A stretch of 64,000 bases of DNA, taken from the NCBI RefSeq assembly GCF_001040845.1, contig NZ_CP011941.1, forward strand, positions 2,424,890 through 2,488,889, in the 5' to 3' direction. The DNA is from Synechococcus sp. WH 8020 (lineage in GTDB: Bacteria > Cyanobacteriota > Cyanobacteriia > PCC-6307 > Cyanobiaceae). The translations under genes and the position numbers were made by a program. Numbering within the stretch: the first letter of the stretch is position 1; each line of letters starts with the position of its first letter. The notes below the pieces were generated by a model. That model worked only from the letters and a program-made list of their open reading frames with translations. It was not told the DNA's origin and did no database searches. Positions 1-64,000 of the stretch are shown piece by piece.

Positions 1-190
1 GCTTCAGTGGCTTCCGCTGCTGACGGTTCCTCTTTGTTTGCTGAGTGCACTGGTTGCGGCTGAGTGGCTCGGCCGACGCCTGGGAGGAATGACGGGAGAC
101 GGCTATGGAGCTGTTGTGATGCTCAGTGAGACGTCTAGTTTGCTTTTGATCGCCCTGTTGGCGTCTTCGCTGGGGGCGGGGGGAGGCTGA
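1..190 (+). CDS. cobS: Adenosylcobinamide-GDP ribazoletransferase, C-terminal end (partial)
   Basis: Only the last 62 codons are present; the gene enters from the left edge in the frame starting at base 2 and stops with TGA at 188-190. The readable part ends with a membrane-type segment and contains GGMTGDGYGA, which matches the conserved GGxTGDxxGA motif near the end of CobS, the membrane enzyme that joins adenosylcobinamide-GDP to alpha-ribazole in the last steps of cobalamin synthesis. Its 3' end overlaps the convergent kinase gene by 56 bases. The motif makes the family call good despite the short fragment. Confidence 0.82.
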   Translation, partial: LQWLPLLTVPLCLLSALVAAEWLGRRLGGMTGDGYGAVVMLSETSSLLLIALLASSLGAGGG

Positions 191-1283
191 GGAGAAAGGC
201 GTTGCCGCGGCTTGGGAGGCTCGGGTCGAGCTGGTTCGGATGGGTGTGCAACACCAATCCCCCTCCCCGTTCCTCGGCGAGAAGGCGAGCGAGTGCCAGC
301 CCGAGCCCTGATCCTGATTGATCTTTGCTGCTGCTTCCCCGCTTGCCTTTGTGGAAGATGAGCTCTTGTTCTTGCTCTGGGATTGGAGGCCCACCGTCCC
401 AGATCAAGATGCTGTGGTCGAACAGGCTGAGACCCAGTGGACAGCCTGTAGGGCTGTAGCGGAAGGCATTTTCCAGCAGATTGGCCACGATCTCTGAGAT
501 AACGGCATCGTCCTCGGGCCGAATCTCTTGAGTCCAGGCAGGCCAATGCGCTGGTGTTTGCCAAGCTCGGTTCTGGAGTGCTGCGGTTGCGGCAGCCCGC
601 TCAATCAAAGGTTGGAGGATGTGTTCAATCGTGAGCCCTGGGCCTTTTGATTGCACCTGTGGAAGCAGCAGTGGGGCGGGCGCCTCGGGGCGATGCGGCA
701 GGTTCTCTTGACCAATGAGGTCCAGGGATGTGATGTAGCGGTCGAGCTGGGCCTGCTCTTGAAGGAGTCCGGTCACAAGTGGGCGTTGGAGGTGCTCGGG
801 CCCCAAGCGACGGAGCAGAAGCTGGGCATAGGTGCGCAAGGCTGCCAGTGGATTGCGCAACTGATGCACCACAAGATTCATCTGTTGGCGTTGCTGATGG
901 AGTTCTTCCAATAGGCGACTGCGTTCGAGTTCAAGGCCAAGGCTGTAAGCCAAGGCTGAGGCGCTGGCTTGCAGGCGGCGATCCAGTTGGTCGGACCATT
1001 CCTCCTCCAGGTGCTGTTCTGCCCTCAGAACCCCTAGTAAGAGATCGTCATGACGAAGGGGGAACCAGTGTCGCTCTGGCGCTGGAATGCGCAGGCTGGG
1101 GTCGTCTGCAATCTCTGGGAGTCGCCCACTATCTGGAGGCCACTGATCCAGCATCGTGAAGCTGGGCGCCTCTCCCTCACTGCTTTGTGCGATGTAGACA
1201 ATCAATTTGTCTAGAGCCACATCCCCTGAAAAACTCTTCAGCTGTTGCTTGACCAGGGTTAGGAACCGGTTGGACAGCTGCAT
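135..1283 (-). CDS. Sensor histidine kinase, Hik2/chloroplast sensor kinase (CSK)-like
   Basis: A 382-residue soluble two-component kinase. Residues 1-115 look like a GAF-type sensor domain, followed by a short helix and the dimerisation/phosphoacceptor helix with VVHQLRNPLAALRTYAQLLL (phospho-histidine H140). The ATPase domain shows an N-box around NLLENAFRYS (268-277), a G1 box WDGGP (295-299) and a G2 box GSGLGLALA (324-331). From memory the H-box resembles cyanobacterial Hik2 and plant CSK, which sense photosynthetic redox state; that assignment is an inference. There is no membrane segment. No response regulator gene is adjacent. The first cysteine in the protein is C281, so the sensor domain has none (see findings). 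Confidence 0.85.
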   Translation of the reverse strand: MQLSNRFLTLVKQQLKSFSGDVALDKLIVYIAQSSEGEAPSFTMLDQWPPDSGRLPEIADDPSLRIPAPERHWFPLRHDDLLLGVLRAEQHLEEEWSDQLDRRLQASASALAYSLGLELERSRLLEELHQQRQQMNLVVHQLRNPLAALRTYAQLLLRRLGPEHLQRPLVTGLLQEQAQLDRYITSLDLIGQENLPHRPEAPAPLLLPQVQSKGPGLTIEHILQPLIERAAATAALQNRAWQTPAHWPAWTQEIRPEDDAVISEIVANLLENAFRYSPTGCPLGLSLFDHSILIWDGGPPIPEQEQELIFHKGKRGSSSKDQSGSGLGLALARLLAEERGGGLVLHTHPNQLDPSLPSRGNAFLLSLPPPPAKTPTGRSKAN

Positions 1284-1671
1284 TCGTGAAATTGTGAGCC
1301 TGGATACAGCCGGGGTGGCAACCCAAAAACCGACTTTCTTGCCAATTCAGGAAAAAGTCTTAAGATCTTGCGATCGATCAACGGCGCTCTTCGTTGCGGT
1401 GCCGGTTTCCTGTCGATTCTGCTCGGGTTGCACTTTCGTTGCTACCAAGGTTACAGCAGAGGTTGATGTGTCTCCTGTTGTCATCGGCTCTATGCCGTTG
1501 AAAGCGATGGTGTTTGTCCATCGATTTTGCAGCTCTGGCTGTGCGATCGATCCACCGTTCGCTGACGTCACGATGCTCCTTTGAGCGTCTCACTTGATCG
1601 TTTGCCGTTGCAAAACGGTGCCGATCTTTCTTGACAGCCCCCTCTCACTCCCTCAACAGGGATTTTGCCCA
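1284..1671. other. Intergenic region between kinase and conserved small protein
   Basis: 388 bases between divergently transcribed genes. Open frames here on both strands have composition like random reading of cyanobacterial DNA and no recognisable family. A TTGACA at 1630-1635 could be a -35 element, but no good -10 follows at 17 bases. I see no tRNA, repeat or known small RNA. Confidence 0.5.
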
Positions 1672-2040
1672 ATGTCCAAAAAACGTAAGAGGATTAGTCG
1701 TCGTCGCCTCGCTGGTCAGCGTGTGCTGGCGCATGTGCCGACTCACCATCTCGAAACGGGTGAACACAAGCCTGTAACAGCGGCTCGTCGCTACATAGCC
1801 GAAGGCGTCCTCATGCCCCCGGCCCTGGTCAACGTGCGCCGCAACGAACACACCACAGATCGCTTCTTCTGGGGTGAAAAGGGACTCTTTAGTGCCCAGT
1901 ACGCCGAGGAAAATCATTTTCTATTCCCTTCCCTCCGCTCCATCGTTGACAACGTTGGTGAAGAGGTGATTTTTGAAGGCCTAGACCTGGCCTCTGACGA
2001 TTGGGAGGAAATGGAAGAGTACGAATACGCCTTCGTTTGA
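1672..2040 (+). CDS. Conserved small cyanobacterial protein of unknown function
   Basis: 122 residues from the ATG at 1672; an in-frame extension to 1594 is possible, but its residues look like non-coding translation. The N-terminus is strongly basic (KKRKRISRRR at residues 3-12), the middle is mixed and the C-terminus is very acidic, ending EEMEEYEYAFV. There is no membrane segment or signal peptide. The sequence looks like a protein conserved in marine Synechococcus and Prochlorococcus, but I know no function. The bipolar charge would suit nucleic-acid or ribosome association, which is only a guess. A strong terminator follows at 2069-2123. Confidence 0.75.
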   Translation: MSKKRKRISRRRLAGQRVLAHVPTHHLETGEHKPVTAARRYIAEGVLMPPALVNVRRNEHTTDRFFWGEKGLFSAQYAEENHFLFPSLRSIVDNVGEEVIFEGLDLASDDWEEMEEYEYAFV

Positions 2041-2068
2041 TTTCCCTCTCCTTCCAGCTCTGGATTGG

Positions 2069-2123
2069 AAAACCCTTAAGCGCTCTGGGCTGGTTGATCC
2101 AGCCAGCGCTTGAGGGTTTTTTT
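2069..2123 (+). terminator. Long rho-independent terminator, overlapping the end of the convergent esterase gene
   Basis: Bases 2069-2084 pair with 2105-2120 (16 base pairs, one G-T wobble); an inner hairpin GGCTGG/CCAGCC at 2088-2093 and 2099-2104 extends it. A run of T ends at 2123. It terminates the plus-strand gene ending at 2040. The left arm includes the stop and last codons of the esterase on the opposite strand. Confidence 0.9.
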
Positions 2124-2699
2124 CATTTCAGCCTGCGCCTCAACGGGGATGGCATGTCCATTGTCGAAACTGAAGAGGTCACACGCTTGATTGCTCTGCA
2201 CTAACTCGTTTTTAAGCGCCAAGGCCGCTGAATGCGGCACAACGTCGTCTTTCTGCCCATGCAGAAGAAGTACAGGGGGGCGAATGACAGGAGCTTGCCA
2301 GTTGGGATGGGGATAGGCACTGCATGCGATTAATCCTGCGAGAGGCAAGTCACAGCCGGCAGCCATGGTCATGGCTCCTCCTTGAGAAAAGCCCAAGAGC
2401 ACCGTTGCTTCCAGTGGGATCTCCTCTGAGCTCAGGCTTTTGATGCGTTCTTTTAATCCTTTAACAGCTGCTGGAACAGCGGCCCAGTCGGCTGGAAACA
2501 GGCCATACCACTGGCGTCCTGATCCTTGAGTTTGGCGTTGGGGGGCTTGCAGGGCAACCAGCTCAAGTGGTGTCGCGATCGCATCGGCAAGCGCTTGTCC
2601 CAGCGGCATCAGGTCGCCGGCATCGGCTCCCCAGCCGTGAAGAAGCACCAGCCGTGCCCGAGCTTTGCGTGAGGGTTGGCAGAGCAGATCGGCGGCCAT
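2076..2699 (-). CDS. Alpha/beta-hydrolase, phospholipase/carboxylesterase family
   Basis: A 207-residue cytosolic serine hydrolase of the size typical for the carboxylesterase/thioesterase family (PF02230 type). The oxyanion-loop motif HGWG is at 21-24, the nucleophile elbow GFSQG gives S105, the acid is D151 in HGQKDDVVP, and H182 in NGHAIP completes the triad. The likely substrates are short acyl esters or acyl-proteins; the natural substrate cannot be read from the sequence. It stands alone on the minus strand, divergent from purH with 60 bases between starts. Its last codons lie in the terminator of the convergent gene. Confidence 0.9.
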   Translation of the reverse strand: MAADLLCQPSRKARARLVLLHGWGADAGDLMPLGQALADAIATPLELVALQAPQRQTQGSGRQWYGLFPADWAAVPAAVKGLKERIKSLSSEEIPLEATVLLGFSQGGAMTMAAGCDLPLAGLIACSAYPHPNWQAPVIRPPVLLLHGQKDDVVPHSAALALKNELVQSNQACDLFSFDNGHAIPVEAQAEMKKTLKRWLDQPAQSA

Positions 2700-2759
2700 G
2701 GCATCAAGTGCGCGGTTGCTGCGTAGGTTGGCTCAAGCCCTGTCTTTCGTCCTGCTGCC

Positions 2760-4349
2760 ATGGCTCCAACTGCCTTGCTGAGCGTGTCTGATAAGCGGGG
2801 GGTGGTGCCCCTTGCTGAGGCTCTCCATCGGCTCCATGGCTATCAGCTGCTATCCAGTGGTGGAACCGCCAAAGTGCTTGAAGAGGCTGGATTGCCCGTC
2901 ACACGAGTGGCAGACCACACCGGTGCGCCAGAGATTCTTGGCGGTCGCGTGAAGACCCTCCACCCTCGAATTCATGGTGGAATTTTGGCGCGACGCGGAG
3001 ATTCGGCCCACGAGGCGGATCTCCTCGAACAGAAGATCGACCCCATCGATGTGGTGGTTGTGAATCTCTATCCGTTCAGGGAAACCGTCGCAGACCCCGA
3101 TGTGAGTTGGGATACGGCCATTGAGAACATCGATATCGGCGGACCCACCATGGTTCGCTCTGCGGCAAAAAATCATGCCCATGTTGCGGTGCTCACCAGT
3201 CCTGAGCAGTACGACAGGTTTTTGGAAGCGCTGTCTGGATCGGCTGGAGGTGTGGACGCCAATGTGCGCAGGCAGTTGGCCTTGGAGGCTTTTGCCCATA
3301 CGGCTGCGTATGACGTTGCCATAAGTCGCTGGATGCAATCTCGTCCTGAGTTGCAACCTGATGTTGAGGCCGCGGCTCCAGCAGAAGCTTTGCCTTGGTT
3401 GGAAGCTCTTCCGCTTCGGCAGACGTTGCGTTACGGGGAGAATCCGCACCAGAAAGCGGCTTGGTTTAGTAGCCCCATGGGATGGGGGGGGGCCAAGCAG
3501 CTCCAAGGGAAGGAGCTCAGTACCAATAATCTGCTCGATTTGGAAGCGGCCCTGGCCACCGTTCGTGAGTTTGGTTATGGATCATCTGGTCTCCATCCCG
3601 CTGAACAAGCGGCGGCTGTGGTGGTCAAGCACACCAATCCCTGTGGAGTGGCGGTGGGTGATGGCGTAGCCATCGCCCTCACTCGAGCTCTTGATGGTGA
3701 TCGAATCAGCGCCTTCGGTGGCATTGTTGCCATGAACTCTGTGGTTGATGGCCTAGCGGCCAAGGAGCTCACAAGCCTGTTTTTGGAGTGTGTGGTGGCG
3801 CCTGGGTACAGCCCAGAAGCGCGTGAAATTTTGGCAGCAAAAGGCAATCTCCGCCTGATCGAGTTGGCGCCTGAGGCCATTGATGCGGCACCGAAAGACC
3901 ATGTCCGCAGCATTCTTGGTGGTGTGTTGGTGCAGGATCTCGACGATCAACCGATCGATCCCTCCGCGTGGACGGTGGCGAGCCAGCGCCAACCCACTGC
4001 GTCTGAACACGCCGATCTCAGATTTGCTTGGCAGCTTGTGCGTCACGTGCGCTCGAATGCGATTTTGGTCGCACGCGATGGGCAGAGCCTGGGTGTTGGC
4101 GCAGGTCAAATGAATCGAGTTGGCTCTGCTCGACTTGCCTTAGAGGCTGCTGGGGAACAAGCCGTGGGGGCAGTGCTCGCCAGTGATGGCTTCTTCCCGT
4201 TCGATGACACGGTTCGCCTTGCCGCAAGCCATGGCATTAAGGCCGTTATCCATCCAGGCGGCAGCCTTCGGGATGCTGACTCGATCAAAGCTTGCGATGA
4301 ACTTGGTTTGGCGATGGTGTTGACCGGACGCCGTCACTTTCTTCACTAA
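2760..4349 (+). CDS. purH: Bifunctional AICAR formyltransferase / IMP cyclohydrolase
   Basis: 529 residues, normal family length. It catalyses the last two steps of de novo purine synthesis: formylation of AICAR with 10-formyl-tetrahydrofolate, then ring closure to IMP. The N-terminal MGS-like cyclohydrolase domain (about 1-200) has SDKRG, GGTAKVL and [14 protein letters not shown] (61-74). The transformylase domain carries LRYGENPHQ (223-231) and the catalytic pair K290-H291 in KHTNPCGVA, then SAFGGIVA. All key motifs are intact. ATG at 2760 gives the expected start just before LLSVSDKRG. It is monocistronic by appearance, with DUF4079 50 bases downstream. Confidence 0.97.
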
Positions 4350-4399
4350 GAACACGGGCACCTAATCTCGTTTTGACTGTCCACCCAACGAACTGACCC

Positions 4400-4861
4400 A
4401 TGAACCTGCCAGCTCTGCCTTTTGCCGCCAGCTTTATGCACCCCCTGATGATGTGGGGGCTTTTGGCCGCAGGTGGTTATTCGATGTTTCTTGGCATCAA
4501 AGCCAAGAAGGTTCGGACAGGGACCCCAGAGCAGCGCAAGGCCCTGTTGCCGGGCAAGTTTGCTCAGCGTCATTACCGCTGGGGAAGCCTGATCCTCGCG
4601 GTGATGGTGACCGGAATGATCGGAGGTATGGCCGTGACTTACCTCAACAACGGCAAGTTGTTCGTGGGTCCGCATCTGCTCGTGGGCTTAGCAATGACCG
4701 GAATGATTGCTCTAGCGGCAGCCTTGGCTCCGTTCATGCAGCAGGGCAATGTGATTGCGCGCAAAGTTCACGTTGGGCTCAACATGGGCATGCTCACCTT
4801 GTTCCTTTGGCAGGCGGTGAGCGGAATGCAGATCGTGAACAAAATCTGGGAGAACCGCTGA
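4400..4861 (+). CDS. DUF4079 family membrane protein
   Basis: 153 residues with four probable membrane helices: about 12-30, 56-76, 88-110 and 124-142. Basic residues lie in the loop after the first helix (KAKKVRTGTPEQRKALLPGK). It matches from memory the DUF4079 family, which is mostly cyanobacterial and algal and has no assigned reaction; a b561-like fold has been suggested for such proteins, but I see no decisive haem-ligand pattern beyond histidines at H13, H55, H91 and H122. It follows purH on the same strand and converges on DUF1997 with 6 bases between stops. Confidence 0.8.
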   Translation: MNLPALPFAASFMHPLMMWGLLAAGGYSMFLGIKAKKVRTGTPEQRKALLPGKFAQRHYRWGSLILAVMVTGMIGGMAVTYLNNGKLFVGPHLLVGLAMTGMIALAAALAPFMQQGNVIARKVHVGLNMGMLTLFLWQAVSGMQIVNKIWENR

Positions 4862-4867
4862 TCTTGA

Positions 4868-5536
4868 TCAGAAGGCAGCCCGCCTTCTCGGCGGGCAGGT
4901 CAGCCCGTGACTGGCATGGAAATCTTCTTGGACTTTCCAGGTGAGTCGCCTTGAAATTTGTCGCACAATTTGGCGCAAGAGGTGATCACCGCTGGACTGA
5001 ACCAGCCCATCAGGAAGCAGCGTGATCATCTTGGGAAGGTGAATCCAAACCGAAAGGTCCAGGTCCCAGCTCACAGCGGTGAGTTCTTCAGGTGAGTCGC
5101 TTGAGCTGTTGTCTTCAAGACTGAGGTTGGCCTGGAAGTCAACGTCATAGAGATCGGCTAAGGCTGGATCTTGATGTCTGAGAGGCACCGTACAGATCGC
5201 GTAATTGCCAGCCTTCTGCGGTAAAAGGCGCAATCCGATCGTTGGTTCCACCTCAAACCCGAAATTGCCAAATCGCCCGAGAGTGAGGGCATAGGCCTGC
5301 TCGTCAATGACCGTGACCTCCATGGGTGCAGCACAACGTCGAAACCAGCCTTCGTGACGATCGAGGTAGGTGCCAACGGTTTGAAAGTCGGCACGCATCT
5401 CCATGCGATCGCGAAATTGACTGCGATAGCAGCGAACTTGACGGCTATCGCTACCGCGCAATGTGTCGGTTGAGGGTCTCGTCAAGAGCAGCACGTGTGC
5501 AGGTCCCCGGTTGGAGAAGTCGCCATCATGAACCAA
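4868..5536 (-). CDS. DUF1997 family protein
   Basis: Up to 222 residues from the ATG at 5536. The conserved block begins near residue 36 (YRSQFRDRMEMRADFQTV), so the true start may be internal; no clear ribosome site decides. The fold is expected to be a beta-rich START/SRPBCC-like lipid-binding sheet, as predicted for DUF1997 proteins in cyanobacteria and plastids; the function is unknown. No signal peptide. It lies 18 bases after ispH on the same strand, so it is probably co-transcribed. A GC-rich hairpin (4878-4896) sits in its last codons. Confidence 0.82.
   Translation of the reverse strand: MVHDGDFSNRGPAHVLLLTRPSTDTLRGSDSRQVRCYRSQFRDRMEMRADFQTVGTYLDRHEGWFRRCAAPMEVTVIDEQAYALTLGRFGNFGFEVEPTIGLRLLPQKAGNYAICTVPLRHQDPALADLYDVDFQANLSLEDNSSSDSPEELTAVSWDLDLSVWIHLPKMITLLPDGLVQSSGDHLLRQIVRQISRRLTWKVQEDFHASHGLTCPPRRRAAF
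4878..4896. other. Perfect GC-rich hairpin at a convergent gene junction
   Basis: GCCCGCC (4878-4884), loop TTCTC, GGCGGGC (4890-4896). It lies inside the last codons of the DUF1997 gene and 17 bases past the stop of the DUF4079 gene. There is no T-run on either strand, so it would be an RNA-end-protecting hairpin rather than a classical terminator. Confidence 0.6.
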
Positions 5537-5554
5537 TGTAAAGGGAGCTGGTGA

Positions 5555-6751
5555 TCAGTTTTCGCTCAGGGTGATCAGTCTCTGGATGACATGCTCCACA
5601 ACTCGATCTGGGGTGGAGGCCCCCGAGGTGATCCCTACGGTTACGGGCCCACTTGGCAGGAATAACTCTTCGACTGTGAGCTCTTCGCCAAGGGGCTTGT
5701 GCTCGATCGAGTTGTCGGTGTGGATGCGTTCTGGAGTGTCGATGTGGAAGGAACGAATGCCACGGCTGACGGCAATTTCTTGCAGATGGGTGGTGTTGGA
5801 GGAGTTGTAGCCCCCAATGACCACCATCAGATCCACTGTTTCGTCAACGAGCGAGAACATGGCGTCCTGCCGCTCCTGGGTGGCGTCGCAGATGGTATTG
5901 AACGCTAAAAAATGCTCATTCAGCTGCGTAGGCCCGTATTTGCTGAGCATGGTTCGCTCAAATAAGCGTCCAATTTCTTCAGTTTCACTTTTGAGCATGG
6001 TGGTTTGGTTGGCCACACCCAAATGTTTGAGATCGCGATCGGGGTCAAATTCTGGAGAACAGGCCTTGGAGAACCGTTCCATAAATGATTCACGATTGCC
6101 TTTGCCGAGAATGTAATCAGCGACAAGCCGGGCTTCCTCAAGATCGAGAACGACGAGATACGTTCCGGCAAAGGAGCTGGTTGCAAGCGTCTCTTCATGT
6201 TTCACCTTGCCGTGAATGATCGACGTGAAGGATTGCTTCTTGTGCTTCTCAACCGTCGTCCACACCTTTGAAACCCATGGACAGGTGGTGTCAACAATGT
6301 GACAGCCACGCTCATTGAGCAGTTGCATCTCTTGAACGGTGGCGCCAAAAGCGGGAAGGATCACCACATCGCCCGTTGCCACGCCCGAAAAGTCCTTCAC
6401 TCCACCCTCCACGGAGATGAACAACACGTCCATTTCTCTTAGGTGGTCATTCACTGAGGGGTTATGGATGATTTCGTTGGTGATCCAGATGCGTTCTTGC
6501 GGGTAGTGACGTCGCGTCTCGTAAGCCATGGCGACAGCCCTTTCCACTCCCCAGCAAAATCCAAACGCTTCGGCGAGGCGCACCTTGAGTCGGCCATGGG
6601 TCAGGCTGTACCCGTTGTCTCGGATGGAACCAATCAGGCTGCTTTGGTACGCCTGTTCCAGACTGCCAGCCACCTCGTCAGCTCGACCGAAGCCTCGCCG
6701 GTTGTAGCGATCGGAGTGATGAAGGGAGCGTTTGAAGGCGTGAGTATCCAT
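5555..6751 (-). CDS. ispH: 4-hydroxy-3-methylbut-2-enyl diphosphate reductase
   Basis: 398 residues, the long cyanobacterial/plastid form of IspH (LytB). It reduces HMBPP to IPP and DMAPP at the end of the MEP isoprenoid pathway, feeding carotenoid, chlorophyll and quinone synthesis. The three cysteines that ligate the [4Fe-4S] cluster are visible: C66 in [12 protein letters not shown], one in [12 protein letters not shown], and one in [13 protein letters not shown]. The substrate-binding E/H region [10 protein letters not shown] and the SGAST motif near the C-terminus are intact. It appears to head a short minus-strand unit with the DUF1997 gene. Confidence 0.97.
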
Positions 6752-6814
6752 ATCTGTAACGGCAATGGTTCGACTCTATGGGCTGTCTGGCACTAGCGAC
6801 TGATCGTGGATGCC

Positions 6815-6847
6815 AATAAAAAACCCTGGCCCAGGATGGGTCAGGGT
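6815..6847 (-). terminator. Rho-independent terminator of amt
   Basis: Read on the minus strand: ACCCTGACCC, loop ATCCT, GGGCCAGGGT, then TTTTTTATT. The 10-pair stem with one wobble and the T-run fit a terminator 34 bases after the amt stop and upstream of ispH. Confidence 0.92.
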
Positions 6848-6880
6848 GAAGAGCAGATCAAATGCTGCTAATGGAAGGGG

Positions 6881-8353
6881 TTATCGGCCTGATGACACGA
6901 AATCTGGATAGGCCTCCATTCCGTGCTCACCAATATCAAGGCCTTCCACTTCTTCCTTCTCGGTGACTCGGATGCCTCCGAACAAGCCACCGATCACGGA
7001 CCAAGCAATCCAGCAGGTCACGATCGTCCAAATGGCATAGGCCGCACAACCGAGAGCTTGGATGCCGAGCTGGCTGATGCCACCTCCGACGAGCAAGCCG
7101 AGGGGAGAGCCATCCCCCTGGATGTCAAAGCCCCAAAGACCAACCACCAAAGTTCCCCAGACGCCACACACGCCATGGACTGAGAAGGCTCCAACCGGAT
7201 CGTCAATGCCTGATGCGTCAAGCGCTGATACGGCAAAGACAACGATGATTCCGCCGATCAGACCAGCAACCCAGGAGCCAACAAAGGTGAGGTTGCCGCA
7301 ACCTGCCGTGATGCTCACCAGGCCGGCAAGGATGCCGTTGATGATCATGGTCAGGTCAGGTTTGCCGGAGGTCAGGGTTGAGATCACGGTGGCACCGATA
7401 GCTCCACCAGCCGCAGCCAAGGTTGTTGTTACAGCAACGTAAGGGACCCACTGATCCATGGCGAGCTGGGAACCAGGGTTGAATCCATACCAGCCAATCC
7501 AAAGAATCAGTGCACCAAGAGTGGCAATGGCCATGTTGTGGCCAGGGATCGCCTGAGGCTTGCCATCAATGAATTTGCCGATACGAGGGCCAAGAAGCAT
7601 GGCTCCAATCAGTCCAGCCCAGGCTCCAACGGAGTGAACAATGGATGAACCAGCAAAATCGATAAATTCTTTGTCACCAACGGAGTTCAGCCAGCCTCCA
7701 TTCCATTCCCAACTACCTGCAATGGGATAGATGAATGCAGTGAGAATGAGCGAAAACACTACGAATTCGCCAAATTTCACGCGCTCAGCGACGAGGCCTG
7801 AAACGATGGTTGCTGCTGTTCCAGCGAAAGCAGCCTGAAACAAGAAGTCAACACTTGGAACAAGGCCAGCTTCTGAAATTAGTTCGGGCGTAACAGCTGG
7901 ATCAAAAAACAACCCGTTGAAATAGAGCCAGCCAGCGGCAATGGCATTGCCATACATCAACGAATAGCCAACGAACCAGTAGGCGGTTACGGCAAGTGCA
8001 AAGACGAACAGATTTTTAGCGAGAATATTCACCGCATTTTTTTGGCGGCACATTCCGGCTTCGACCATGGCGAAACCGGCGTTCATGAAAATCACCAGGA
8101 TCGTCGCCACCAGCAGCCAAAGATTGTTGGCTAAAAATGCTGCATTGAGTTCAGGCATCTCTGCGGCGTGAGCCGAGAGGTTGAAAAGCCCAAGACCGAA
8201 AAGGGCCAGTGGCACGCAGCCAAGCCACAAGAGTGAGCGATTGGTTTTAAAACCGCGAATGCTTTGAAGGAGGAGCATCGGGCCCTCCAAAAGACTTGCC
8301 TCCTGGAGGCGAGATTTGCGTCGCGTGTTGGGCGACTCGTAAGCAGTTGTCAT
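6881..8353 (-). CDS. amt: Ammonium transporter (Amt/Mep/Rh family)
   Basis: Inner-membrane ammonium channel; 490 residues from the ATG at 8353. A start at 8278 (465 residues, just before LLLQSIRGF) has a GGAGG five bases upstream; a start at 8428 is also open, but would lie in the presumed promoter. A cleavable signal-like helix ending SAHAAEMPE precedes about 11 membrane segments. Family landmarks include MNAGFAMVEAGMCRQKN, FGFNPGSQ-like GFNPGSQLA, and the pore histidine regions DFAGSSIVHSVGAWAGL and FSVHGVCGVWG (twin-histidine). Amt genes are classical NtcA targets in cyanobacteria, and ntcA itself lies 20 kb away. A terminator follows at 6815-6847. Confidence 0.96.
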   Translation of the reverse strand: MTTAYESPNTRRKSRLQEASLLEGPMLLLQSIRGFKTNRSLLWLGCVPLALFGLGLFNLSAHAAEMPELNAAFLANNLWLLVATILVIFMNAGFAMVEAGMCRQKNAVNILAKNLFVFALAVTAYWFVGYSLMYGNAIAAGWLYFNGLFFDPAVTPELISEAGLVPSVDFLFQAAFAGTAATIVSGLVAERVKFGEFVVFSLILTAFIYPIAGSWEWNGGWLNSVGDKEFIDFAGSSIVHSVGAWAGLIGAMLLGPRIGKFIDGKPQAIPGHNMAIATLGALILWIGWYGFNPGSQLAMDQWVPYVAVTTTLAAAGGAIGATVISTLTSGKPDLTMIINGILAGLVSITAGCGNLTFVGSWVAGLIGGIIVVFAVSALDASGIDDPVGAFSVHGVCGVWGTLVVGLWGFDIQGDGSPLGLLVGGGISQLGIQALGCAAYAIWTIVTCWIAWSVIGGLFGGIRVTEKEEVEGLDIGEHGMEAYPDFVSSGR

Positions 8354-8430
8354 AGAAGAAAGCAGGACTGCAAGAGAGGCAGGACGCTGAAGTCCTTTTG
8401 CGCTTCCCAAAACTGCTCGCCTGCGCACAC

Positions 8431-8470
8431 TTTTTAAGTCGTTGTTGCTACCGAATGTGCGTTTCCCAAC
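8431..8470 (-). promoter_or_regulatory. Possible NtcA-type promoter of amt
   Basis: On the minus strand GTTGGGAAACGCAC at 8470-8457 fits the GTN10AC core of an NtcA site, and an A+T-rich TAAAAA (8436-8431) lies 20 bases downstream. A second, shifted candidate GTAGCAACAACGAC covers 8451-8438. Neither is a perfect GTAN8TAC with the usual 22-base spacing, so this is weak sequence support backed mainly by knowledge that amt is NtcA-regulated. Confidence 0.3.
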
Positions 8471-8482
8471 GATTTGAGCTTT

Positions 8483-9235
8483 TTACAGGCGAGGACAAAC
8501 GGTCCTGACTCCCTCCCATTTGATCTGGTCCTCATAAAAACTGAAGCAGCAAGGCAGCACCTCAACCCCTGCTGCCATGGCCTGTCTGAACAGATCCCCG
8601 TAGCGGGGATCTGCGCTGTCGCCCGGCGCGAAGGCGATGACATCCGGCCGGCTCAGGCAGGGAACCAGGACACCTCGTGCATCAGGAAGGAGCGCCGTCA
8701 GTTCCTCCAGGTGTTTTTGGCCCCGTTCCGTGACGGTGTCTGGGAAGAGCGCAACCTCGCCCTGACTCCAGGTGGTGTTTTTCACTTCAACGTAGATGGG
8801 GCGTTGATCGTCGGCGCTGTCGTCTGGAGTAAGCAATAAGTCAATGCGACTTCTGCGATTGAGGCCATAGGGCACTTCGGCGCGGATGGTCTTGATCGGG
8901 CCGAGCTGGTCTTTGAGTCCACCGGCTTCAATCAGGGCCCGAATCAGTTTGTTCGGCAAAGCCGTATTAATGCCAGCCCAGCAGAGCGTTCCGTCACTGC
9001 TTGGGATCTCAGCTTGCTCCCAAGTCCAGGCCAACTTGCGCTTCGGGGAAGGGGCATGGCGCACCCGGACTCTCCCACCGGGATGGAGCACGCCTTTCAT
9101 AGGCCCCGTGTTGGCACAGTGGACCGTGACGACTTGTCCATCGTTGAGCTCCACATCAGCCAGAAAGCGTTTGTAGCGCTTTAGGAGCACACCTTCGCTG
9201 AGGGCTGGAAATTCAAGGATCGACGTACCGGTCAT
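8483..9235 (-). CDS. sfsA: Sugar fermentation stimulation protein SfsA family (DNA-binding nuclease-like fold)
   Basis: 250 residues, typical for SfsA. The N-terminal OB-like part begins with KRYKRFLADVEL and the phrase VHCANTGPMKGVL; the C-terminal nuclease-like core shows YGLNRRSRIDLLL, IYVEVKNTTW with the conserved E-x-K, and FPDTVTERGQKHLEEL. These match the PD-(D/E)xK-related pattern of the family, whose cellular role is not settled. It stands upstream of amt on the same strand with about 130 bases between, and diverges from murJ. Confidence 0.93.
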   Translation of the reverse strand: MTGTSILEFPALSEGVLLKRYKRFLADVELNDGQVVTVHCANTGPMKGVLHPGGRVRVRHAPSPKRKLAWTWEQAEIPSSDGTLCWAGINTALPNKLIRALIEAGGLKDQLGPIKTIRAEVPYGLNRRSRIDLLLTPDDSADDQRPIYVEVKNTTWSQGEVALFPDTVTERGQKHLEELTALLPDARGVLVPCLSRPDVIAFAPGDSADPRYGDLFRQAMAAGVEVLPCCFSFYEDQIKWEGVRTVCPRL

Positions 9236-9315
9236 GGTTGCTGGCTGAATCGGCCCATGGTGGCCTGGCGCAGGGTTGAGAATGCTCGCTCAGAAGGGCT
9301 GTGAAGAGACAACGA

Positions 9316-10923
9316 ATGGCGAGATCTCTCAAGCGCATCGCTTTGGTCGTGACCTACGGCACGTTGCTGAGCAAGGTTGGCGGTTTAGTGCGTCAGTTGG
9401 TGATTGCGGCAGCCTTCGGGGTGGGTGCTGCTTACGACGCTTACAACTACGCCTACGTCCTTCCTGGATTCCTCTTGATCCTGTTGGGAGGGATCAACGG
9501 GCCATTTCATAGCGCCATGGTGAGCGTGCTCAGCCGCCGTCCCAGAGAGGAGGGAGCGCACATTTTGGCCACGTTGAACACGATGGTTAGCGCTCTGCTG
9601 CTGGTGTTAACGATCGTTCTCGTGTTGGCAGCTGATCCATTGATCACGCTCGTCGGCCCTGGCCTTAATCCGGAGTTGCATCGCATAGCCGCGGTGCAAC
9701 TCCAAGTGATGGCTCCCATGGCGCTCTTGGCTGGTCTGATCGGCCTTGGCTTTGGATCGCTCAATGCTGCTGATGAGTTCTGGATCCCGGCGATTTCGCC
9801 GTTGATGTCCAGTCTCGCCCTCATCGTTGGGATCGGTTTGCTCTGGTGGCAGGCGGGATCCGCAATCTCAACTCCCGCTCTCGCGCTCTGGGGAGGGGTG
9901 GTGTTGGCGTTATCCACCCTGGTCGGTGCCTTTCTGCAATGGCTTCTGCAGCTGCCTGCCTTGATGAAGCAAGGACTGGTTCAGTTGCGTCTCGCCTGGG
10001 ATTGGCGCCATCCCGGGGTTCAAGAGGTTTGGCAGGTGATGGGCCCAGCCACCCTGTCGTCGGGAATGTTGCAGATCAATGTGTTTACCGATTTGTTTTT
10101 TGCTTCGGGCTTGCTGGGAGCAGCGGCTGGGCTTGGTTACGCCAATTTGTTGGTTCAAACGCCGCTGGGGTTGATTTCCAATGCTTTGTTGGTGCCGCTG
10201 CTGCCAACCTTTTCCCGTCTCACGGCTGCGCAAGATCGCCCGGAGCTGATTGCTCGAATCCGTCAGGGTTTGATGTTGTCAACGGCGTCGATGCTTCCCC
10301 TTGGGGCCTTGTTTCTGGCTCTCGCCTCACCAATTGTGGCTTTGGTTTACGAACGCGGTGCGTTCAACCAAGGTGCGGTGGAGCTCGTGACGGGCTTGCT
10401 AATGGCCTATGGACTTGGCATGCCGGCCTATCTCGGCCGAGACGTGTTGGTGCGCGTGTTTTACGCCTTGGGCGACGGCACCACACCCTTTCGCCTTTCG
10501 GTCATCGGCATTGGGCTCAATGTGGTGTTCGACTGGGCGCTGGTGGGTGGCCCAACGCCTTGGGGCCCTCAGCTTCCCTTCAATTTCGGTGCAGCGGGGT
10601 TGGTGCTGGCCACCGTTTTGATCAACGTGCTGACCTGCGTCGCCCTCTTGTTGGCCCTGCAGCATCGCCTCAAAGTGTTGCCGTTGAGACGCTGGGGCAT
10701 GGATGGTTTGCGCTTAACGGTTGCAGCCATAGGCGCTGGGATCGTTGCCTGGGGCTTGAGCCAAGGGGTGCGTTGGCCTGTTGATCTTGTGGGCCGCCTC
10801 CTGCAGGTCGGCCTTTCGGGATCTCTGGGGGTTCTGGTGTTTATGGCGTTGGGTCAAGCGTTCAACGTTCAAGAGGTTCGCGAGATCAGCCAAGGCCTGA
10901 CGCGACGCTTCACTCGTCGTTGA
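9316..10923 (+). CDS. murJ: Lipid II flippase MurJ (MviN family)
   Basis: 535 residues from the ATG at 9316 (a GTG at 9301 adds five). It is a polytopic inner-membrane protein of the MOP superfamily that moves lipid-linked peptidoglycan precursor to the periplasmic face. About 14 hydrophobic helices are readable. The N-terminus ARSLKRIALVVTYGTLLSKV, the segment GAAYDAYNYAYVLPGFL and the central ALGDGTTPFRLS match MurJ. The 3' end overlaps a convergent gene by 14 bases. It is divergent from sfsA. Confidence 0.95.
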   Translation: MARSLKRIALVVTYGTLLSKVGGLVRQLVIAAAFGVGAAYDAYNYAYVLPGFLLILLGGINGPFHSAMVSVLSRRPREEGAHILATLNTMVSALLLVLTIVLVLAADPLITLVGPGLNPELHRIAAVQLQVMAPMALLAGLIGLGFGSLNAADEFWIPAISPLMSSLALIVGIGLLWWQAGSAISTPALALWGGVVLALSTLVGAFLQWLLQLPALMKQGLVQLRLAWDWRHPGVQEVWQVMGPATLSSGMLQINVFTDLFFASGLLGAAAGLGYANLLVQTPLGLISNALLVPLLPTFSRLTAAQDRPELIARIRQGLMLSTASMLPLGALFLALASPIVALVYERGAFNQGAVELVTGLLMAYGLGMPAYLGRDVLVRVFYALGDGTTPFRLSVIGIGLNVVFDWALVGGPTPWGPQLPFNFGAAGLVLATVLINVLTCVALLLALQHRLKVLPLRRWGMDGLRLTVAAIGAGIVAWGLSQGVRWPVDLVGRLLQVGLSGSLGVLVFMALGQAFNVQEVREISQGLTRRFTRR

Positions 10924-11188
10924 GACGGACCTCTCGGTCTTCCCGCACCTGGATCGGTAACTCGAGCTGTTGTCGACCAACGAGCTGGGGGCCTTGCACC
11001 GAAAGAATGCGCGCTTCGATTCCAAAGTCGCGAAAGGCTGTTTCCATTTCCTGGATGAGAGCTTTCTCAACCTGGGCTTCGGGATCGACAACCTTCCCGA
11101 TCAAGCGTTCGCCAAGGCGGCCGATCCGTTGCCGGACCACATCGCGGGCGTTGGTGACCTCGATGATCAGCACGGCAGAGTCCAACAA
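10910..11188 (-). CDS. Conserved hypothetical cyanobacterial protein, non-ATG start
   Basis: About 92 residues. There is no ATG in the right place; the frame is open upstream but runs through the preceding gene. TTG at 11188 (AAGG eight to ten bases upstream) or GTG at 11173 are the likely starts. The protein reads as one alpha/beta domain: VLIIEVTNARDVVRQRIGRL, then a helix-rich EALIQEM-like stretch, then VQGPQLVGRQQLELPIQVRE. I do not recognise a named family. It follows the DUF3181 gene by 10 bases and is surely in its operon. The 3' end overlaps murJ. Confidence 0.65.
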   Translation of the reverse strand: MLDSAVLIIEVTNARDVVRQRIGRLGERLIGKVVDPEAQVEKALIQEMETAFRDFGIEARILSVQGPQLVGRQQLELPIQVREDREVRLNDE

Positions 11189-11198
11189 CGTTTCAACC

Positions 11199-11489
11199 TT
11201 ATCGGCAGTGTCCTTCGAGAATCTCCTCGAGGTCCGAAAGTTGAGAGGACGGCAACAGACGTGCCATCGGTAATCGCGCAGTTCCTCCCCCAATCGGCAC
11301 TTGAACGGCCTCCAGCGCTTGTCGTGCAGCCACAACGGCGCCTTGGTCGAGTAGAGCGCTGCATTCAATCGCAAGGGTTTCGGCTAAGCCGGCATCTCCT
11401 AAATACAAGTGCCAGCCAGCCACTTGGATGTAAAGACGGTCCGCCAGTGTTGAGGTGAGGGCGCGTAGATCAGCTGAGTCCAGAGTCAT
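11199..11489 (-). CDS. DUF3181 family protein
   Basis: 96 residues from the ATG at 11489 (an in-frame upstream extension reads like non-coding sequence). The core LADRLYIQVAGWHLYLGDAGLAETLAIECSALL (abbreviated: LYIQVAGWHLYLGDA) matches the small cyanobacterial DUF3181 family by memory. It is a soluble, mostly helical protein of unknown role. It is likely co-transcribed with the downstream 92-residue protein and possibly the upstream two-helix membrane protein, 35 bases away. Confidence 0.8.
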   Translation of the reverse strand: MTLDSADLRALTSTLADRLYIQVAGWHLYLGDAGLAETLAIECSALLDQGAVVAARQALEAVQVPIGGGTARLPMARLLPSSQLSDLEEILEGHCR

Positions 11490-11524
11490 CGTTGTGGAGT
11501 CGGAACGGCTGATTGCATGCTGAC

Positions 11525-11779
11525 TCAGCTCTCGTCTTTGTCTGCGTCTTTGCCAGGGCGGAGTCGGATCACGACCAGCAGGTGAACAATTAACACCCCC
11601 AACCAAGCTTCACTCCACAGGTCGAGGTGGCTCCAGGGGTGACGCATCTCTTGCACAAACCAGAGGCCGCTATTGACAGCGGCAAATCCACCGGCGTGGA
11701 GGCAGAAATTAACCACCCTGTTGAAATGCCGATAGGTGGCATTGTTCGGATCGGCGGGTCCGTACCAGCGGAGCGGCAT
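11525..11779 (-). CDS. Two-helix (2TM) small membrane protein
   Basis: 84 residues with two membrane helices at about 22-42 and 55-72, joined by a short loop MRHPWSHLDLWSEAW. The arrangement HFNRVVNFCLHAGGFAAVNSG followed by GVLIVHLLVV fits the 2TM domain family found in many cyanobacteria. No enzymatic motif. The C-terminus is charged (GKDADKDES). It is first in a run of three small minus-strand genes. Confidence 0.8.
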   Translation of the reverse strand: MPLRWYGPADPNNATYRHFNRVVNFCLHAGGFAAVNSGLWFVQEMRHPWSHLDLWSEAWLGVLIVHLLVVIRLRPGKDADKDES

Positions 11780-11874
11780 GGGAGATGACCCTCGTGACTT
11801 CTTTGATTTTGACGTGTTGTGATGGCCACTGGTTGACGAAGGGTGCCTCGATACGGTCAGATGGTGGCTTCCAA

Positions 11875-11948
11875 GCGCTTGTAGCTCAGCGGATTAGAGC
11901 ATCTGACTACGGATCAGAGGGTCGGGAGTTCGAATCTCTCCAGGCGCG
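11875..11948 (+). tRNA. tRNA-Arg (anticodon ACG)
   Basis: 74 bases with a 7-pair acceptor stem GCGCTTG/CAGGCGC (one G-T), D arm GCTC..GAGC, anticodon stem TCTGA/TCAGA with loop CTACGGA, and TTCGAAT in the T loop. The anticodon ACG reads CGN arginine codons after A34 deamination. CCA is not encoded. A terminator follows directly. Confidence 0.96.
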
Positions 11949-11956
11949 CTTTTGAA

Positions 11957-11983
11957 AACTGCCAACAAGGCAGTTTTTTTTTG
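11957..11983 (+). terminator. Rho-independent terminator after tRNA-Arg
   Basis: AACTGCC (11957-11963), loop AACAA, GGCAGTT (11969-11975), followed by a run of T to about 11982. It separates the tRNA from glyA. Confidence 0.9.
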
Positions 11984-12042
11984 AAGATTCGTATGTTGAA
12001 GGGACCTCTTCCCTACGATTCGTGCATTGAAATTTGAAACGC

Positions 12043-13332
12043 ATGACAGATCGCTCCGCAGCCCCGATTAATGCATCGTTGAAGGCTGCAGACCCTGCCA
12101 TTGCTGGTTTGATCGATCAAGAGCAGATGCGTCAGGAGACACATCTTGAGTTGATTGCATCGGAGAACTTCACCTCCAAGGCGGTGATGGAGGCTCAGGG
12201 ATCGGTTCTCACCAATAAATACGCCGAGGGGTTGCCCCATAAGCGTTATTACGGCGGCTGTGAGCACGTGGATGCGATCGAAGAATTGGCAATCACGCGG
12301 GCCAAGGAGCTCTTTGATGCGGCTTGGGCGAATGTTCAGCCCCATAGCGGCGCTCAGGCGAACTTCGCTGTGTTTCTTGCCTTGCTTCAGCCCGGTGACA
12401 CGATTCTTGGGATGGACCTCAGCCATGGGGGGCATCTCACCCATGGCTCACCGGTGAATGTCAGTGGCAAGTGGTTCAACGTGGTTCAGTACGGCGTTGA
12501 CAAAGAGACTCAGCGCCTCGACATGGAGGCCATCCGCAAGTTGGCTCTTGAGCACAAGCCCAAGCTGATAATTTGTGGATACTCGGCTTACCCGCGCTCG
12601 ATTGACTTCGCCGCGTTCCGTTCCATTGCGGATGAAGTGGGTGCCTACCTGTTGGCAGACATGGCCCATATCGCCGGCCTCGTGGCGGCTGGAGTGCATG
12701 CAAGTCCAGTCCCTCACTGTGATGTTGTGACCACGACCACGCACAAAACCCTGCGCGGCCCCCGTGGTGGCTTGATCCTGTGTCGCGATGCAGAGTTCGC
12801 GCGTCGATTTGACAAGGCGGTCTTTCCAGGGTCGCAAGGTGGACCGCTTGAACACGTGATTGCAGCCAAAGCTGTGGCGTTCGGCGAAGCGTTGCAGCCT
12901 GATTTCAAGGCCTATAGCCGTCAGGTTGTTGCCAATGCTCAGTCCCTTGCGGCCCGTCTTCAGGAGCGAAAGATTGATGTGGTGAGTGGTGGGACCGATA
13001 ACCATGTGGTGCTTTTGGATTTGCGCAGCATCGGGATGACCGGCAAGGTGGCTGATCTGTTGGTGAGTGATGTGCACATCACAGCCAACAAGAACACGGT
13101 TCCCTTTGATCCGGAGTCCCCTTTCGTGACGAGTGGTTTGCGTTTGGGAACGGCTGCTCTCACCACCCGTGGCTTCGACGAGCAGGCCTTTCAAGAGGTT
13201 GCTGATGTGATCGCTGATCGCCTTCAGAACCCTGAAGATGACGCCATTCAGGCGCGTTGTTTGGAGCGAGTTAGTGATCTTTGCAAGCGGTTTCCGCTCT
13301 ATGCCCCGGCTTTGGAACCGGCTCTCGCTTGA
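12043..13332 (+). CDS. glyA: Serine hydroxymethyltransferase
   Basis: 429 residues from the ATG at 12043; a TTG at 12034 adds three. PLP enzyme that interconverts serine and glycine with tetrahydrofolate and supplies one-carbon units. Landmarks are [10 protein letters not shown] (36-45), [16 protein letters not shown], the folate/PLP region [12 protein letters not shown] (206-217) and the Schiff-base lysine K235 in [14 protein letters not shown]. Length and all catalytic residues are normal. It has its own promoter space after the tRNA-Arg terminator. Confidence 0.97.
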
Positions 13333-13421
13333 GGGTCTTAAGCGGCGTGTCCTTCAGCTTTTTTCTGCCTAAGATTCGCTTCTAAAAGATCCTGTTTGGT
13401 GACCTTTCGCCGGAGTTTTTT

Positions 13422-14546
13422 GTGACGTTCGCGAGTACTCCTCTCGCAGTCGCTTCGGCGAGTCTGGTGGCCGCTGCTGTCATTACAACGCTGCTCGTCC
13501 CCCTAGTCCGCGGGCTGGGTTTGAGATTAGGTCTCACGGATCAGCCCGATTCGCGTAAACAGCACACCACCCCCATGGTGCGATTGGGGGGCATCGCCCT
13601 CGTGCTGGGTTTCTGTTTGTCCCTTGGGGTGACGTGGTGGATGGGTGGGTTTGGCCTGTTGGCTCCGGCCCGTGATCAGCTGATCTGGACCACGCTTGCG
13701 GGGTCTCTCTGCTTTTTCTTCATCGGTCTTGCTGACGATCTATTCGCCCTGTCACCTTGGCCGCGCTTGGCGGGTCAGATCGCTGTTTCGGTGGTGGTTT
13801 GGTCTCAGGGTGTTCGGATTGGAGCGATTGATCTGCCCTGGTTAGCAAGCAGCTCTGAAGCCTTGCTGCTTCCTGATTTTCTCAGCTTGGTCGCCACAGT
13901 GATTTGGCTGGTGGGGATCACCAATGCGATCAACTGGCTCGACGGTCTTGATGGTTTGGCCGCAGGTGTTGCTGGGATCGCAGCGATTGGCTTGGTGTCG
14001 GTCAGTTTTTCGCTCCATCAGCCGGCGGCGGCTTTTCTTGCTGCAGCGTTAGCTGGAAGTTGTCTTGGCTTCCTCCGCCACAACTTCAATCCAGCGCGCA
14101 TTTTTATGGGTGATGGCGGATCGTATTTCTTAGGGTTCACCCTGGCCGCCGTCAGCATTGTGGGCCCGGCGAAAGGGTTGACAACGGTGAGCCTGTTGCT
14201 GCCGTTGTTGATTCTTTCGCTGCCCTTGGCCGATATGTCGGCTGTGATCATGGGGCGTCTCAGCGATGGTCACTCTCCTTTTTATCCAGATCGTCGCCAT
14301 CTCCATCACCGCCTTCTTCGTGCTGGCTTTAGCCATCGACGCACGGTCGTTTTGATCTACGTTTTCACGCAGTGGTTGGCGTCGTTGGCCATGGTGGTGG
14401 CCAACGTGGAAATGCGTTTTCTTTGGCTTGGGCTTGCGACGGCGATCCTTGTTGCCACGGTGGTGACCATCAATCGACAGCGTCATCTCGAAGCGGCGAT
14501 TAAACCTTCACATCTCGACCCGTCAGCCCCTGACCGCCATGGCTGA
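13422..14546 (+). CDS. Polyprenyl-phosphate sugar-1-phosphate transferase (WecA/TagO/MraY-like, GT4 membrane family)
   Basis: 374 residues starting from GTG at 13422. A polytopic inner-membrane enzyme with about 10-11 helices that would transfer a sugar-1-phosphate (probably GlcNAc-1-P) from UDP-sugar to undecaprenyl phosphate, starting a surface polysaccharide or glycolipid. The motifs are present: [18 protein letters not shown], the metal-binding [47 protein letters not shown] and the loop [13 protein letters not shown]. It overlaps cinA by 8 bases, so the two are likely translated together. The exact sugar donor cannot be told from sequence. Confidence 0.92.
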
Positions 14547-15861
14547 TCGCTTGGAGCGCTCTGGTGTTGAGATTCTCTGTGTTGGGACGGAGCTCCTGCT
14601 TGGCAACATCCTCAACGGCAATGCCCGTTGGCTGTCCGAGGAGCTTGCCTCTCTTGGCCTCCCTCATTTTCGCCAAACCGTTGTGGGCGACAACCGCGAT
14701 CGTTTGATTGCCCTGATTCAGGAGATTGCGCAACGCTCCAGCGTGTTGATCGTGACCGGTGGGCTTGGACCAACCCCCGATGATCTCACCACGGAGGCAA
14801 TTGCAGCTGCGTTTTCTGTTCCTTTGAAAGAGCGAGCCGACGTTTGGTCTGACATTGAAGAGAAAGCCCGTAGCCGCGGTCGCACCCCTGGCCCTGAAAC
14901 CCGTCGTCAGGCGCTCTTGCCTGTTGGCGCTGAGGTTTTATGGAATCCAACGGGAACAGCTCCCGGCATGATTTGGACCCCGGTACCTGGATTCACCTTG
15001 CTCACGTTTCCTGGAGTACCCAGTGAGATGAAAGCGATGTGGAAGGCCACGGCCGCGCCCTGGTTTCGCTCGTCTGGGCTTTCCCAAGGTGTGTTTGTGA
15101 GCCGTTTGCTGCATTTCTGGGGAATCGGCGAATCCACGTTGGCCGAACAGGTGGCTGATCTGCTGGAAGGGGACAACCCCACCGTTGCGCCCTATGCCGG
15201 CCGCGGCGAGGTGAAGCTCAGGATTACGGCTTGTGCAGATGAGCCTTCGAAGGCTTGGGTGCTGGTGGATCAAACCGAGCAGGCGTTGCGCCAGCGCACG
15301 GGCAACCTTTGCTTTGGCGTGGATCAAGATTCGCTCGCCTCTGTTGTGTTGAAGCGGCTTGGGCAAGCTGGTCAAACTCTGTCTGTGGCGGAATCCTGCA
15401 CGGGTGGAGGGTTAGGCGCTCAGCTCACAGCGGTGCCTGGAGCGTCTTCCGTGATGCTTGGCGGGGTGATCTCCTATGCCAATGCCGTCAAGCGTGATCT
15501 GTTATCCGTGCCTGAACCGCTGCTCGAGCAGCACGGTGCCGTGAGTGCGCCAGTGGCCGAGGCGATGGCGCTGGGTGTGCGTCGTCTTACCGGATCGGAT
15601 TGGGCGCTTTCGATTACGGGAATCGCTGGCCCTGATGGCGGGACTCTGGATAAGCCCGTGGGGTTGGTGTTTGTTGGTGTTGCTGGGCCGGATGGATGCA
15701 GCAGTGAGATGTTGCGCTTGGGGTCCACTCGGGGTCGGGAGTGGATTCGTACTGTGAGCGCGGGAGAGGTTTTGAATTGTCTTCGCTTGCGTTTGCTGGC
15801 TGACGCTTCGGAGGGTGAGGAGAAAGAAGGCTCAAAGGCGAGATTGAGTGGATTGGATTGA
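14539..15861 (+). CDS. cinA: CinA family protein (competence/damage-inducible; NMN deamidase-type)
   Basis: 440 residues, full two-domain form. The N-terminal MoaB/MogA-like COG1058 domain (about 10-180) shows [17 protein letters not shown] and [16 protein letters not shown]. The C-terminal deamidase domain (about 275-430) has [21 protein letters not shown] and [20 protein letters not shown]. Known members hydrolyse NMN to NaMN and some ADP-ribose compounds in pyridine-nucleotide recycling. ATG at 14539 overlaps the previous gene. The order cinA-leuC-leuD is familiar from marine picocyanobacteria. Confidence 0.95.
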
Positions 15862-15905
15862 ACGCCGTTTGCCTTTAGGGTTTTTGAGTGAATTGTCGAG
15901 TGGGA

Positions 15906-17312
15906 ATGAGCAGCGGAACCCTGTACGACAAAGTTTGGGATCTTCATCGCGTTGCGGAACTCTCTGGTGGCTCCACCCAACTGTTGATTGGGTTACATCT
16001 GATCCACGAAGTCACGAGCCCTCAGGCTTTTGTTGCCCTTGAAGACAAGGGGTTGAGGGTGCGTTGTCCGGAGCGAACGGTGGCGACCGTAGACCACATC
16101 GTTCCCACCACCAATCAGGCCAGGCCCTTTGCTGATCCGTTGGCGGAGGAGATGCTCAGCACCCTGGAGCGCAATTGCAGCAAGCATGGAATCGTGCTCA
16201 ATGGAATTGGCAGTGGCCGTCAAGGAATCGTGCATGTGATTGCGCCGGAGTTGGGATTGACGCAGCCCGGTATGACGGTGGCCTGCGGGGATTCGCACAC
16301 GTCAACCCACGGAGCCTTTGGGGCAATCGCCTTTGGCATTGGCACGTCTCAGGTTCGAGATGTGCTGGCTAGCCAAAGCTTGGCGATGAACAAACTCAAG
16401 GTTCGTCGGCTTTGGTTTGACAATCAGCTGAGCCCCGGGGTGTTTGCCAAAGATTTGATCCTGCATGTCATTCGTTCGCTTGGGGTCAAGGCTGGAGTTG
16501 GCCATGCCTACGAGTTCGCTGGACCGGCGATCGATGCGCTGTCGATGGAAGAGCGGATGACCCTCTGCAACATGGCAATTGAGGGGGGAGCCCGCTGCGG
16601 CTACGTCAATCCCGATCAGACGACCTTTGACTACTTGGAGGGCCGTCCTTCCGCACCGCGTGGTGAAGCCTGGAACCGGGCGACGCGTTGGTGGCGTTCC
16701 CTGGCATCGAATGCCGATGCCGTCTTTGATGACGAGCTGCGATTTGATGCCGCAACGATTGCCCCAACGGTGACCTGGGGGATTACTCCAGGTCAGGGGA
16801 TCGGCGTGGATGAGCAGGTCCCAACGCCTGAGCAACTGGATCTTGCTGATCGACCGATCGCGGAAGAGGCCTACCGCTACATGGATTTAACACCTGGCCA
16901 GGCCATTGCCGGCGTGCCGGTGGATGTTTGCTTTATCGGCAGTTGCACCAATGGTCGCCTCAGTGATCTCAAGGCGGCAGCCGACATAGCAAGGGGGAGG
17001 CAGGTGGCTGATGGGATCAAGGCCTTTGTGGTACCGGGCTCCGAGCAGGTGGCTCGTGCTGCAGAGGCTGAAGGCCTGGATCAAGTGTTTCGCGATGCGG
17101 GCTTTGAGTGGCGTGAGCCTGGCTGCTCGATGTGTCTCGCGATGAATCCTGATCGTCTTGAGGGGAGGCAGATCAGTGCGAGCTCCAGCAACCGGAACTT
17201 CAAGGGGCGCCAGGGATCTGCCAGCGGTCGCACGTTGCTGATGAGCCCTGCCATGGTTGCCGCCGCTGCGGTGACCGGTCATGTCAGCGATGTTCGCTCG
17301 CTCGAGACCTGA
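15906..17312 (+). CDS. leuC: 3-isopropylmalate dehydratase, large subunit
   Basis: 468 residues from ATG at 15906 ([14 protein letters not shown]); an upstream GTG at 15888 is less likely. Aconitase-superfamily enzyme with a [4Fe-4S] cluster that isomerises 2- to 3-isopropylmalate in leucine synthesis. Cluster ligands are in IGSCTNGR and in [12 protein letters not shown]; the motifs ATVDHIVPT and [13 protein letters not shown] are intact. It works with LeuD, whose gene starts 68 bases downstream on the same strand. Confidence 0.97.
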
Positions 17313-17380
17313 TCTTTGGCTGCCTCGTTCCGCGCCCTTTTGAGTGCTTTTGGTTGTTGTTTTATTCCTCTTGATCCTTC

Positions 17381-18016
17381 ATGACGCAGACCCACGATTT
17401 TCCTCAAGGCCTGATTACCAAGATTGAAGGCCGCGCCCTTGTTTTGCGGGGTGATGACATCGATACCGATCGGATTATTCCGGCTCGATTTCTGAAATGC
17501 GTGAGTTTTGAAGCACTCGGAGCTCAGGCCTTCGCTGACGATCGAAAGGAGCTCGAAGGACGCCATCCCTTTGACCTTCCTGCGCATCAGGGGGCCTCGA
17601 TTTTGGTGGTCAATGACAACTTCGGTTGTGGATCGAGTCGTGAACATGCCCCTCAAGCCTTGATGAGGTGGGGGATCCGGGCCCTGATTGGGGTGAGTTT
17701 TGCGGAAATTTTTTACGGCAATTGTTTGGCATTAGGAATCCCTTGTGCAAAGGCCAGTCAGGACGAGGTGCGAGCTTTGCAAGATGCAATGGCCCAAGAC
17801 CCTGCTGCAACCTGGACCGTCGATCTGGAGACTTCGAGTTGCAGCAGTGCTCTAGGGCATTGGTCGATAGACGTGGATCCAGGCCCCCTCGACATGCTCC
17901 TTTCCGGCCGTTGGGATGCAACGGGGCAGCTTTTGGCTCGGGATGCTGAGCTGCAGAGCACGCTCGATCGTCTTCCTTACTTGAACGGGTTTTGCACGGA
18001 TACGGCAGACACTTGA
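17381..18016 (+). CDS. leuD: 3-isopropylmalate dehydratase, small subunit
   Basis: 211 residues, normal length. It is the swivelling-domain partner of LeuC. Diagnostic sequences are GDDIDTDRIIPARFL near residues 27-41 and NDNFGCGSSREHAPQAL in the middle, followed by FAEIFYGNCLALGIP. The last 35 residues are a variable tail. It is co-directional with leuC and is followed 36 bases later by a pentapeptide-repeat gene. Confidence 0.97.
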   Translation: MTQTHDFPQGLITKIEGRALVLRGDDIDTDRIIPARFLKCVSFEALGAQAFADDRKELEGRHPFDLPAHQGASILVVNDNFGCGSSREHAPQALMRWGIRALIGVSFAEIFYGNCLALGIPCAKASQDEVRALQDAMAQDPAATWTVDLETSSCSSALGHWSIDVDPGPLDMLLSGRWDATGQLLARDAELQSTLDRLPYLNGFCTDTADT

Positions 18017-18052
18017 TTTAGTGTCTATGAAGGAAGAAGCGGCATCGGCGTG

Positions 18053-18526
18053 ATGACAGTCCTTCTCAAGCGCATCTGGATTGCTTTTGGCTCGATGGCC
18101 CTGATGCTTGGCCCTTCAGCGGTTGAGGCAGGCTCAGTGACAGTGATTGCAGTTGAGCCTTTTGGTACACCGCTGGAACGCTTGCTTGAGAGTGGCGCTT
18201 GTCAGGGATGTGATTTACGTGATGCGGATCTACGCGGACGCCATCTGATCGGGGCTGATTTGCGTGATGCTGATTTGCGCGGGGCACAGCTCAATGGGGT
18301 CAATCTTGAAGGTGCCGATTTGAGCGGTGCCAGGCTTGATGGTGCTCGCTTACAGGGAGCGATGTTGAGCAATGCTGACCTCTCAGGCACTGATCTCCGC
18401 CATGCCGACCTACGAGGTTCGGTTGTGATCAATGCCTATGCGCCTGGAGTGCAAACGGAGGGAATGAAGTTTGCAGGTTCGGACCTCACAGGAAGCCATT
18501 TGATTTATGGCGGTGGACCTGATTAA
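18053..18526 (+). CDS. Secreted pentapeptide-repeat protein
   Basis: 157 residues from ATG at 18053 (GTG at 18050 also possible). An N-terminal signal peptide (basic LLKR, hydrophobic IWIAFGSMALMLG, likely cut after VEAG) suggests a lumenal or periplasmic location. From about residue 52 it holds some fourteen A(D/N)LXX-type five-residue units such as CDLRDADLRGRHL and GADLSGARLDGARL, which fold as a right-handed beta-helix. Two cysteines flank the first repeat (CQGC). No catalytic residues are evident. It converges on the DUF3769 gene with 12 bases between stops. Confidence 0.9.
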   Translation: MTVLLKRIWIAFGSMALMLGPSAVEAGSVTVIAVEPFGTPLERLLESGACQGCDLRDADLRGRHLIGADLRDADLRGAQLNGVNLEGADLSGARLDGARLQGAMLSNADLSGTDLRHADLRGSVVINAYAPGVQTEGMKFAGSDLTGSHLIYGGGPD

Positions 18527-18538
18527 TCAAGAGCTTGA

Positions 18539-21500
18539 TTAAAACAGGCGATTATCTAAATCATTGGATGGGTTGTAAGGGACAAACGGAATTCCGGTTC
18601 CTGTGAAATTAAAGTCATTGAGACGGAAGCGAAATCCTCCGATTCCTTCGTAAGGATTGAAGTAGAAGCCGAAGTCGTAAGAACGTCGCTGCCAGCGCAA
18701 TTCAATGTTTGAGTCAATGACGTCACCGTAGAACTCAGAGGCAGGGTCAACATTCAAGCCGATCCCAACATTGAGAATCATTGGTCCGGCGATCTGTTGT
18801 GTAAGGCCTAAGCCCAAAGTGCCAAGGTCAATGGCTTGATCGAAATCAAAAGGACTTGAGCCTTGCTTGAGGGTGCCACCACCAGTAATCGAGAACTGTG
18901 TGTAATCAAGGAAGGGTTTGCTGAATGTTCCTAAGGTGATAGTAGGTCCGCCACTGAGACTAATTGTGTTTTGCCTGGTACCGTCTCCGAAGGCTGCTAG
19001 CTGTGTTCTGATATTGGTCCTGAAATCTAGTCCTGGAACAATGGCGACCGGGGAGTAACGATATGCCGCTAAAGGCGTTAATGCAGCGGGTTTGCCTCGC
19101 CATATTGGATAGCTACTGTTTAATGATCCATAGAAATTAGCTCTCCATAGATCAGTTAAATTTTCACTTTTGAATTGTTCCGCTTGGTAATTTCCTGCTC
19201 CAATACGCCAGATATAGTTGTTGGCAAGTTTTCCAACTTGGAAGGCTCCTCGTTTTTCCAAGAAACCACCGAAAGCAGAGTAAACATCGGTTTCCCCGAG
19301 TGATCCGTTGAAGGCCCGGAAGCGATAAGCTGAAAAGCCTCGGAGCTTGACTGCGCCAAGCCAGGGAAGAGTAATGTTTTTATTTGCTTCGGCCCAAAAG
19401 CGGCTTCCGTTCATAAAGTTTTCAGGGTTGAAAGTACTTATGTCTGCATTGGTTTCAATCTCCCACCCCCAGATTCGGCTGGTTAGCTCTGCTTCTAAGC
19501 CGAAAATATCACCAACCTCTAATGGTTGGCTGACTGTGCCGCTATCGATTGAACTGCCAGGTTTGACATAGCTGTTTGTTGACCCATCAATTGCCCGTTG
19601 AAGAAGAAGTTGAGGCTGCAGGCTTAACTTTGTTGTTTCGTTCAGCTCGATTGGCTTGAGATCGCGACCAACAAAGAAACCATCACGGTCATCGTTGTCG
19701 ATGCCAAACACCCAACGATTTTCGACCTCTTCTTCTTGTGTGATGCGCTGGGTTCGGCTGACGGGAATGGGGAGCCTTTCCTCCACGATCAGGCGATTGC
19801 GGGCACTCTTGATCAGAATGTCACCATTGGGTTGCTCTCTAGCGATTACATCCTCAGAGTCAATTCTTGTTTGAGCTGGTGTGAACGGATCATTTGTGAA
19901 ACCCATTCGATCAGCAGTCCATCCTTCCGGAGTGATCGAGACTTTGGCGGCTTGGATGCGCCAGCGACTGATTTTGCCGTCAATCAGCTGTGCTTTTCCA
20001 TAGCTGGGAAGTTGAGTTGGCCTAACTGCTCCATATTGTGTTTGTGCTCGGAAGTCACTATTCGATAGATCTGCAAGCTCTTTGTTATTGCCAAATCGAC
20101 GATCAATTGTGAACCGTTGTTGTAGTTGAATGCTGCTAATTCTTTGGTCGATCATCGCGATCGCTTGTTCGCGCAACGCCTCCTGTTCTGCTGGAGAGAT
20201 CTCTGACTGGCGTGTCTGAGCCAGCGGTTCAGTGGAAAGTATTGACTGTTTCCCGCCTGTGCCAAGCGTGATCTCTTCTAGTTCTTCGTTCAGGCTGAGT
20301 TGGGCCGGGCGGGATGCGCGATCAGGGTCAGGGCAGCCAAGGGGCGGCGGAACGTCGGTGACTTGGTGGCTTGCAAGTTTGTCTTGGCCCCAGCGATAGC
20401 GCAGGCCAAGGAGATAGGCATTGCTTCCTTCTTTGACGCCGTTGTAGGTGCCAAAAGCACCAGATCGATGGTGAATTCTTCCAACCATAGAGAGCTGGTC
20501 TGATACAGAAGCTTCCAGCTCAAAGGCTAAGTAATTCAGTAATTGGGAAAAATTTTCGCGAAAGGTACGCTCATAATTGCTCACAGATGTGTTGTAACTA
20601 ATTCCTTCTACGAAGCCGAAACTCAGCCAAGGTTGCACCCATAATCTGACCCCTAATCCGACAATGGCCTCGCCAAAAAATTGTTCGGGAGTATCGGCAT
20701 TTGGTTCATTCTGGTTGAATTCTCCACCTTGTTGCTCGAATGCCTGATGGCCGAAAAGATCGGCCTCTAGCTCCAGCGAAACGGGCCCAGCTCGCCAAAT
20801 TCGTTTTTGCATGCTGACACCCAATAGATATTCCTCCCTGAGACGCCCGTTGAAGAGAAAGGTGTCGCCGAAATTGGAATCAATCATCTGGCCGCCCCAG
20901 ACGGTGACAGCCCAAGGATGGGGATGCCAGTCTGGAATGGGAGGGAGTGGTGCTGGGCAGGCCATGCCTTCAGCAAATTGCTTCTCCTTTTCACTGCTCT
21001 CCTTTGGAGAGGGCACCGTCCAGGTATTGAGAGGCGGTATTGCTTCGTCCCAAAAGTTTGCAACAGCACCTTGAGCACTGATGCGCTCTGGCGTTGTGCT
21101 GCCGATCTCTAAATCGATGGCTGTTGGGAAGCCCAACCCGGTGCTTTCCATCACAGGTAGCAGCTGTTCAGGGTCGCTTGAGGAGGACGAGGAGGGAACG
21201 GTTGATGAAGGGCCGAAACCTTCCGACAGCTCATCGAGTTCAAGAACGCCGTAAACGTCTTCTAATTCACCGCTGTTTTGGATCAGGCTGTAGCGGAAGG
21301 TGCTTGCCTGGAAGTACTGCGACCCTCGCCGTAGTCGCACGCTTCCGCGGGCGAACAGAGTGTTGAAGTTGCTGTCAAATTCGACTCGATCGGCCTGAAG
21401 GGTCCCTCCACGCAGTTCAGCTCGCACATTGCCTTCAGCAATAAAAACTCCTCGGCGCGCATCAAACGATTGCCGGTCAGCCTTGAGATCAATTTCTTCG

Positions 21501-21760
21501 GGGGGCTTGGACGTTGAGGGTTGGCTTGTGTCTGTCGTGACCTGCGGTTTTGCCGTGGGACCGGCAAGAACTGGCTCTACATCGATCGGTACCGGACCAG
21601 CGTCAGAAAAAGAATTATCAGTGCTTTCTAGCTGCCCCTTAACAGTCTCGATCCTTTCGAGAGAGGCGTCCACACTCTGAGAGTGGACAGGAACCCCTGT
21701 CAGCGCAGCGGCAACAGCCAGTGATCCTGCGATCCTGGTGATGGGGCTAAACGCCGACAA
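18539..21760 (-). CDS. DUF3769 protein, LptD/OstA-like outer-membrane beta-barrel
   Basis: 1073 residues, the longest gene in the window. A signal peptide (residues 1-28, cut near VHSQS) is followed by a Ser/Thr/Pro-rich linker, then an OstA/LptA-like beta-jellyroll (about 90-165: DLKADRQSFDARRGVFIAEGNV, shown in part). The large C-terminal part has alternating polar/aromatic strands (for example YRFRAFNGS, GGTLKQGSSPFDFD, FGFYFNPYEGIGGFRFRLND) and ends in F, as expected for an outer-membrane barrel. DUF3769 is the cyanobacterial counterpart of LptD; a role in lipopolysaccharide insertion is inferred. It follows psbI on the same strand after 93 bases. Confidence 0.9.
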   Translation of the reverse strand: MSAFSPITRIAGSLAVAAALTGVPVHSQSVDASLERIETVKGQLESTDNSFSDAGPVPIDVEPVLAGPTAKPQVTTDTSQPSTSKPPEEIDLKADRQSFDARRGVFIAEGNVRAELRGGTLQADRVEFDSNFNTLFARGSVRLRRGSQYFQASTFRYSLIQNSGELEDVYGVLELDELSEGFGPSSTVPSSSSSSDPEQLLPVMESTGLGFPTAIDLEIGSTTPERISAQGAVANFWDEAIPPLNTWTVPSPKESSEKEKQFAEGMACPAPLPPIPDWHPHPWAVTVWGGQMIDSNFGDTFLFNGRLREEYLLGVSMQKRIWRAGPVSLELEADLFGHQAFEQQGGEFNQNEPNADTPEQFFGEAIVGLGVRLWVQPWLSFGFVEGISYNTSVSNYERTFRENFSQLLNYLAFELEASVSDQLSMVGRIHHRSGAFGTYNGVKEGSNAYLLGLRYRWGQDKLASHQVTDVPPPLGCPDPDRASRPAQLSLNEELEEITLGTGGKQSILSTEPLAQTRQSEISPAEQEALREQAIAMIDQRISSIQLQQRFTIDRRFGNNKELADLSNSDFRAQTQYGAVRPTQLPSYGKAQLIDGKISRWRIQAAKVSITPEGWTADRMGFTNDPFTPAQTRIDSEDVIAREQPNGDILIKSARNRLIVEERLPIPVSRTQRITQEEEVENRWVFGIDNDDRDGFFVGRDLKPIELNETTKLSLQPQLLLQRAIDGSTNSYVKPGSSIDSGTVSQPLEVGDIFGLEAELTSRIWGWEIETNADISTFNPENFMNGSRFWAEANKNITLPWLGAVKLRGFSAYRFRAFNGSLGETDVYSAFGGFLEKRGAFQVGKLANNYIWRIGAGNYQAEQFKSENLTDLWRANFYGSLNSSYPIWRGKPAALTPLAAYRYSPVAIVPGLDFRTNIRTQLAAFGDGTRQNTISLSGGPTITLGTFSKPFLDYTQFSITGGGTLKQGSSPFDFDQAIDLGTLGLGLTQQIAGPMILNVGIGLNVDPASEFYGDVIDSNIELRWQRRSYDFGFYFNPYEGIGGFRFRLNDFNFTGTGIPFVPYNPSNDLDNRLF

Positions 21761-21853
21761 AAGAAATCAGCAATGGCCGGTGATCCTGCCATGTGCGAAG
21801 CCTCTTAAACGTGAGGTCGAACCAGTGCTTGGCGTGACCCTGTTATCGAGGGC

Positions 21854-21973
21854 TCAATCTTCGAGATCTTTGCGGCTGGGTGTGCGGCTTGGGTCGCTGG
21901 CAAGGAAGCCAAAGACAAAGATGCCGAGAAAGAAAAAGACGACGGAATAAACCGAAATCTTGAGGGCAAGCAT
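21854..21973 (-). CDS. psbI: Photosystem II reaction-centre protein I
   Basis: 39 residues with one membrane helix. It starts [19 protein letters not shown] and ends [11 protein letters not shown], which is the classic PsbI sequence. PsbI is a single-span subunit bound near D1 and CP43 in photosystem II and takes part in early assembly. Start ATG at 21973, stop TGA at 21854-21856. It is divergent from the GH38 gene, whose start lies 62 bases away. Confidence 0.97.
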
Positions 21974-22002
21974 GGCAACCGACCGGCGTCTGAAAATTTG
22001 AT

Positions 22003-22017
22003 CGCCATCCTATGGCG
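22003..22017. promoter_or_regulatory. Palindrome in the psbI / GH38 divergent promoter region
   Basis: CGCCAT-CCT-ATGGCG is a perfect 6+6 inverted repeat in the 62-base gap between the two start codons. On the minus strand it contains TAGGAT, which could serve as the psbI -10 box, about 30 bases before the ATG. An operator role is inferred only from symmetry and position. Confidence 0.35.
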
Positions 22018-22035
22018 GAATGATGAAATATCACG

Positions 22036-25000
22036 ATGGAGAAGCCTCTGCAAGCCCCGGGATCGGAGTGGATTGAAACGTTTCGATGTCGGAGTCGCGT
22101 TGATCTGCACCCTGGATGGTGGCGATCTGGCGATCAGGAACGGCGATCGGTCCTGGCCGATCCCTGGGGTCCTCACCACCGTCCCGATTGGGCTGAGCGC
22201 GGACTTTTGATCTGGCCGCGAGGTGGCAACTGGTTGTACCTCGAGCAGATCCTGGTCTGTCCAAAACCCTGGATGCAGGCCAGTGCGTCCTGCGAGCGAC
22301 TGGTGCTCAGCTGGTGGGCCGATGAAGTGCGCCTCCGCATTGATGGGGTCCTGGTGCACGAGGGGGACCTCTTTGATACCCGCTGCCGTTGGCTTCTCCC
22401 TAAGGATTGGAGAGACGGTTCGGGGCTGCGGATCCAGCTGGAGTTGCGAAGCCCCTGCCATGACGATGGGGCTCTCATTCAGAGCGCTCTCGTTCAGGAA
22501 CCTCTGATCGCCCAGTGCGACTCGGATCAGACGTTGCTTCCTGAAGCTTTGGAATTGTCCTGGGTCAGGGGAGAGTCGCTGCCAGATGCCGTGTTGTCTT
22601 GCGACCCGACGGCATCAGAGGCTGTTGCCTTGGTCGATCGCCACTTGGCGGCATGCCCGAAGCCCGTGGGTGTTGTCCATTGGCTGGGCCATGCCCATCT
22701 CGATCTCGCCTGGCTTTGGCCCGTGGCTGACACTTGGCAAGCCGCTGAACGGACCTTTCGCTCTGCCCTCGACCTGATGGAGCGTTACCCGGAGCTGCAT
22801 TTTGCGCACTCCACCCCGGCTCTCTATGCCTGGGTGGAACGCCATCGTCCGGCCTTGCATGCGCGGATTCAGCAGGCCAGTCGTGAAGGTCGCTGGGAGC
22901 CAATCAATGGCCCTTGGGTCGAAACCGATTGTGTTCTGGTGAGTACGGCCTCCCTGTGGCGTCAGTTCACGCTTGGACAAGAGGACAGCCAGAGGCGTTT
23001 CCCGGAATGGCGCCATGACTTGGCTTGGCTGCCTGACAGCTTTGGGTTCGCCGCCGGACTTCCCGCTGTGGCGGCTGCCAGCGGCGTGCGTTGGTTCTGC
23101 ACGCACAAATTGGCTTGGAATGCCACCAACCGCTTCCCCCATCGTTTGTTTCGCTGGCGCAGCCGCGGAGGTGCAGAGGTTTTAGCGCTCATGCTGCCCG
23201 CCATCGGCACCGATGGCGATCCTGTCGCGATGGCAACAGAGCAGCGCGACTTTGTATCTGCCACTGGGGTGGAGGAGGCGATCTGGCTTCCAGGGGTTGG
23301 CGATCATGGCGGCGGTCCCACGGCCGAGATGCTGGAACAGCTAAGGCTTTGGAAGGAACAGCCGCAGGCTGTGACCCAGCAGCCTGGAACGCTGCGTGCT
23401 TATCTCGATCACCTTGAGCCTTGCTGCTCCAGCTTGCCGGTCTGGCGCGATGAGCTTTATCTCGAGCTACATCGGGGTTGCGCGACCAGTCGGCCTGATC
23501 AGAAACGTCACAATCGCAGTCTGGAAAGGCTTCTTCGTGAGGCTGAGCTCTCTGCCGCGTTGCTTGGAACTCGGGCTGATGCTCTTGTGCCCAGCCACGA
23601 GCAGGCCAGTGATTGGCGACCTCTGTTATTCCAACAATTTCATGACATCCTTCCCGGCACATCGATCCCTGAGGTGTTTGCGCAAGCTGAGCCGATCTGG
23701 TGTGATGCCCGCCGGCGTGCGGCCCGCTGTCGAGATCAGCTGTTAGGCCATCTCTTCGCGTCCAGTCAAGACGGGATGGCGACCGATCCCCATCGCTCCC
23801 ATTGGACCTGGTGCGGTTTGCAGCCGCTTGCCCACTGGTCACCGTTGCTGCGCTTGCCCCAGGGGCACTGGTCCAGTGGTGGGGAGATCTTGCCTGTGCA
23901 GGCTGCTCCTTCAGGCGGAGTTTGGGTTCAGTTGCCTTGTAGTGAAGGCGTGTGCGCGCTTCCACTTCAGCGCAGCCGTGAGCCTCTGGGGTCTGCTTTG
24001 CCGGTTCGTCATCCCGTGAGCGTGGAGGTGGTGTCGTCCGGAGTGTGGAGGTTGAGCAATGGGGCTGTGTCTGCGGATGTGAGCGCCCATGGGCTGGTTC
24101 AGCTGCGCGATGGGAATGGTGTGCCACAGCTCAGCGAACCTTTGCGATTGCTGCGTTTTTCCGATCGAGGGGAGTTCTGGGACGCTTGGGATCTTGCCGC
24201 GGATTACCGCCAACATCCGCTGCCGATGGCCGCACGCTGGTCGGCAGAATTAGTGGAATCGGGTCCTCTAACAGCACGGATCGTGTTGCGCACGGTTGCT
24301 GGATTGAGCCAGGTGCGCCTGGACCTCATCTTGAAGGCCGATTCGCCCTGGCTCGAGGCCCAGCTCAGCGTCGAATGGCAGCAGACCCATGAATTGCTGA
24401 GGTTGGAATTGCCACTGAACCGCCCTGCTGTGCGATGGGCCGCCGACACGAGTGGTGGAGTGATCGAGCGACCAGCACAAGCGTTCAATCCCTATGAACA
24501 GGAGCGTTGGGAACTGCCTGTGATCTCATGGTTTGCAGCCGAAGGGGAAGCTCCTGGGGGTGGGATGGCGGTCTTGTTGGATGGTCCTCAAGGTGTTGAT
24601 GCCAGTCCGAACCATCTGGGAGTCTCCCTGCTCCGAGGCCCAACCTGGCCAGACCCCTCAGCAGATCACGGATGGCACAGGCATCGATTGGCCTTCATGC
24701 CAGCGCTGCTTGGTTGGAACCGCAGTGGTGTGGCCCAGGCGGCGATCCGATTCAGGGAGCCGGGTTGGGTAGGGCCTGTTGCATTGGAGCAGCGGTGGCA
24801 AGGGCTTCCCTCCTTGCCCGTCGGTCTGGTGCCGATTTCAGTCCGACCCGTGAAGGGTGCCGTGCATAGCGATAAGGCCGTTCAAATTGAAGTACTCAAT
24901 CCCGGACCAGCGCGTCAGCGTTGGTTGCCTGGGACCGATTGGAGGCTGAGCTGCCCCAAATCCAACGACCAAAGGACGTTCTGGGAGGTGCACCCTGGCG

Positions 25001-25041
25001 AGCTCCTCACATTGATTTTGGAGAACGTTCAATCTTCGTGA
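22036..25041 (+). CDS. Glycoside hydrolase family 38 alpha-mannosidase
   Basis: 1001 residues, full length for the family. It should cleave alpha-mannosyl linkages in a zinc-dependent retaining reaction. A beta-rich N-terminal domain (1-205) precedes the catalytic domain, with zinc-binding [11 protein letters not shown] (218-228; H219, D223), the nucleophile D334 in WLPDSFGF and a later zinc-ligand stretch [11 protein letters not shown] near 530. The C-terminal part is a set of beta domains. There is no signal peptide, so it is probably cytosolic and may recycle mannosylated compatible solutes or glycans. It lies between psbI and psbN; its 3' end overlaps psbN by 13 bases. Confidence 0.93.
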
Positions 25042-25169
25042 TCATCGAACGGGTCGTCGAGATTTTTTGATGGAGGGCCAAAGGCTGTGTACACCCCAAA
25101 TCCTGTTAACCCAAGCAGGGCCGCCAGCACGGCAATCGCCACTGACATGGCTGGGGACGAACTTTCCAT
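25029..25169 (-). CDS. psbN: PsbN, photosystem II assembly protein
   Basis: 46 residues from ATG at 25169 ([20 protein letters not shown]); an internal ATG at 25148 would give 39 residues, but the longer form agrees with the usual PsbN length. One membrane helix, then [19 protein letters not shown] and an acidic end DDHED. PsbN is a thylakoid factor needed for photosystem II assembly and repair rather than a core subunit. As in most cyanobacteria and chloroplasts it lies on the strand opposite psbH. The starts are 86 bases apart. Confidence 0.96.
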
Positions 25170-25255
25170 CACAACTCTCCACAGGATTGACCTCTTTACG
25201 GGTCGGAGCCCTTACAGTATCGAGACTTAATTCCACCCGAGACTTCAGCGCTGCC

Positions 25256-25462
25256 ATGGCTCAACGCACCCGTCTGGGAGATCTGCTCCGCCCCCTGAAT
25301 TCGGAATACGGCAAAGTTGTCCCCGGCTGGGGCACCACACCAGTGATGGGCATTTTTATGGCCCTTTTCCTCGTGTTTTTGTTGATCATTCTTCAGCTGT
25401 ACAACAAGTCACTGATCCTTGAAGGAATCAATGTCAACTGGAATGCTTTAGGTCTGGGCTGA
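25256..25462 (+). CDS. psbH: Photosystem II reaction-centre protein H
   Basis: 68 residues with one membrane helix (about 29-48). The sequence [20 protein letters not shown] and then [18 protein letters not shown] is diagnostic. PsbH is a low-molecular-weight PSII subunit beside CP47. The start codon ATG is at 25256; an open upstream extension is in the psbN/psbH promoter and is not coding. tatA begins 9 bases after its stop, so the two may share a transcript. Confidence 0.97.
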
Positions 25463-25471
25463 CATCAGCGA

Positions 25472-25750
25472 ATGAATGTTTTCGGCATTGGCCTGCCAGA
25501 AATGGCCGTTATCGCGGCGGTCGCACTTCTGGTGTTCGGCCCAAAACGGCTCCCTGAGTTCGGACGCACCCTTGGGAAAACTCTTAAGGGCTTCCAGTCG
25601 GCCTCCAAGGAGTTTGAACGCGAAATTAATAAGGCGATGGCTGAGCCTGAACCCGTAGGGGATCAGGCCAAGACGCTTGAAACACCCGCTGAGACCGTTG
25701 TGTCCCCAACGGTTGTGCCAGAAACAGAGCCAGTTTCCCCTTCCGATTGA
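25472..25750 (+). CDS. tatA: Twin-arginine translocase subunit TatA/E family
   Basis: 92 residues with the TatA architecture: a short N-terminal membrane helix (MAVIAAVALLVFGPKRLPEFG), the FGPKRLPE hinge and an amphipathic helix TLGKTLKGFQSASKEFEREI, then a Pro/Glu/Thr-rich acidic tail. It forms the pore-associated component that exports folded proteins with RR signals to the lumen or periplasm. It is 9 bases after psbH and 4 bases before pth, so an operon is likely. Confidence 0.95.
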   Translation: MNVFGIGLPEMAVIAAVALLVFGPKRLPEFGRTLGKTLKGFQSASKEFEREINKAMAEPEPVGDQAKTLETPAETVVSPTVVPETEPVSPSD

Positions 25751-25754
25751 GTCG

Positions 25755-26378
25755 ATGAATCGTGGTGATCTCCGCCTAGTGGTGGGATTGGGGAATCCAG
25801 GTAATCGCTATGCCAACACCCGACACAACGTTGGCTTTATGGCTTTGGAACGCCTGGTCTCTCGCGAGGGTGGTGGCTTTCGATCCATGCCCAAGCTCCA
25901 AGGTCAGCTCGCTGATTTGGGTTCGGGGGACCAGCGATTGCGATTGTTGATGCCCCAAACCTTCATGAACGACAGCGGTCGCTCGATTCGTGCTGCTTTG
26001 GATTGGTTTGGCTTCGAGCTGCATCAGATTTTGGTCCTCGTCGACGATATGGATCTTCCGCTGGGTCGTTTGCGTTTGCGAGCCCGTGGGTCTGCTGGTG
26101 GCCATAACGGCCTTAAAAGCACCATTCAGCATCTCGGTACACAAGATTTCGCGCGTCTGCGCATTGGAATTGGTGCACCAGGGCAAAACCCCAGTGAGCG
26201 CAAGGCACGAACGGTGTCGCATGTGCTTGGAAGTTTCAGTCGTGACGAGGAGCCCCTTCTCGACAAGGTTTTGTTAGAAGTCGTCGATGGTTTGGAGAGG
26301 ATTCAGCGTCAAGGCCTCGACCTTGCAGGAAATCACCTCAATGGGCTACAGCTGGCTTCTGCAATCACTGAGGTGTGA
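25755..26378 (+). CDS. pth: Peptidyl-tRNA hydrolase
   Basis: 207 residues from ATG at 25755 (MNRGDLRLVVGLGNPG). It frees tRNA from dropped-off peptidyl-tRNA. Signature sequences include VGLGNPGNRYANTRHNVGF with the catalytic histidine in RHNVG, LLMPQTFMNDSGRS, VLVDDMDLPLGRLRLR and GSAGGHNGLKS. The stop overlaps the next start by one base (TGATG), indicating coupled translation with the DUF3146 gene. Confidence 0.97.
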   Translation: MNRGDLRLVVGLGNPGNRYANTRHNVGFMALERLVSREGGGFRSMPKLQGQLADLGSGDQRLRLLMPQTFMNDSGRSIRAALDWFGFELHQILVLVDDMDLPLGRLRLRARGSAGGHNGLKSTIQHLGTQDFARLRIGIGAPGQNPSERKARTVSHVLGSFSRDEEPLLDKVLLEVVDGLERIQRQGLDLAGNHLNGLQLASAITEV

Positions 26379-26635
26379 TGGCAGCGCTACCTGTTACAAC
26401 CGCCCATCTGCGGGTTCAACGCCAGAGTTTTGCGGATCAATGTTTGGAAGGAGACGTCCAGGCAGGAGGCTTCAATTGGCAGTTCAGTTGGTTTTTTGAT
26501 CGCGGTGAGTTGAGTGTGGAACCTTCCCTGGGGCGAGCACTGATTCAAGATGCGCTCCTTCGCTTCCTTGTGAAATCTGACTATGACCTGGAGCCAGGAG
26601 GGGATTACACCTTCACCGTGAGGGCCCGTTTCTGA
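26378..26635 (+). CDS. DUF3146 family protein
   Basis: 85 residues from ATG at 26378, overlapping the pth stop by one base. The core ALPVTTAHLRVQRQSF, FNWQFSWFFDRGELSVEPSL and PGGDYTFTVRARF matches DUF3146, a small cyanobacterial beta-sheet family of unknown role. No signal or membrane segment. It is last in the psbH-tatA-pth run and overlaps the convergent YqgF-like gene by 23 bases. Confidence 0.82.
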   Translation: MAALPVTTAHLRVQRQSFADQCLEGDVQAGGFNWQFSWFFDRGELSVEPSLGRALIQDALLRFLVKSDYDLEPGGDYTFTVRARF

Positions 26636-27065
26636 GGGGACCGGGTCTCGGCCATCGCAAAGGCCGTTCTAAGTAATCCTCAAGAATGACGAGCGCGGCG
26701 ATGGCGTCGAGATCACCAGACGGGATGCGCAGGCCTGAAGGAAGCAAGCGCTTCCAGCCCCGTGCAGGCCACAACTGCCAGTAACGCTCGCGTGCTCGCA
26801 GGGTGGTTCCTGTTTCGTCCACGACGTGGACCTTCAGGCTGGTGGGAAGTTGTTGTTGCCAGATCGTGCTGCTGGTGCCGTCACCGATCACCAGATCAGC
26901 AATCTGAGCGTTCTCCCCCTGATCGTCTTCCATCCAGGCGCGCAGCTGATCAAGGACCTCAGAGCTTGGTATCACCATGCCTTGCAGCACCGTGTTCGTT
27001 GAGATGTCTGCAAGGAGCAAGCCGCATTTTCTTCGGCCAGGATCCAAGGCGACGACGCGTGTCAT
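26613..27065 (-). CDS. YqgF/RuvX-like RNase H-fold protein (pre-16S rRNA nuclease or resolvase-like)
   Basis: 150 residues with an RNase H-like fold: the first strand TRVVALDPGRRKCGLLLAD carries the leading Asp of the active site, then LVIGDGTSS and VVDETGTTLRARERYW provide the later acidic residues, with DLDAIAALVILEDYL at the end (D as a further acid). It resembles the Holliday-junction-resolvase-like YqgF family, which matures 16S rRNA, but is divergent, so the exact role is open. It overlaps DUF3084 by 4 bases and is co-directional with ntcA. Confidence 0.75.
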   Translation of the reverse strand: MTRVVALDPGRRKCGLLLADISTNTVLQGMVIPSSEVLDQLRAWMEDDQGENAQIADLVIGDGTSSTIWQQQLPTSLKVHVVDETGTTLRARERYWQLWPARGWKRLLPSGLRIPSGDLDAIAALVILEDYLERPLRWPRPGPLRNGPSR

Positions 27066-28192
27066 GGACTGAGTCGCAACTGGATGGCGATGGGATCGGC
27101 GGTCTCGCTGCGCCGCAAAGCAACCGCTTCGAGCGAAGCGAGACCGCCATTGCGGTCGATCAGCTCTTGGCCCAGCACATTGATGGCATTCACATCGAAC
27201 TGCAGCCCCTTGCTGAGAGATCCGCGTCGTTGCACCTCGGCCAATGTGGAGGCAAGGAGAAGATTCAGTCGGTTGCGAACGGCTTCAGGGTTGCGCTCAT
27301 TGCTCGCGAGGGTGGTGCGGGCCAGAATCTCCCCCTCTCTGGTCACCGTGACATTGGGAAGCACTTCCGGGAAGGCATACACAACGGTTTCACCCAGAAG
27401 CACATTGGCTGCTGAACGAATGTTCACAACCCAGGTGCCAGGTTTGCGAATCGTTTGTTCCAAGCGTTTGATGTCGGGTCGCGGAACCAGCAGAATCTGA
27501 CGCTCTACCGGTTGGCCAGGGAGCGCTTGTTGATAGGCCTGAAGATTGGCATCTCGTAGCAACTGATCGATCACCGTTTTTGCCTGATCGGGGCGTTCGA
27601 GCTTCAAGGTCACGGTTGCAAGCGGCTGCCCACTGCTGATGGCGACATTTCCGCGACGCAGGGCGAGGAGAGTGTCTTCCAGTTGATTGAGTTCTTTCTC
27701 GCCACTGCGAATTTGAGAGCGCACGGCTGAGAGCTCCTGTTCGGTGCGTTGAATCTCAATATCTTTCGCATCCACGTCTTGGCTCAATCGCTGTCGCTCT
27801 GCCTCCAGGGATCGGGTTTGCTCCTGGAGTGGCTTCAGGGTGCGACGCAGTTCTGCCGCGCGCTGTTGGGCGGTTGTGAGCTCTTTGCCAGCTTGTGTCT
27901 GAGCGCGTTTGCTTGTTTTGAGGTCGGCGCGACTGCTCCGCAATTTCGCTTCGAGAGCATTCAGTTCAAACAGGCCCACCCTGAGCTGTCGACTGACCAA
28001 CAGCAAGAGTCCGAGTGAAAGGGCACTAATCAGGCTGCCCGTTAACACCGTAATCACCACGGCCGTGCGTTTGGGACGCAGTCCAAGCAAGCTCAGTCGA
28101 GCTTTCCCCACGCGAGATCCAAGACGGTCTCCCAGGGTTGAGAGCACGCCTCCAAGCACAAGAAGAGCGAGAAGTAGGAACCAGCCGGTCAC
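27062..28192 (-). CDS. DUF3084 membrane-anchored coiled-coil protein
   Basis: 376 residues. Two N-terminal membrane helices (about 2-18 and 45-68) are followed by a long coiled coil (about 75-170, with leucine/glutamate heptads such as ELRRTLKPLQEQTRSLEAE) and a globular alpha/beta C-terminal region beginning near 185. This layout matches DUF3084, widespread in cyanobacteria with unknown function. The gene is between ntcA (51 bases upstream) and the YqgF-like gene (4-base overlap). Confidence 0.85.
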   Translation of the reverse strand: MTGWFLLLALLVLGGVLSTLGDRLGSRVGKARLSLLGLRPKRTAVVITVLTGSLISALSLGLLLLVSRQLRVGLFELNALEAKLRSSRADLKTSKRAQTQAGKELTTAQQRAAELRRTLKPLQEQTRSLEAERQRLSQDVDAKDIEIQRTEQELSAVRSQIRSGEKELNQLEDTLLALRRGNVAISSGQPLATVTLKLERPDQAKTVIDQLLRDANLQAYQQALPGQPVERQILLVPRPDIKRLEQTIRKPGTWVVNIRSAANVLLGETVVYAFPEVLPNVTVTREGEILARTTLASNERNPEAVRNRLNLLLASTLAEVQRRGSLSKGLQFDVNAINVLGQELIDRNGGLASLEAVALRRSETADPIAIQLRLSP

Positions 28193-28243
28193 AGAGAACG
28201 AAGGGTCAGAGTTCGGATGGAAGCTCCATCTTCACCTGCATGG

Positions 28244-28978
28244 TCAGCTGAATCGCTTGGCGAGAGCGATTGGATCGAGAACAGTGATCTTTTTGCGATC
28301 GATATCGACAAGGCTGGACGCCTTGAGATCACCCAAGAGACGAGTGATGGTGACGCGTGTGGAGCCGATGGCCTCGGCGATGGCTTGATGTGAGAGGCGA
28401 AGATCGATGGTGATGCCCCGTTGACCAGGCACTCCGAAATCTCGACAGAGCACCAGCAGAAAACTCACCAGCCGGGACGACATGTCCCGATGGGTGAGCG
28501 TTTCGATCATCGTTTCGGTCTGGAGAATCCTGCTGGACAGACCTTGCAACAACAGCAATCCCACACTGGTGTCAGCTTCGATGGCCTGCCGCACTGATGT
28601 GGCGGGCGCCGTGACCATCTCCACTCTGGTGAAAGCGATCGAGTGATAAAAACGATCAGAGCGATGACCTGTCAATAACGACAGAACGCCAAACAAGCTG
28701 TTTTCTCGTAACAAGGCAACGGTGATTTCTTCGCCGGATTCGTACACCCTTGAGAGGCGAACGGCACCGCGACGAATGAGGTACACCTTTTCTGCTGGAT
28801 CGCCGGGGAAAAAGATGGTTTTCCCCCGTTCCACCATTTCGGAATTGGCTCCATCGAGTCCCCGAATGACGTCTTGAAGAGTGCGGTTGGATGGAACCGC
28901 GGGGGTCCCGAAGCTCGAGGCCGCCGGGCGAATTGTTGGTGGTGCGTAGCGGCTGAAGCCGCGGCTGACCTCAGCCAT
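28244..28978 (-). CDS. ntcA: Global nitrogen regulator NtcA (CRP/FNR family)
   Basis: 244 residues. The cyclic-nucleotide-type sensor domain (about 50-165; [20 protein letters not shown]) binds 2-oxoglutarate in NtcA, and the C-terminal winged helix has the recognition helix in [21 protein letters not shown], the NtcA signature. It activates ammonium, nitrate and glutamine-synthetase genes under nitrogen limitation, with PipX as co-activator. The N-terminal extension of about 20 residues is variable among picocyanobacteria. An NtcA-type promoter lies immediately upstream, so it is probably autoregulated. Confidence 0.97.
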
Positions 28979-28999
28979 GTTCCCAGCGCGTTTTACGAG

Positions 29000-29041
29000 A
29001 TGTTATGGATCAGCCCACCCGGCTCCTGTAGCAAGGAACAC
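29000..29041 (-). promoter_or_regulatory. NtcA-activated promoter of ntcA
   Basis: Read on the minus strand: GTG-N8-TAC at 29041-29028, then exactly 22 bases, then TAACAT at 29005-29000 as the -10 box. This is the canonical class II NtcA promoter layout (GTAN8TAC, N22-23, TAN3T) with one mismatch in the first half-site. Transcription would start about 15 bases before the ntcA ATG. Confidence 0.75.
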
Positions 29042-29069
29042 GAAATGCTGCCTTGTCCTGAAGCGGAGT

Positions 29070-29795
29070 TCATCTAGCTGAAAGAGCCGCACGTTGATCA
29101 TCCATGATTTTTTTGAGCCCAGGCTCGGCGAGGTCCAGGAGGGCATTGAGCTGGTGGCGGCTAAAAGGAGCTCCTTCTGCAGTGCCCTGTAGTTCCAGCA
29201 ATTGTCCCTCTCCGTTCATGACGACATTGAGATCCACGTCGGCATGGCTGTCTTCGCTGTAGTCGAGATCGAGAAGGGGGCGGTCTTGAATCACGCCAAC
29301 GGAGACAGCTGCCACCTGAGCTTGGACAGGGTTGGTGTTGAGAACCCCTTGTTGCACAAGCCGTTCACAGGCTCGTTGCAGTGCGACCCAAGATCCGCTG
29401 ATCGCCGCGGTACGGGTGCCGGCATCCGCCTGAATCACATCACAATCAATTCTCAACGTGTTCTCGCCGAGAGCTTCCATGTTGATGGCGGCGCGCAGGC
29501 TGCGACCAATCAGGCGCTGAATCTCCTGGGTGCGTCCACTTAATTTGAGCAGCTCTCTGTTTTGACGCTCTGGAGTGGATCCAGGAAGGAGTCGGTATTC
29601 GGCACTCAGCCATCCCTGGCCTTGATCTTTGCGCCAGCGAGGGACACCTTCCTGATGGCAAACGCTGCAAAGAACAGCGGTCCGTCCGCTGTGAATGATC
29701 ACTGAGCTGAGGGCAAATCCCATGGGATCCCAGCTGATCGAGAAGGGGCGAAGATCACCCGGCCGACGTCCGTCATTGCGAGAGGTGTCGGTCAT
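29070..29795 (-). CDS. rph: Ribonuclease PH
   Basis: 241 residues, normal length. Phosphorolytic 3'-exonuclease that trims tRNA precursors. The motifs [18 protein letters not shown], the phosphate-binding [37 protein letters not shown] and [19 protein letters not shown] are present with the catalytic aspartates. It lies just upstream of ntcA's promoter on the same strand and diverges from the CobO-like gene. Confidence 0.96.
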
Positions 29796-29895
29796 AAGTC
29801 CACGGTGCGGAGGTGCTTTGAGCCTGCCAGTTGGCTCGGCACACCATGGATGGTGTCAAAACACTTGTGCATTCAACTTTCACCGCTAGATTCAT

Positions 29896-29930
29896 TCACA
29901 TCCGGATTTGCCGGACTTCGGCGAATGTGA
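29896..29930 (+). promoter_or_regulatory. Inverted repeat reaching the start codon of the CobO-like gene
   Basis: TCACAT (29896-29901) and ATGTGA (29925-29930) are perfect complements; the last A is the first base of the ATG. Inside, CCGG-ATTTG-CCGG (29902-29914) can form its own small hairpin. A protein-binding operator or a hairpin limiting translation are both possible; this is inference. Confidence 0.3.
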
Positions 29931-30538
29931 TGACCGTCAGCCTCAGCCCTACCCATCATTCTCGTGAGTCGCGGACTGTTGACCACAGGACTCTCGAGCA
30001 AGCAGGGCTAAGGGGATTGCCCTCTGTCGAGGTTCGTCCACCCCTGCATTTGGTGGCTCCAGAAGGGCAGCTTGAGGTGCATACCGCCTCCTTTCGGGGG
30101 AGCTTTTCTTGTGTGCTGAGCCAAGCGCTGCGGACTGCAGGCCTGGGTAGCCATGTTTTGATCGCCCAGTTTCTCAAGGGTGGAGTGGGTCAAGGCCCCA
30201 AGAGCAGCCTCACCCTGTGCGACAGGCTCAGATGGTTGCGGCCTTCCGTGACGGAATGCCTGTCAGATGCTGCTGTGAGCCGCGATGAGGAGGTCAAAGA
30301 GGCAGTCCAAGAGGTTTGGCAGATCTGTAAGACCCATCTCTTAGAAGGCACGTTGGACCAACTCGTTCTGGATGAGATTGGATTGGCGATCGAGCTTGGC
30401 TATTTGAGCCACGAGGATGTCTTATCGGTGTTGGAGCAAAGGCCTTCAGCGATGGATGTGATCGTGACGGGGCCCGCGATCCCTGCAGAGATGATGGAGA
30501 TGGCGGATCAAGTGACGGAATTGCGTCGAGGTTTCTAA
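29930..30538 (+). CDS. CobO/BtuR-like P-loop-fold protein lacking the Walker A motif
   Basis: 202 residues from ATG at 29930; an upstream frame to 29831 looks non-coding. The second half clearly follows the corrinoid adenosyltransferase fold: HVLIAQFLKGG (75-85), VWQICKTHLLEGTLDQLVLDEIGLAI, VLEQRPSAMDVIVTGPAIP and ADQVTELRRGF. Where BtuR/CobO enzymes have GNGKGKTT, this protein has HTASFRGSFSCV (51-62), so the ATP-binding lysine is missing. Annotations would often call it cob(I)yrinic acid a,c-diamide adenosyltransferase; that activity is doubtful. It overlaps dcd by one base (TAATG), so the two are co-translated. Confidence 0.8.
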   Translation: MTVSLSPTHHSRESRTVDHRTLEQAGLRGLPSVEVRPPLHLVAPEGQLEVHTASFRGSFSCVLSQALRTAGLGSHVLIAQFLKGGVGQGPKSSLTLCDRLRWLRPSVTECLSDAAVSRDEEVKEAVQEVWQICKTHLLEGTLDQLVLDEIGLAIELGYLSHEDVLSVLEQRPSAMDVIVTGPAIPAEMMEMADQVTELRRGF

Positions 30539-31131
30539 TGCTGAAGAACGATCGCTGGATTACGGATCAGGCTGATGCAGGCATGCTCGAGCCTTTTCAA
30601 AATGGATTAGTGCGCCACTTGGATCCGGATCAACGGCAGAGTCCGGTTCTGAGCTTTGGCTGTTCGTCGTACGGCTACGACCTGAGGCTCTCGCCTAAGG
30701 AGTTTCTGATCTTTCGCCACGTCCCTGGCACGATCATGAATCCCAAGCGATTCAACCCTGACAATCTTGAATCAACGCCCATTCATCATGATGAGGATGG
30801 AGACTATTTCATCCTTCCGGCGCATTCGTATGGCCTCGGTGTTGCCCTCGAAAAGATGCGAGTGCCGCCCAATATCACGGTGATTTGTCTTGGTAAAAGC
30901 ACCTACGCCCGTTTAGGCATCATTGTGAATACAACTCCAGCGGAGGCTGGCTGGGAGGGACATCTCACCTTGGAATTTAGTAACAGTTCTGGCGCTGACT
31001 GTCGCATTTATGCCAGTGAAGGGATCTGTCAGTTGTTGTTTTTTGAAGGTGATCCTTGTGAGACCACCTACAGCGATCGGCAAGGTAAATATCAGCATCA
31101 ACCCGAGCGCGTCACACTGGCCAAGGTCTGA
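30538..31131 (+). CDS. dcd: dCTP deaminase
   Basis: 197 residues. It deaminates dCTP to dUTP, the route to dTMP. Landmarks are SFGCSSYGYDLRLSPKEF, the active-site region GKSTYARLGIIVNTTPAEAGW with the catalytic Glu, and the C-terminal TYSDRQGKYQHQ. Length and motifs are normal for the trimeric dUTPase-fold enzyme. It is translationally coupled to the CobO-like gene and converges on thyX, so dUTP production and dTMP synthesis genes are adjacent. Confidence 0.96.
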   Translation: MLKNDRWITDQADAGMLEPFQNGLVRHLDPDQRQSPVLSFGCSSYGYDLRLSPKEFLIFRHVPGTIMNPKRFNPDNLESTPIHHDEDGDYFILPAHSYGLGVALEKMRVPPNITVICLGKSTYARLGIIVNTTPAEAGWEGHLTLEFSNSSGADCRIYASEGICQLLFFEGDPCETTYSDRQGKYQHQPERVTLAKV

Positions 31132-31156
31132 ATCAGACTGAACTCAACGGGTAATC

Positions 31157-31183
31157 TGGATTGTTTAACTGTTAAGCAATCCA
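31157..31183 (+). terminator. 12-pair stem-loop after dcd, probable terminator
   Basis: TGGATTGTTTAA (31157-31168), loop CTG, TTAAGCAATCCA (31172-31183). The single non-Watson-Crick pair is a G-U only in plus-strand RNA (it would be C-A on the other strand), which favours a function downstream of dcd. A T-rich but not continuous stretch follows. Confidence 0.6.
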
Positions 31184-31222
31184 CAAGTTATTGTTGTCTT
31201 GAATTTGATTTATGAAGGTTGC

Positions 31223-31975
31223 TCAGGGAGCAAGTCGCGCTTTGTGCAATCTTGTTTTTTCGTACCAACTCGCAAATTCTGGGGTCCACGTTTTGAGGTG
31301 TGGCCACATCAGGTCGCAGAGCTCGCGGATTTCCTGCTGGGCATCGAGCTTGGCGCGAAGATCCATGAAATGCAGGAAGGCTCTGAGCGTGAAGCTCACC
31401 ACGAAATGTTGCCTGTAATCAAAGGGGAGGATGCCGCGGGCATGTTCCTCGGCGTAGCCGGCCTGAAGCAATTCCTGATAGCGATCGGCACTGATTTTGC
31501 AGTGGTTTAAATCTTTTTTTCGCTCAGCCTCGCTGTAAAGGTATTTCTTGCCCTTGCGGTCGCTGTACTCACCGACGGGGCGCAAATAAAACACCTCTTC
31601 GAGATCGAGTTCTCCAAGTGCTGCCCTGCAGATGCGATCGCCTGTGTAGCGCATGGATTGAACATCAAAACTGACGCCCACCCGGTGCGTCCGTGCCTGT
31701 TGCATCACGGAATGAGGAAACCAACCCACGTTCAACACAATCTGGGCATGCTCCATGGGTCCGTAATGGCCCCGCTCTCCTGCTAGAAGGCGTTTGACGC
31801 AAATTTCGCCGGCTCTGGTCTCATCGGGCCATTGCTCGCGATCGGCGGCCACGAAGCCTTCGCTGTAGTCCTGGTGCATACCCACGTACACGCACTGTTG
31901 CGGATTCGGGGTTGCGGCGATCAGGTCAACTCGAAAACGAGAGTCCATGGGTGTCGTCTGCGATGAACTGTTCAT
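31223..31975 (-). CDS. thyX: FAD-dependent thymidylate synthase ThyX
   Basis: 250 residues. It methylates dUMP with methylene-tetrahydrofolate and FAD/NADPH. The ThyX motif region reads ARTHRVGVSFDVQSMRYTG; compared with the usual RHRx7SxRY it has T for the first R's neighbour and one extra residue before S, a variant I associate with cyanobacterial ThyX. ERGHYGPMEHAQIVL and the C-terminal FLHFMDLRAKLDAQQEIREL also fit. The start is ATG at 31975, with an alternative at 31948. It lies 7 bases downstream of the TxlA-like gene. Confidence 0.95.
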   Translation of the reverse strand: MNSSSQTTPMDSRFRVDLIAATPNPQQCVYVGMHQDYSEGFVAADREQWPDETRAGEICVKRLLAGERGHYGPMEHAQIVLNVGWFPHSVMQQARTHRVGVSFDVQSMRYTGDRICRAALGELDLEEVFYLRPVGEYSDRKGKKYLYSEAERKKDLNHCKISADRYQELLQAGYAEEHARGILPFDYRQHFVVSFTLRAFLHFMDLRAKLDAQQEIRELCDLMWPHLKTWTPEFASWYEKTRLHKARLAP

Positions 31976-31982
31976 GGTTTGT

Positions 31983-32528
31983 CTAGCTGTGGCTGCGCGG
32001 GCCTGGGCTTGAAACCATCTCCGCAGGGGTCACGCTGCTGGTGGAACCAACTCCAGCAAGCTGGGGCAGTGGCTCATTGTTAATCAGTGCAACCGCCAAT
32101 GATTCCAGCTGGTCTGCTGTTCTCGCCCCAAGCGAGCGGCCGCGCATCACACCGTCAGCTGAAAATAAATTGAGCTGTGGAATCCCCGTGACGTCATACC
32201 GGTCGATCAAATCCAACCAGCGTGGGTTGTCAATATTCACCAACACGACATCCAATTGATCGGCGTGCTTCTGTTCCGTTTGAAGCATGGCGGGTGCCAT
32301 GGCTTGGCAGGCCTCACACCAATCGGCGTAAAACTCCAGCATGGTGGGCCGGGAATTGTTGAGGGCGACCTCAGGATCCAGAGATTGCCTGGCCAGCTGG
32401 TCGAGAGGGGCTTCCTGGTTGAGCCCGTTGCGAAGCAGAAATAATCCAGCAGCGAGGACCAGAGCCGTAATCAGCAGCAACCCCTTTTGCAAAGGGGTCA
32501 GGGTGGCGGGGGAGGAACTGCCGGTCAT
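31983..32528 (-). CDS. txlA: Membrane-anchored thioredoxin, TxlA/HCF164-like
   Basis: 181 residues: an N-terminal membrane anchor (about 15-33), then a thioredoxin domain (about 55-150) with the active site WCEAC (C71, C74) and the cis-proline loop GIPQLNLF. The Ser/Pro-rich tail is short. Members of this family deliver reducing power across the thylakoid membrane for cytochrome b6f and c assembly (HCF164) or influence photosystem levels (TxlA). Orientation suggests the thioredoxin domain is on the lumenal/periplasmic side. Probably co-transcribed with thyX. Confidence 0.87.
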   Translation of the reverse strand: MTGSSSPATLTPLQKGLLLITALVLAAGLFLLRNGLNQEAPLDQLARQSLDPEVALNNSRPTMLEFYADWCEACQAMAPAMLQTEQKHADQLDVVLVNIDNPRWLDLIDRYDVTGIPQLNLFSADGVMRGRSLGARTADQLESLAVALINNEPLPQLAGVGSTSSVTPAEMVSSPGPRSHS

Positions 32529-32658
32529 GCCGGGAACGTTTGAATGCTTTTACTTTGGCAGGCTGAAGGATGTGTTGTTGCTAGCGTTTAAAAGCCAATT
32601 CCGTTGTTGTGATCTGCTTTCTCGCTGATTTCATCAGTCGACCGTTGGCTGCTTGCTG

Positions 32659-33156
32659 ATGTTTCTTCTTCGTTTCCTCCTACTGCCGCTGCGGGCTCCC
32701 CTGCTGCTTGTTCTGTTCGGTGTGGCAGTTTTTCTTGGCCATCACTGGTCCATTGAGAGCGAGCATTTGATCGCTCTGCAAAATGTGTCGCCCACCTTGT
32801 TCTGGACGGTGGAGGTGTTGCAATCGCTCGTGATTGTGCTCATCTGCACGATGCCGGATCTCCTCCTTCGCCAGCTGTCGTTGCTGATGGCGTCCAGCCG
32901 GGTGCTCAGCCTGATCTCCACCCTTCTGCTGGTGATCATGGTGGGCCTCTATCTGCTCAGTCTGAGCTTGCTGTCCGATGTGTTGATCTTGGCGTCTGCC
33001 ACCTTGCTGGCCCGGCTGGACCTCACCCGGATCAAGGTGGTGCCTCCGCCTCAGGTCATGGCCTTTTGGTTGGCGGCGTTGGTGTTGGTGGGCATCTGGT
33101 TGGGTCAGGATCTGCCAAACCCCTTTGCCTCAGCTGTCGCAGCGGTCAGGTTCTGA
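32659..33156 (+). CDS. Unknown polytopic membrane protein
   Basis: 165 residues from ATG at 32659. It has about four hydrophobic helices: 1-25 (leucine-rich FLLRFLLLPLRAPLLLVLF), 45-65, 75-110 and 135-150. I do not recognise a family. There is no catalytic motif. Its 3' end overlaps the convergent lytic transglycosylase gene by 27 bases. The leucine-rich composition is typical for small cyanobacterial membrane proteins of unknown role. Confidence 0.7.
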   Translation: MFLLRFLLLPLRAPLLLVLFGVAVFLGHHWSIESEHLIALQNVSPTLFWTVEVLQSLVIVLICTMPDLLLRQLSLLMASSRVLSLISTLLLVIMVGLYLLSLSLLSDVLILASATLLARLDLTRIKVVPPPQVMAFWLAALVLVGIWLGQDLPNPFASAVAAVRF

Positions 33157-35190
33157 TCCGAGATAGGCCCAGAGATTTCCCAGTACTTTTTTTGTGTACA
33201 GGCGTGTTTCTGGATAGGGAATTCTCTCGATCCATAATTCCGGATCGTTCTTCAAAGCGGGTGTGACCCATTGACTGGCGGCTCCAGGCCCTGCGTTGTA
33301 GCTCGCAACGGCCAGCACAATGTCTCCTTGCCACTGCTCGAGCAACTGACCGATGTAGCGCGCTCCGAGGGTTGCATTGCGTGTTGGCTCTCGTAATTGA
33401 TCCTGGCTGAGCGCACCGCCGGCGAGTTCTTCCGCTGTGGCTGGCATCAGCTGCAGCAACCCGACTGCCCCCACGGGTGAGCTAACGCCTGGGGAGAAAC
33501 GGGATTCTTGCTTGGCGATCGCCATCAGCAGTTCATTTCGCACCTCCTCCTGTTGTGATGCGCTCTCAAACACCTGGGAGAGCAGACGCGGATGCTGGCT
33601 CCGGTGAAGGAGCTGACGCGTCTCACAGGATTGATTCACCAGCCTCAAACTGGCGCGCCAAAGACGACTCAGCCCTGTCCATGAGTCTCCGACGGCAACA
33701 CGAAGACGACCTTCTACGAGCTTTTGTTCTGGATTGGTGGGCTGATCGGACGGGGGTTGTTGGTTTCGCCAGGTTTCCCATGCTTCCTGGGTTTGGCCGA
33801 GTCGCCAGAGACGATCCACAAATGAATCCCCACTTTGAAGTGGCTCCCAATGCGCTTGAAACGAATCGCCGAGACCTTCAGAGCGAGAGGCTGATGCTTG
33901 ATGGAGATCTGGAAGATCTCCCCCTCCCAGTCTCACCCCGGCCCGCCAGGTGTAATAACTCCTTGGATGGGTTTTGACCAACTGCTCCCAGACCTGCTGA
34001 GCTTGGGTTGTTTGGTCTTGCTTCGACAGTGTGAGCCCCAGCCAGAACTGCTGCCTTGCGGCCAACGGTTCAGGAAGATTTGAGCTCGGAATGGCCTCTA
34101 GCAGTGCTTTTGCTGTTTGCCATTGGTCTTTTAAAAGGGCCTCGCGGGCCAAGTCCCACTGCAGTTGCCAGGCGGCTGGATTGGTAGGCCATCGCTTCAG
34201 AACGGCCATGGCATTCGCCGAGTCACCGAGTCGTACCCGGGCTGCTGCAACGTCAGCGGAGCGTTGTTGCAACGCTTGCGGCAGTGCATCCAACAGAGCG
34301 GGATCGGGTTTCAGCGGCTCGCTCAGCAGCGCCGCTGCCTCGAGAGCCGCTGGATCATCGGGGTTGTTGATGGCGAGCTCGAGCAAGCGCTGCGTTCCAC
34401 GCTCCTGCTGTTCAGCGGTGCCTCGGAGCAGGACCCGACCAATGGCCAAGGCGCTGGCTGGAGTGGTGGGTGTGCCCTGGAGGCAGGCTTCCGCTGCACC
34501 GCCATCTCCAAGGGACGCCAGTCCTTGGGCCAGCGTCAGTCGATCGTTTTGGTGCAAGCCATCGCCGCTGATCCTGTTGCAGGCTTCCCTGAGCTGAATG
34601 GCAGCGCCTGGCCATCGGGCGCCCCAGCGGGCTAGATGCAAGGCGGCGATGGCTTGCTTGGGGGAGTCTCTTTTGGTTTCTGCTGCTGCTGCCAAGGCGG
34701 CTGGATGACCTGGTTGTTGTCGGAACAGCTCTGCATGGAGCGCTGGTTGGGCTTGCCCTAGTTGATAACGGGCATCGGCACTGGCGGCACTGCCAGGAAA
34801 GCGTTGAAGCAAGTCCTGCCAACGTTTTTGTTCTTCTGTCTGCTGGCCGAGTTTTGCTGCGGTTAACGCCTGCTGTTTCAGCGTGACGGCAGCGATGGGA
34901 TCGTTGCCCCAGCCCTGATGGGCCAGCAAACGCTGGGACCTCTCCGCTGAATCGGCGCTGCGCGCCGCGAGTAAGAGAGCTGCTTCCCTCCGCTCTTTTG
35001 GATTGATCGACCAGCGGTAATGGGTCCAGAGATCAGCGTTTGAAAGTGATGGCGTGAGTGGAGCATGTAGACGGCGCAAGCCCATCTGTCCGCCAATGAC
35101 TAGAGCAAGGGTGAGGAGTGGAGTTCCAGCGAGAAGCAGAAGGCCACGGGAGTATTGATCGGTCAAGCCTCGGCCGGAAACTGGTGGCAT
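33130..35190 (-). CDS. slt: Lytic transglycosylase (Slt family)
   Basis: 686 residues from ATG at 35190 (35211 possible). An N-terminal membrane anchor or uncleaved signal (about 15-35) leads to a long helical-repeat superhelix (about 50-520, many AxxLLxx units), then the catalytic SLT domain with MAIAKQESRFSPGVSS (catalytic Glu near residue 562), GLLQLMPATA and LAVASYNAGPGAASQWV. It cuts peptidoglycan between MurNAc and GlcNAc, leaving 1,6-anhydro ends. The architecture matches soluble Slt70. It diverges from a 67-residue membrane protein. Confidence 0.94.
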   Translation of the reverse strand: MPPVSGRGLTDQYSRGLLLLAGTPLLTLALVIGGQMGLRRLHAPLTPSLSNADLWTHYRWSINPKERREAALLLAARSADSAERSQRLLAHQGWGNDPIAAVTLKQQALTAAKLGQQTEEQKRWQDLLQRFPGSAASADARYQLGQAQPALHAELFRQQPGHPAALAAAAETKRDSPKQAIAALHLARWGARWPGAAIQLREACNRISGDGLHQNDRLTLAQGLASLGDGGAAEACLQGTPTTPASALAIGRVLLRGTAEQQERGTQRLLELAINNPDDPAALEAAALLSEPLKPDPALLDALPQALQQRSADVAAARVRLGDSANAMAVLKRWPTNPAAWQLQWDLAREALLKDQWQTAKALLEAIPSSNLPEPLAARQQFWLGLTLSKQDQTTQAQQVWEQLVKTHPRSYYTWRAGVRLGGGDLPDLHQASASRSEGLGDSFQAHWEPLQSGDSFVDRLWRLGQTQEAWETWRNQQPPSDQPTNPEQKLVEGRLRVAVGDSWTGLSRLWRASLRLVNQSCETRQLLHRSQHPRLLSQVFESASQQEEVRNELLMAIAKQESRFSPGVSSPVGAVGLLQLMPATAEELAGGALSQDQLREPTRNATLGARYIGQLLEQWQGDIVLAVASYNAGPGAASQWVTPALKNDPELWIERIPYPETRLYTKKVLGNLWAYLGSEPDRCDS

Positions 35191-35215
35191 TCTGTTCCCA
35201 GCGCACGGCATTCGG

Positions 35216-35419
35216 ATGGCAAAGGGGCAAGGGCCGCGGCGCCCAGGGAGCGAGCAACGGCGCCGCTGTGCGATTGCGACTGGCCTGGCTTTGCTGGTTT
35301 GGGGATTGCGTTGGCTTTGGCCCTTACATGTCGTGCCTGGCTGGCTGGTGGCAGGGCTATTGGCTTGGGCATTGCTGGAAGTGGCAACGCGATTGCTGGC
35401 TCCGCGTCGTTGGCGTTAG
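35216..35419 (+). CDS. Small two-helix membrane protein, unknown
   Basis: 67 residues with a very basic N-terminus (KGQGPRRPGSEQRRRC) and two hydrophobic stretches, about 19-35 and 41-58, ending in basic residues APRRWR. No family is recognised. It sits 43 bases upstream of glmM on the same strand, with only 26 bases to the divergent slt start, so part of its sequence must also hold slt's promoter. Confidence 0.6.
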   Translation: MAKGQGPRRPGSEQRRRCAIATGLALLVWGLRWLWPLHVVPGWLVAGLLAWALLEVATRLLAPRRWR

Positions 35420-35462
35420 AACCAGCGGTCCGGCTTACGCTTGCGTTCAGAATTAGGTTTCC

Positions 35463-36854
35463 ATGGCTGAAGCTGCCTTTCATCCTTTGGGGCACCTCCC
35501 AAAGCCATCGCAGATCAGCTTTGGGACCGACGGCTTGCGTGGTCGGGTGGACACCATGCTGACTCCGGCTTTGGCCCTTCAGGTGGGGTATTGGTGTGGA
35601 CGCGTGCTTCAAGCCGAGGGGCCTGTGCTGATTGGCATGGATTCGCGCAGTAGCGGAAGCATGTTGGTCGCGGCACTCACCGCAGGCCTGACGGCTTCAG
35701 GTCGCGAGGTGTGGACTTTGGGACTGTGTCCCACGCCTGCTGTGCCCGGTTTGATTCGCCGCTATTCAGCGGCCGGTGGCTTGATGGTCTCGGCGAGCCA
35801 CAACCCACCGGAAGACAACGGCATCAAGGTGTTTGGCGCCACTGGCAGCAAGTTGTCCCCCGAACGTCAGCAGGCGATTGAAGCTGGTTTGTTTGGTGGA
35901 GACGACTCTGGGATGGAAGTAGCGGCATCCGGAGCTGCACGCCATCGCCCTGAACTTCTTGACGACTACCGCGCGAGCTTGTTGTGCAGTGTTGGGCAGC
36001 ATCGACTCGATGGTGTGCCCATCGTGCTGGATCTCTGCTGGGGGTCGGCAACTGCCTGCGGCGCCGAGGTGTTTTCTGCCCTTGGTGCTGATCTCACGGT
36101 GTTGCATGGTGATCCGGACGGAACCAGGATCAATGTGAATTGTGGATCCACCCACCTTGAGGCTTTACGCCGTGCCGTGATCGAGAAGGGTGCCGCCATG
36201 GGTTTTGGCTTCGATGGGGATGCCGATCGGATGTTGGCGGTGGATGGCCAAGGACGTGTGGTGGATGGCGACCATGTTCTCTTTCTCTGGGGGTCGGTTT
36301 TGCAGGAGCAGGGCCAGCTGCCCGATCAGCGCTTGGTCGCCACGGTGATGTCGAATTTGGGGTTTGAGCGGGCTTGGCAGGCGCGTGGTGGTCTGTTGGA
36401 CCGGACAGCGGTGGGAGACCAGCATGTCCACGCTGAGATGGTCCGCACGGGGGCAGCCCTTGGCGGAGAACAATCAGGTCACATCCTGTCTTCTGCCCAT
36501 GGTTTGGCTGGTGATGGTGTCTTAACCGCTCTTCAGATCGCAAGCCTCTGCCACGCTCAACAGCTCTCCTTGGCTGAGTGGGTGGATCAGAGCTTTCAGG
36601 CCTACCCCCAGAAACTGGTGAATGTGCGCGTTGAGAATCGCGAGCGCAGAAAGGGTTGGGCGGACTGTGCTCCCCTCCATTCCCTGGTTCAAGAGGCGGA
36701 GGCTTCAATGGCGGATGACGGCCGTGTGCTGGTGCGGGCGAGTGGGACTGAACCACTGCTGCGCGTGATGGTTGAGGCGGCCGATCAAGCGGTGGTCGAT
36801 CACTGGACCTCCCGCTTGGCCGCAGCGGCAGAGCAGCATCTCAACGCCTCTTGA
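35463..36854 (+). CDS. glmM: Phosphoglucosamine mutase
   Basis: 463 residues. It converts glucosamine-6-P to glucosamine-1-P for UDP-GlcNAc and hence peptidoglycan and lipopolysaccharide. The N-terminal FGTDGLRGRV (20-29), the phosphoserine loop MVSASHNPPEDNGIK (phospho-acceptor S112), the magnesium loop FGFDGDADRM (near 248-257), GGEQSGH and the C-terminal phosphate-binding RASGTEPLLRVMVE are all present. It is one base from the stop of the convergent BadF-type kinase, another amino-sugar enzyme candidate. Confidence 0.96.
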   Translation: MAEAAFHPLGHLPKPSQISFGTDGLRGRVDTMLTPALALQVGYWCGRVLQAEGPVLIGMDSRSSGSMLVAALTAGLTASGREVWTLGLCPTPAVPGLIRRYSAAGGLMVSASHNPPEDNGIKVFGATGSKLSPERQQAIEAGLFGGDDSGMEVAASGAARHRPELLDDYRASLLCSVGQHRLDGVPIVLDLCWGSATACGAEVFSALGADLTVLHGDPDGTRINVNCGSTHLEALRRAVIEKGAAMGFGFDGDADRMLAVDGQGRVVDGDHVLFLWGSVLQEQGQLPDQRLVATVMSNLGFERAWQARGGLLDRTAVGDQHVHAEMVRTGAALGGEQSGHILSSAHGLAGDGVLTALQIASLCHAQQLSLAEWVDQSFQAYPQKLVNVRVENRERRKGWADCAPLHSLVQEAEASMADDGRVLVRASGTEPLLRVMVEAADQAVVDHWTSRLAAAAEQHLNAS

Positions 36855-37787
36855 TCAGCAGCTTTCGAGGGCGAGGGTGAGCGCTCCATCGCAGGCGTCA
36901 CCACTCCGTTCATCCCAGCGTGCATCCACCTGGCGACGGCGTAGGGACGTGTCTACAGCCTGTTGAAGGGGTGCCAGGTTCTGCAGTGCCCCACCCCTGG
37001 CGCAGAGTTTGGGCTTGGTGAGCCCCAGGGTGGAAGCCACGGCTTGAGCTGCTTCGGCAAGAGCATCGCCGGAGCGGTCGAGAATGGCCGCGGCTTCAAC
37101 ATTGCCGGCTTCCGCGGCGGCGCAGACGAGGGGTGCCAATTGAGCGAGCTGGGCTGGTTGGTAATCGGGCTGAACAACGAAGGCCTTGACGTCTGTGGCT
37201 GTGCGGCAACCAAGGACTTGCCACAGCTGCTTGCGCAGTGGTCCGTCTGGAAGTCGGCCATCGGCCATGCGCAGGCTGAGCTGTAGCCCCTGATGGCCGA
37301 GATCAAAGGCAGCCCCTGCTCCATCCAGTTGCCATCCCCATCCGCCGCAACGCGTTTCAAGGCCTCTGTCGTTGCGTCCAACCACGATCATTCCCGTGCC
37401 GCTGATCAGCACAACGCCGGCATCGTTGGGGAACGCTCCACGCAGGGCAGTGCGTTCGTCGCCTGTGGCGATGCAGTGCTTTTTTGGCAGCTCGAGACTG
37501 GCTGATAACAAATCTCTGGCACGGTTTTGAAGCGCTGTGCCCTGCTCCACTCCGCTGGCACCAACGGCGGCAGCTGTGATCTCCAGCCCGTCGGGATTGG
37601 CGGCTTGCAGGCTGCTGCGAAGGGCCTCCATGAAGCGCGTTTCGCCTCCGCTGGCTTGGAGATGGCTGACGCCACTGCCCTGGCCCTCGCCTAGCGGTTG
37701 CCAGGTCCCGTTGTGCCAACGGCTCAGCTTGCAGCGGCAATGGGTTTGGCCAGCATCGAAGCCAGCCAAAATTAGTGCGTTACTCAT
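36855..37787 (-). CDS. BadF/BadG/N-acetylglucosamine-kinase-like ATPase
   Basis: 310 residues of the ASKHA (actin-like ATPase) fold. Phosphate-1 loop LAGFDAGQTHCRCKL near the N-terminus, phosphate-2 region VVLISGTGMIVVGRN, and RCGGWGWQLDGAGAAFDLG match sugar-kinase members related to human NAGK. The probable substrate is N-acetylglucosamine or another amino sugar from wall recycling; this is inferred from family and its position next to glmM and near slt. It overlaps the end of ictB by 8 bases and is last in a four-gene minus-strand run. Confidence 0.87.
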   Translation of the reverse strand: MSNALILAGFDAGQTHCRCKLSRWHNGTWQPLGEGQGSGVSHLQASGGETRFMEALRSSLQAANPDGLEITAAAVGASGVEQGTALQNRARDLLSASLELPKKHCIATGDERTALRGAFPNDAGVVLISGTGMIVVGRNDRGLETRCGGWGWQLDGAGAAFDLGHQGLQLSLRMADGRLPDGPLRKQLWQVLGCRTATDVKAFVVQPDYQPAQLAQLAPLVCAAAEAGNVEAAAILDRSGDALAEAAQAVASTLGLTKPKLCARGGALQNLAPLQQAVDTSLRRRQVDARWDERSGDACDGALTLALESC

Positions 37788-39084
37788 GGCTGGTCTGGTG
37801 AGCCTGACTCAGGGTTGCCAGGCAAAACCAACCGATGATTTGTACTTCTGGTCGAAAAAAAATCGTATCCGTGGCGCCTTGGACGACCAGTCCGGCGATG
37901 GCGGCAAGGCAGCCCAGCCAGGGCAACGCCAGGGCAGCCGTTGAACGCAGGGCTGTGAGGCCGTTGCGAAGACTGGCTCCCGCTAACCCAAGAGCAGCGA
38001 TTAGGCCTGGAATGCCCGTTTCAACGAGGAGTTCCAGGGGAACGGAATAGGCGCTCAGGGCATTGAACTTGGGTTGTTGATAGAGGGGGTAAATGGCATT
38101 GAAGGCGGCGTTGCCTGGCCCGATGCCGAGCCAGGGCCGGTCTTGAATCATCTCCACTGCGGCCAACCACACGTTGATGCGGAAGTTGTTGGAGCTATCG
38201 CCTCGTCCCGCCAGCAGGCTGGCGACCCGTGTACGGATCGGATCCACCTGCGTGACTGCGATCGCCAAGGCCACACCAGCCAGTACCAGCAGAGCGATGG
38301 GGACGAGACGCCGCCACAGTTTTGGCCAGCTGCGGATGGCACGCAACACGAGCAGCAGCACCAGCACACCAAGGACCGCGAGCATGCCGAGCCAGCCCCC
38401 GCGGCTGTAGCTAAACAGGGTGGCCGTTGCTCCCAAACCGAGTGCAATAGCTGCATAGCAACGTGCCCCCCAGCCCCTCCAGCGGATCAAGGCAACGAGC
38501 GCCAACGGCAGGATTGGCACCAGATATCCCGCCAGCAGATTGGGGTTGCCTAGGGGGCCATAAACCCTGATCGTCCCTGCGGCTACGGAGTTGGGGTCGG
38601 CCCAGCGTGCGAGCTCCTCAGTGGGTCCGTAAAGCTGGCGCAAGGCCATCACACTGGTGAGTAATTCACCGCCCAGCAACGCGGCCAAGAGTCGGTCCCA
38701 CCACTCGGGTCGTTCGGCCAGTAGCTGGCGCATCAGGGCATACACACCGAGATAGCTGAGCAGTTTGATCAAGCCTTTCGCTGCTGCGGCAGGAACAGGG
38801 GAGAATCCTGTTGCGAGTAGGGCGATGCCAACAAACAACAGCACCCAGGCGCTGATGGCACCGATGCGCTGCGGTCGGCTCACGCTGGACCAGAGGATCC
38901 ACAGCGCTCCGCAAGCCAGAACCACGAGCGCGAGTCCCGTTCGCGTGAGGAAGGGCAGTCCTGCGAGCAGAACCATGAGCAGGATGCTGGCCAACCAGCG
39001 AAGGCGTCTGCGCTGCGGATCACTCGCGGGCAGGACTCCTTGCCAGCGCAACAACAAAGGTGGTGGGGCCGGAGCCTCAGCCAT
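37780..39084 (-). CDS. ictB: IctB-family / O-antigen-ligase-like membrane protein
   Basis: 434 residues from ATG at 39084 ([16 protein letters not shown]). About eleven hydrophobic helices with a large loop between the later helices, and the Wzy/WaaL-type signature [21 protein letters not shown] (split here to [13 protein letters not shown] and IYPLYQ). IctB was named for inorganic-carbon accumulation, but the family resembles O-antigen ligases, so its direct role is uncertain. It overlaps trmB by 8 bases and badF by 8 bases, which indicates one operon. Confidence 0.88.
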
Positions 39085-39790
39085 GAGGTGTGGGTGCAGC
39101 GTCTTTGGAATTATCAACCTGTTGCCAAGCCATCTCCAGATCCCTTAATGCTGGAAGCGCAGCCTGGGTGCGCTCAAACAGCACGCGATAGGTGGGTTGT
39201 CCCTGGTCCTGGACGTAGCGCTCCCGTTCCGTCGCTACGGGCAATGGATTGCTGGTTCGCCATGGCTGTGGATCGTCTTTCGGGCGGGCAAAGCAGTTGG
39301 AGAGCTCCACGAGGGCCACCATCGGTTCGATCACTGCCAACACATCACTTTGCAGAAACAGATGTCGGCCGGGATGGAGTGCGGCGGCGATGGCATGCAA
39401 GAGGGCGGGTTGCAGCACTCGGCGTTTGCGATGGCGTTGTTTGAACCAGGGATCTGGAAACTGAATGCTCACCAGCTGCAACTGGTCTGGTGGCAACGCT
39501 GCCATCCAAGCTTCCAGGCTGATATTGGCGTTGCAAAATAAAAAATGAAGGTTGTGCTGCTGCAGCCGGTCACGATCCCGTTGGGCTGCTTGCACCAGGG
39601 GCCTGCGGATCTCAACTCCGAGGTGGTTTCGATCGGGCTGCATCGCCGCCAGCTCCAACAGAAAAAAGCCTCGAGCGCAACCAATATCGAGATGGATCGG
39701 CAGGTTGGGATGCGCAAACAGCATCTGTGGCGCCGGTAGCTCCAGCGGCAACTGAAAGAAGCGGCTGAGGGGATTGACGTGCTGGCGCAT
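39077..39790 (-). CDS. trmB: tRNA (guanine-N7-)-methyltransferase
   Basis: 237 residues. It methylates G46 in the variable loop of tRNA with SAM. The Rossmann motif [16 protein letters not shown], the middle [29 protein letters not shown] (the PDPWxKxxHxKRR signature) and the C-terminal TxxE-like ERYV region are present. The start ATG at 39790 overlaps the stop of the FIST gene (TGATG). Co-operonic with FIST, ictB and badF. Confidence 0.95.
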
Positions 39791-41049
39791 CACCCCTCAG
39801 GTAACTCAACAAGAGGTGCGTGGCGGAGTAAGCCCCAGCAAGCGGTGTAACCATGCAGGTAGGTGGTGTTGCTCAAGGGTCCGATCTCGCCGTTGCAGAA
39901 CGCTCCGGCGATTGGAAGATCGGGCATCACGTCTCGAGCGATCGAAACATCACCGTTGGCTTCTCCAAACAGCCCGCTCCCTCGACCGAGGCAGGCAAAC
40001 AACAGACCGCAGAGGGGAGGTGGCAAGGGACAACGCTCTTGGCTGACCTCCAGCAGCTGGCGTGCCTCCTGCCTTGATGACTGCGCTTCTCGGAGCTGAA
40101 ACTGCACGTGTTGGCCTGGGCGGACCCGCTCAGCGACGGCGACTGCACCATTTCGTGGGTCGACGCCAATCAGATTGCGTACCAGAAAATCGCTGGGGCA
40201 CTCCTGCATCAGATTGCGACGTTCCACCCCAAGGAACAGGGAGTGCTGCACCAGCTCTCTGTCCTCCGCATTGAGATCGGCCAGGACGCGTTGTAAGCAG
40301 GCCACAGGCGTGTCGCGACGATCACCATCGCTGAGTTCCAGCAGGACGTTGCGTTGGGCTTGTTCGATCGCAAACACGGGACCAATCGGTCGGCAGCCCT
40401 GGGCAACAACCGGATCAAGAACCCAGTCGCCACCGATGCTCACCCCAGCGGCACCATTGATGATCTGACCATTGAGGAGCAGGGATCCATGGCTGGCGTT
40501 ATGGGGTGCGGCAATTCCTCCGATGATCGCAGCGTTGGGATAGGCGTAATCCAGGCCGCTGATGAGGTCGTTGATCGCTCCGCAACTGGGATCGATGAAC
40601 AGCAACAGGGAGCGGCTGTTTGCTGGGTCCACGCTGACCCAGTCCTGCCAGTTTTGAACCGGTCCATCAAGGTCCGGGAGAGAGCCAGTGTCCAGTTGAA
40701 ACGGCTTCAGCTGAGCTCCCGGGAGATTTAAGAGGGTGATGCTGAGGGCCGTGGTCTGTTCCAGCTCTTGCGATCGCCCGGCACTGTCCGTTCCAACAAC
40801 GCCGCCTCCAACAAAACCAATCCAGTGTTCGGCCTGGATTCGCTGGCTGAGAAGCGGAAGCAACCGCGGCAGATCGCTGGCGAAATGGTTGGAAACAAAA
40901 ACCAGGGCTAAATCGCCTTTTTCCGAGCCAAGTTGATTGGTGACATCTTTTGAAGCCTCCTCTAGAGAGGCACAGCCACTGAGTGCCGTTCGGCACTTGG
41001 CCTGGGCTCCGGAGCCTCGGAACCAATCGAGGGGGTTGAACGGAACCAT
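39790..41049 (-). CDS. FIST-domain sensory protein (FIST N and C)
   Basis: 419 residues, soluble. An N-terminal FIST domain (about 25-220: [31 protein letters not shown]) and a FIST_C domain (about 230-400: [22 protein letters not shown], split; [27 protein letters not shown]-like [12 protein letters not shown]). FIST domains are predicted ligand sensors, perhaps for amino acids, usually fused to signalling outputs; this one stands alone. It is first of the FIST-trmB-ictB-badF run and diverges from DUF3177. Confidence 0.88.
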
Positions 41050-41119
41050 GTATTGGACCTTACCAATCTTGAGGGCTAGGTCGATGGCATCGATAATGGC
41101 TCCACCTTGAACCTGCCTG

Positions 41120-41731
41120 GTGCCTGATCTCCCCTATCGCAGTTTGGTTTGGCTGACGTATCGCCTGGGTGCAACGTTTGCCCTCGGCGTCCCGCTTGTG
41201 TTGCTGATCTGGGCAGGTGTGCGGCGTGAGCCAGCCATTGTGCGATTGCTGGGTCTGTACTGGAAGGTGGCAAGCCTGCTTCCCATCAGTGTGTTGCTGC
41301 TCACCGATCGGCGTCCGATCGGCTATGTCATGGCCTTCCTTGCCCCAGTCCTGATGGCGGTTTCGGTGTGGTTCTGGGTGGATCTCAATGAAGAGCTGGC
41401 GGACAGTGCACCGGGTAGTGCCCTACCGCTGACCGTTCGTATTTGGCGCTGGGCGCTCAGTGGATTTGCCTTGCTTGCGGCGGGGATGTCAGCCACGGCA
41501 TTGCGCTGTGCGGACCAACTGAGCGGTGCTGAGTGCTTGGCCTGGCTGGAAGGCCCCCAGGGATTGCATCGTGTCGCCGAGCGTTTGTTCGATTTCGTTT
41601 TCGGTGGTCAGTGGAGTGAGGCTGTTGCCGCATTTATTGGCTATGTGGCTTTAGTGGCCTATGTGGTGGGGCTCCTCCAGTGGCTCCTCGTGCGTCTGCC
41701 ACGTCAAGGGCGGGTGGCTGGTGAGTTCTGA
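41120..41731 (+). CDS. DUF3177 family membrane protein
   Basis: 203 residues from GTG at 41120. Five probable membrane helices (about 17-33, 46-60, 68-86, 110-128, 170-192). Conserved-looking elements include RSLVWLTYRLGATFA, LYWKVASLLPISVLLL and the C-terminal IGYVALVAYVVGLLQW. It fits DUF3177, a cyanobacterial integral membrane family of unknown function. The following small gene starts within its last codons (11-base overlap), showing translational coupling. Confidence 0.83.
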   Translation: MPDLPYRSLVWLTYRLGATFALGVPLVLLIWAGVRREPAIVRLLGLYWKVASLLPISVLLLTDRRPIGYVMAFLAPVLMAVSVWFWVDLNEELADSAPGSALPLTVRIWRWALSGFALLAAGMSATALRCADQLSGAECLAWLEGPQGLHRVAERLFDFVFGGQWSEAVAAFIGYVALVAYVVGLLQWLLVRLPRQGRVAGEF

Positions 41732-42032
41732 TTCGTTGTTGCCGGCTCTTGAAGCGATCAGTCGCGATCGTCCCGATCGCGTGTTGCGCCTGCGAGGAAC
41801 TGTGCAGACCTCTGAACGGGAAGAAGAAGCCCTTGAAGTGTTGATCTTTCGTGGCTTCAGCAGCTGCACCACCCATCCCACGGATTTTGATCCGGATCGA
41901 ACCGTGCTGCCTGATGGAGCGGCACTTGAAACCGCTGAATTGTTGCGCGGTCCACTCAATCCTCAGCGGGAGGAGAGGCTGATCGGGCCCCTGCCTCCTG
42001 AGCAATTGATCGATGCAGACCACTGGATCTAA
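41721..42032 (+). CDS. Conserved cyanobacterial/plastid-type small protein, unknown
   Basis: 103 residues from GTG at 41721, which overlaps the DUF3177 stop by 11 bases. Soluble, rich in Arg/Glu: ALEAISRDRPDRVLRLRG, then EEALEVLIFRGFSSCTTHPT and a C-terminal PLPPEQLIDADHWI. It resembles a protein conserved in cyanobacteria and plant plastids for which I know no function. It converges with ileS with only 3 bases between stops. Confidence 0.72.
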   Translation: MSSDSLLPALEAISRDRPDRVLRLRGTVQTSEREEEALEVLIFRGFSSCTTHPTDFDPDRTVLPDGAALETAELLRGPLNPQREERLIGPLPPEQLIDADHWI

Positions 42033-42035
42033 CTA

Positions 42036-44942
42036 TTAGCGCCGTTCCAGTACGGACACGCAGCGACCGCACAAGCCTGGGTGATCACTGTTCTGACCGA
42101 TGTCGCTTTCATAATGCCAACAGCGCTCACACTTCTGACCTCGAGACAGGGCTACTTCGATCGCGGCGAGCTCGTTGTCATCACTGGCCAGCAATTCGGC
42201 CCAGGGCTCGCCTCCAAGCTGCAACTGGGACACGAGTAGCCAGTCGCGCAGGCCATCCACCTCTTGGTCCCCTTTGCTTTGGAGCCAGTGAAGGGCGTCT
42301 TGGAGTGCGGGGGTGCGCGCTTCGAGGCGAACTGCCGCTTCAAGCGATGCTCCGAGCTTGCGCTTGCTTCGGCATTCTTCCAGCACCTTGTTCACCGCTG
42401 CGCGCAGCTCGCGAAGTTCCTGCATAGGGGCTCGAAGGCTGTCATCGCGCCACTCCTCCGGCACGCTGGGCCAGCCGCTGAGAAACACCGACTCGGTCCC
42501 TGTGGGATAGGGGATGTTTTGCCAGATGTCTTCCGCCATATGGCAAAGCACCGGGGCGATGGCCGCGGCCAGACGTTCGATGATCAGCGCCATCACGGTT
42601 TGGCAGCTGCGGCGACGCTTGTCGTTGGGGGCGCTGACGTACAGGCGGTCTTTGGCAATGTCGAGATAGAAGTTCGAAAGATCGGCGACGCAGAAGTTCT
42701 GCAGGAGCTGGAAGAAGCGGAAGAATTCATAGCGTTCAAACGCTTCACTGATCTGGTCGAGCACGGTCGCAGTGCGCTGCAACATCCAGCGATCGAGCAA
42801 TGGCAAATCGCTGATGGCGATCGCATCACGGCTTGGGTTGAAGTCGTGAAGATTGCCGAGGAGGTAGCGCGAGGTGTTGCGCACCTTGCGATAGACGTCA
42901 GAAAGCTGCCGAAGGATGCCAGCACCGATCGGCACATCTGCCGAATAATCCACAGAACTCACCCAAAGGCGCAGTACATCAGCGCCGTAGGCGGGTTCTT
43001 GCTTTTGGTTTTTGCCGCCTTCGATGATCACCATCGGGTCCACAACATTGCCCAGTGATTTGCTCATCTTTCGGCCTTTCTCATCCAAGGCAAAGCCATG
43101 GGTGAGCACGGTTCGGTAGGGAGCTGTTCCGTTGACTGCGACCGAGGTCAACAACGAGGACTGGAACCAGCCGCGATGCTGATCTGATCCTTCTAAGTAC
43201 AGATCTGCGGGGTAGCTAAGACCTTCGCGTTGGCTCGATACGGAGGCCCAGCTGGAGCCGGAATCGAACCACACATCCATGGTGTCGGTGCCCTTACGCC
43301 AGAGATGTGCTTCTGCGCTGTGGCTGGAGGGGAGGAGATCAGCCTCGTCTTTTTCCCACCAAATGTCGGCTCCGTGTTCTGCGATCAGCGCTTTGACATG
43401 GGCGATGGAGTCGGCATTGAGCAGCACTTCGCCGGTTTCACGTTGGTAGAACACGGGAATCGGGACACCCCAGGTCCGTTGACGGGAAATGCACCAGTCG
43501 CCCCTCTCGGACACCATCGATTCAATCCTGTTCCTGCCGGATGCAGGCAGCCATTGCACGCCATCAATGGCCGTTAGCGCCTCGCTGCGGAATCCTTCTA
43601 CTGAGGCAAACCACTGTTCTGTCGCTCTGAAGATCGTGGGCTTTTTTGTGCGCCAGTCGTACGGATAGCGATGGCTGTAGCTCTCTTGGAGGAGTAGGGA
43701 ACCGGAGTCCTCGAGGGCCGCGATGATCTTTGCATTGGCATCCTTGAGAACGTTTAAGCCCTCGAATGGGCCGGCTTCTGCGGTGAGGGTTCCGGCCTCA
43801 TCCACGGGGCAGAGAACGGGCAGGCCATGCTTGCGCCCGGTGTTGAAGTCATCCACGCCATGGCCTGGTGCCGTGTGCACCAGGCCCGTACCCGATTCCG
43901 TGGTGATGTACTCCCCACCCACAACGATGGCGCTGCGGCGCTCGAGCAGGGGGTGGCTGTAGGTGATGCCAGCAAGATCGGCCCCCTTCACGGTGGCTTT
44001 GGCTTGCAGTGGGCGTTCCAGCTTGGAGGCGATGGAGTCGCAGAGCTCTGCTGCCACGATCAGAAGTTGCCCGTCGCCGTCATCGGCGAGGCAGTAATCG
44101 AGGCGATCGTTCACCGACACCGCCAGGTTCGCGGGCAGGGTCCAGGGGGTGGTCGTCCAGATTGCCACCTGTAGGCACTGACTCAGGGCGTCGCTCTCTG
44201 CGGGGACGTCCAAGCCCTGCGCCTTCAGCTTGCAACGGAGGTTTTCGGGAAGATCAACAACAGGAAAGCCCACGTAGACACTGGGGCTGGTATGACCATC
44301 GGGATATTCCAGTTCGGCTTCGGCCAGGGCAGTGCGAGAGCTGGGGCTCCAGTGCACTGGCTTGAGCCCTCGATAAATATGCCCCTTCAGCGCCATCGTT
44401 CCAAAGACGTCGATCTGAGCGGCTTCGTAGTCCTTTTGGAGCGTGAGATAGGGGTGATCCCAGTCAGCCCAGATGCCCCAGCGTTTAAAGCCAGCCATTT
44501 GGCCTGCAACTTGCTTGTGGGCGTAGACCGCAGCCTTTTTGCGCAACTTGATCGGGGTCAGCGCTTGACGCTGTTCCTGGCTCATGGCCTGGAGCACTTT
44601 GAGCTCAATCGGGAGGCCATGGCAGTCCCAGCCAGGCACGAAACGCACCTGTCGGCCTTGCATCATCCGATGTTTATTGATGATGTCTTTGAGCACCTTG
44701 TTTAAGGCGTGGCCCATGTGTAGGGCGCCGTTGGCGTATGGGGGGCCGTCGTGAAGGGTGAATATCGGACCGGAATTGTTGCGCCCCAGATCCAGGTCAA
44801 TGCCTTTCTCTTTCCAGAACGCTTGAAGTTCCGGTTCGCGGTGGATGGCATTGGCACGCATGCCAAACCCCGTCTCCAGCAGGTTGAGGGTGTCTTTGTA
44901 GGACGGGCGCTGATCAGCGTCCTGGCCTGTCTGCTGGGTCAC
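42036..44942 (-). CDS. ileS: Isoleucyl-tRNA synthetase
   Basis: 968 residues, normal bacterial type I length. It charges tRNA-Ile and edits valine. HIGH-type signature [16 protein letters not shown] near residue 70, the editing domain (about 210-420) with the [10 protein letters not shown] motif, KMSKS in [10 protein letters not shown] near 625, a C-terminal anticodon-binding region and a zinc-finger tail with CERCWHYE and CGRCV cysteine pairs. Start ATG at 44942. It is 26 bases downstream of the ycf66 gene. Confidence 0.98.
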
Positions 44943-44968
44943 GTTGGCGGCTGCAGCAAAGGGGATTA

Positions 44969-45754
44969 TCAGTCTTCGTCGGTGCGGGTGGTATTGGGGG
45001 CTGTGTTTGAGGCTGTGTCGATGGCGGCGTCCTCCCTGCTCTCATCACTGCTGGCGTCACGACCCTCTTCCTTGCTGTCCTTGCGTGCGTCAACTCGGGT
45101 GGCGTCGGTTTGAGCGTCATCGCTGCTGGACGTTGAACTCACCTCCTGCATTTCCAGAGATGGTTCTGAGCTGTCTGGACGAACCCAGCGTTTCTTGCGT
45201 TGTTGCTTGCTGACTGGAGCTTTAGCTGTGGTGTCGTTGTCCTTTCGGGCCTCGTTAGTTGCAGGTTGTTCACTTGGTTCAGATTTCTCACTGCTTTCAT
45301 CACTGGGAGGACTGTCTAGATCTGCATCGGCGGACGGCTGCTCAGGTCGCACCCAGAGTTTGTTGGTTCCAGTTTTTGCAGCAGGTTTCAGGCTTTTGAG
45401 GGTGTCAGCGGTTGCGCTTACAAGGCTCGCTAACACGGTGGTGAGTTGTTGAAGGCTCGTGGCCCAGCGTTCCCGGGAGCCGAGTCTTTGTCGCTCCTCA
45501 TCGCTGAGTTGTTGCCAGCGGGCTTGCCCAACTTCGGCCCCTAGGCGGCTGATCAGCAAACCGGCGCAGGCCACTGCCAGCATGGGAGCTCCTCGGAGTC
45601 GGTCACTGCTGGTCACGAGGACCAGTCCAAGCAGGAGGATGACGGCTCCCCAGGCGCCATCGCGGGGACGACTGAGCTCAGTCGCGAGCAGTGGCAGCAG
45701 CAGAACTGCAAGACCCGCCAGCAAACAGAGGTCTCCAGTAAGAGTGGCCAGCAT
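44969..45754 (-). CDS. ycf66: Ycf66 family protein with long acidic/serine-rich tail
   Basis: 261 residues from ATG at 45754 (an ATG at 45784 adds ten). Two or three membrane helices in the first 85 residues ([42 protein letters not shown]) followed by a conserved [20 protein letters not shown] and a disordered, Ser/Glu/Asp/Thr-rich tail. The tail holds two copies of a W-V-R-P element (LWVRPEQPS and [11 protein letters not shown]). Ycf66 is found in cyanobacteria and some chloroplasts; the role is unknown. A possible -10 TATACA lies at 45800-45795. Confidence 0.85.
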
Positions 45755-45812
45755 CGGTGAATCGAGTGTCGACGTTGTCGCCATTCTGGGTCGATGTATA
45801 GGATTCGCTTCT

Positions 45813-45894
45813 GCCCATCTGGCGGAATTGGTAGACGCGCTGGTTTTAGGTACCAGTGACTTCGGTTGTGCGAGTTCAAGTCTCGCGGTGGGCA
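45813..45894 (+). tRNA. tRNA-Leu (anticodon TAG)
   Basis: 82 bases with acceptor stem GCCCATC/GGTGGGC, class II long variable arm, anticodon stem CTGGT/ACCAG with loop TTTAGGT (anticodon TAG, reads CTN codons) and T-loop TTCAAGT. CCA not encoded. The gene lies between ycf66 (opposite strand) and crtR. Confidence 0.96.
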
Positions 45895-45910
45895 TTCCTT
45901 TCCTAGATTG

Positions 45911-45936
45911 GTGTCGCTTGTAGTAGCAGGCGACAC
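45911..45936 (+). promoter_or_regulatory. 10-pair hairpin directly before the crtR ribosome-binding site
   Basis: GTGTCGCTTG (45911-45920), loop TAGTAG, CAGGCGACAC (45927-45936) with one G-T wobble. AGGA at 45937-45940 follows immediately, then the crtR ATG at 45949. There is no T-run, so it is not a classical terminator for the tRNA. It could be a 5' leader structure of crtR or a processing site of the tRNA-crtR transcript. Confidence 0.5.
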
Positions 45937-45948
45937 AGGAATCTTTCG

Positions 45949-46968
45949 ATGACTCAAGCCCTCGCACAACCGGTGAGCTCGGGATCGACTCCCCGGCTTC
46001 GGTCAGTGCCTAAGGAGTTTCTCGATCCACCGTCTGCATGGAATCCAACGGTTGCTCTGTTTTTGGGCGGTTATGGCTTGGCAGCTTTGACCATTTGGGG
46101 CTGGTTTGTGGGTGGTTGGCCGTTGCCCCTGTTGTTGATATGTGGGTTCTTAGCTCTCCATTTAGAGGGCACCGTTGTGCACGATGCCTGTCACAAGGCG
46201 GCTCATCCGGTCCCTTGGGTTAATCAAACGATGGGGCACGGATCAGCCTTGCTTTTGGGGTTCAGTTTTCCTGTCTTTACACGGGTGCACTTGCAACATC
46301 ATTCTCATGTGAATGATCCAAAGCATGATCCTGACCACATCGTGAGTACCTTTGGGCCTCTCTGGTTAATTGCCCCCCGATTTTTTTATCACGAGTTTTT
46401 CTTCTTTCAACGCAAGCTATGGAAGCGTTGGGAGTTGATGCAGTGGGGATTCGAGCGTGCAGTCTTTTTTACGATCATTGCTGCTGCAATTCGATTCGAT
46501 TTTCTACCTTTTATTTTTAATTGTTGGTTCGCACCAGCGCTCATGGTTGGAGTCACACTGGGTCTTTTCTTTGACTACTTGCCCCACAGGCCATTTTTGT
46601 CGCGGAATCGTTGGCAGAACGCTCGTGTGTATCCAGGCCGCACAATGAATTGGTTGATTATGGGGCAAAATTATCACTTAGTGCATCATCTTTGGCCCTC
46701 TATTCCCTGGTTTGAGTACAAGCCCGCCTACGAGGCGACAAAGCCTCTCCTTGATGCGAAAGAATCGCCACAGAGGCTAGGAATCTTCGAAACACGCTCT
46801 GATGTCGTCAATTTCTTCTACGACATTTTGATCGGAGTTCGAAGTCACAAGCCAAGGGGTAGCAAGATGCGTCCGATTGCCAAGTTTCTTCCCAGTAGGC
46901 GTCTCAAACGCGCTTGGCTTTCATTGCTAAGGCGCACGGCCGTCACTCCGGCACGTCAACGTCTCTAA
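45949..46968 (+). CDS. crtR: Beta-carotene hydroxylase CrtR
   Basis: 339 residues of the membrane fatty-acid-desaturase/hydroxylase family. Di-iron histidine boxes: HDACH (78-82), HLQHHSH (about 113-119) and HLVHHLW near residue 243. It hydroxylates the beta-rings of beta-carotene to make zeaxanthin, the main photoprotective carotenoid of marine Synechococcus. Several membrane helices; no signal peptide. The middle of the gene is A+T-richer than its neighbours. Hairpins flank it at the ribosome-binding site and around its stop codon (46948-46989). Confidence 0.93.
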   Translation: MTQALAQPVSSGSTPRLRSVPKEFLDPPSAWNPTVALFLGGYGLAALTIWGWFVGGWPLPLLLICGFLALHLEGTVVHDACHKAAHPVPWVNQTMGHGSALLLGFSFPVFTRVHLQHHSHVNDPKHDPDHIVSTFGPLWLIAPRFFYHEFFFFQRKLWKRWELMQWGFERAVFFTIIAAAIRFDFLPFIFNCWFAPALMVGVTLGLFFDYLPHRPFLSRNRWQNARVYPGRTMNWLIMGQNYHLVHHLWPSIPWFEYKPAYEATKPLLDAKESPQRLGIFETRSDVVNFFYDILIGVRSHKPRGSKMRPIAKFLPSRRLKRAWLSLLRRTAVTPARQRL

Positions 46969-46989
46969 AGCGTTACGTTGGCGTGCCGG
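46948..46989. other. 15-pair hairpin with the crtR stop codon in its loop
   Basis: CCGGCACGTCAACGT (46948-46962) pairs with ACGTTGGCGTGCCGG (46975-46989), one G-T wobble, loop of 12 bases that contains the TAA stop of crtR. No T-run follows on either strand. It lies between crtR and the convergent gatC gene (stop at 47008), so it probably stabilises or ends transcripts arriving from one or both sides. Confidence 0.7.
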
Positions 46990-47007
46990 CTAGGGCTCAC
47001 TTGTGGC

Positions 47008-47301
47008 CTAGTCCGCAAGGATTTTGGGAACGCGGAAGAAATCGCCTTCGCGTTGGGGGGCTTGATCTAAGAGGTCCTGCCTTACATCTGTTGCGACAAC
47101 AGTGTCCTCACGCGTTGCATTGATCACTTCCACCGCACGTGTAGTGGGTAAAACGCCTTCGGTGTCCACGGCTTGAAGCTGATCCACGTAATCGAGAATT
47201 CGCTCAAGCTGCCCCGTGTATGTGGCGATGGTGTCTTCAGGGAGATCAAGGCGGGCAAGTTGGGCCACCTTGCGTACGTCGTCGGCGGTGATCTTGCTCA
47301 T
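47008..47301 (-). CDS. gatC: Glutamyl-tRNA(Gln)/Asp-tRNA(Asn) amidotransferase subunit C
   Basis: 97 residues. Small helical subunit that stabilises GatA in the GatCAB complex, which makes Gln-tRNA(Gln) from Glu-tRNA(Gln). Diagnostic: [38 protein letters not shown] and [18 protein letters not shown]. GatA and GatB are not in the window. It overlaps the creatininase-family gene by 4 bases, so the pair is an operon. Confidence 0.96.
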
Positions 47302-48086
47302 GCAGCGGAGAGAAAGGTTTCAAGATCTTCGCGCAGTGCCGTGGCTGCTGTATCCAGTAACTCTGCTCCGTGTTCTGGCTTGGCCAGATAGGGGTCAGAG
47401 CCCATGCGGCCATCGGGATAGCGTCGCCGAAAATCGGCTGGGCCGTGAATCGCTCCGCATGGGGCGGCTTCAGGTAAGGGCCTTTGTTTGGTCACCAGGC
47501 TGTCGTGAAGGTGGAGGGTAACGGCGATTTCGCTTGGGGTGGCATGTTGGCCTTCGCGATTGCCATAGAGCTCTCGGGCTTGGCGCATCACAGCCCCTGC
47601 CATAAACCAGTTAGAGAGTCTGCAGCGCAGTTTGGGTGCTACCGGTAGTCCTCTGCTGGCGGCGGTTCCATAGGCCTGGGCAAAGGCTGCTTTGGTGGTG
47701 GCCATGTTGCCTCCGTGGCCATTCACCACAAAGATTCGCTCGAATCCATGGGTGGCCAAGGACAACACAAGGTCATGCATGACCGCCATCAGGGTGGCTG
47801 GCTGAAGACTCATCGTGCCCGCGAAGCCGAGATGGTGTTCGGCCATGCCATAGGCCTGAGCTGGCGTAACCAGCACTCCGCTGCGACGACCTAGCTCCAA
47901 CGCCACAGCTTCTGCTGTGAGGGCGTCAGTCCCAATCGCACCCGTGGGTCCATGTTGTTCTGTGGAACCTAAGGGGATGATGATTCCTTTGCAGCCTTTC
48001 AGATAGGCCTCAACATCGGGCCAACTCTGGAGAGCCAAACGAATGGCTTCGGTGTTGGCTGCTGGGCCAGGCAGGGTGGCGTTCAT
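47298..48086 (-). CDS. Creatininase family amidohydrolase
   Basis: 262 residues. Motifs [20 protein letters not shown] (metal-ligand Glu and His), [29 protein letters not shown] and [17 protein letters not shown] are the creatininase-family metal-binding set. Members hydrolyse creatinine or formamido-pyrimidine intermediates in riboflavin/F420-type routes; in marine cyanobacteria the substrate is not known. Its position before gatC is familiar in picocyanobacteria but does not suggest a substrate. Confidence 0.9.
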
Positions 48087-48127
48087 GCCATCTCAATCAG
48101 TGGCTTGATGATCGCTCAGCTCGCGCC

Positions 48128-48271
48128 TTAGTGCGCTGTGCCGTTGCCGTCGTACTTGTCGGTGTTGTAGTAGCCCCCTCTGGTCCCGAAGTAAAAGGTG
48201 GCAATCACGAACAGTCCGCTGCCAAAGACCAAGACGGTCCCGAGATTGAAGCCGGATAGGGCGGCGTCCAT
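48128..48271 (-). CDS. 47-residue single-span membrane protein
   Basis: ATG at 48271, TAA at 48128-48130. It begins MDAALSGFNLGTVLVFG, has one membrane helix (about 10-29) and ends with a polar tail GGYYNTDKYDGNGTAH. Size, orientation and the Gly/Tyr/Asp tail resemble small thylakoid complex subunits (photosystem, NDH-1 or b6f accessory peptides). I cannot assign a named one. It is on the same strand as and 41 bases upstream of the creatininase gene. The clean codon structure and helix argue that it is real. Confidence 0.7.
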   Translation of the reverse strand: MDAALSGFNLGTVLVFGSGLFVIATFYFGTRGGYYNTDKYDGNGTAH

Positions 48272-48358
48272 GGTTGCAAGGTCAGTGCATCAATCATGCC
48301 AAGGACTTGCAAACTGAGCTTTCTCGGTGCGCTGATCGTCACCGGAGTGGCGCAGATC

Positions 48359-49090
48359 TCACGGAATAATCTCCTTTCCGTCTCCTTGAATCTCCAACCA
48401 ATCGCGTAACCAGGCGGTGAGCCAGATGAACGGAAGGGTGTCAGCAAACGCCGCGAGGGCTTTAAACAAATATCCACTGGCGATGAACGCTCCCAGCTGA
48501 GGAAGAACCGCTTCACCGGCGCGAATGGGTAAAACATGCGTGGCGTAGTGGCTGATCAACACCACCGCACTGGTGTCCACCAATTGACTCACCAAGGTGG
48601 ATCCGTTATTTCGAAGCCAGAGGGCCTTGCCATTCGTGCGTTCCTTCCAAAAGTGAAACAACCGCACGTCCACGAATTGGGCGGTGAGGTAAGCCACCAT
48701 CGATGCTCCGACGGACCCAAAGGCCAGGCGTTGAATCTCAAAAAATGTGGATTCAGGGGCGCCGTTCAGGCCTGGCATCACACCTCCGACCCACAGAATT
48801 AAAACCACCCATCCATTGAGTAGGAGACCCACCCACACAACTTGCGTGGCCCTTTTCTCTCCCCACAGCTCACTAATAAGATCGGTGCAGAGAAAGGTGA
48901 CGGGATAGGGGAGGGCCCCAACGGCCACCACGATTGGCCAAGATCCAATCTGCCCTAGGGCTAGGAATCGTGTCAGGCCAAGGATGTTGAGCATCCCCAG
49001 GGTGCCAAGAAAGAGCCCGGCCAGCACAAGAAATACCAGGTCTCGCCTGGCTTTGATTTGGCGTGTGGTGATTGTGGATGATGCCGACAT
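48359..49090 (-). CDS. yhhQ: Queuosine precursor transporter (YhhQ/VUT family)
   Basis: 243 residues with six membrane helices. The signature ALPYPVTFLCTDLISELWGEKRA, shown by its core PVTFLCTDLISELWG, and VAYLTAQFVDVRLFHFWK and NNGSTLVSQLVDTSAV match the COG1738 family. It imports 7-cyano-7-deazaguanine or a related base used for tRNA queuosine. The C-terminal tail WLRDWLEIQGDGKEIIP is soluble. No queuosine synthesis gene is in the window, so scavenging from seawater is inferred. Confidence 0.88.
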   Translation of the reverse strand: MSASSTITTRQIKARRDLVFLVLAGLFLGTLGMLNILGLTRFLALGQIGSWPIVVAVGALPYPVTFLCTDLISELWGEKRATQVVWVGLLLNGWVVLILWVGGVMPGLNGAPESTFFEIQRLAFGSVGASMVAYLTAQFVDVRLFHFWKERTNGKALWLRNNGSTLVSQLVDTSAVVLISHYATHVLPIRAGEAVLPQLGAFIASGYLFKALAAFADTLPFIWLTAWLRDWLEIQGDGKEIIP

Positions 49091-49217
49091 GGGGTTCGTC
49101 GTTCATCGTTTGCGTCTTGACAGTCTGGTCATTCGGGTTGTGTTGACATGCCATCTGGAATGGCGCGGCTGGATTGCCTTGTCTTGATGACAATGCATAG
49201 AGCTGAGTGGTTGAACC

Positions 49218-49880
49218 ATGGATCATCGCTCCAGCGACTTGTTGAGCCATCCAGCCCACGACCCCAGATTTTCAGCCCTCCCTCAAGTCTTTTTCTGCCG
49301 CCCTGCGGAGGTCGTTGGACCTGACTTGATTGGGTGTTTGATCGTGAAACGCCAAGACAACGGCAGCCTGCTTTGGGGCGTGATCGTGGAAACAGAGGCT
49401 TATTCCCAGGACGACCCCGCCTGCCATGGCTACCGCCGCCGTTCACCGCAAAACGAAACCCTCTTCGGTGAGCCAGGGCGGTTTTATGTGTATGTGAGCT
49501 ATGGGATTCACCACTGCGTGAATGTGGTGACCGATCGCAGTGATTGGGCCAATGGGGTATTGCTTCGCGCTGTTGCGATGCCTGGCGAGCCGGAGCGAGT
49601 GGCGGCTGGTCCAGGTTTGTTAGCAAGGCGGTTCGGTCTCAACAGAACGCATGACAGCCAAGCCGTCTGTGGCGAGAATGAATTGTGGTTGGCCTCCCGG
49701 CCCTCCGTTCTCACTGTCCCTGAGCTTGTGACCACCACGCGGATCGGAATCTCTCAGGCACAGGATTTGCCCTGGCGTTGGTACCTGAAGGACTCCCGCA
49801 GCGTGAGCCGGCGTGCCCGAGGTGATCGGATGCCTGCTTTGAGTCAGGCCTTCATTCCAACTCTGGAGTTGAAGCGATGA
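49218..49880 (+). CDS. DNA-3-methyladenine glycosylase (AAG/MPG family)
   Basis: 220 residues. Base-excision repair enzyme that removes alkylated purines. The motif set [21 protein letters not shown] (catalytic Glu in ETEAY), [18 protein letters not shown] and the loop [15 protein letters not shown] matches the mammalian AAG-type family. The length is normal. Its stop overlaps pyrB by 4 bases (ATGA), so the two are translationally coupled. Confidence 0.94.
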
Positions 49881-50926
49881 GTGGCTGGTCCCATCGACAT
49901 GTGCTCGACTTAGCTGCATTTTCTCGTGACGACTACGCCACGGTGCTGGAACTTGCCCATCGTTTTCGTTCGATGCCGGTGACGGGCGCTCGCAAACTCC
50001 CGGCCTTGCAAGGGCGATTGGTTGCCACCTTATTTTTTGAGCCCAGCACGCGCACGCGCAGCAGCTTTGAGTTGGCCGCCAAGCGGTTGTCTGCTGATGT
50101 GCAGAGTTTTTCTCCCTCCAGCAGTTCCCTCAGCAAAGGCGAATCCCTGCTCGACACAGCGCGCACTTACGTCGCGATGGGGGCTGATGTGTTGGTGATC
50201 CGCCATCGCTGCACGGATGTACCCGCTCAGTTGGCCTCTGAGTTGGATCAAGCCGGAGAGCGCACCGTCGTCCTGAATGGTGGTGATGGTCAGCACAGCC
50301 ACCCCAGCCAGGGCTTGCTCGACCTCTACACGCTTGCTCACCATTTCGATCCCCGCCACTCTCAACTTGAGGCGTTGCAGGGCAAGCGCATTGTGATTGT
50401 TGGCGACGTGGTGCATTCCCGCGTGGCACGCTCCAACCTCTGGGCGTTAAGTGCATGTGGCGCGGATTTGGTGCTTTGCGGGCCGCCCAGTCTTGTGCCC
50501 GATGCCTTTGCGGCTTTTTTGGATGCTCCGCCTCCCGGGCAGGCTTCAGATCCTGTCCAGGAGCGTGGAACGGTGCAGATCAGCCGCTCCTTGGATGACT
50601 GTTTGTCTGGTGCGGACGCGGTGATGACGTTGCGCTTACAAAAAGAACGCATGACCGATCATCTGCTTACGAATCTTGATCGCTATCACCGCGATTTTGG
50701 GCTCACCCATGAGCGGTTGCGACGCTGTGCTTTCTCAGGCCCTGTGCTCCATCCAGGCCCTGTCAATCGTGGAGTTGAAATGAGCGGTGGCCTCTTGGAC
50801 GACCGCTCGATTTGTTTGGTTGAGGATCAGGTGCGCAACGGGATCCCTATCCGCATGGCGCTGCTTTATTTGATGGCAGCGTCTGATCCTGTGGCGGATT
50901 CGTCGCGGGCCTCAGCGCCATCCTGA
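49877..50926 (+). CDS. pyrB: Aspartate carbamoyltransferase, catalytic subunit
   Basis: 349 residues. It joins carbamoyl phosphate and aspartate in pyrimidine synthesis. The carbamoyl-phosphate motif [45 protein letters not shown] and the C-terminal [10 protein letters not shown] are present. The last 20 or so residues are variable and overlap the 3' end of the convergent NADH dehydrogenase gene by 61 bases. It is coupled to the upstream DNA glycosylase. Confidence 0.96.
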
Positions 50927-52380
50927 GCAGAAACACCGGAGACGGAATTGGCGTAGTAATTCATGGCTGCTTTGAGAGCTGCATCTGGAGCGGCAATTGA
51001 GGGCCCTTTCCCGCTGTTCATGGGGAAGGGCGCGTCTGCGGAGTCGAGACCGATGTGCTGACTTGGCATGCCTGTGAGCAGCATCGATGAGCGTTGCTGC
51101 GACAGAACAGCAAACATCCACTTGATCAGCAAGGACCAGCGATTTTCTCGATCGGGCATGAAGGCCAGGTGTGCCGCAGCCCAAACAGCCCAGCCTGGAC
51201 TTCCACTGAATTTGAAGCCGCGTAGATCGGCAACAGCAGCAACACGATCCAGCACGGCCATGCTGCCGAAATCAAACCATTTGAAATTCGGACGGTTCCC
51301 TCCGCTCAGGATCGCGGCAATGTCTTTGCCGACGAAGCCACCAGCTTGGGTCGCTGGTCCTGCCATCCCGGGCAGCGGATTGCCCGTGGACGTGTGCTTA
51401 TAGCTGCAGAGATCGCCAACCACCCGAATCTCTGGATGGTCTTTCACGCTGAAGTCGGGTTCAACGATCACCCTCCCGCCACGATCCAATTCACAATCGA
51501 TCGAGCCTGCCAGGGTCTTGCCCAGGTGAGATGGTCGGACCCCGGCAGTCCAAATCACGGTTGCGGCTTGAATTGTTTGTTCGCCATCTGGAGTGCCAAC
51601 GGAGACTTCTCCAGGCTTCATGCTTTGAACACGCCCCTTAAAGAGAGTCTCTACCCCTAGAGACTCCAGGGTCTTTTGAGCAGAGGCCGATAACGACTCA
51701 GGCATTGCCCTCAGCAATCGATCGCCTGGGTCGATCACGATGATCCTTGAATCATCAGGATCGAGTTGCTTGAACTCACGGCGCATGGCATTGCGCATTA
51801 ATTCGGAGGTGGCACCTGCCATCTCGCATCCCGTAGGCCCCCCTCCCACAATCACCACGGTTTGAAGGAATTTGCGTGCCGCGGGATCAGGTGTTTGTTC
51901 GGCCTGCTCCATCGCCATCAGCAAGCGGCGACGAATTTCTTGAGCGTGCTCAAGAATTTTCATCGGTGGAGCAAAGGTGCGCCATTCTTCATGGCCGAAA
52001 TAGGTGCTACCCGAACCCGTTGCGAGTACTAAGTGGTCGTAGGTGAGAACTTTTTCGCTGAAGTTGATTTGTTGCTTCTTGGCATCCAAGCCGGTGACTT
52101 CTCCCAGCAAGACTTGAACGTTGCGCTGCTTGCCAACCAGCTGTCGCAGGGGTGTCGCAACATCACCGGGAGCGACTAGCCCCGTTGCTACTTGATAAAG
52201 AAGCGGTTGGAACAAATTGAAGTTGCGCTTATCAATCAAGGTGATGCGCACATCTGCCTGAGCAAGCGCTTTGCAGGCCCGAACGCCAGCAAAGCCCCCG
52301 CCCACGATCACGACATGAGGGGCGTCGCGAAGACGTTCTTCTGGCGGTTCGAGCTCGAGAAAGAAATGCTCAGCAGCCAT
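50866..52380 (-). CDS. Type-2 NADH dehydrogenase-like FAD oxidoreductase
   Basis: 504 residues. Peripheral membrane flavoprotein that should pass electrons from NAD(P)H to quinone without proton pumping. FAD-binding [19 protein letters not shown] (near 22-40) and a second Rossmann motif [16 protein letters not shown] (near 171-186), with the ATG...GSTYFG region and the [13 protein letters not shown] flavin loop. It is longer than bacterial Ndh because of a C-terminal extension that ends in an acidic/Ser-rich tail; that tail is coded in the 61-base overlap with pyrB. An Ndb-type name (NdbB or NdbC) is possible. Confidence 0.92.
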
Positions 52381-52450
52381 GGTCTAACCATCAGCAGATC
52401 TAAATCCAGGCTATGGATTCCGTACAAGATTGTCTGGATTTGTGCGTTCT

Positions 52451-52792
52451 TTAAAGCAACTTGAATCCTTCCAATAAAAGGCCATAAAGCAAGCCAATGC
52501 GTGACATGTCCAACAGATCACGTCCCAGATGTTTTTGTCGATCTCGCGCCCAATGCCGCCTGGATCGGACCATCAGTTCCCAGATCGCCACAGTAACCAG
52601 TGCGGCCACTGGATCCATCAATGCCAACGCACCTGCAATGGCACCGATGCTGTTTCCAAGAGCGAAGCTTGCTCCGAGGGCGATCAACATTAAGGATGCC
52701 CTTCTCCAGGGATTCACTGCCCACTGGTCAAGGCGTGAAGTGGCTTCACCGAAACTGATTTGAAGTCGAGTTTTTTGCAGTCGAGCGGTCAT
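52451..52792 (-). CDS. ycf20: Ycf20-like protein (DUF565)
   Basis: 113 residues. Basic/amphipathic N-terminus (TARLQKTRLQISFGEATSRL), two or three membrane stretches (about 33-58 and 62-72) and a terminal LLDMSRIGLLYGLLLEGFKLL. This is the DUF565/Ycf20 pattern; plant and algal Ycf20 proteins affect non-photochemical quenching. It lies 70 bases upstream of the NDH-2 gene's start on the same strand in the transcription order. Confidence 0.87.
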   Translation of the reverse strand: MTARLQKTRLQISFGEATSRLDQWAVNPWRRASLMLIALGASFALGNSIGAIAGALALMDPVAALVTVAIWELMVRSRRHWARDRQKHLGRDLLDMSRIGLLYGLLLEGFKLL

Positions 52793-52976
52793 GCATCGAG
52801 CCCCTCAAACCTTGTAATCAGAAGTGTGCCACCAGTTGATCCCCATCACCCGGCCGGCAAGCTGCCGATTTAAAAATACTCGATTTTTATTTATTTCTTA
52901 TATGAATAGCTGGTTTTTGAGCATTTCCTGTTGAAGCAGGATTTGCGTTCAGTTGACCACTCAGCGGGACCACAAT

Positions 52977-53177
52977 TCAGTCGGAATCGGCCTTCGCTTT
53001 GCGGGATGATTTCCCCTCCAGCAGCTCGAGCAACGCCTCCATCTGGGCCATGACTCCTCTCACCTCACCCGCTTCAGGCAGGAGTCCGTCTTCCATCACG
53101 CCTTGATGCATTTCTCGCAGCTCCTGGCGGATGTAGCGCAGGTGGCTGACTACTTGTTCTCTTTTGGATTGCGACAT
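52977..53177 (-). CDS. Small conserved hypothetical protein
   Basis: 66 residues, mostly helical and charged: SQSKREQVVSHLRYIRQELR, then VRGVMAQMEALLELLEGK and a Lys/Ser/Asp tail. Two predicted helices with heptad-like leucines suggest a helical hairpin or dimer. It looks like a picocyanobacterial orphan of unknown role. An A+T-rich stretch of 184 bases separates it from ycf20; I see no other gene there. Confidence 0.6.
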   Translation of the reverse strand: MSQSKREQVVSHLRYIRQELREMHQGVMEDGLLPEAGEVRGVMAQMEALLELLEGKSSRKAKADSD

Positions 53178-53229
53178 CGTTTATGGGCTTTCTGACATCC
53201 CTTTTACCGCATGGTCGTCCCGACTGACG

Positions 53230-53376
53230 TCAGCGACGGCCGAGCCCGCCAGCTAAGGCGATGAGGCCGTAGGTGATGAGGGCGCTGGGTCTGGCAAGCG
53301 TTGAGACCAAAACAAGAGCCGAAAGGGCTGCAAAGAGGGGCAGACGTCTTGTGAAGTGAGTGCTGAACGGAAACAT
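53230..53376 (-). CDS. Possible 48-residue hydrophobic protein
   Basis: ATG at 53376, TGA at 53230-53232. It reads MFPFSTHFTRRLPLFAALSA and continues hydrophobic with a second helix ITYGLIALAGGLGRR. A basic loop sits between a short N-terminal stretch and two membrane-like helices. An in-frame GTG nine bases upstream is possible. No family is known. The hydrophobic pattern supports coding but the gene is short and unproven. Confidence 0.45.
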   Translation of the reverse strand: MFPFSTHFTRRLPLFAALSALVLVSTLARPSALITYGLIALAGGLGRR

Positions 53377-53517
53377 CAGCAACACTCCAAGGCCAATGGT
53401 TGGAACCTGTGAAGGCCAGTAACCCTATCGATGGAAGGCTGCTCTTCAAGGCCCAAGGTCATGGCTGTCCTTGAAATCTGAAATTAAGTTTAAGGCAATT
53501 GTCTCGGAGGTAGACGT

Positions 53518-54213
53518 TCAGAACCCTCTTGCTCTTGGCCGCTGACTCGACAGCGAAATATTTTGGTTCTGCTCAGGGGGCTTCGGATGTCCGGATGTGG
53601 GTTGTGCAACAACGTTGAAGGCAAGAGACCAGCGTTCTCCGCTGCCCCGGAAAGGCATCACGGAATGGGGTTGCCAAGCTGGAAAAATATAAAAATCGCC
53701 TGGGCTAGGAAGCACGTATTGAGCCATTCCCGTACGAAATGATTGGAGGTGGTATTCCTCAGGACCATGAAAACAAAGTTGACCGTCAAAGCTTGTTCCG
53801 TTGATTTGTGAGGGCACTTTTAAAAAGACAACTCCCGAAAAACTTCCTCCATGGGTATGCATTGGGTTGTAATCGCCCTCCATTTGGCAATTCAGCCAGA
53901 TGTCAATCAGTCTTAGCTGGTAGCGCCCTGGCACCCATGGGCCACGACCTTGAGGTGGTTGCTGGTCCATCACGTGACGGATCCAGCGTTCGCAGCCTTC
54001 GAGAAGGACAGATTCACAAAGTTCTTGAACAGCCGGTTGGATTGGATTGAGTTCTCGTTGTTGGTTGAGCTGGCCAGCGAGGCGCATCGAAGCGTCGGGA
54101 TTAGCTCCTGGATTGCTGAGGACGTCCTCACAATGGAGAAGGCATTGGTTGAGAAGTTTTAAATCGAGTTTCCCTTGTACGATTGAGCGTGGAAACAAAT
54201 CAAGAACGTTCAT
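53518..54213 (-). CDS. 2OG-Fe(II) oxygenase-like protein (TIGR02466 type)
   Basis: 231 residues from ATG at 54213 (MNVLDLFPRSIVQGKL); 54252 adds thirteen. The double-stranded beta-helix shows NPMHTHGGSFSGVVFLKVP (H119, H121), GDFYIFPAWQPHSVMPF (H183) and GERWSLAFNV (R194, the usual 2-oxoglutarate contact). The common HxD ligand pair is HxH here, as in related phage-type proteins. The family is frequent in cyanophage genomes and in some marine bacteria; substrates are unknown. It may have arrived by transfer. A+T content is raised in its surroundings. Confidence 0.75.
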   Translation of the reverse strand: MNVLDLFPRSIVQGKLDLKLLNQCLLHCEDVLSNPGANPDASMRLAGQLNQQRELNPIQPAVQELCESVLLEGCERWIRHVMDQQPPQGRGPWVPGRYQLRLIDIWLNCQMEGDYNPMHTHGGSFSGVVFLKVPSQINGTSFDGQLCFHGPEEYHLQSFRTGMAQYVLPSPGDFYIFPAWQPHSVMPFRGSGERWSLAFNVVAQPTSGHPKPPEQNQNISLSSQRPRARGF

Positions 54214-54275
54214 GTTGAGATGACTGATGTTTTCAAAGAATTTCGATAACAAATACCGAGATCAATAGAACCACA

Positions 54276-54419
54276 ATGCCCTGCGCCAAAGGCATGCAAT
54301 TGAAGGCTCTAAAAAAGAAGGGATTCCCTGAGATGACCGGTGGTGTGATGGAAGTTCGTTCTGTCACTGATGTTCAGGTTGTTGCCAAGCTGGTCATTTT
54401 GCACAAAAAGATCATCTAG
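54276..54419 (+). CDS. Possible 47-residue basic protein
   Basis: ATG at 54276, TAG at 54417-54419. It reads MPCAKGMQLKALKKKGFPEM, then GGVMEVRSVTDVQVVAKLVI and ends HKKII. The amphipathic pattern and beta-like second half look protein-like, and a similar small protein may exist in other picocyanobacteria, but I cannot confirm it. There is no recognisable ribosome site. It diverges from the oxygenase gene. Confidence 0.4.
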   Translation: MPCAKGMQLKALKKKGFPEMTGGVMEVRSVTDVQVVAKLVILHKKII

Positions 54420-54534
54420 ATCTGCATCCACGATGACCTTTTGTTGAAGGTGTCCCTAGGGTTGGAGGCAAGGAGAGATTGTTTGCCCCTGCTGGCAGCG
54501 AATCCTCGTTAGTGAAATCCATTCTTGTTCCTTC

Positions 54535-54566
54535 AAAATAAAAGCCCAGGCATTGCCTGAGCTTTT
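54535..54566 (-). terminator. Rho-independent terminator of the BTRD1/beta-lactamase gene
   Basis: On the minus strand AAAAGCTCAGGC, loop AAT, GCCTGGGCTTTT, then ATTTTG. The stem is complete in minus-strand RNA with one G-U pair, but would have a C-A mismatch on the plus strand, so its direction matches the gene ending at 54593. Confidence 0.88.
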
Positions 54567-54592
54567 AGAGTTTTTATTCGTTAGTAAGTGAT

Positions 54593-56440
54593 TTAAAACA
54601 GATTAATGCTAGGCCAGTTAGGTGTTGAGTTAATGATGTCTTTCATTAGGCTATCAAGAGCTGCAGGTTTTTTGCGGCTATTGGTTACTGCGACATAACC
54701 GAAATTTGAGTTGTAATTCTTCCTGTACACTGCAGTAGTGCCGTCCATCAAGCCATTATGGTAATTCGCGTGGTCATTGTTGTGCCTCATAAAACGAAGT
54801 AGATCAATGGGTGTGGCTATCCAACCACCATGAGAATCAAACCGTTGAGGCTTGACGCTTGAATAAGCACCTCCTCCATAGTATGTAGCTTCATTGCGCA
54901 GTTGTTGGTTCTTTTTGTCGCTCCCGATCACCATGCCTTTGGCACCTGCAGGATTCAGGATTTTGTTTTTCACGTAAGAATCGTAGTCTGCATTGGTTGC
55001 TTTCTCAATCACTCGCCCCAGTAAAGAGTAGCCAAAATTAGAATACCGATAATCTTGTCCGGGGTTTGAGGCCAAAGGGTAATTGCTTAATGTCCAGTTG
55101 ATTAAGCCGGGGAACGTAGACCCAGAGTAAGCAAACATTGGATCTTTTTTGTCTCCTTTTTTGTTGATGTTTGCCCACCCTCCGCGATGGTCAAGTAGAT
55201 GCTGGATTGTGATTTTGTCGATGTTTGGGTTGGTTGAAGGTGTTGGGTAGTTATCTCCAAGAATGCTGTTTTTGCCAAACACTTTAGAACTTGAGTTTAG
55301 AGATGTTTCTTTCAAGAGTTTCTTGATTGCGGCTTGGGTTACAAGCTTTGAAACGCTGGCAACGCGAAAGCGATGCTTTGGTCCCACTACAATTCCCTTT
55401 GCGACGTCAGCTTTGCCGAAACCGCGGGCATACACAAGTTTGTTGTTTTTGCTAATGGCTATCGATAATCCTTTGATGCCCTTATCACGCATGTATTGAC
55501 CAACCTTTCTTTCTATTGATCGTAGGCCTTTGCTTGCAAATTTCTTGTTTTCCCAGACTCCATTGAACTTGACACCACTCGCTGAGTTAAAGGCTTCGAT
55601 GTATTTTGGCTCATAGCTCTGATATCGATAGTTGTCGAAGATATGCTGGTAGTTTTTGGTTGGAATCCCATGGCGTGCTTGATAAGATTGCCCTCCTTCT
55701 TTGGTCCAAACAGCAGCATAGCGATCGCTGTTTCCTTTGCGATAGCCGGTGACTGCTTTCAGGCGATAGCCTTCTTTGGCTGACTTGTTAAATTCTTTTT
55801 GATATTGAGAGCTTGTGAGTCCGTGCCGAGCTTTCCATTTGGGCATGTTTTTTTCGAAGATGACAGCAAATCTAGGAGAGCCTTTCAAGCTAAATGCACT
55901 GACATGTTTTACTCCGTATCCTTCTCCAGACATGGAAGTGACTTGACTTTGGTATTGCTTTTCCGTAAGACCGTGCCGCGCTTTGTACGCAGGACCAGAG
56001 GTTTTTTCCCAAATCGCTGCATAGAATGGTTTGCCTCCAATTTCATATCCATTGATGTGCGTCAAGCGATACCCTTTTTTATTGAAAGCGTCAAATGCAG
56101 CTTGATACTTTTGTGGGCTCAATCCGTGGCGAGCAATAAATGGTTTGCACCCATTTTTGCTCCAAATTGCAGCATAGTTGGCTCTCCCTGCTTGTTGGTA
56201 GCCTGAAATCGACTTGAGGCAATAACCTTTCTTGGTGTAGTTGTTGAAAGTCTGCTGATAACCAGCGCTTGACAGGCCATGCCGCGCAGTCCACTCGCTG
56301 GCGGAGGATGGCAACGCTGTGGTCAGGGCCATTCCTGTGGCCGCAATTGCGCCAATGGTCGTGGCTTTTTTGATGCCGTCTTTCGCCCTTTGGTTGATTT
56401 TTAGAACGATTTTGTTGAGGTCAAGAACTGTAGAAATCAT
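54593..56440 (-). CDS. Exported protein: five BTRD1-type repeats plus serine beta-lactamase-fold domain
   Basis: 615 residues. The N-terminus (1-48) ends in a hydrophobic stretch and SSASEW, a likely export signal. Residues 50-300 hold five tandem repeats of 49-51 residues, each starting (W/F/Y)xARHGL at 50, 101, 152, 202 and 253, and ending with a (A/G)(A/V)(I/V)(W/F)xK strand; this matches bacterial tandem repeat domain 1 by memory. Residues 305-605 form a class C beta-lactamase/DD-peptidase-like domain with SVSK (S362, K365), YSN (Y466-N468) and HGG (538-540). Function could be peptidase, esterase or protease. The gene is strongly A+T-rich compared with neighbours and lies next to tRNA-Ala, suggesting acquisition. 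Confidence 0.88.
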   Translation of the reverse strand: MISTVLDLNKIVLKINQRAKDGIKKATTIGAIAATGMALTTALPSSASEWTARHGLSSAGYQQTFNNYTKKGYCLKSISGYQQAGRANYAAIWSKNGCKPFIARHGLSPQKYQAAFDAFNKKGYRLTHINGYEIGGKPFYAAIWEKTSGPAYKARHGLTEKQYQSQVTSMSGEGYGVKHVSAFSLKGSPRFAVIFEKNMPKWKARHGLTSSQYQKEFNKSAKEGYRLKAVTGYRKGNSDRYAAVWTKEGGQSYQARHGIPTKNYQHIFDNYRYQSYEPKYIEAFNSASGVKFNGVWENKKFASKGLRSIERKVGQYMRDKGIKGLSIAISKNNKLVYARGFGKADVAKGIVVGPKHRFRVASVSKLVTQAAIKKLLKETSLNSSSKVFGKNSILGDNYPTPSTNPNIDKITIQHLLDHRGGWANINKKGDKKDPMFAYSGSTFPGLINWTLSNYPLASNPGQDYRYSNFGYSLLGRVIEKATNADYDSYVKNKILNPAGAKGMVIGSDKKNQQLRNEATYYGGGAYSSVKPQRFDSHGGWIATPIDLLRFMRHNNDHANYHNGLMDGTTAVYRKNYNSNFGYVAVTNSRKKPAALDSLMKDIINSTPNWPSINLF

Positions 56441-56535
56441 TGTTATTTGATGTGAGTGAGTTCAGGGTCATCTCCCTGGCATTCACACCATCGCCCTTCT
56501 GACGGCTGAGCTCGTTGATTGGGGACAAGGCTGCC

Positions 56536-56551
56536 TGTGATTTTCGTCACT
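56536..56551. promoter_or_regulatory. CRP-like palindrome upstream of the BTRD1/beta-lactamase gene
   Basis: TGTGA-TTTTCG-TCACT matches the cAMP-receptor-protein consensus TGTGAN6TCACA at nine of ten positions and lies 96-111 bases upstream of the ATG. Thirty bases further upstream (56566-56586) is a second inverted repeat, CTTCAAT-AATGCGC-ATTGAAG. The rest of the 281-base gap to tRNA-Ala shows nothing else recognisable. Confidence 0.45.
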
Positions 56552-56721
56552 ACAGACAAAAGAAGCTTCAATAATGCGCATTGAAGACAGGCTCGAGATC
56601 TTTTATTGCCTTGATTTTTTGTGCATGGGTTGATCTGGGTTCAGGGTTGCATCTTGCCCAATCCACTTCCTCGGTAATAGTTAGACGCCTAGATACCGAA
56701 TAAGTTTTTGCTATTAATACA

Positions 56722-56794
56722 TGGAGACTAGGGGATTCGAACCCCTGACCTCTGCGGTGCGATCGCAGCGCTCTACCAGCTGAGCTAAGACCCC
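56722..56794 (-). tRNA. tRNA-Ala (anticodon CGC)
   Basis: 73 bases. Anticodon stem CTGCG/CGCAG with loop ATCGCAC gives anticodon CGC. D arm GCTC..GAGC and T arm AGGGG/CCCCT with TTCGAAT are perfect. The acceptor stem GGGGTCT/AGTCTCC has a G-U pair and one U-U mismatch at the fifth position. CCA is not encoded. It borders the A+T-rich accessory stretch. Confidence 0.93.
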
Positions 56795-56866
56795 GTCGCT
56801 CGAAACTTAGCGACAGCTCTATGTCTTGCCCGAGGCAGAATGGGTTCTTCTCGTCAGGGAACCAGC

Positions 56867-57070
56867 ATGCCGATCACGCCGGAATCTCTGGATGCGTTTG
56901 ACGACGACAAGGTGGCTTCGCTTGCCCAGCGCCTTGAAGACGACGATTACCCAACCCCTTTTGATGGCCTAAGTGATTGGCATCTGTTGCGTGCCTTGGC
57001 GATTCACCGGCCCGAGCTCACGGGTCCATATGTTCATTTAGTTGATCAGGAACCATTTGATGAAGATTGA
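56867..57070 (+). CDS. DUF2555 family protein
   Basis: 67 residues from ATG at 56867 (an ATG at 56840 adds nine unlikely residues). The core VASLAQRLEDDDYPTPFDGL and DWHLLRALAIHRPELTGPYVH (shown to 20 residues: WHLLRALAIHRPELTGPYVH) matches DUF2555, a short acidic helical cyanobacterial family of unknown role. It ends QEPFDED. It overlaps the coaBC start by 11 bases, so the two genes are coupled. Confidence 0.8.
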   Translation: MPITPESLDAFDDDKVASLAQRLEDDDYPTPFDGLSDWHLLRALAIHRPELTGPYVHLVDQEPFDED

Positions 57071-58385
57071 GGCCCCAAGGCTTCTTGAGGGGCGTCGTCT
57101 TCTTGTAGCGGCATCGGGAAGCATCGCCGCGGTTAAGACCCCTCTCCTTGTAAGCGCGTTGGTGAAGGCGGGGGCCGAGGTGCGTTGTGTCATCACTCCC
57201 AGCGCCTCGCGCCTTGTCAGTCCTGTGGCGCTTGCAAGTCTGAGTCGTCACCCTTGTCTGCAAGATCAGGATCAGTGGGAGCCATCGCAACCTCGACCAT
57301 TGCACGTCGAGTTGGCTGAATGGGCTGATCTTGTCGTTGTGGCGCCCCTAAGTGCAACAAGCTTGGCCCGCTGGACCCAGGGGCTCGGAGATGGCTTGCT
57401 GGCCTCCCTGCTGTTGGCCTGCGAGCGCCCAGTGGTGGCGGCCTCAGCCATGAATACAGCAATGTGGGGCAATGCCGCGGTCCGTCGCAACTGGGATCTC
57501 TTGCAAGGGGATCAACGGGTCCTGTGCCTAGGACCAGAGCCCGGGTTGCTGGCTTGTGATCGAATCGGAGAGGGGCGAATGGCCGATCCCGCTTTGATTC
57601 AATTGGCGGTTCTCCATGCGCTTCAGCAAGGGAGCCAGGAACGCCAATTGATGCGTGATTGGAGTGGACGTTCCCTGCTCGTGACCGCTGGCCCAACGGT
57701 GGAAGCCCTGGACCCTGCCCGAATCATGAGCAACCGCAGCAGCGGCCGGATGGGCGTGATGCTGGCTCAAGCGGCTCGGTGGCGGGGTGCTCGGGTTGAG
57801 TTGATCCATGGCCCCTTGCAGTTGCCAGATGCCTGGCTTGAGGGAGTGTCTTGCCATCCGGTGGAGTCAGCGCAAGCGATGGAGTCGGCACTGATGGATC
57901 TTCAACCGGGCGTGGACGCGGTGGCAATGGCGGCAGCGGTGGCCGATCTGCGCCGGCGTGGTGGTGCATCTCCTGACAAGCCCGCGAAGGCCGCATTGGC
58001 CAGCGTTCTTTCGGCCGAAATGGAGCCTGTCCCCGATCTGTTGGCCGGTTTGGCTGAGCGCCGCCCCCCAGGTCAAGTGCTCTTGGGATTTGCTGCTCTC
58101 AGTGGTCAAGCTGATTCGCTGCTGGAACGGGCGCGTCAAAAACTCTCTGCCAAACAATGCGACCTGTTGTTTGCGAATCCCATTGATCAGCCCAATCAGG
58201 GGTTTGGTTCGCATCGGAACGGAGGCTGGTTGCTCAGGCGCGATGGCACAAAGGACCCGTTCTTGCCTCAATGCAAGCTTGAGCTCGCGAATCGCTTGCT
58301 GGATGAGATCGCCCTGCAATTGCCCGCCCTGCCACTGCCAGCGCTGCATGCCCTCAATTCGCAGCACGTTGTCTCAGGCAGTTAA
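57060..58385 (+). CDS. coaBC: Bifunctional phosphopantothenoylcysteine decarboxylase / synthetase
   Basis: 441 residues from ATG at 57060 (57042 possible). Coenzyme A synthesis: CoaC (about 15-190) decarboxylates and CoaB (about 200-430) makes 4'-phosphopantothenoylcysteine. CoaC landmarks: VAASGSIAAVKTP, the catalytic His in HVELAEWADLVVVAP, and AASAMNTAMWGNAAVRRNW. CoaB landmarks: VTAGPTVEALDPARIMSNRS, RMGVMLAQAA, AAAVADLR, and LLFANPIDQPNQGFG. FMN cofactor expected. Coupled to DUF2555. Confidence 0.95.
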   Translation: MKIEAPRLLEGRRLLVAASGSIAAVKTPLLVSALVKAGAEVRCVITPSASRLVSPVALASLSRHPCLQDQDQWEPSQPRPLHVELAEWADLVVVAPLSATSLARWTQGLGDGLLASLLLACERPVVAASAMNTAMWGNAAVRRNWDLLQGDQRVLCLGPEPGLLACDRIGEGRMADPALIQLAVLHALQQGSQERQLMRDWSGRSLLVTAGPTVEALDPARIMSNRSSGRMGVMLAQAARWRGARVELIHGPLQLPDAWLEGVSCHPVESAQAMESALMDLQPGVDAVAMAAAVADLRRRGGASPDKPAKAALASVLSAEMEPVPDLLAGLAERRPPGQVLLGFAALSGQADSLLERARQKLSAKQCDLLFANPIDQPNQGFGSHRNGGWLLRRDGTKDPFLPQCKLELANRLLDEIALQLPALPLPALHALNSQHVVSGS

Positions 58386-58528
58386 GTCTTTGATAATTGC
58401 TTGAGAGCGTTCTCAGTCACTGTTGAATTGGGCCGTTCAACGGTTTCGAGACCCTCCCTTTGCGACCCGCAACGCGAAGGCTTGTTGAGAGCTGCAAAAG
58501 GCTTGCCGGAACGCTCGTTTTCGCCTTG

Positions 58529-58534
58529 TAAGAT
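58529..58534 (+). promoter_or_regulatory. Candidate -10 element of psbO
   Basis: TAAGAT lies 48 bases before the psbO ATG. No strong -35 is seen at 17 bases; a TTGCCG at about 20 bases is the nearest. psbO is highly expressed, so a promoter must be in this 197-base gap, but the assignment is weak. Confidence 0.3.
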
Positions 58535-58582
58535 CGAAAAATCGGTGGATACCGTCTTCGTCCGGCTTATCAGCTTTCTTCT

Positions 58583-59404
58583 ATGCGCATCCGTCCCCTG
58601 CTGGCCCTGGTGCTAGCCCTCTGTCTCTTTGTTGTAACCGCCTGCAGTGGTGGTGCTGAGGCCATAGATCGATCCAACGTCACCTATGACGACATCCGCA
58701 ACACGGGCAAGGCCAATGATTGCCCCACCCTTCCTGATTCGGCACGTGGCTCCATCAGCCTCACGGCTGGTTCCGGTTACGAACTGCGTGGGATCTGTAT
58801 GCATCCCTCTCGGGTCTTTGTCAAAGGCGAACCCGCGAATAAGCGTCAAGAGGCGCAATTCGTTGAGGGCAAAATCCTCACTCGCTACACCTCGAGCTTG
58901 GATGAAGTCTTTGGCGATCTCGTCGTTGGTGACAAAGGTCTGAGCTTCAGCGAAAAAGGCGGTATTGATTTCCAGCCGATCACGGTGTTGGTTCCTGGTG
59001 GTGAGGAATTCCCCTTCACCTTCTCAAGCAAAAACCTTCAAGCCACGGCTGACGGTTCAGCTCTGACAACCAGTACCGACTTCAACGGCACCTACCGCAC
59101 ACCTAGCTACCGCACCAGTAACTTCATCGATCCAAAGGGTCGCGCCTTAACCACTGGTGTGGATTATCCCCAGGGACTCGTGGGACTTGGTGGTGATTAC
59201 GAAGAGCTTGAGAGCGAAAACGTCAAGCGCTACATCGATGGCACGGGCGAGATGAGCTTTTCGATCACCAAGGTGGATCCTGAAACCGGCGAATTTGCTG
59301 GCGTCTTCTCGGCGATTCAACCTTCCGATTCCGATATGGGTGGTCGCGAAATCGTTGACGTGAAGATCAGTGGAGAGGTCTTCGGTCGTCTTGAGGAGGC
59401 TTGA
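58583..59404 (+). CDS. psbO: Photosystem II manganese-stabilising protein PsbO
   Basis: 273 residues. Extrinsic lumenal protein that protects the oxygen-evolving manganese cluster. Signal peptide with a lipobox-like FVVTACSGG (C21), then TYDDIRNTGKANDCPTL, the disulfide pair C47 and C72 region (YELRGICMHPS), and beta-barrel strands including NLQATADGSALT and GGREIVDVKISGEVFGRLE. Full length. It has its own promoter space and a strong terminator at 59431-59457. Confidence 0.98.
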   Translation: MRIRPLLALVLALCLFVVTACSGGAEAIDRSNVTYDDIRNTGKANDCPTLPDSARGSISLTAGSGYELRGICMHPSRVFVKGEPANKRQEAQFVEGKILTRYTSSLDEVFGDLVVGDKGLSFSEKGGIDFQPITVLVPGGEEFPFTFSSKNLQATADGSALTTSTDFNGTYRTPSYRTSNFIDPKGRALTTGVDYPQGLVGLGGDYEELESENVKRYIDGTGEMSFSITKVDPETGEFAGVFSAIQPSDSDMGGREIVDVKISGEVFGRLEEA

Positions 59405-59430
59405 CCTTCCAGTTCAGACGCATTGATTCA

Positions 59431-59457
59431 AAAGGAGGGCTCAGGCCCTCCTTTTTT
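59431..59457 (+). terminator. Rho-independent terminator of psbO
   Basis: AAAGGAGGGC (59431-59440), loop TCAG, GCCCTCCTTT (59445-59454) followed by more T. It separates psbO from sat. Confidence 0.95.
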
Positions 59458-59506
59458 CTGTCTTCTGGGAGAATCTCGCCATCCCTGATCCAGACACGAA
59501 TCGCCG

Positions 59507-60676
59507 ATGACTGCCACTTCCTCTTCCTCGCAGCGCTCCGGGGTGATTGCTCCTTACGGAGGCACCTTGGTGGATTTGATGGTGTCAGCCCCTGAGCATG
59601 CAGCGCTGAAGGCTTCTGCCACCACAAGCATCGAATGTTCTGATCGCAATGCCTGTGATGTTGAGCTGCTTGTTGTCGGTGGATTTTCCCCAGAGCGGGG
59701 ATTCATGCATCAGGCCGACTACGACTCCGTTGTTGCCGGGCATCGCACCACCTCTGGCTACCTGTTCGGGTTGCCGATTGTGATGGATACCGATCGTGAG
59801 GACGTCGCGGTTGGAGACAAGGTGTTGTTGACCTACAAAGGTCAGGATCTGGCTGTTCTCACCGTTGGAGATAAGTGGGAACCCGACAAGGTTGTCGAGG
59901 CCAAAGGCTGTTATGGCACCACCTCGCTAGAGCACCCGGCGGTGCGCATGATCGCCACAGAGCGCCGTCGTTTCTATCTCGGGGGCCTGATTCAGGGCTT
60001 GGAGCTTCCGAAGCGTGTCTTCCCCTGCAAAACGCCATCTGAGGTCCGAGCCGGCCTCCCCGACGGCGAAGACGTGGTGGCATTCCAGTGCCGTAATCCC
60101 ATTCATCGCGCCCACTACGAGCTCTTCACCCGCGCACTGCACGCCCAAAACGTCAGCGAGAATGCCGTCGTGCTGGTCCACCCCACCTGTGGGCCCACCC
60201 AGCAGGACGATATTCCAGGCTCCGTTCGCTTCCAGACCTATGAACGCCTGGCCGCAGAGGTGGATAACGCGAGTATTCGTTGGGCTTATCTGCCGTACGC
60301 CATGCACATGGCTGGTCCGCGTGAAGCCTTGCAGCACATGATCATTCGCCGCAATTACGGCTGTACTCACTTCATCATTGGCCGGGATATGGCTGGATGT
60401 AAATCCTCACTCTCAGGGGATGATTTTTACGGCCCCTATGACGCGCAGAATTTTGCCAAAGAGTGCGCTCCTGAACTGACGATGGAGACCGTTCCCTCCT
60501 TAAATCTTGTCTTTACCGACGAAGAGGGGTATGTCACTGCGGAACATGCGGAGGCCCGCGGTTTGCATGTCAAAAAGCTCAGCGGCACCCAATTCCGCAA
60601 GATGCTCCGTAGTGGCGAAGAGATCCCGGAGTGGTTTGCGTTCCGCAGCGTGGTTGAGGTCCTGCGGGCCTCCTGA
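59507..60676 (+). CDS. sat: Sulfate adenylyltransferase (ATP sulfurylase)
   Basis: 389 residues. It activates sulfate to APS, the first step of assimilation. Motifs: VVAFQCRNPIHRAHYEL (QxRNPxHxAH), LVHPTCGPTQQDDIP, PYAMHMAGPREALQHMIIRR with its core GPREALQHMIIR, and CTHFIIGRDMAGCK. C-terminal KLSGTQFRKMLRSGEEIPEW is typical. The family is the dissimilatory/plant-like monofunctional form. ATG at 59507. Confidence 0.96.
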   Translation: MTATSSSSQRSGVIAPYGGTLVDLMVSAPEHAALKASATTSIECSDRNACDVELLVVGGFSPERGFMHQADYDSVVAGHRTTSGYLFGLPIVMDTDREDVAVGDKVLLTYKGQDLAVLTVGDKWEPDKVVEAKGCYGTTSLEHPAVRMIATERRRFYLGGLIQGLELPKRVFPCKTPSEVRAGLPDGEDVVAFQCRNPIHRAHYELFTRALHAQNVSENAVVLVHPTCGPTQQDDIPGSVRFQTYERLAAEVDNASIRWAYLPYAMHMAGPREALQHMIIRRNYGCTHFIIGRDMAGCKSSLSGDDFYGPYDAQNFAKECAPELTMETVPSLNLVFTDEEGYVTAEHAEARGLHVKKLSGTQFRKMLRSGEEIPEWFAFRSVVEVLRAS

Positions 60677-60721
60677 CGCTTTCAATTCCTATTAACATTC
60701 CTTCATCAGAGGCGAAGAACC

Positions 60722-62572
60722 TTGAACAAGCGTTGGCGCAATGTGGGGCTTTATGTCCTGCTCGTAGTGGTAGTGATCGTTGTGGGTACGGCGTTCCTTG
60801 ACCGTCCCGATCCTGCAACGGCAGCTCGCACGCTGCGGTACAGCGATTTTGTGGAATCCGTTCAGGAAGATCAGGTCAGCAGAGTGTTGCTATCTCCCGA
60901 CCGTGGAACTGCTCAGATTGTTGAGACCGATGGTCGTCGTGCGGAGGTCAACCTCGCTCCGGACAAGGATCTTCTGAAGATGTTGACGGATCACAACGTT
61001 GACATCGCTGTGCAGCCTTCACGCCAGCCTGGCGCTTGGCAGCAAGCAGCGACCAGTTTGATCTTCCCGTTGTTGCTGCTTGGCGGCCTGTTCTTTCTGT
61101 TCCGTCGCGCCCAGGGCGGCGGCGGTGGTGGAAACCAAGCCATGAACTTTGGTAAGAGCAAGGCGCGGGTCCAAATGGAGCCCACCACGCAGATCACCTT
61201 CGGGGATGTTGCCGGAATTGAAGGCGCCAAGCTTGAGCTCACTGAGGTGGTTGATTTCCTTAAGAACCCAGATCGGTTTACTGCTGTTGGAGCGAAAATT
61301 CCTAAAGGTTGTTTGCTTGTTGGTCCTCCGGGGACGGGTAAAACCTTGCTTGCCAAGGCAGTGGCGGGTGAAGCGGGAGTGCCCTTCTTCTCGATCTCAG
61401 GTTCTGAGTTCGTTGAGATGTTTGTTGGTGTGGGTGCCAGCCGTGTCCGTGACCTGTTTGAACAGGCCAAGAAAAATGCTCCTTGCATCGTGTTCATTGA
61501 TGAGATCGATGCCGTAGGCAGACAGCGTGGTGCTGGTCTCGGCGGCGGCAACGATGAGCGCGAGCAAACCTTGAACCAGCTCCTGACGGAGATGGATGGT
61601 TTTGAAGGCAATACCGGAATCATCATCATTGCCGCAACCAACCGCCCTGACGTGTTGGATTCAGCCTTGATGCGTCCAGGTCGTTTCGACCGCCAAGTCA
61701 CAGTTGATCGTCCTGATTACGCCGGTCGTCTTCAAATTCTTGGCGTTCATGCCCGCAGCAAAACCTTGTCGAAGGATGTGGACCTCGACAAGGTGGCTCG
61801 CCGGACCCCTGGTTATACCGGTGCTGACCTGGCCAACCTTCTCAATGAAGCAGCAATCCTTGCCGCGCGTCGCCAACTCACGGAGGTGAGCAACGACGAG
61901 ATCAGTGATGCGATCGAGCGCATCATGGTGGGCCCCGAGAAGAAAGACCGGGTGATGAGCGAGCGACGCAAGTGGCTTGTGGCGTATCACGAAGCTGGTC
62001 ATGCCCTGGTGGGCGCATTGATGCCTGATTACGACGCCGTGCAGAAGATTTCGATCATTCCCCGCGGTAACGCTGGTGGTTTGACCTTCTTCACGCCGAG
62101 CGAAGAGCGGATGGAGTCTGGCCTTTACTCACGGACCTACCTCCAAAACCAAATGGCTGTGGCCCTAGGCGGTCGGGTTGCAGAGGAAATCGTCTACGGA
62201 GAAGACGAGGTCACAACGGGTGCTTCCAATGACCTTCAGCAAGTTGCTTCGGTTGCCCGTCAGATGGTGACCCGCTTTGGGATGAGCGACAAGCTTGGTC
62301 CTGTTGCTCTAGGCCGTGCACAAGGAGGAATGTTCTTGGGTCGCGATATCGCAGCTGAACGTGATTTCTCCGAGGACACGGCAGCCACGATTGATTCCGA
62401 GGTTTCCGATCTGGTTGATGTGGCCTATCACCGTGCCACCAAGGTCTTGAATGACAACCGCTCTGTCCTTGATGAGCTCGCCGAAATGCTGGTTGAAAGC
62501 GAAACTGTTGATTCACAGGAACTTCAGGATCTCTTGATCCGACGCGATGTGCGAATTGCTGAGTACGTCTGA
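60722..62572 (+). CDS. ftsH: ATP-dependent zinc metalloprotease FtsH (FtsH3-like)
   Basis: 616 residues starting from TTG at 60722, since [14 protein letters not shown] is the usual N-terminus of the Synechocystis FtsH3 (Slr1604) group. Two membrane helices (9-26, 112-128), then the AAA domain with Walker A GPPGTGKT (201-208), Walker [13 protein letters not shown], the second region of homology [14 protein letters not shown], and the protease site HEAGH (423-427). FtsH3 partners with other FtsH subunits in membrane protein turnover. Eda starts within its last codons (26-base overlap). Confidence 0.95.
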
Positions 62573-63197
62573 TCGTCAGCAGTGGTTGATGGCCTCGTTG
62601 CGTCGTCAGCCACTGATCATGGTGTTGCGGCCCAAGGAGAGTGATCTCCTTGGGCCGTTTTTGCAGTCACTGTTGTGTCAACGCATCGACCAGTTGGTCG
62701 ATCTTGGCGTCCACCACATTGAAGTTGCCTGGATGGATCACCCTCGCTGGAGTGCCCTGATCGCGGCGATCCGGCTGAGGCATCCAACCGTTCAGCTGGG
62801 AGTGGCCTCTGTGACGTCACAACGGGGTCTCCAGGCAGTGATCGATCTCGATCTGCCCTATGCAATGTCTCCGCTCTTGGATCAGGGCCTGGTCTTGATG
62901 GCACATCAACACAACTGTTGTCTTGTTCCTGGTGTGATGACGCCAACCGAAATTCGCCAGGCGGTTGCTCTTGGTTGCCATGTTGTGAAATTGTTTCCTG
63001 CAGTTGTGCTGGGCCTCGATTACCACCGTCAGATTGCAGCCCCGATGTGGGATCTGCCCTTCATGATTGCCGCAGGCGGGTTGAGTGTGGCCGACTTGGA
63101 TCCCTGGCTGTCCGCTGGTTACGACGCGATTGCCCTCGGTCGTGGCGTCCTCGGCGCAACGAACGCCATCGCCGATCTACGCGATTGGTTGACGTGA
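62547..63197 (+). CDS. eda: KDPG/KHG aldolase-like
   Basis: 216 residues from ATG at 62547, overlapping ftsH by 26 bases; ATG at 62589 would avoid the overlap and keep the domain. Class I aldolase of the Entner-Doudoroff pathway, cleaving KDPG to pyruvate and glyceraldehyde-3-P. The lead strand [42 protein letters not shown] and the Schiff-base lysine in [10 protein letters not shown] are present, as is [11 protein letters not shown]. Whether the organism runs a full ED pathway cannot be judged here. Confidence 0.9.
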
Positions 63198-63236
63198 GTC
63201 TTATCTGCTACAGATGGGATAGTGATTTGGTTTCGG

Positions 63237-63848
63237 ATGTCTCAGTTATCCATCAAGCTGAGCGACAAGGCGGATGCTCTGATCGCGCAATTGCAGAAAG
63301 AGATCTTTAACCGTCGCCGTAAAAAGGTCACGGCAGCTGGTGTTGTGGAGACCTTGGTTGAAAGCGGCGCAAGGTCTCAGTCCGACAAGCGCTTTGCCAC
63401 CTCTTGGGTCAATCTGATTGAAGACATTGAGAAGGCTGCCAAGTTGGCCAATGCGCATGGGAGCAAGCCCGCAGCCCTGACGGATGAGGAATGGGTGATG
63501 GTGTTGAGCCATCGCAATCGCCAAGTCTCCAAACCGCGTCAAGCCAGTAAAGCCAGTAAAGCCAGTAAAGCGGTGAAGGCCGAGAAGCCTGCTGTTGCTG
63601 CGCGCACCACGACCGCAACAAAAACGAAACGAGCTTCCTCCTCATCGCGGGTGGCCAAAGCTCGGGTGGCCAAGACAACGGAAACGTCTACCACCTCCTT
63701 GGCATCAGTCGGAAAGCCTCGTAAAGCGCGCCGTGCCCGTAAGTCGGTGACTGAGTCCACTTCAACGCGTTCCACGGCTGGCCGCATGGCGAAAGCGGCA
63801 GCACAGTTGGCTAGTAGCAGTGGGATCAAGTCTCCGGCTAGAAGCTAG
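63237..63848 (+). CDS. Basic-tailed protein with ribbon-helix-helix-like N-terminus
   Basis: 203 residues from ATG at 63237. Residues 1-45 (SQLSIKLSDKADALIAQLQK and VVETLVESGA) look like a DNA-binding ribbon-helix-helix. Residues 95-203 are rich in Lys, Ala, Ser, Arg and Thr, with tandem SKA units (ASKASKASKAVKAEK) resembling histone-H1-like bacterial chromatin proteins. No hydrophobic segment. A nucleoid or regulator role is inferred. It is 39 bases after eda on the same strand and converges with aroC. Confidence 0.75.
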   Translation: MSQLSIKLSDKADALIAQLQKEIFNRRRKKVTAAGVVETLVESGARSQSDKRFATSWVNLIEDIEKAAKLANAHGSKPAALTDEEWVMVLSHRNRQVSKPRQASKASKASKAVKAEKPAVAARTTTATKTKRASSSSRVAKARVAKTTETSTTSLASVGKPRKARRARKSVTESTSTRSTAGRMAKAAAQLASSSGIKSPARS

Positions 63849-63860
63849 GGCTCTTTCAGA

Positions 63861-64000
63861 TCACCAAAGGCTGCATTGCCCTTGCTGCCTGAGCAGGTGA
63901 TCGGCAAGAACCAAGGACACCATGGCTTCCACCATCGGAACGGCTCTTGGTAAGACGCAAGGGTCGTGGCGTCCTTTCGCTGAGAGCGTGGTCGCCTCCC
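63861..64000 (-). CDS. aroC: Chorismate synthase, C-terminal end (partial)
   Basis: The last 46 residues plus stop (TGA at 63861-63863), continuing past the right edge. The translation [20 protein letters not shown] and [13 protein letters not shown] is the conserved C-terminus of chorismate synthase, the last enzyme of the shikimate pathway. It converges with the basic-tailed protein gene, 12 bases between stops. Confidence 0.93.

Follow-up and report, generated by a model that had tools for sequence, protein, structure and literature searches.

The open reading frame that a sequence-only reading had placed at 54593-56440 is borne out as a real and intact gene of the window, i.e. the whole 64-kb stretch of Synechococcus DNA that was analysed. 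The gene and the features in and around it are collected in Table 1. It is present in 2/31 genomes of the genus, this one and a sister genome (G001), at the same site, and the two proteins are 90% identical. Export and the cleavage site of the 615-residue protein were judged by eye, and the N-terminal region supports the export proposed earlier. Residues 1-47 have a pLDDT under 50 in the AlphaFold model and are fast-evolving (dN/dS 0.39).

Table 1. Features of the hydrolase gene and its surroundings, with positions in the window.
Feature	Position	Strand	Basis or remark
2OG-Fe(II) oxygenase gene	53518..54252	-	Other side of the insert; itself accessory, with a relative in 17/31 genomes
Accessory segment	54500..56713		Only in this genome and G001
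Intrinsic terminator	54539..54567	-	13-pair stem followed by a U-rich tract, z = -3.3; paired change in the sister genome
Exported BTRD1x5 + S12 (PF00144) hydrolase gene (predicted export)	54593..56440	-	ORF of 615 aa, ATG start, Pfam
S12 / class C-like serine hydrolase domain, residues 303-615	54596..55534	-	Pfam, structure matches
Motif 3, H561-N-G563	54752..54760	-	H561 and G563 invariant (seven full-length proteins aligned)
H537-G-G539, conserved S12 element preceding a helix	54824..54832	-	Homologue alignments
Motif 2, Y466-S-N468	55037..55045	-	Y466 invariant across homologues
Motif 1, S362-V-S-K365 (nucleophile)	55346..55357	-	S362 and K365 invariant across homologues
Five BTRD1 repeats, residues 50-298	55547..56293	-	Pfam; in the model each is strand-helix-strand-strand
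Putative export signal region, residues 1-47	56300..56440	-	Long basic n-region, hydrophobic stretch, ALPSSAS
CRP-like palindrome TGTGA-N6-TCACT, putative	56536..56551		96 bases upstream of the start codon
tRNA-Ala(CGC)	56722..56794	-	Homology of empty-site relatives resumes at its 3' end

Profile searches placed both parts of the protein above the curated Pfam cutoffs, and the repeat pattern was not lost. BTRD1 (PF17660) scores 281 bits against a cutoff of 23, in five stretches, and PF00144 (Beta-lactamase) 149.6 bits against 27, as one domain. Residues 50, 101, 152, 202 and 253 mark the approximate starts of the repeats, which are spaced 50-51 residues apart. They are not near-identical as had been stated, since pairwise identity among the five is 22-48%. 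The AlphaFold model contains five strand-helix-strand-strand units, like the five EHEE repeats of about 44-50 residues that form a barrel in 7tpu, the structure of the fungal polyglycine hydrolase Fvan-cmp (PMC9912923).

The S-x-x-K and Y-x-N motifs that had been proposed for the hydrolase are found as SVSK (362-365) and YSN (466-468). The third catalytic motif had been misassigned: residues 537-539 (HGG) are a different element conserved in S12 hydrolases, and the homologue alignment gives H561-N-G563 in their place. SVSK 362, YSN 466 and HNG 561 together make up the SxxK, YxN and K/H-x-G set of S12 hydrolases. The middle residue of motif 3 varies: this protein has HNG and its sister HYG, and the wider homologue set shows HNG, HGG, HTG or HDG. 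All catalytic residues are retained in both genomes carrying the gene. Within the hydrolase domain, 39 homologue positions have no counterpart in this protein. The bulk of them form a single run of ~36 residues ahead of motif 3 (VDGLNPKPDILGASAIATMYQGSSVNSGYAKGWAV), which in the homologues comprises one helix and a YAKGW segment. Among the full-length homologues aligned, this run is absent only in this protein and its sister. The apparent trimming of the catalytic domain is thus specific to the lineage of the sister pair, and it could impair catalysis.

For structure modelling, one row of the alignment, from a plasmid record, was left out. The five repeat units have pLDDT values of mostly 88-97. 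In the hydrolase domain most values are 58-93, the lowest (58-80) being near the lid and motif 3. Of the solved chains that came up with phmmer, Foldseek and VIA, 7tpu alone matched both domains. Foldseek gave an E value of 1.7e-25 over 636 columns, and VIA a Z of 28.3 over 524 residues with an rmsd of 20 A. This large two-domain rmsd means that the relative orientation of the domains either differs from that in 7tpu or is mispredicted. The hydrolase domain alone matches AmpC, FmtA-like protein and LACTB with Z about 26 and rmsd of 2.6-3.2 A, and further structural matches are R61 and D-peptidases. The predicted model of this domain shows a class C/DD-peptidase fold. A full-length cyanobacterial homologue from genome G630, modelled with the same sequences, reached Z of 32-35, a gap that fits the missing stretch before motif 3.

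Measured against the window, the gene has an unusual composition, as had been noted. Its G+C content is 44.8% (GC3 45.9%), compared with 56.4% for the window and a median of 57.6% for the ORFs, and it is the lowest among the 51 long ORFs. The A+T-rich stretch pointed out at bases 55261-55320 (20 G+C of 60) is real but not special, with 235 such 60-mers in the window, 20 of them in the gene. The gene does have its own terminator just downstream. One pair of the stem is altered on both sides in the sister genome in a compensatory way, such that pairing is kept; this terminator is absent from the output of a simple terminator scan. The CRP-like site, by contrast with its earlier mention as a feature of the gene, is at chance level: it has 9 of 10 consensus letters (one mismatch), and one such site was found in the 64 kb where 2.1 are expected. 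The sister genome has the same half-sites and differs at two spacer bases, which speaks weakly for the site. A sigma-70 promoter scan likewise gave matches no more often than chance. A leader block of 36 bases (56461-56496), partly able to pair, is identical in both gene-carrying genomes; it has no match in Rfam, and the leader is absent from the other genomes of the genus. Rfam detected the tRNA only, the remaining matches being far below gathering scores.

The DNA of five close relatives is homologous to the window up to about 54229 and again from 56700-56721, at the 3' end of tRNA-Ala(CGC). The left flank (54230-54498) is common to genome G015 (70%), so the gene-specific part spans about 54500-56713. 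A 47-residue ORF at 54276 on the plus strand was rejected as a gene, being unconserved in the sister genome or G015 despite similar DNA. In 23 genomes we read the interval that separates tRNA-Ala(CGC) from a conserved 66-residue gene. It holds only a short spacer in 13/23 and the oxygenase alone in 5/23. The oxygenase is accompanied by the hydrolase gene in this genome and in its sister, whose oxygenase is broken. In G015 it is joined by ~5.6 kb of different DNA that contains several ORFs. The interval is ~8.8 kb long in G009 and G029. The oxygenase of G001 is truncated by an internal deletion, the adjoining hydrolase being intact (L018:9656-10373). The ORFs of G015 include phosphorylase-like, isocitrate-lyase-like and ZIP-like ones, named by eye (hotspot loci L094, L124, L125). 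This interval is an insertion hotspot, a reading in line with the acquired genes inside genomic islands of marine Synechococcus (PMC2441476), and tRNA-Ala(CGC) is hereby documented as a recurring insertion site occupied by different genes in related genomes. The hydrolase gene is the sole long ORF of the insert, which carries no integrase, and a search allowing up to 3 mismatches gave a single copy of the tRNA 3' end in the window. The insert therefore does not have the integrase and tRNA-end direct repeats that mark an integrative element. In the literature on tycheposons, nothing was found for this tRNA-Ala(CGC) site.

The distribution of the gene is patchy. BTRD1 was found in 3/300 genomes of the family, the third protein being about 25% identical, and in 9/386 genomes of a phylum draw, this genome counted. 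PF00144 occurs only once in this genome, in the gene described here. A scan of genome contigs returned no relatives with a single protein as query and nine with an alignment. Full-length relatives are present in Nostoc-type cyanobacteria, Citreicoccus, Chryseobacterium and an uncultured Verrucomicrobia isolate, and all complete proteins read have five repeats. One cyanobacterial protein (G336; L072, L095) has the reversed order, with the hydrolase followed by five BTRD1-like repeats. A mobilizable plasmid of Acaryochloris encodes a stand-alone five-repeat BTRD1 protein (L112:3842-4768), with a tyrosine recombinase gene close by. In the ORF lists around the full-length homologues, no obvious common partner was seen. 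Scanned viral contigs contained no relative and phage records gave weak matches to the hydrolase part alone, so there is no sign of a phage origin. In the tree, with its long branches and open deep forks, the pair could not be placed among the other bacterial groups and no donor can be named. A comparison across the genus, suggested beforehand as a way to refute a transfer, showed that the gene is neither universal nor of normal composition, its sister copy being likewise A+T-rich (43.6% G+C). Foreign composition and patchy presence are thus supported, and the gene was probably acquired horizontally. A gain on the branch leading to the two genomes is the simplest reading; repeated loss may instead have occurred.

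Between the two genomes the gene is under purifying selection, with a dN/dS of 0.14 for the whole gene. The value for the hydrolase (0.20) is higher than that for the repeats (0.06), by a margin that exceeds zero in 99.85% of bootstrap replicates. Many differences lie beside the active-site motifs: at D463-Y464-R465 before Y466, at 558-562 around H561, and in a further group at 417-423. They include G420A, W422L, D463K, Y464K, R465Q and N562Y. These differences may reflect changed specificity or relaxed constraint, two explanations that two sequences do not discriminate.

The reading that we favour, with middling confidence, is that of a single-gene cargo acquired horizontally at the tRNA-Ala(CGC) hotspot and encoding an exported peptidase whose BTRD1 ring docks the target. 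As its signal region suggests, the protein would be exported. The five repeats seen in the model would close into a rigid ring or barrel by analogy with 7tpu. This ring would most likely be a docking module that presents a protein or a peptide of the cell wall to the S12 hydrolase at the C terminus. From the conserved motifs and what is known of the family, Lys365 and Tyr466 would activate Ser362, which would cleave an amide bond by way of an acyl-enzyme. The likely use would be the periplasmic or extracellular hydrolysis of peptide bonds in a specific target. That the ring is the most constrained part and the rim of the active site is variable between the sisters would agree with a binding mode that stays the same while the catalytic preference changes. 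An improbable, more far-reaching idea is that the conserved ring fixes the target and the trimmed, rim-variable active site shifts specificity, making this a target-specific secreted peptidase in interactions between picocyanobacteria and other organisms.

Two serious rivals have to be weighed. The hydrolase could be decaying or inactive, a pseudoenzyme with selection acting mainly on a working BTRD1 ring used for binding or adhesion. This is possible, if rather doubtful. The ~36-residue loss confined to the sister pair, a hydrolase dN/dS three times that of the repeats, the clustering of differences beside the motifs and the existence of exported stand-alone five-repeat proteins all point in this direction. 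However, the catalytic residues are all kept in both genomes, the dN/dS of the hydrolase still indicates clear purifying selection, and the match to the AmpC fold persists despite the trimming. The second rival, which we regard as unlikely, is a peptidoglycan enzyme, i.e. an S12 DD-carboxypeptidase/endopeptidase or D-aminopeptidase acting on the cell's own walls or those of neighbours. The third motif of R61-type DD-peptidases is HxG, as here, and a weak AmpH-like score agrees with such a role, as do the structures matched (FmtA-like protein, R61 and D-peptidases). That score is 68 bits, far below the AmpH cutoff of 266, and presence in 2/31 genomes means that the protein is dispensable for wall growth. 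Moreover, fungal relatives of this architecture cleave the linker of a chitinase (PMC9912923). A role as a beta-lactamase, defending the cell against beta-lactams, is very unlikely: in spite of the PF00144 domain and AmpC-like fold, the protein has HNG instead of KTG and scores 43.6 bits against a cutoff of 415 with the curated bla_class_C model, and fungal homologues showed no nitrocefin activity when assayed (PMC9912923).

The protein is a new member of an architecture already known, though thinly studied, and is unusual in the trimmed stretch next to the active site. The novelty suggested by the sequence-only reading is thereby weakened, because the combination of BTRD1 and PF00144 is already found in fungal polyglycine hydrolases (7tpu) and in other bacteria. 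Fvan-cmp (PDB 7tpu), Bz-cmp and Es-cmp share with the Synechococcus protein an N-terminal domain of five EHEE repeats and, after it, a class C-like serine hydrolase, as well as similar length, apparent export, and the SxxK and tyrosine motifs. The 7tpu protein, with its class C-like C-domain, has no beta-lactamase activity (PMC9912923). Structural identity to these fungal enzymes is ~18%, and the bacterial protein differs from them in its predicted domain orientation, the missing segment before motif 3, its bacterial origin and having no known polyglycine target. Fvan-cmp is without the glycine of the third motif; since HNG is present here, the protein is classed in the wider architecture of five BTRD1 repeats with a class C-like C-domain and not as a polyglycine hydrolase. 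A search for GGN runs in its own genome gave one match, which is uninformative on Gly-Gly cleavage.

The Nostoc-type BTRD1x5-S12 proteins (Amazonocrinis, Nostoc FACHB-152, G348, G374, G630) are about 40% identical and agree with it in the order of domains, the five repeats, the motifs and a WPSxxLF at the C terminus. They retain the segment before motif 3 and share no visible common gene neighbourhood, and those with an N-terminal extension have a twin-arginine-like signal, unlike the Synechococcus protein. The HxG S12 hydrolases (R61 DD-peptidase, alkaline D-peptidase, FmtA-like protein) are alike in fold, SxxK and YxN, but are without the BTRD1 ring and only 16-25% identical. Conversely, the stand-alone BTRD1x5 proteins of alphaproteobacterial MAGs, Acaryochloris plasmid pMB04 and G598 have the ARHGL-type signature, five repeats and an apparent export signal without a hydrolase domain. 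This matters since the BTRD1 ring, reported in all kingdoms, is without a known role (PMC9912923). Stand-alone rings, rings with a full hydrolase and rings with a trimmed hydrolase are natural forms that allow the ring to be tested as a substrate dock.
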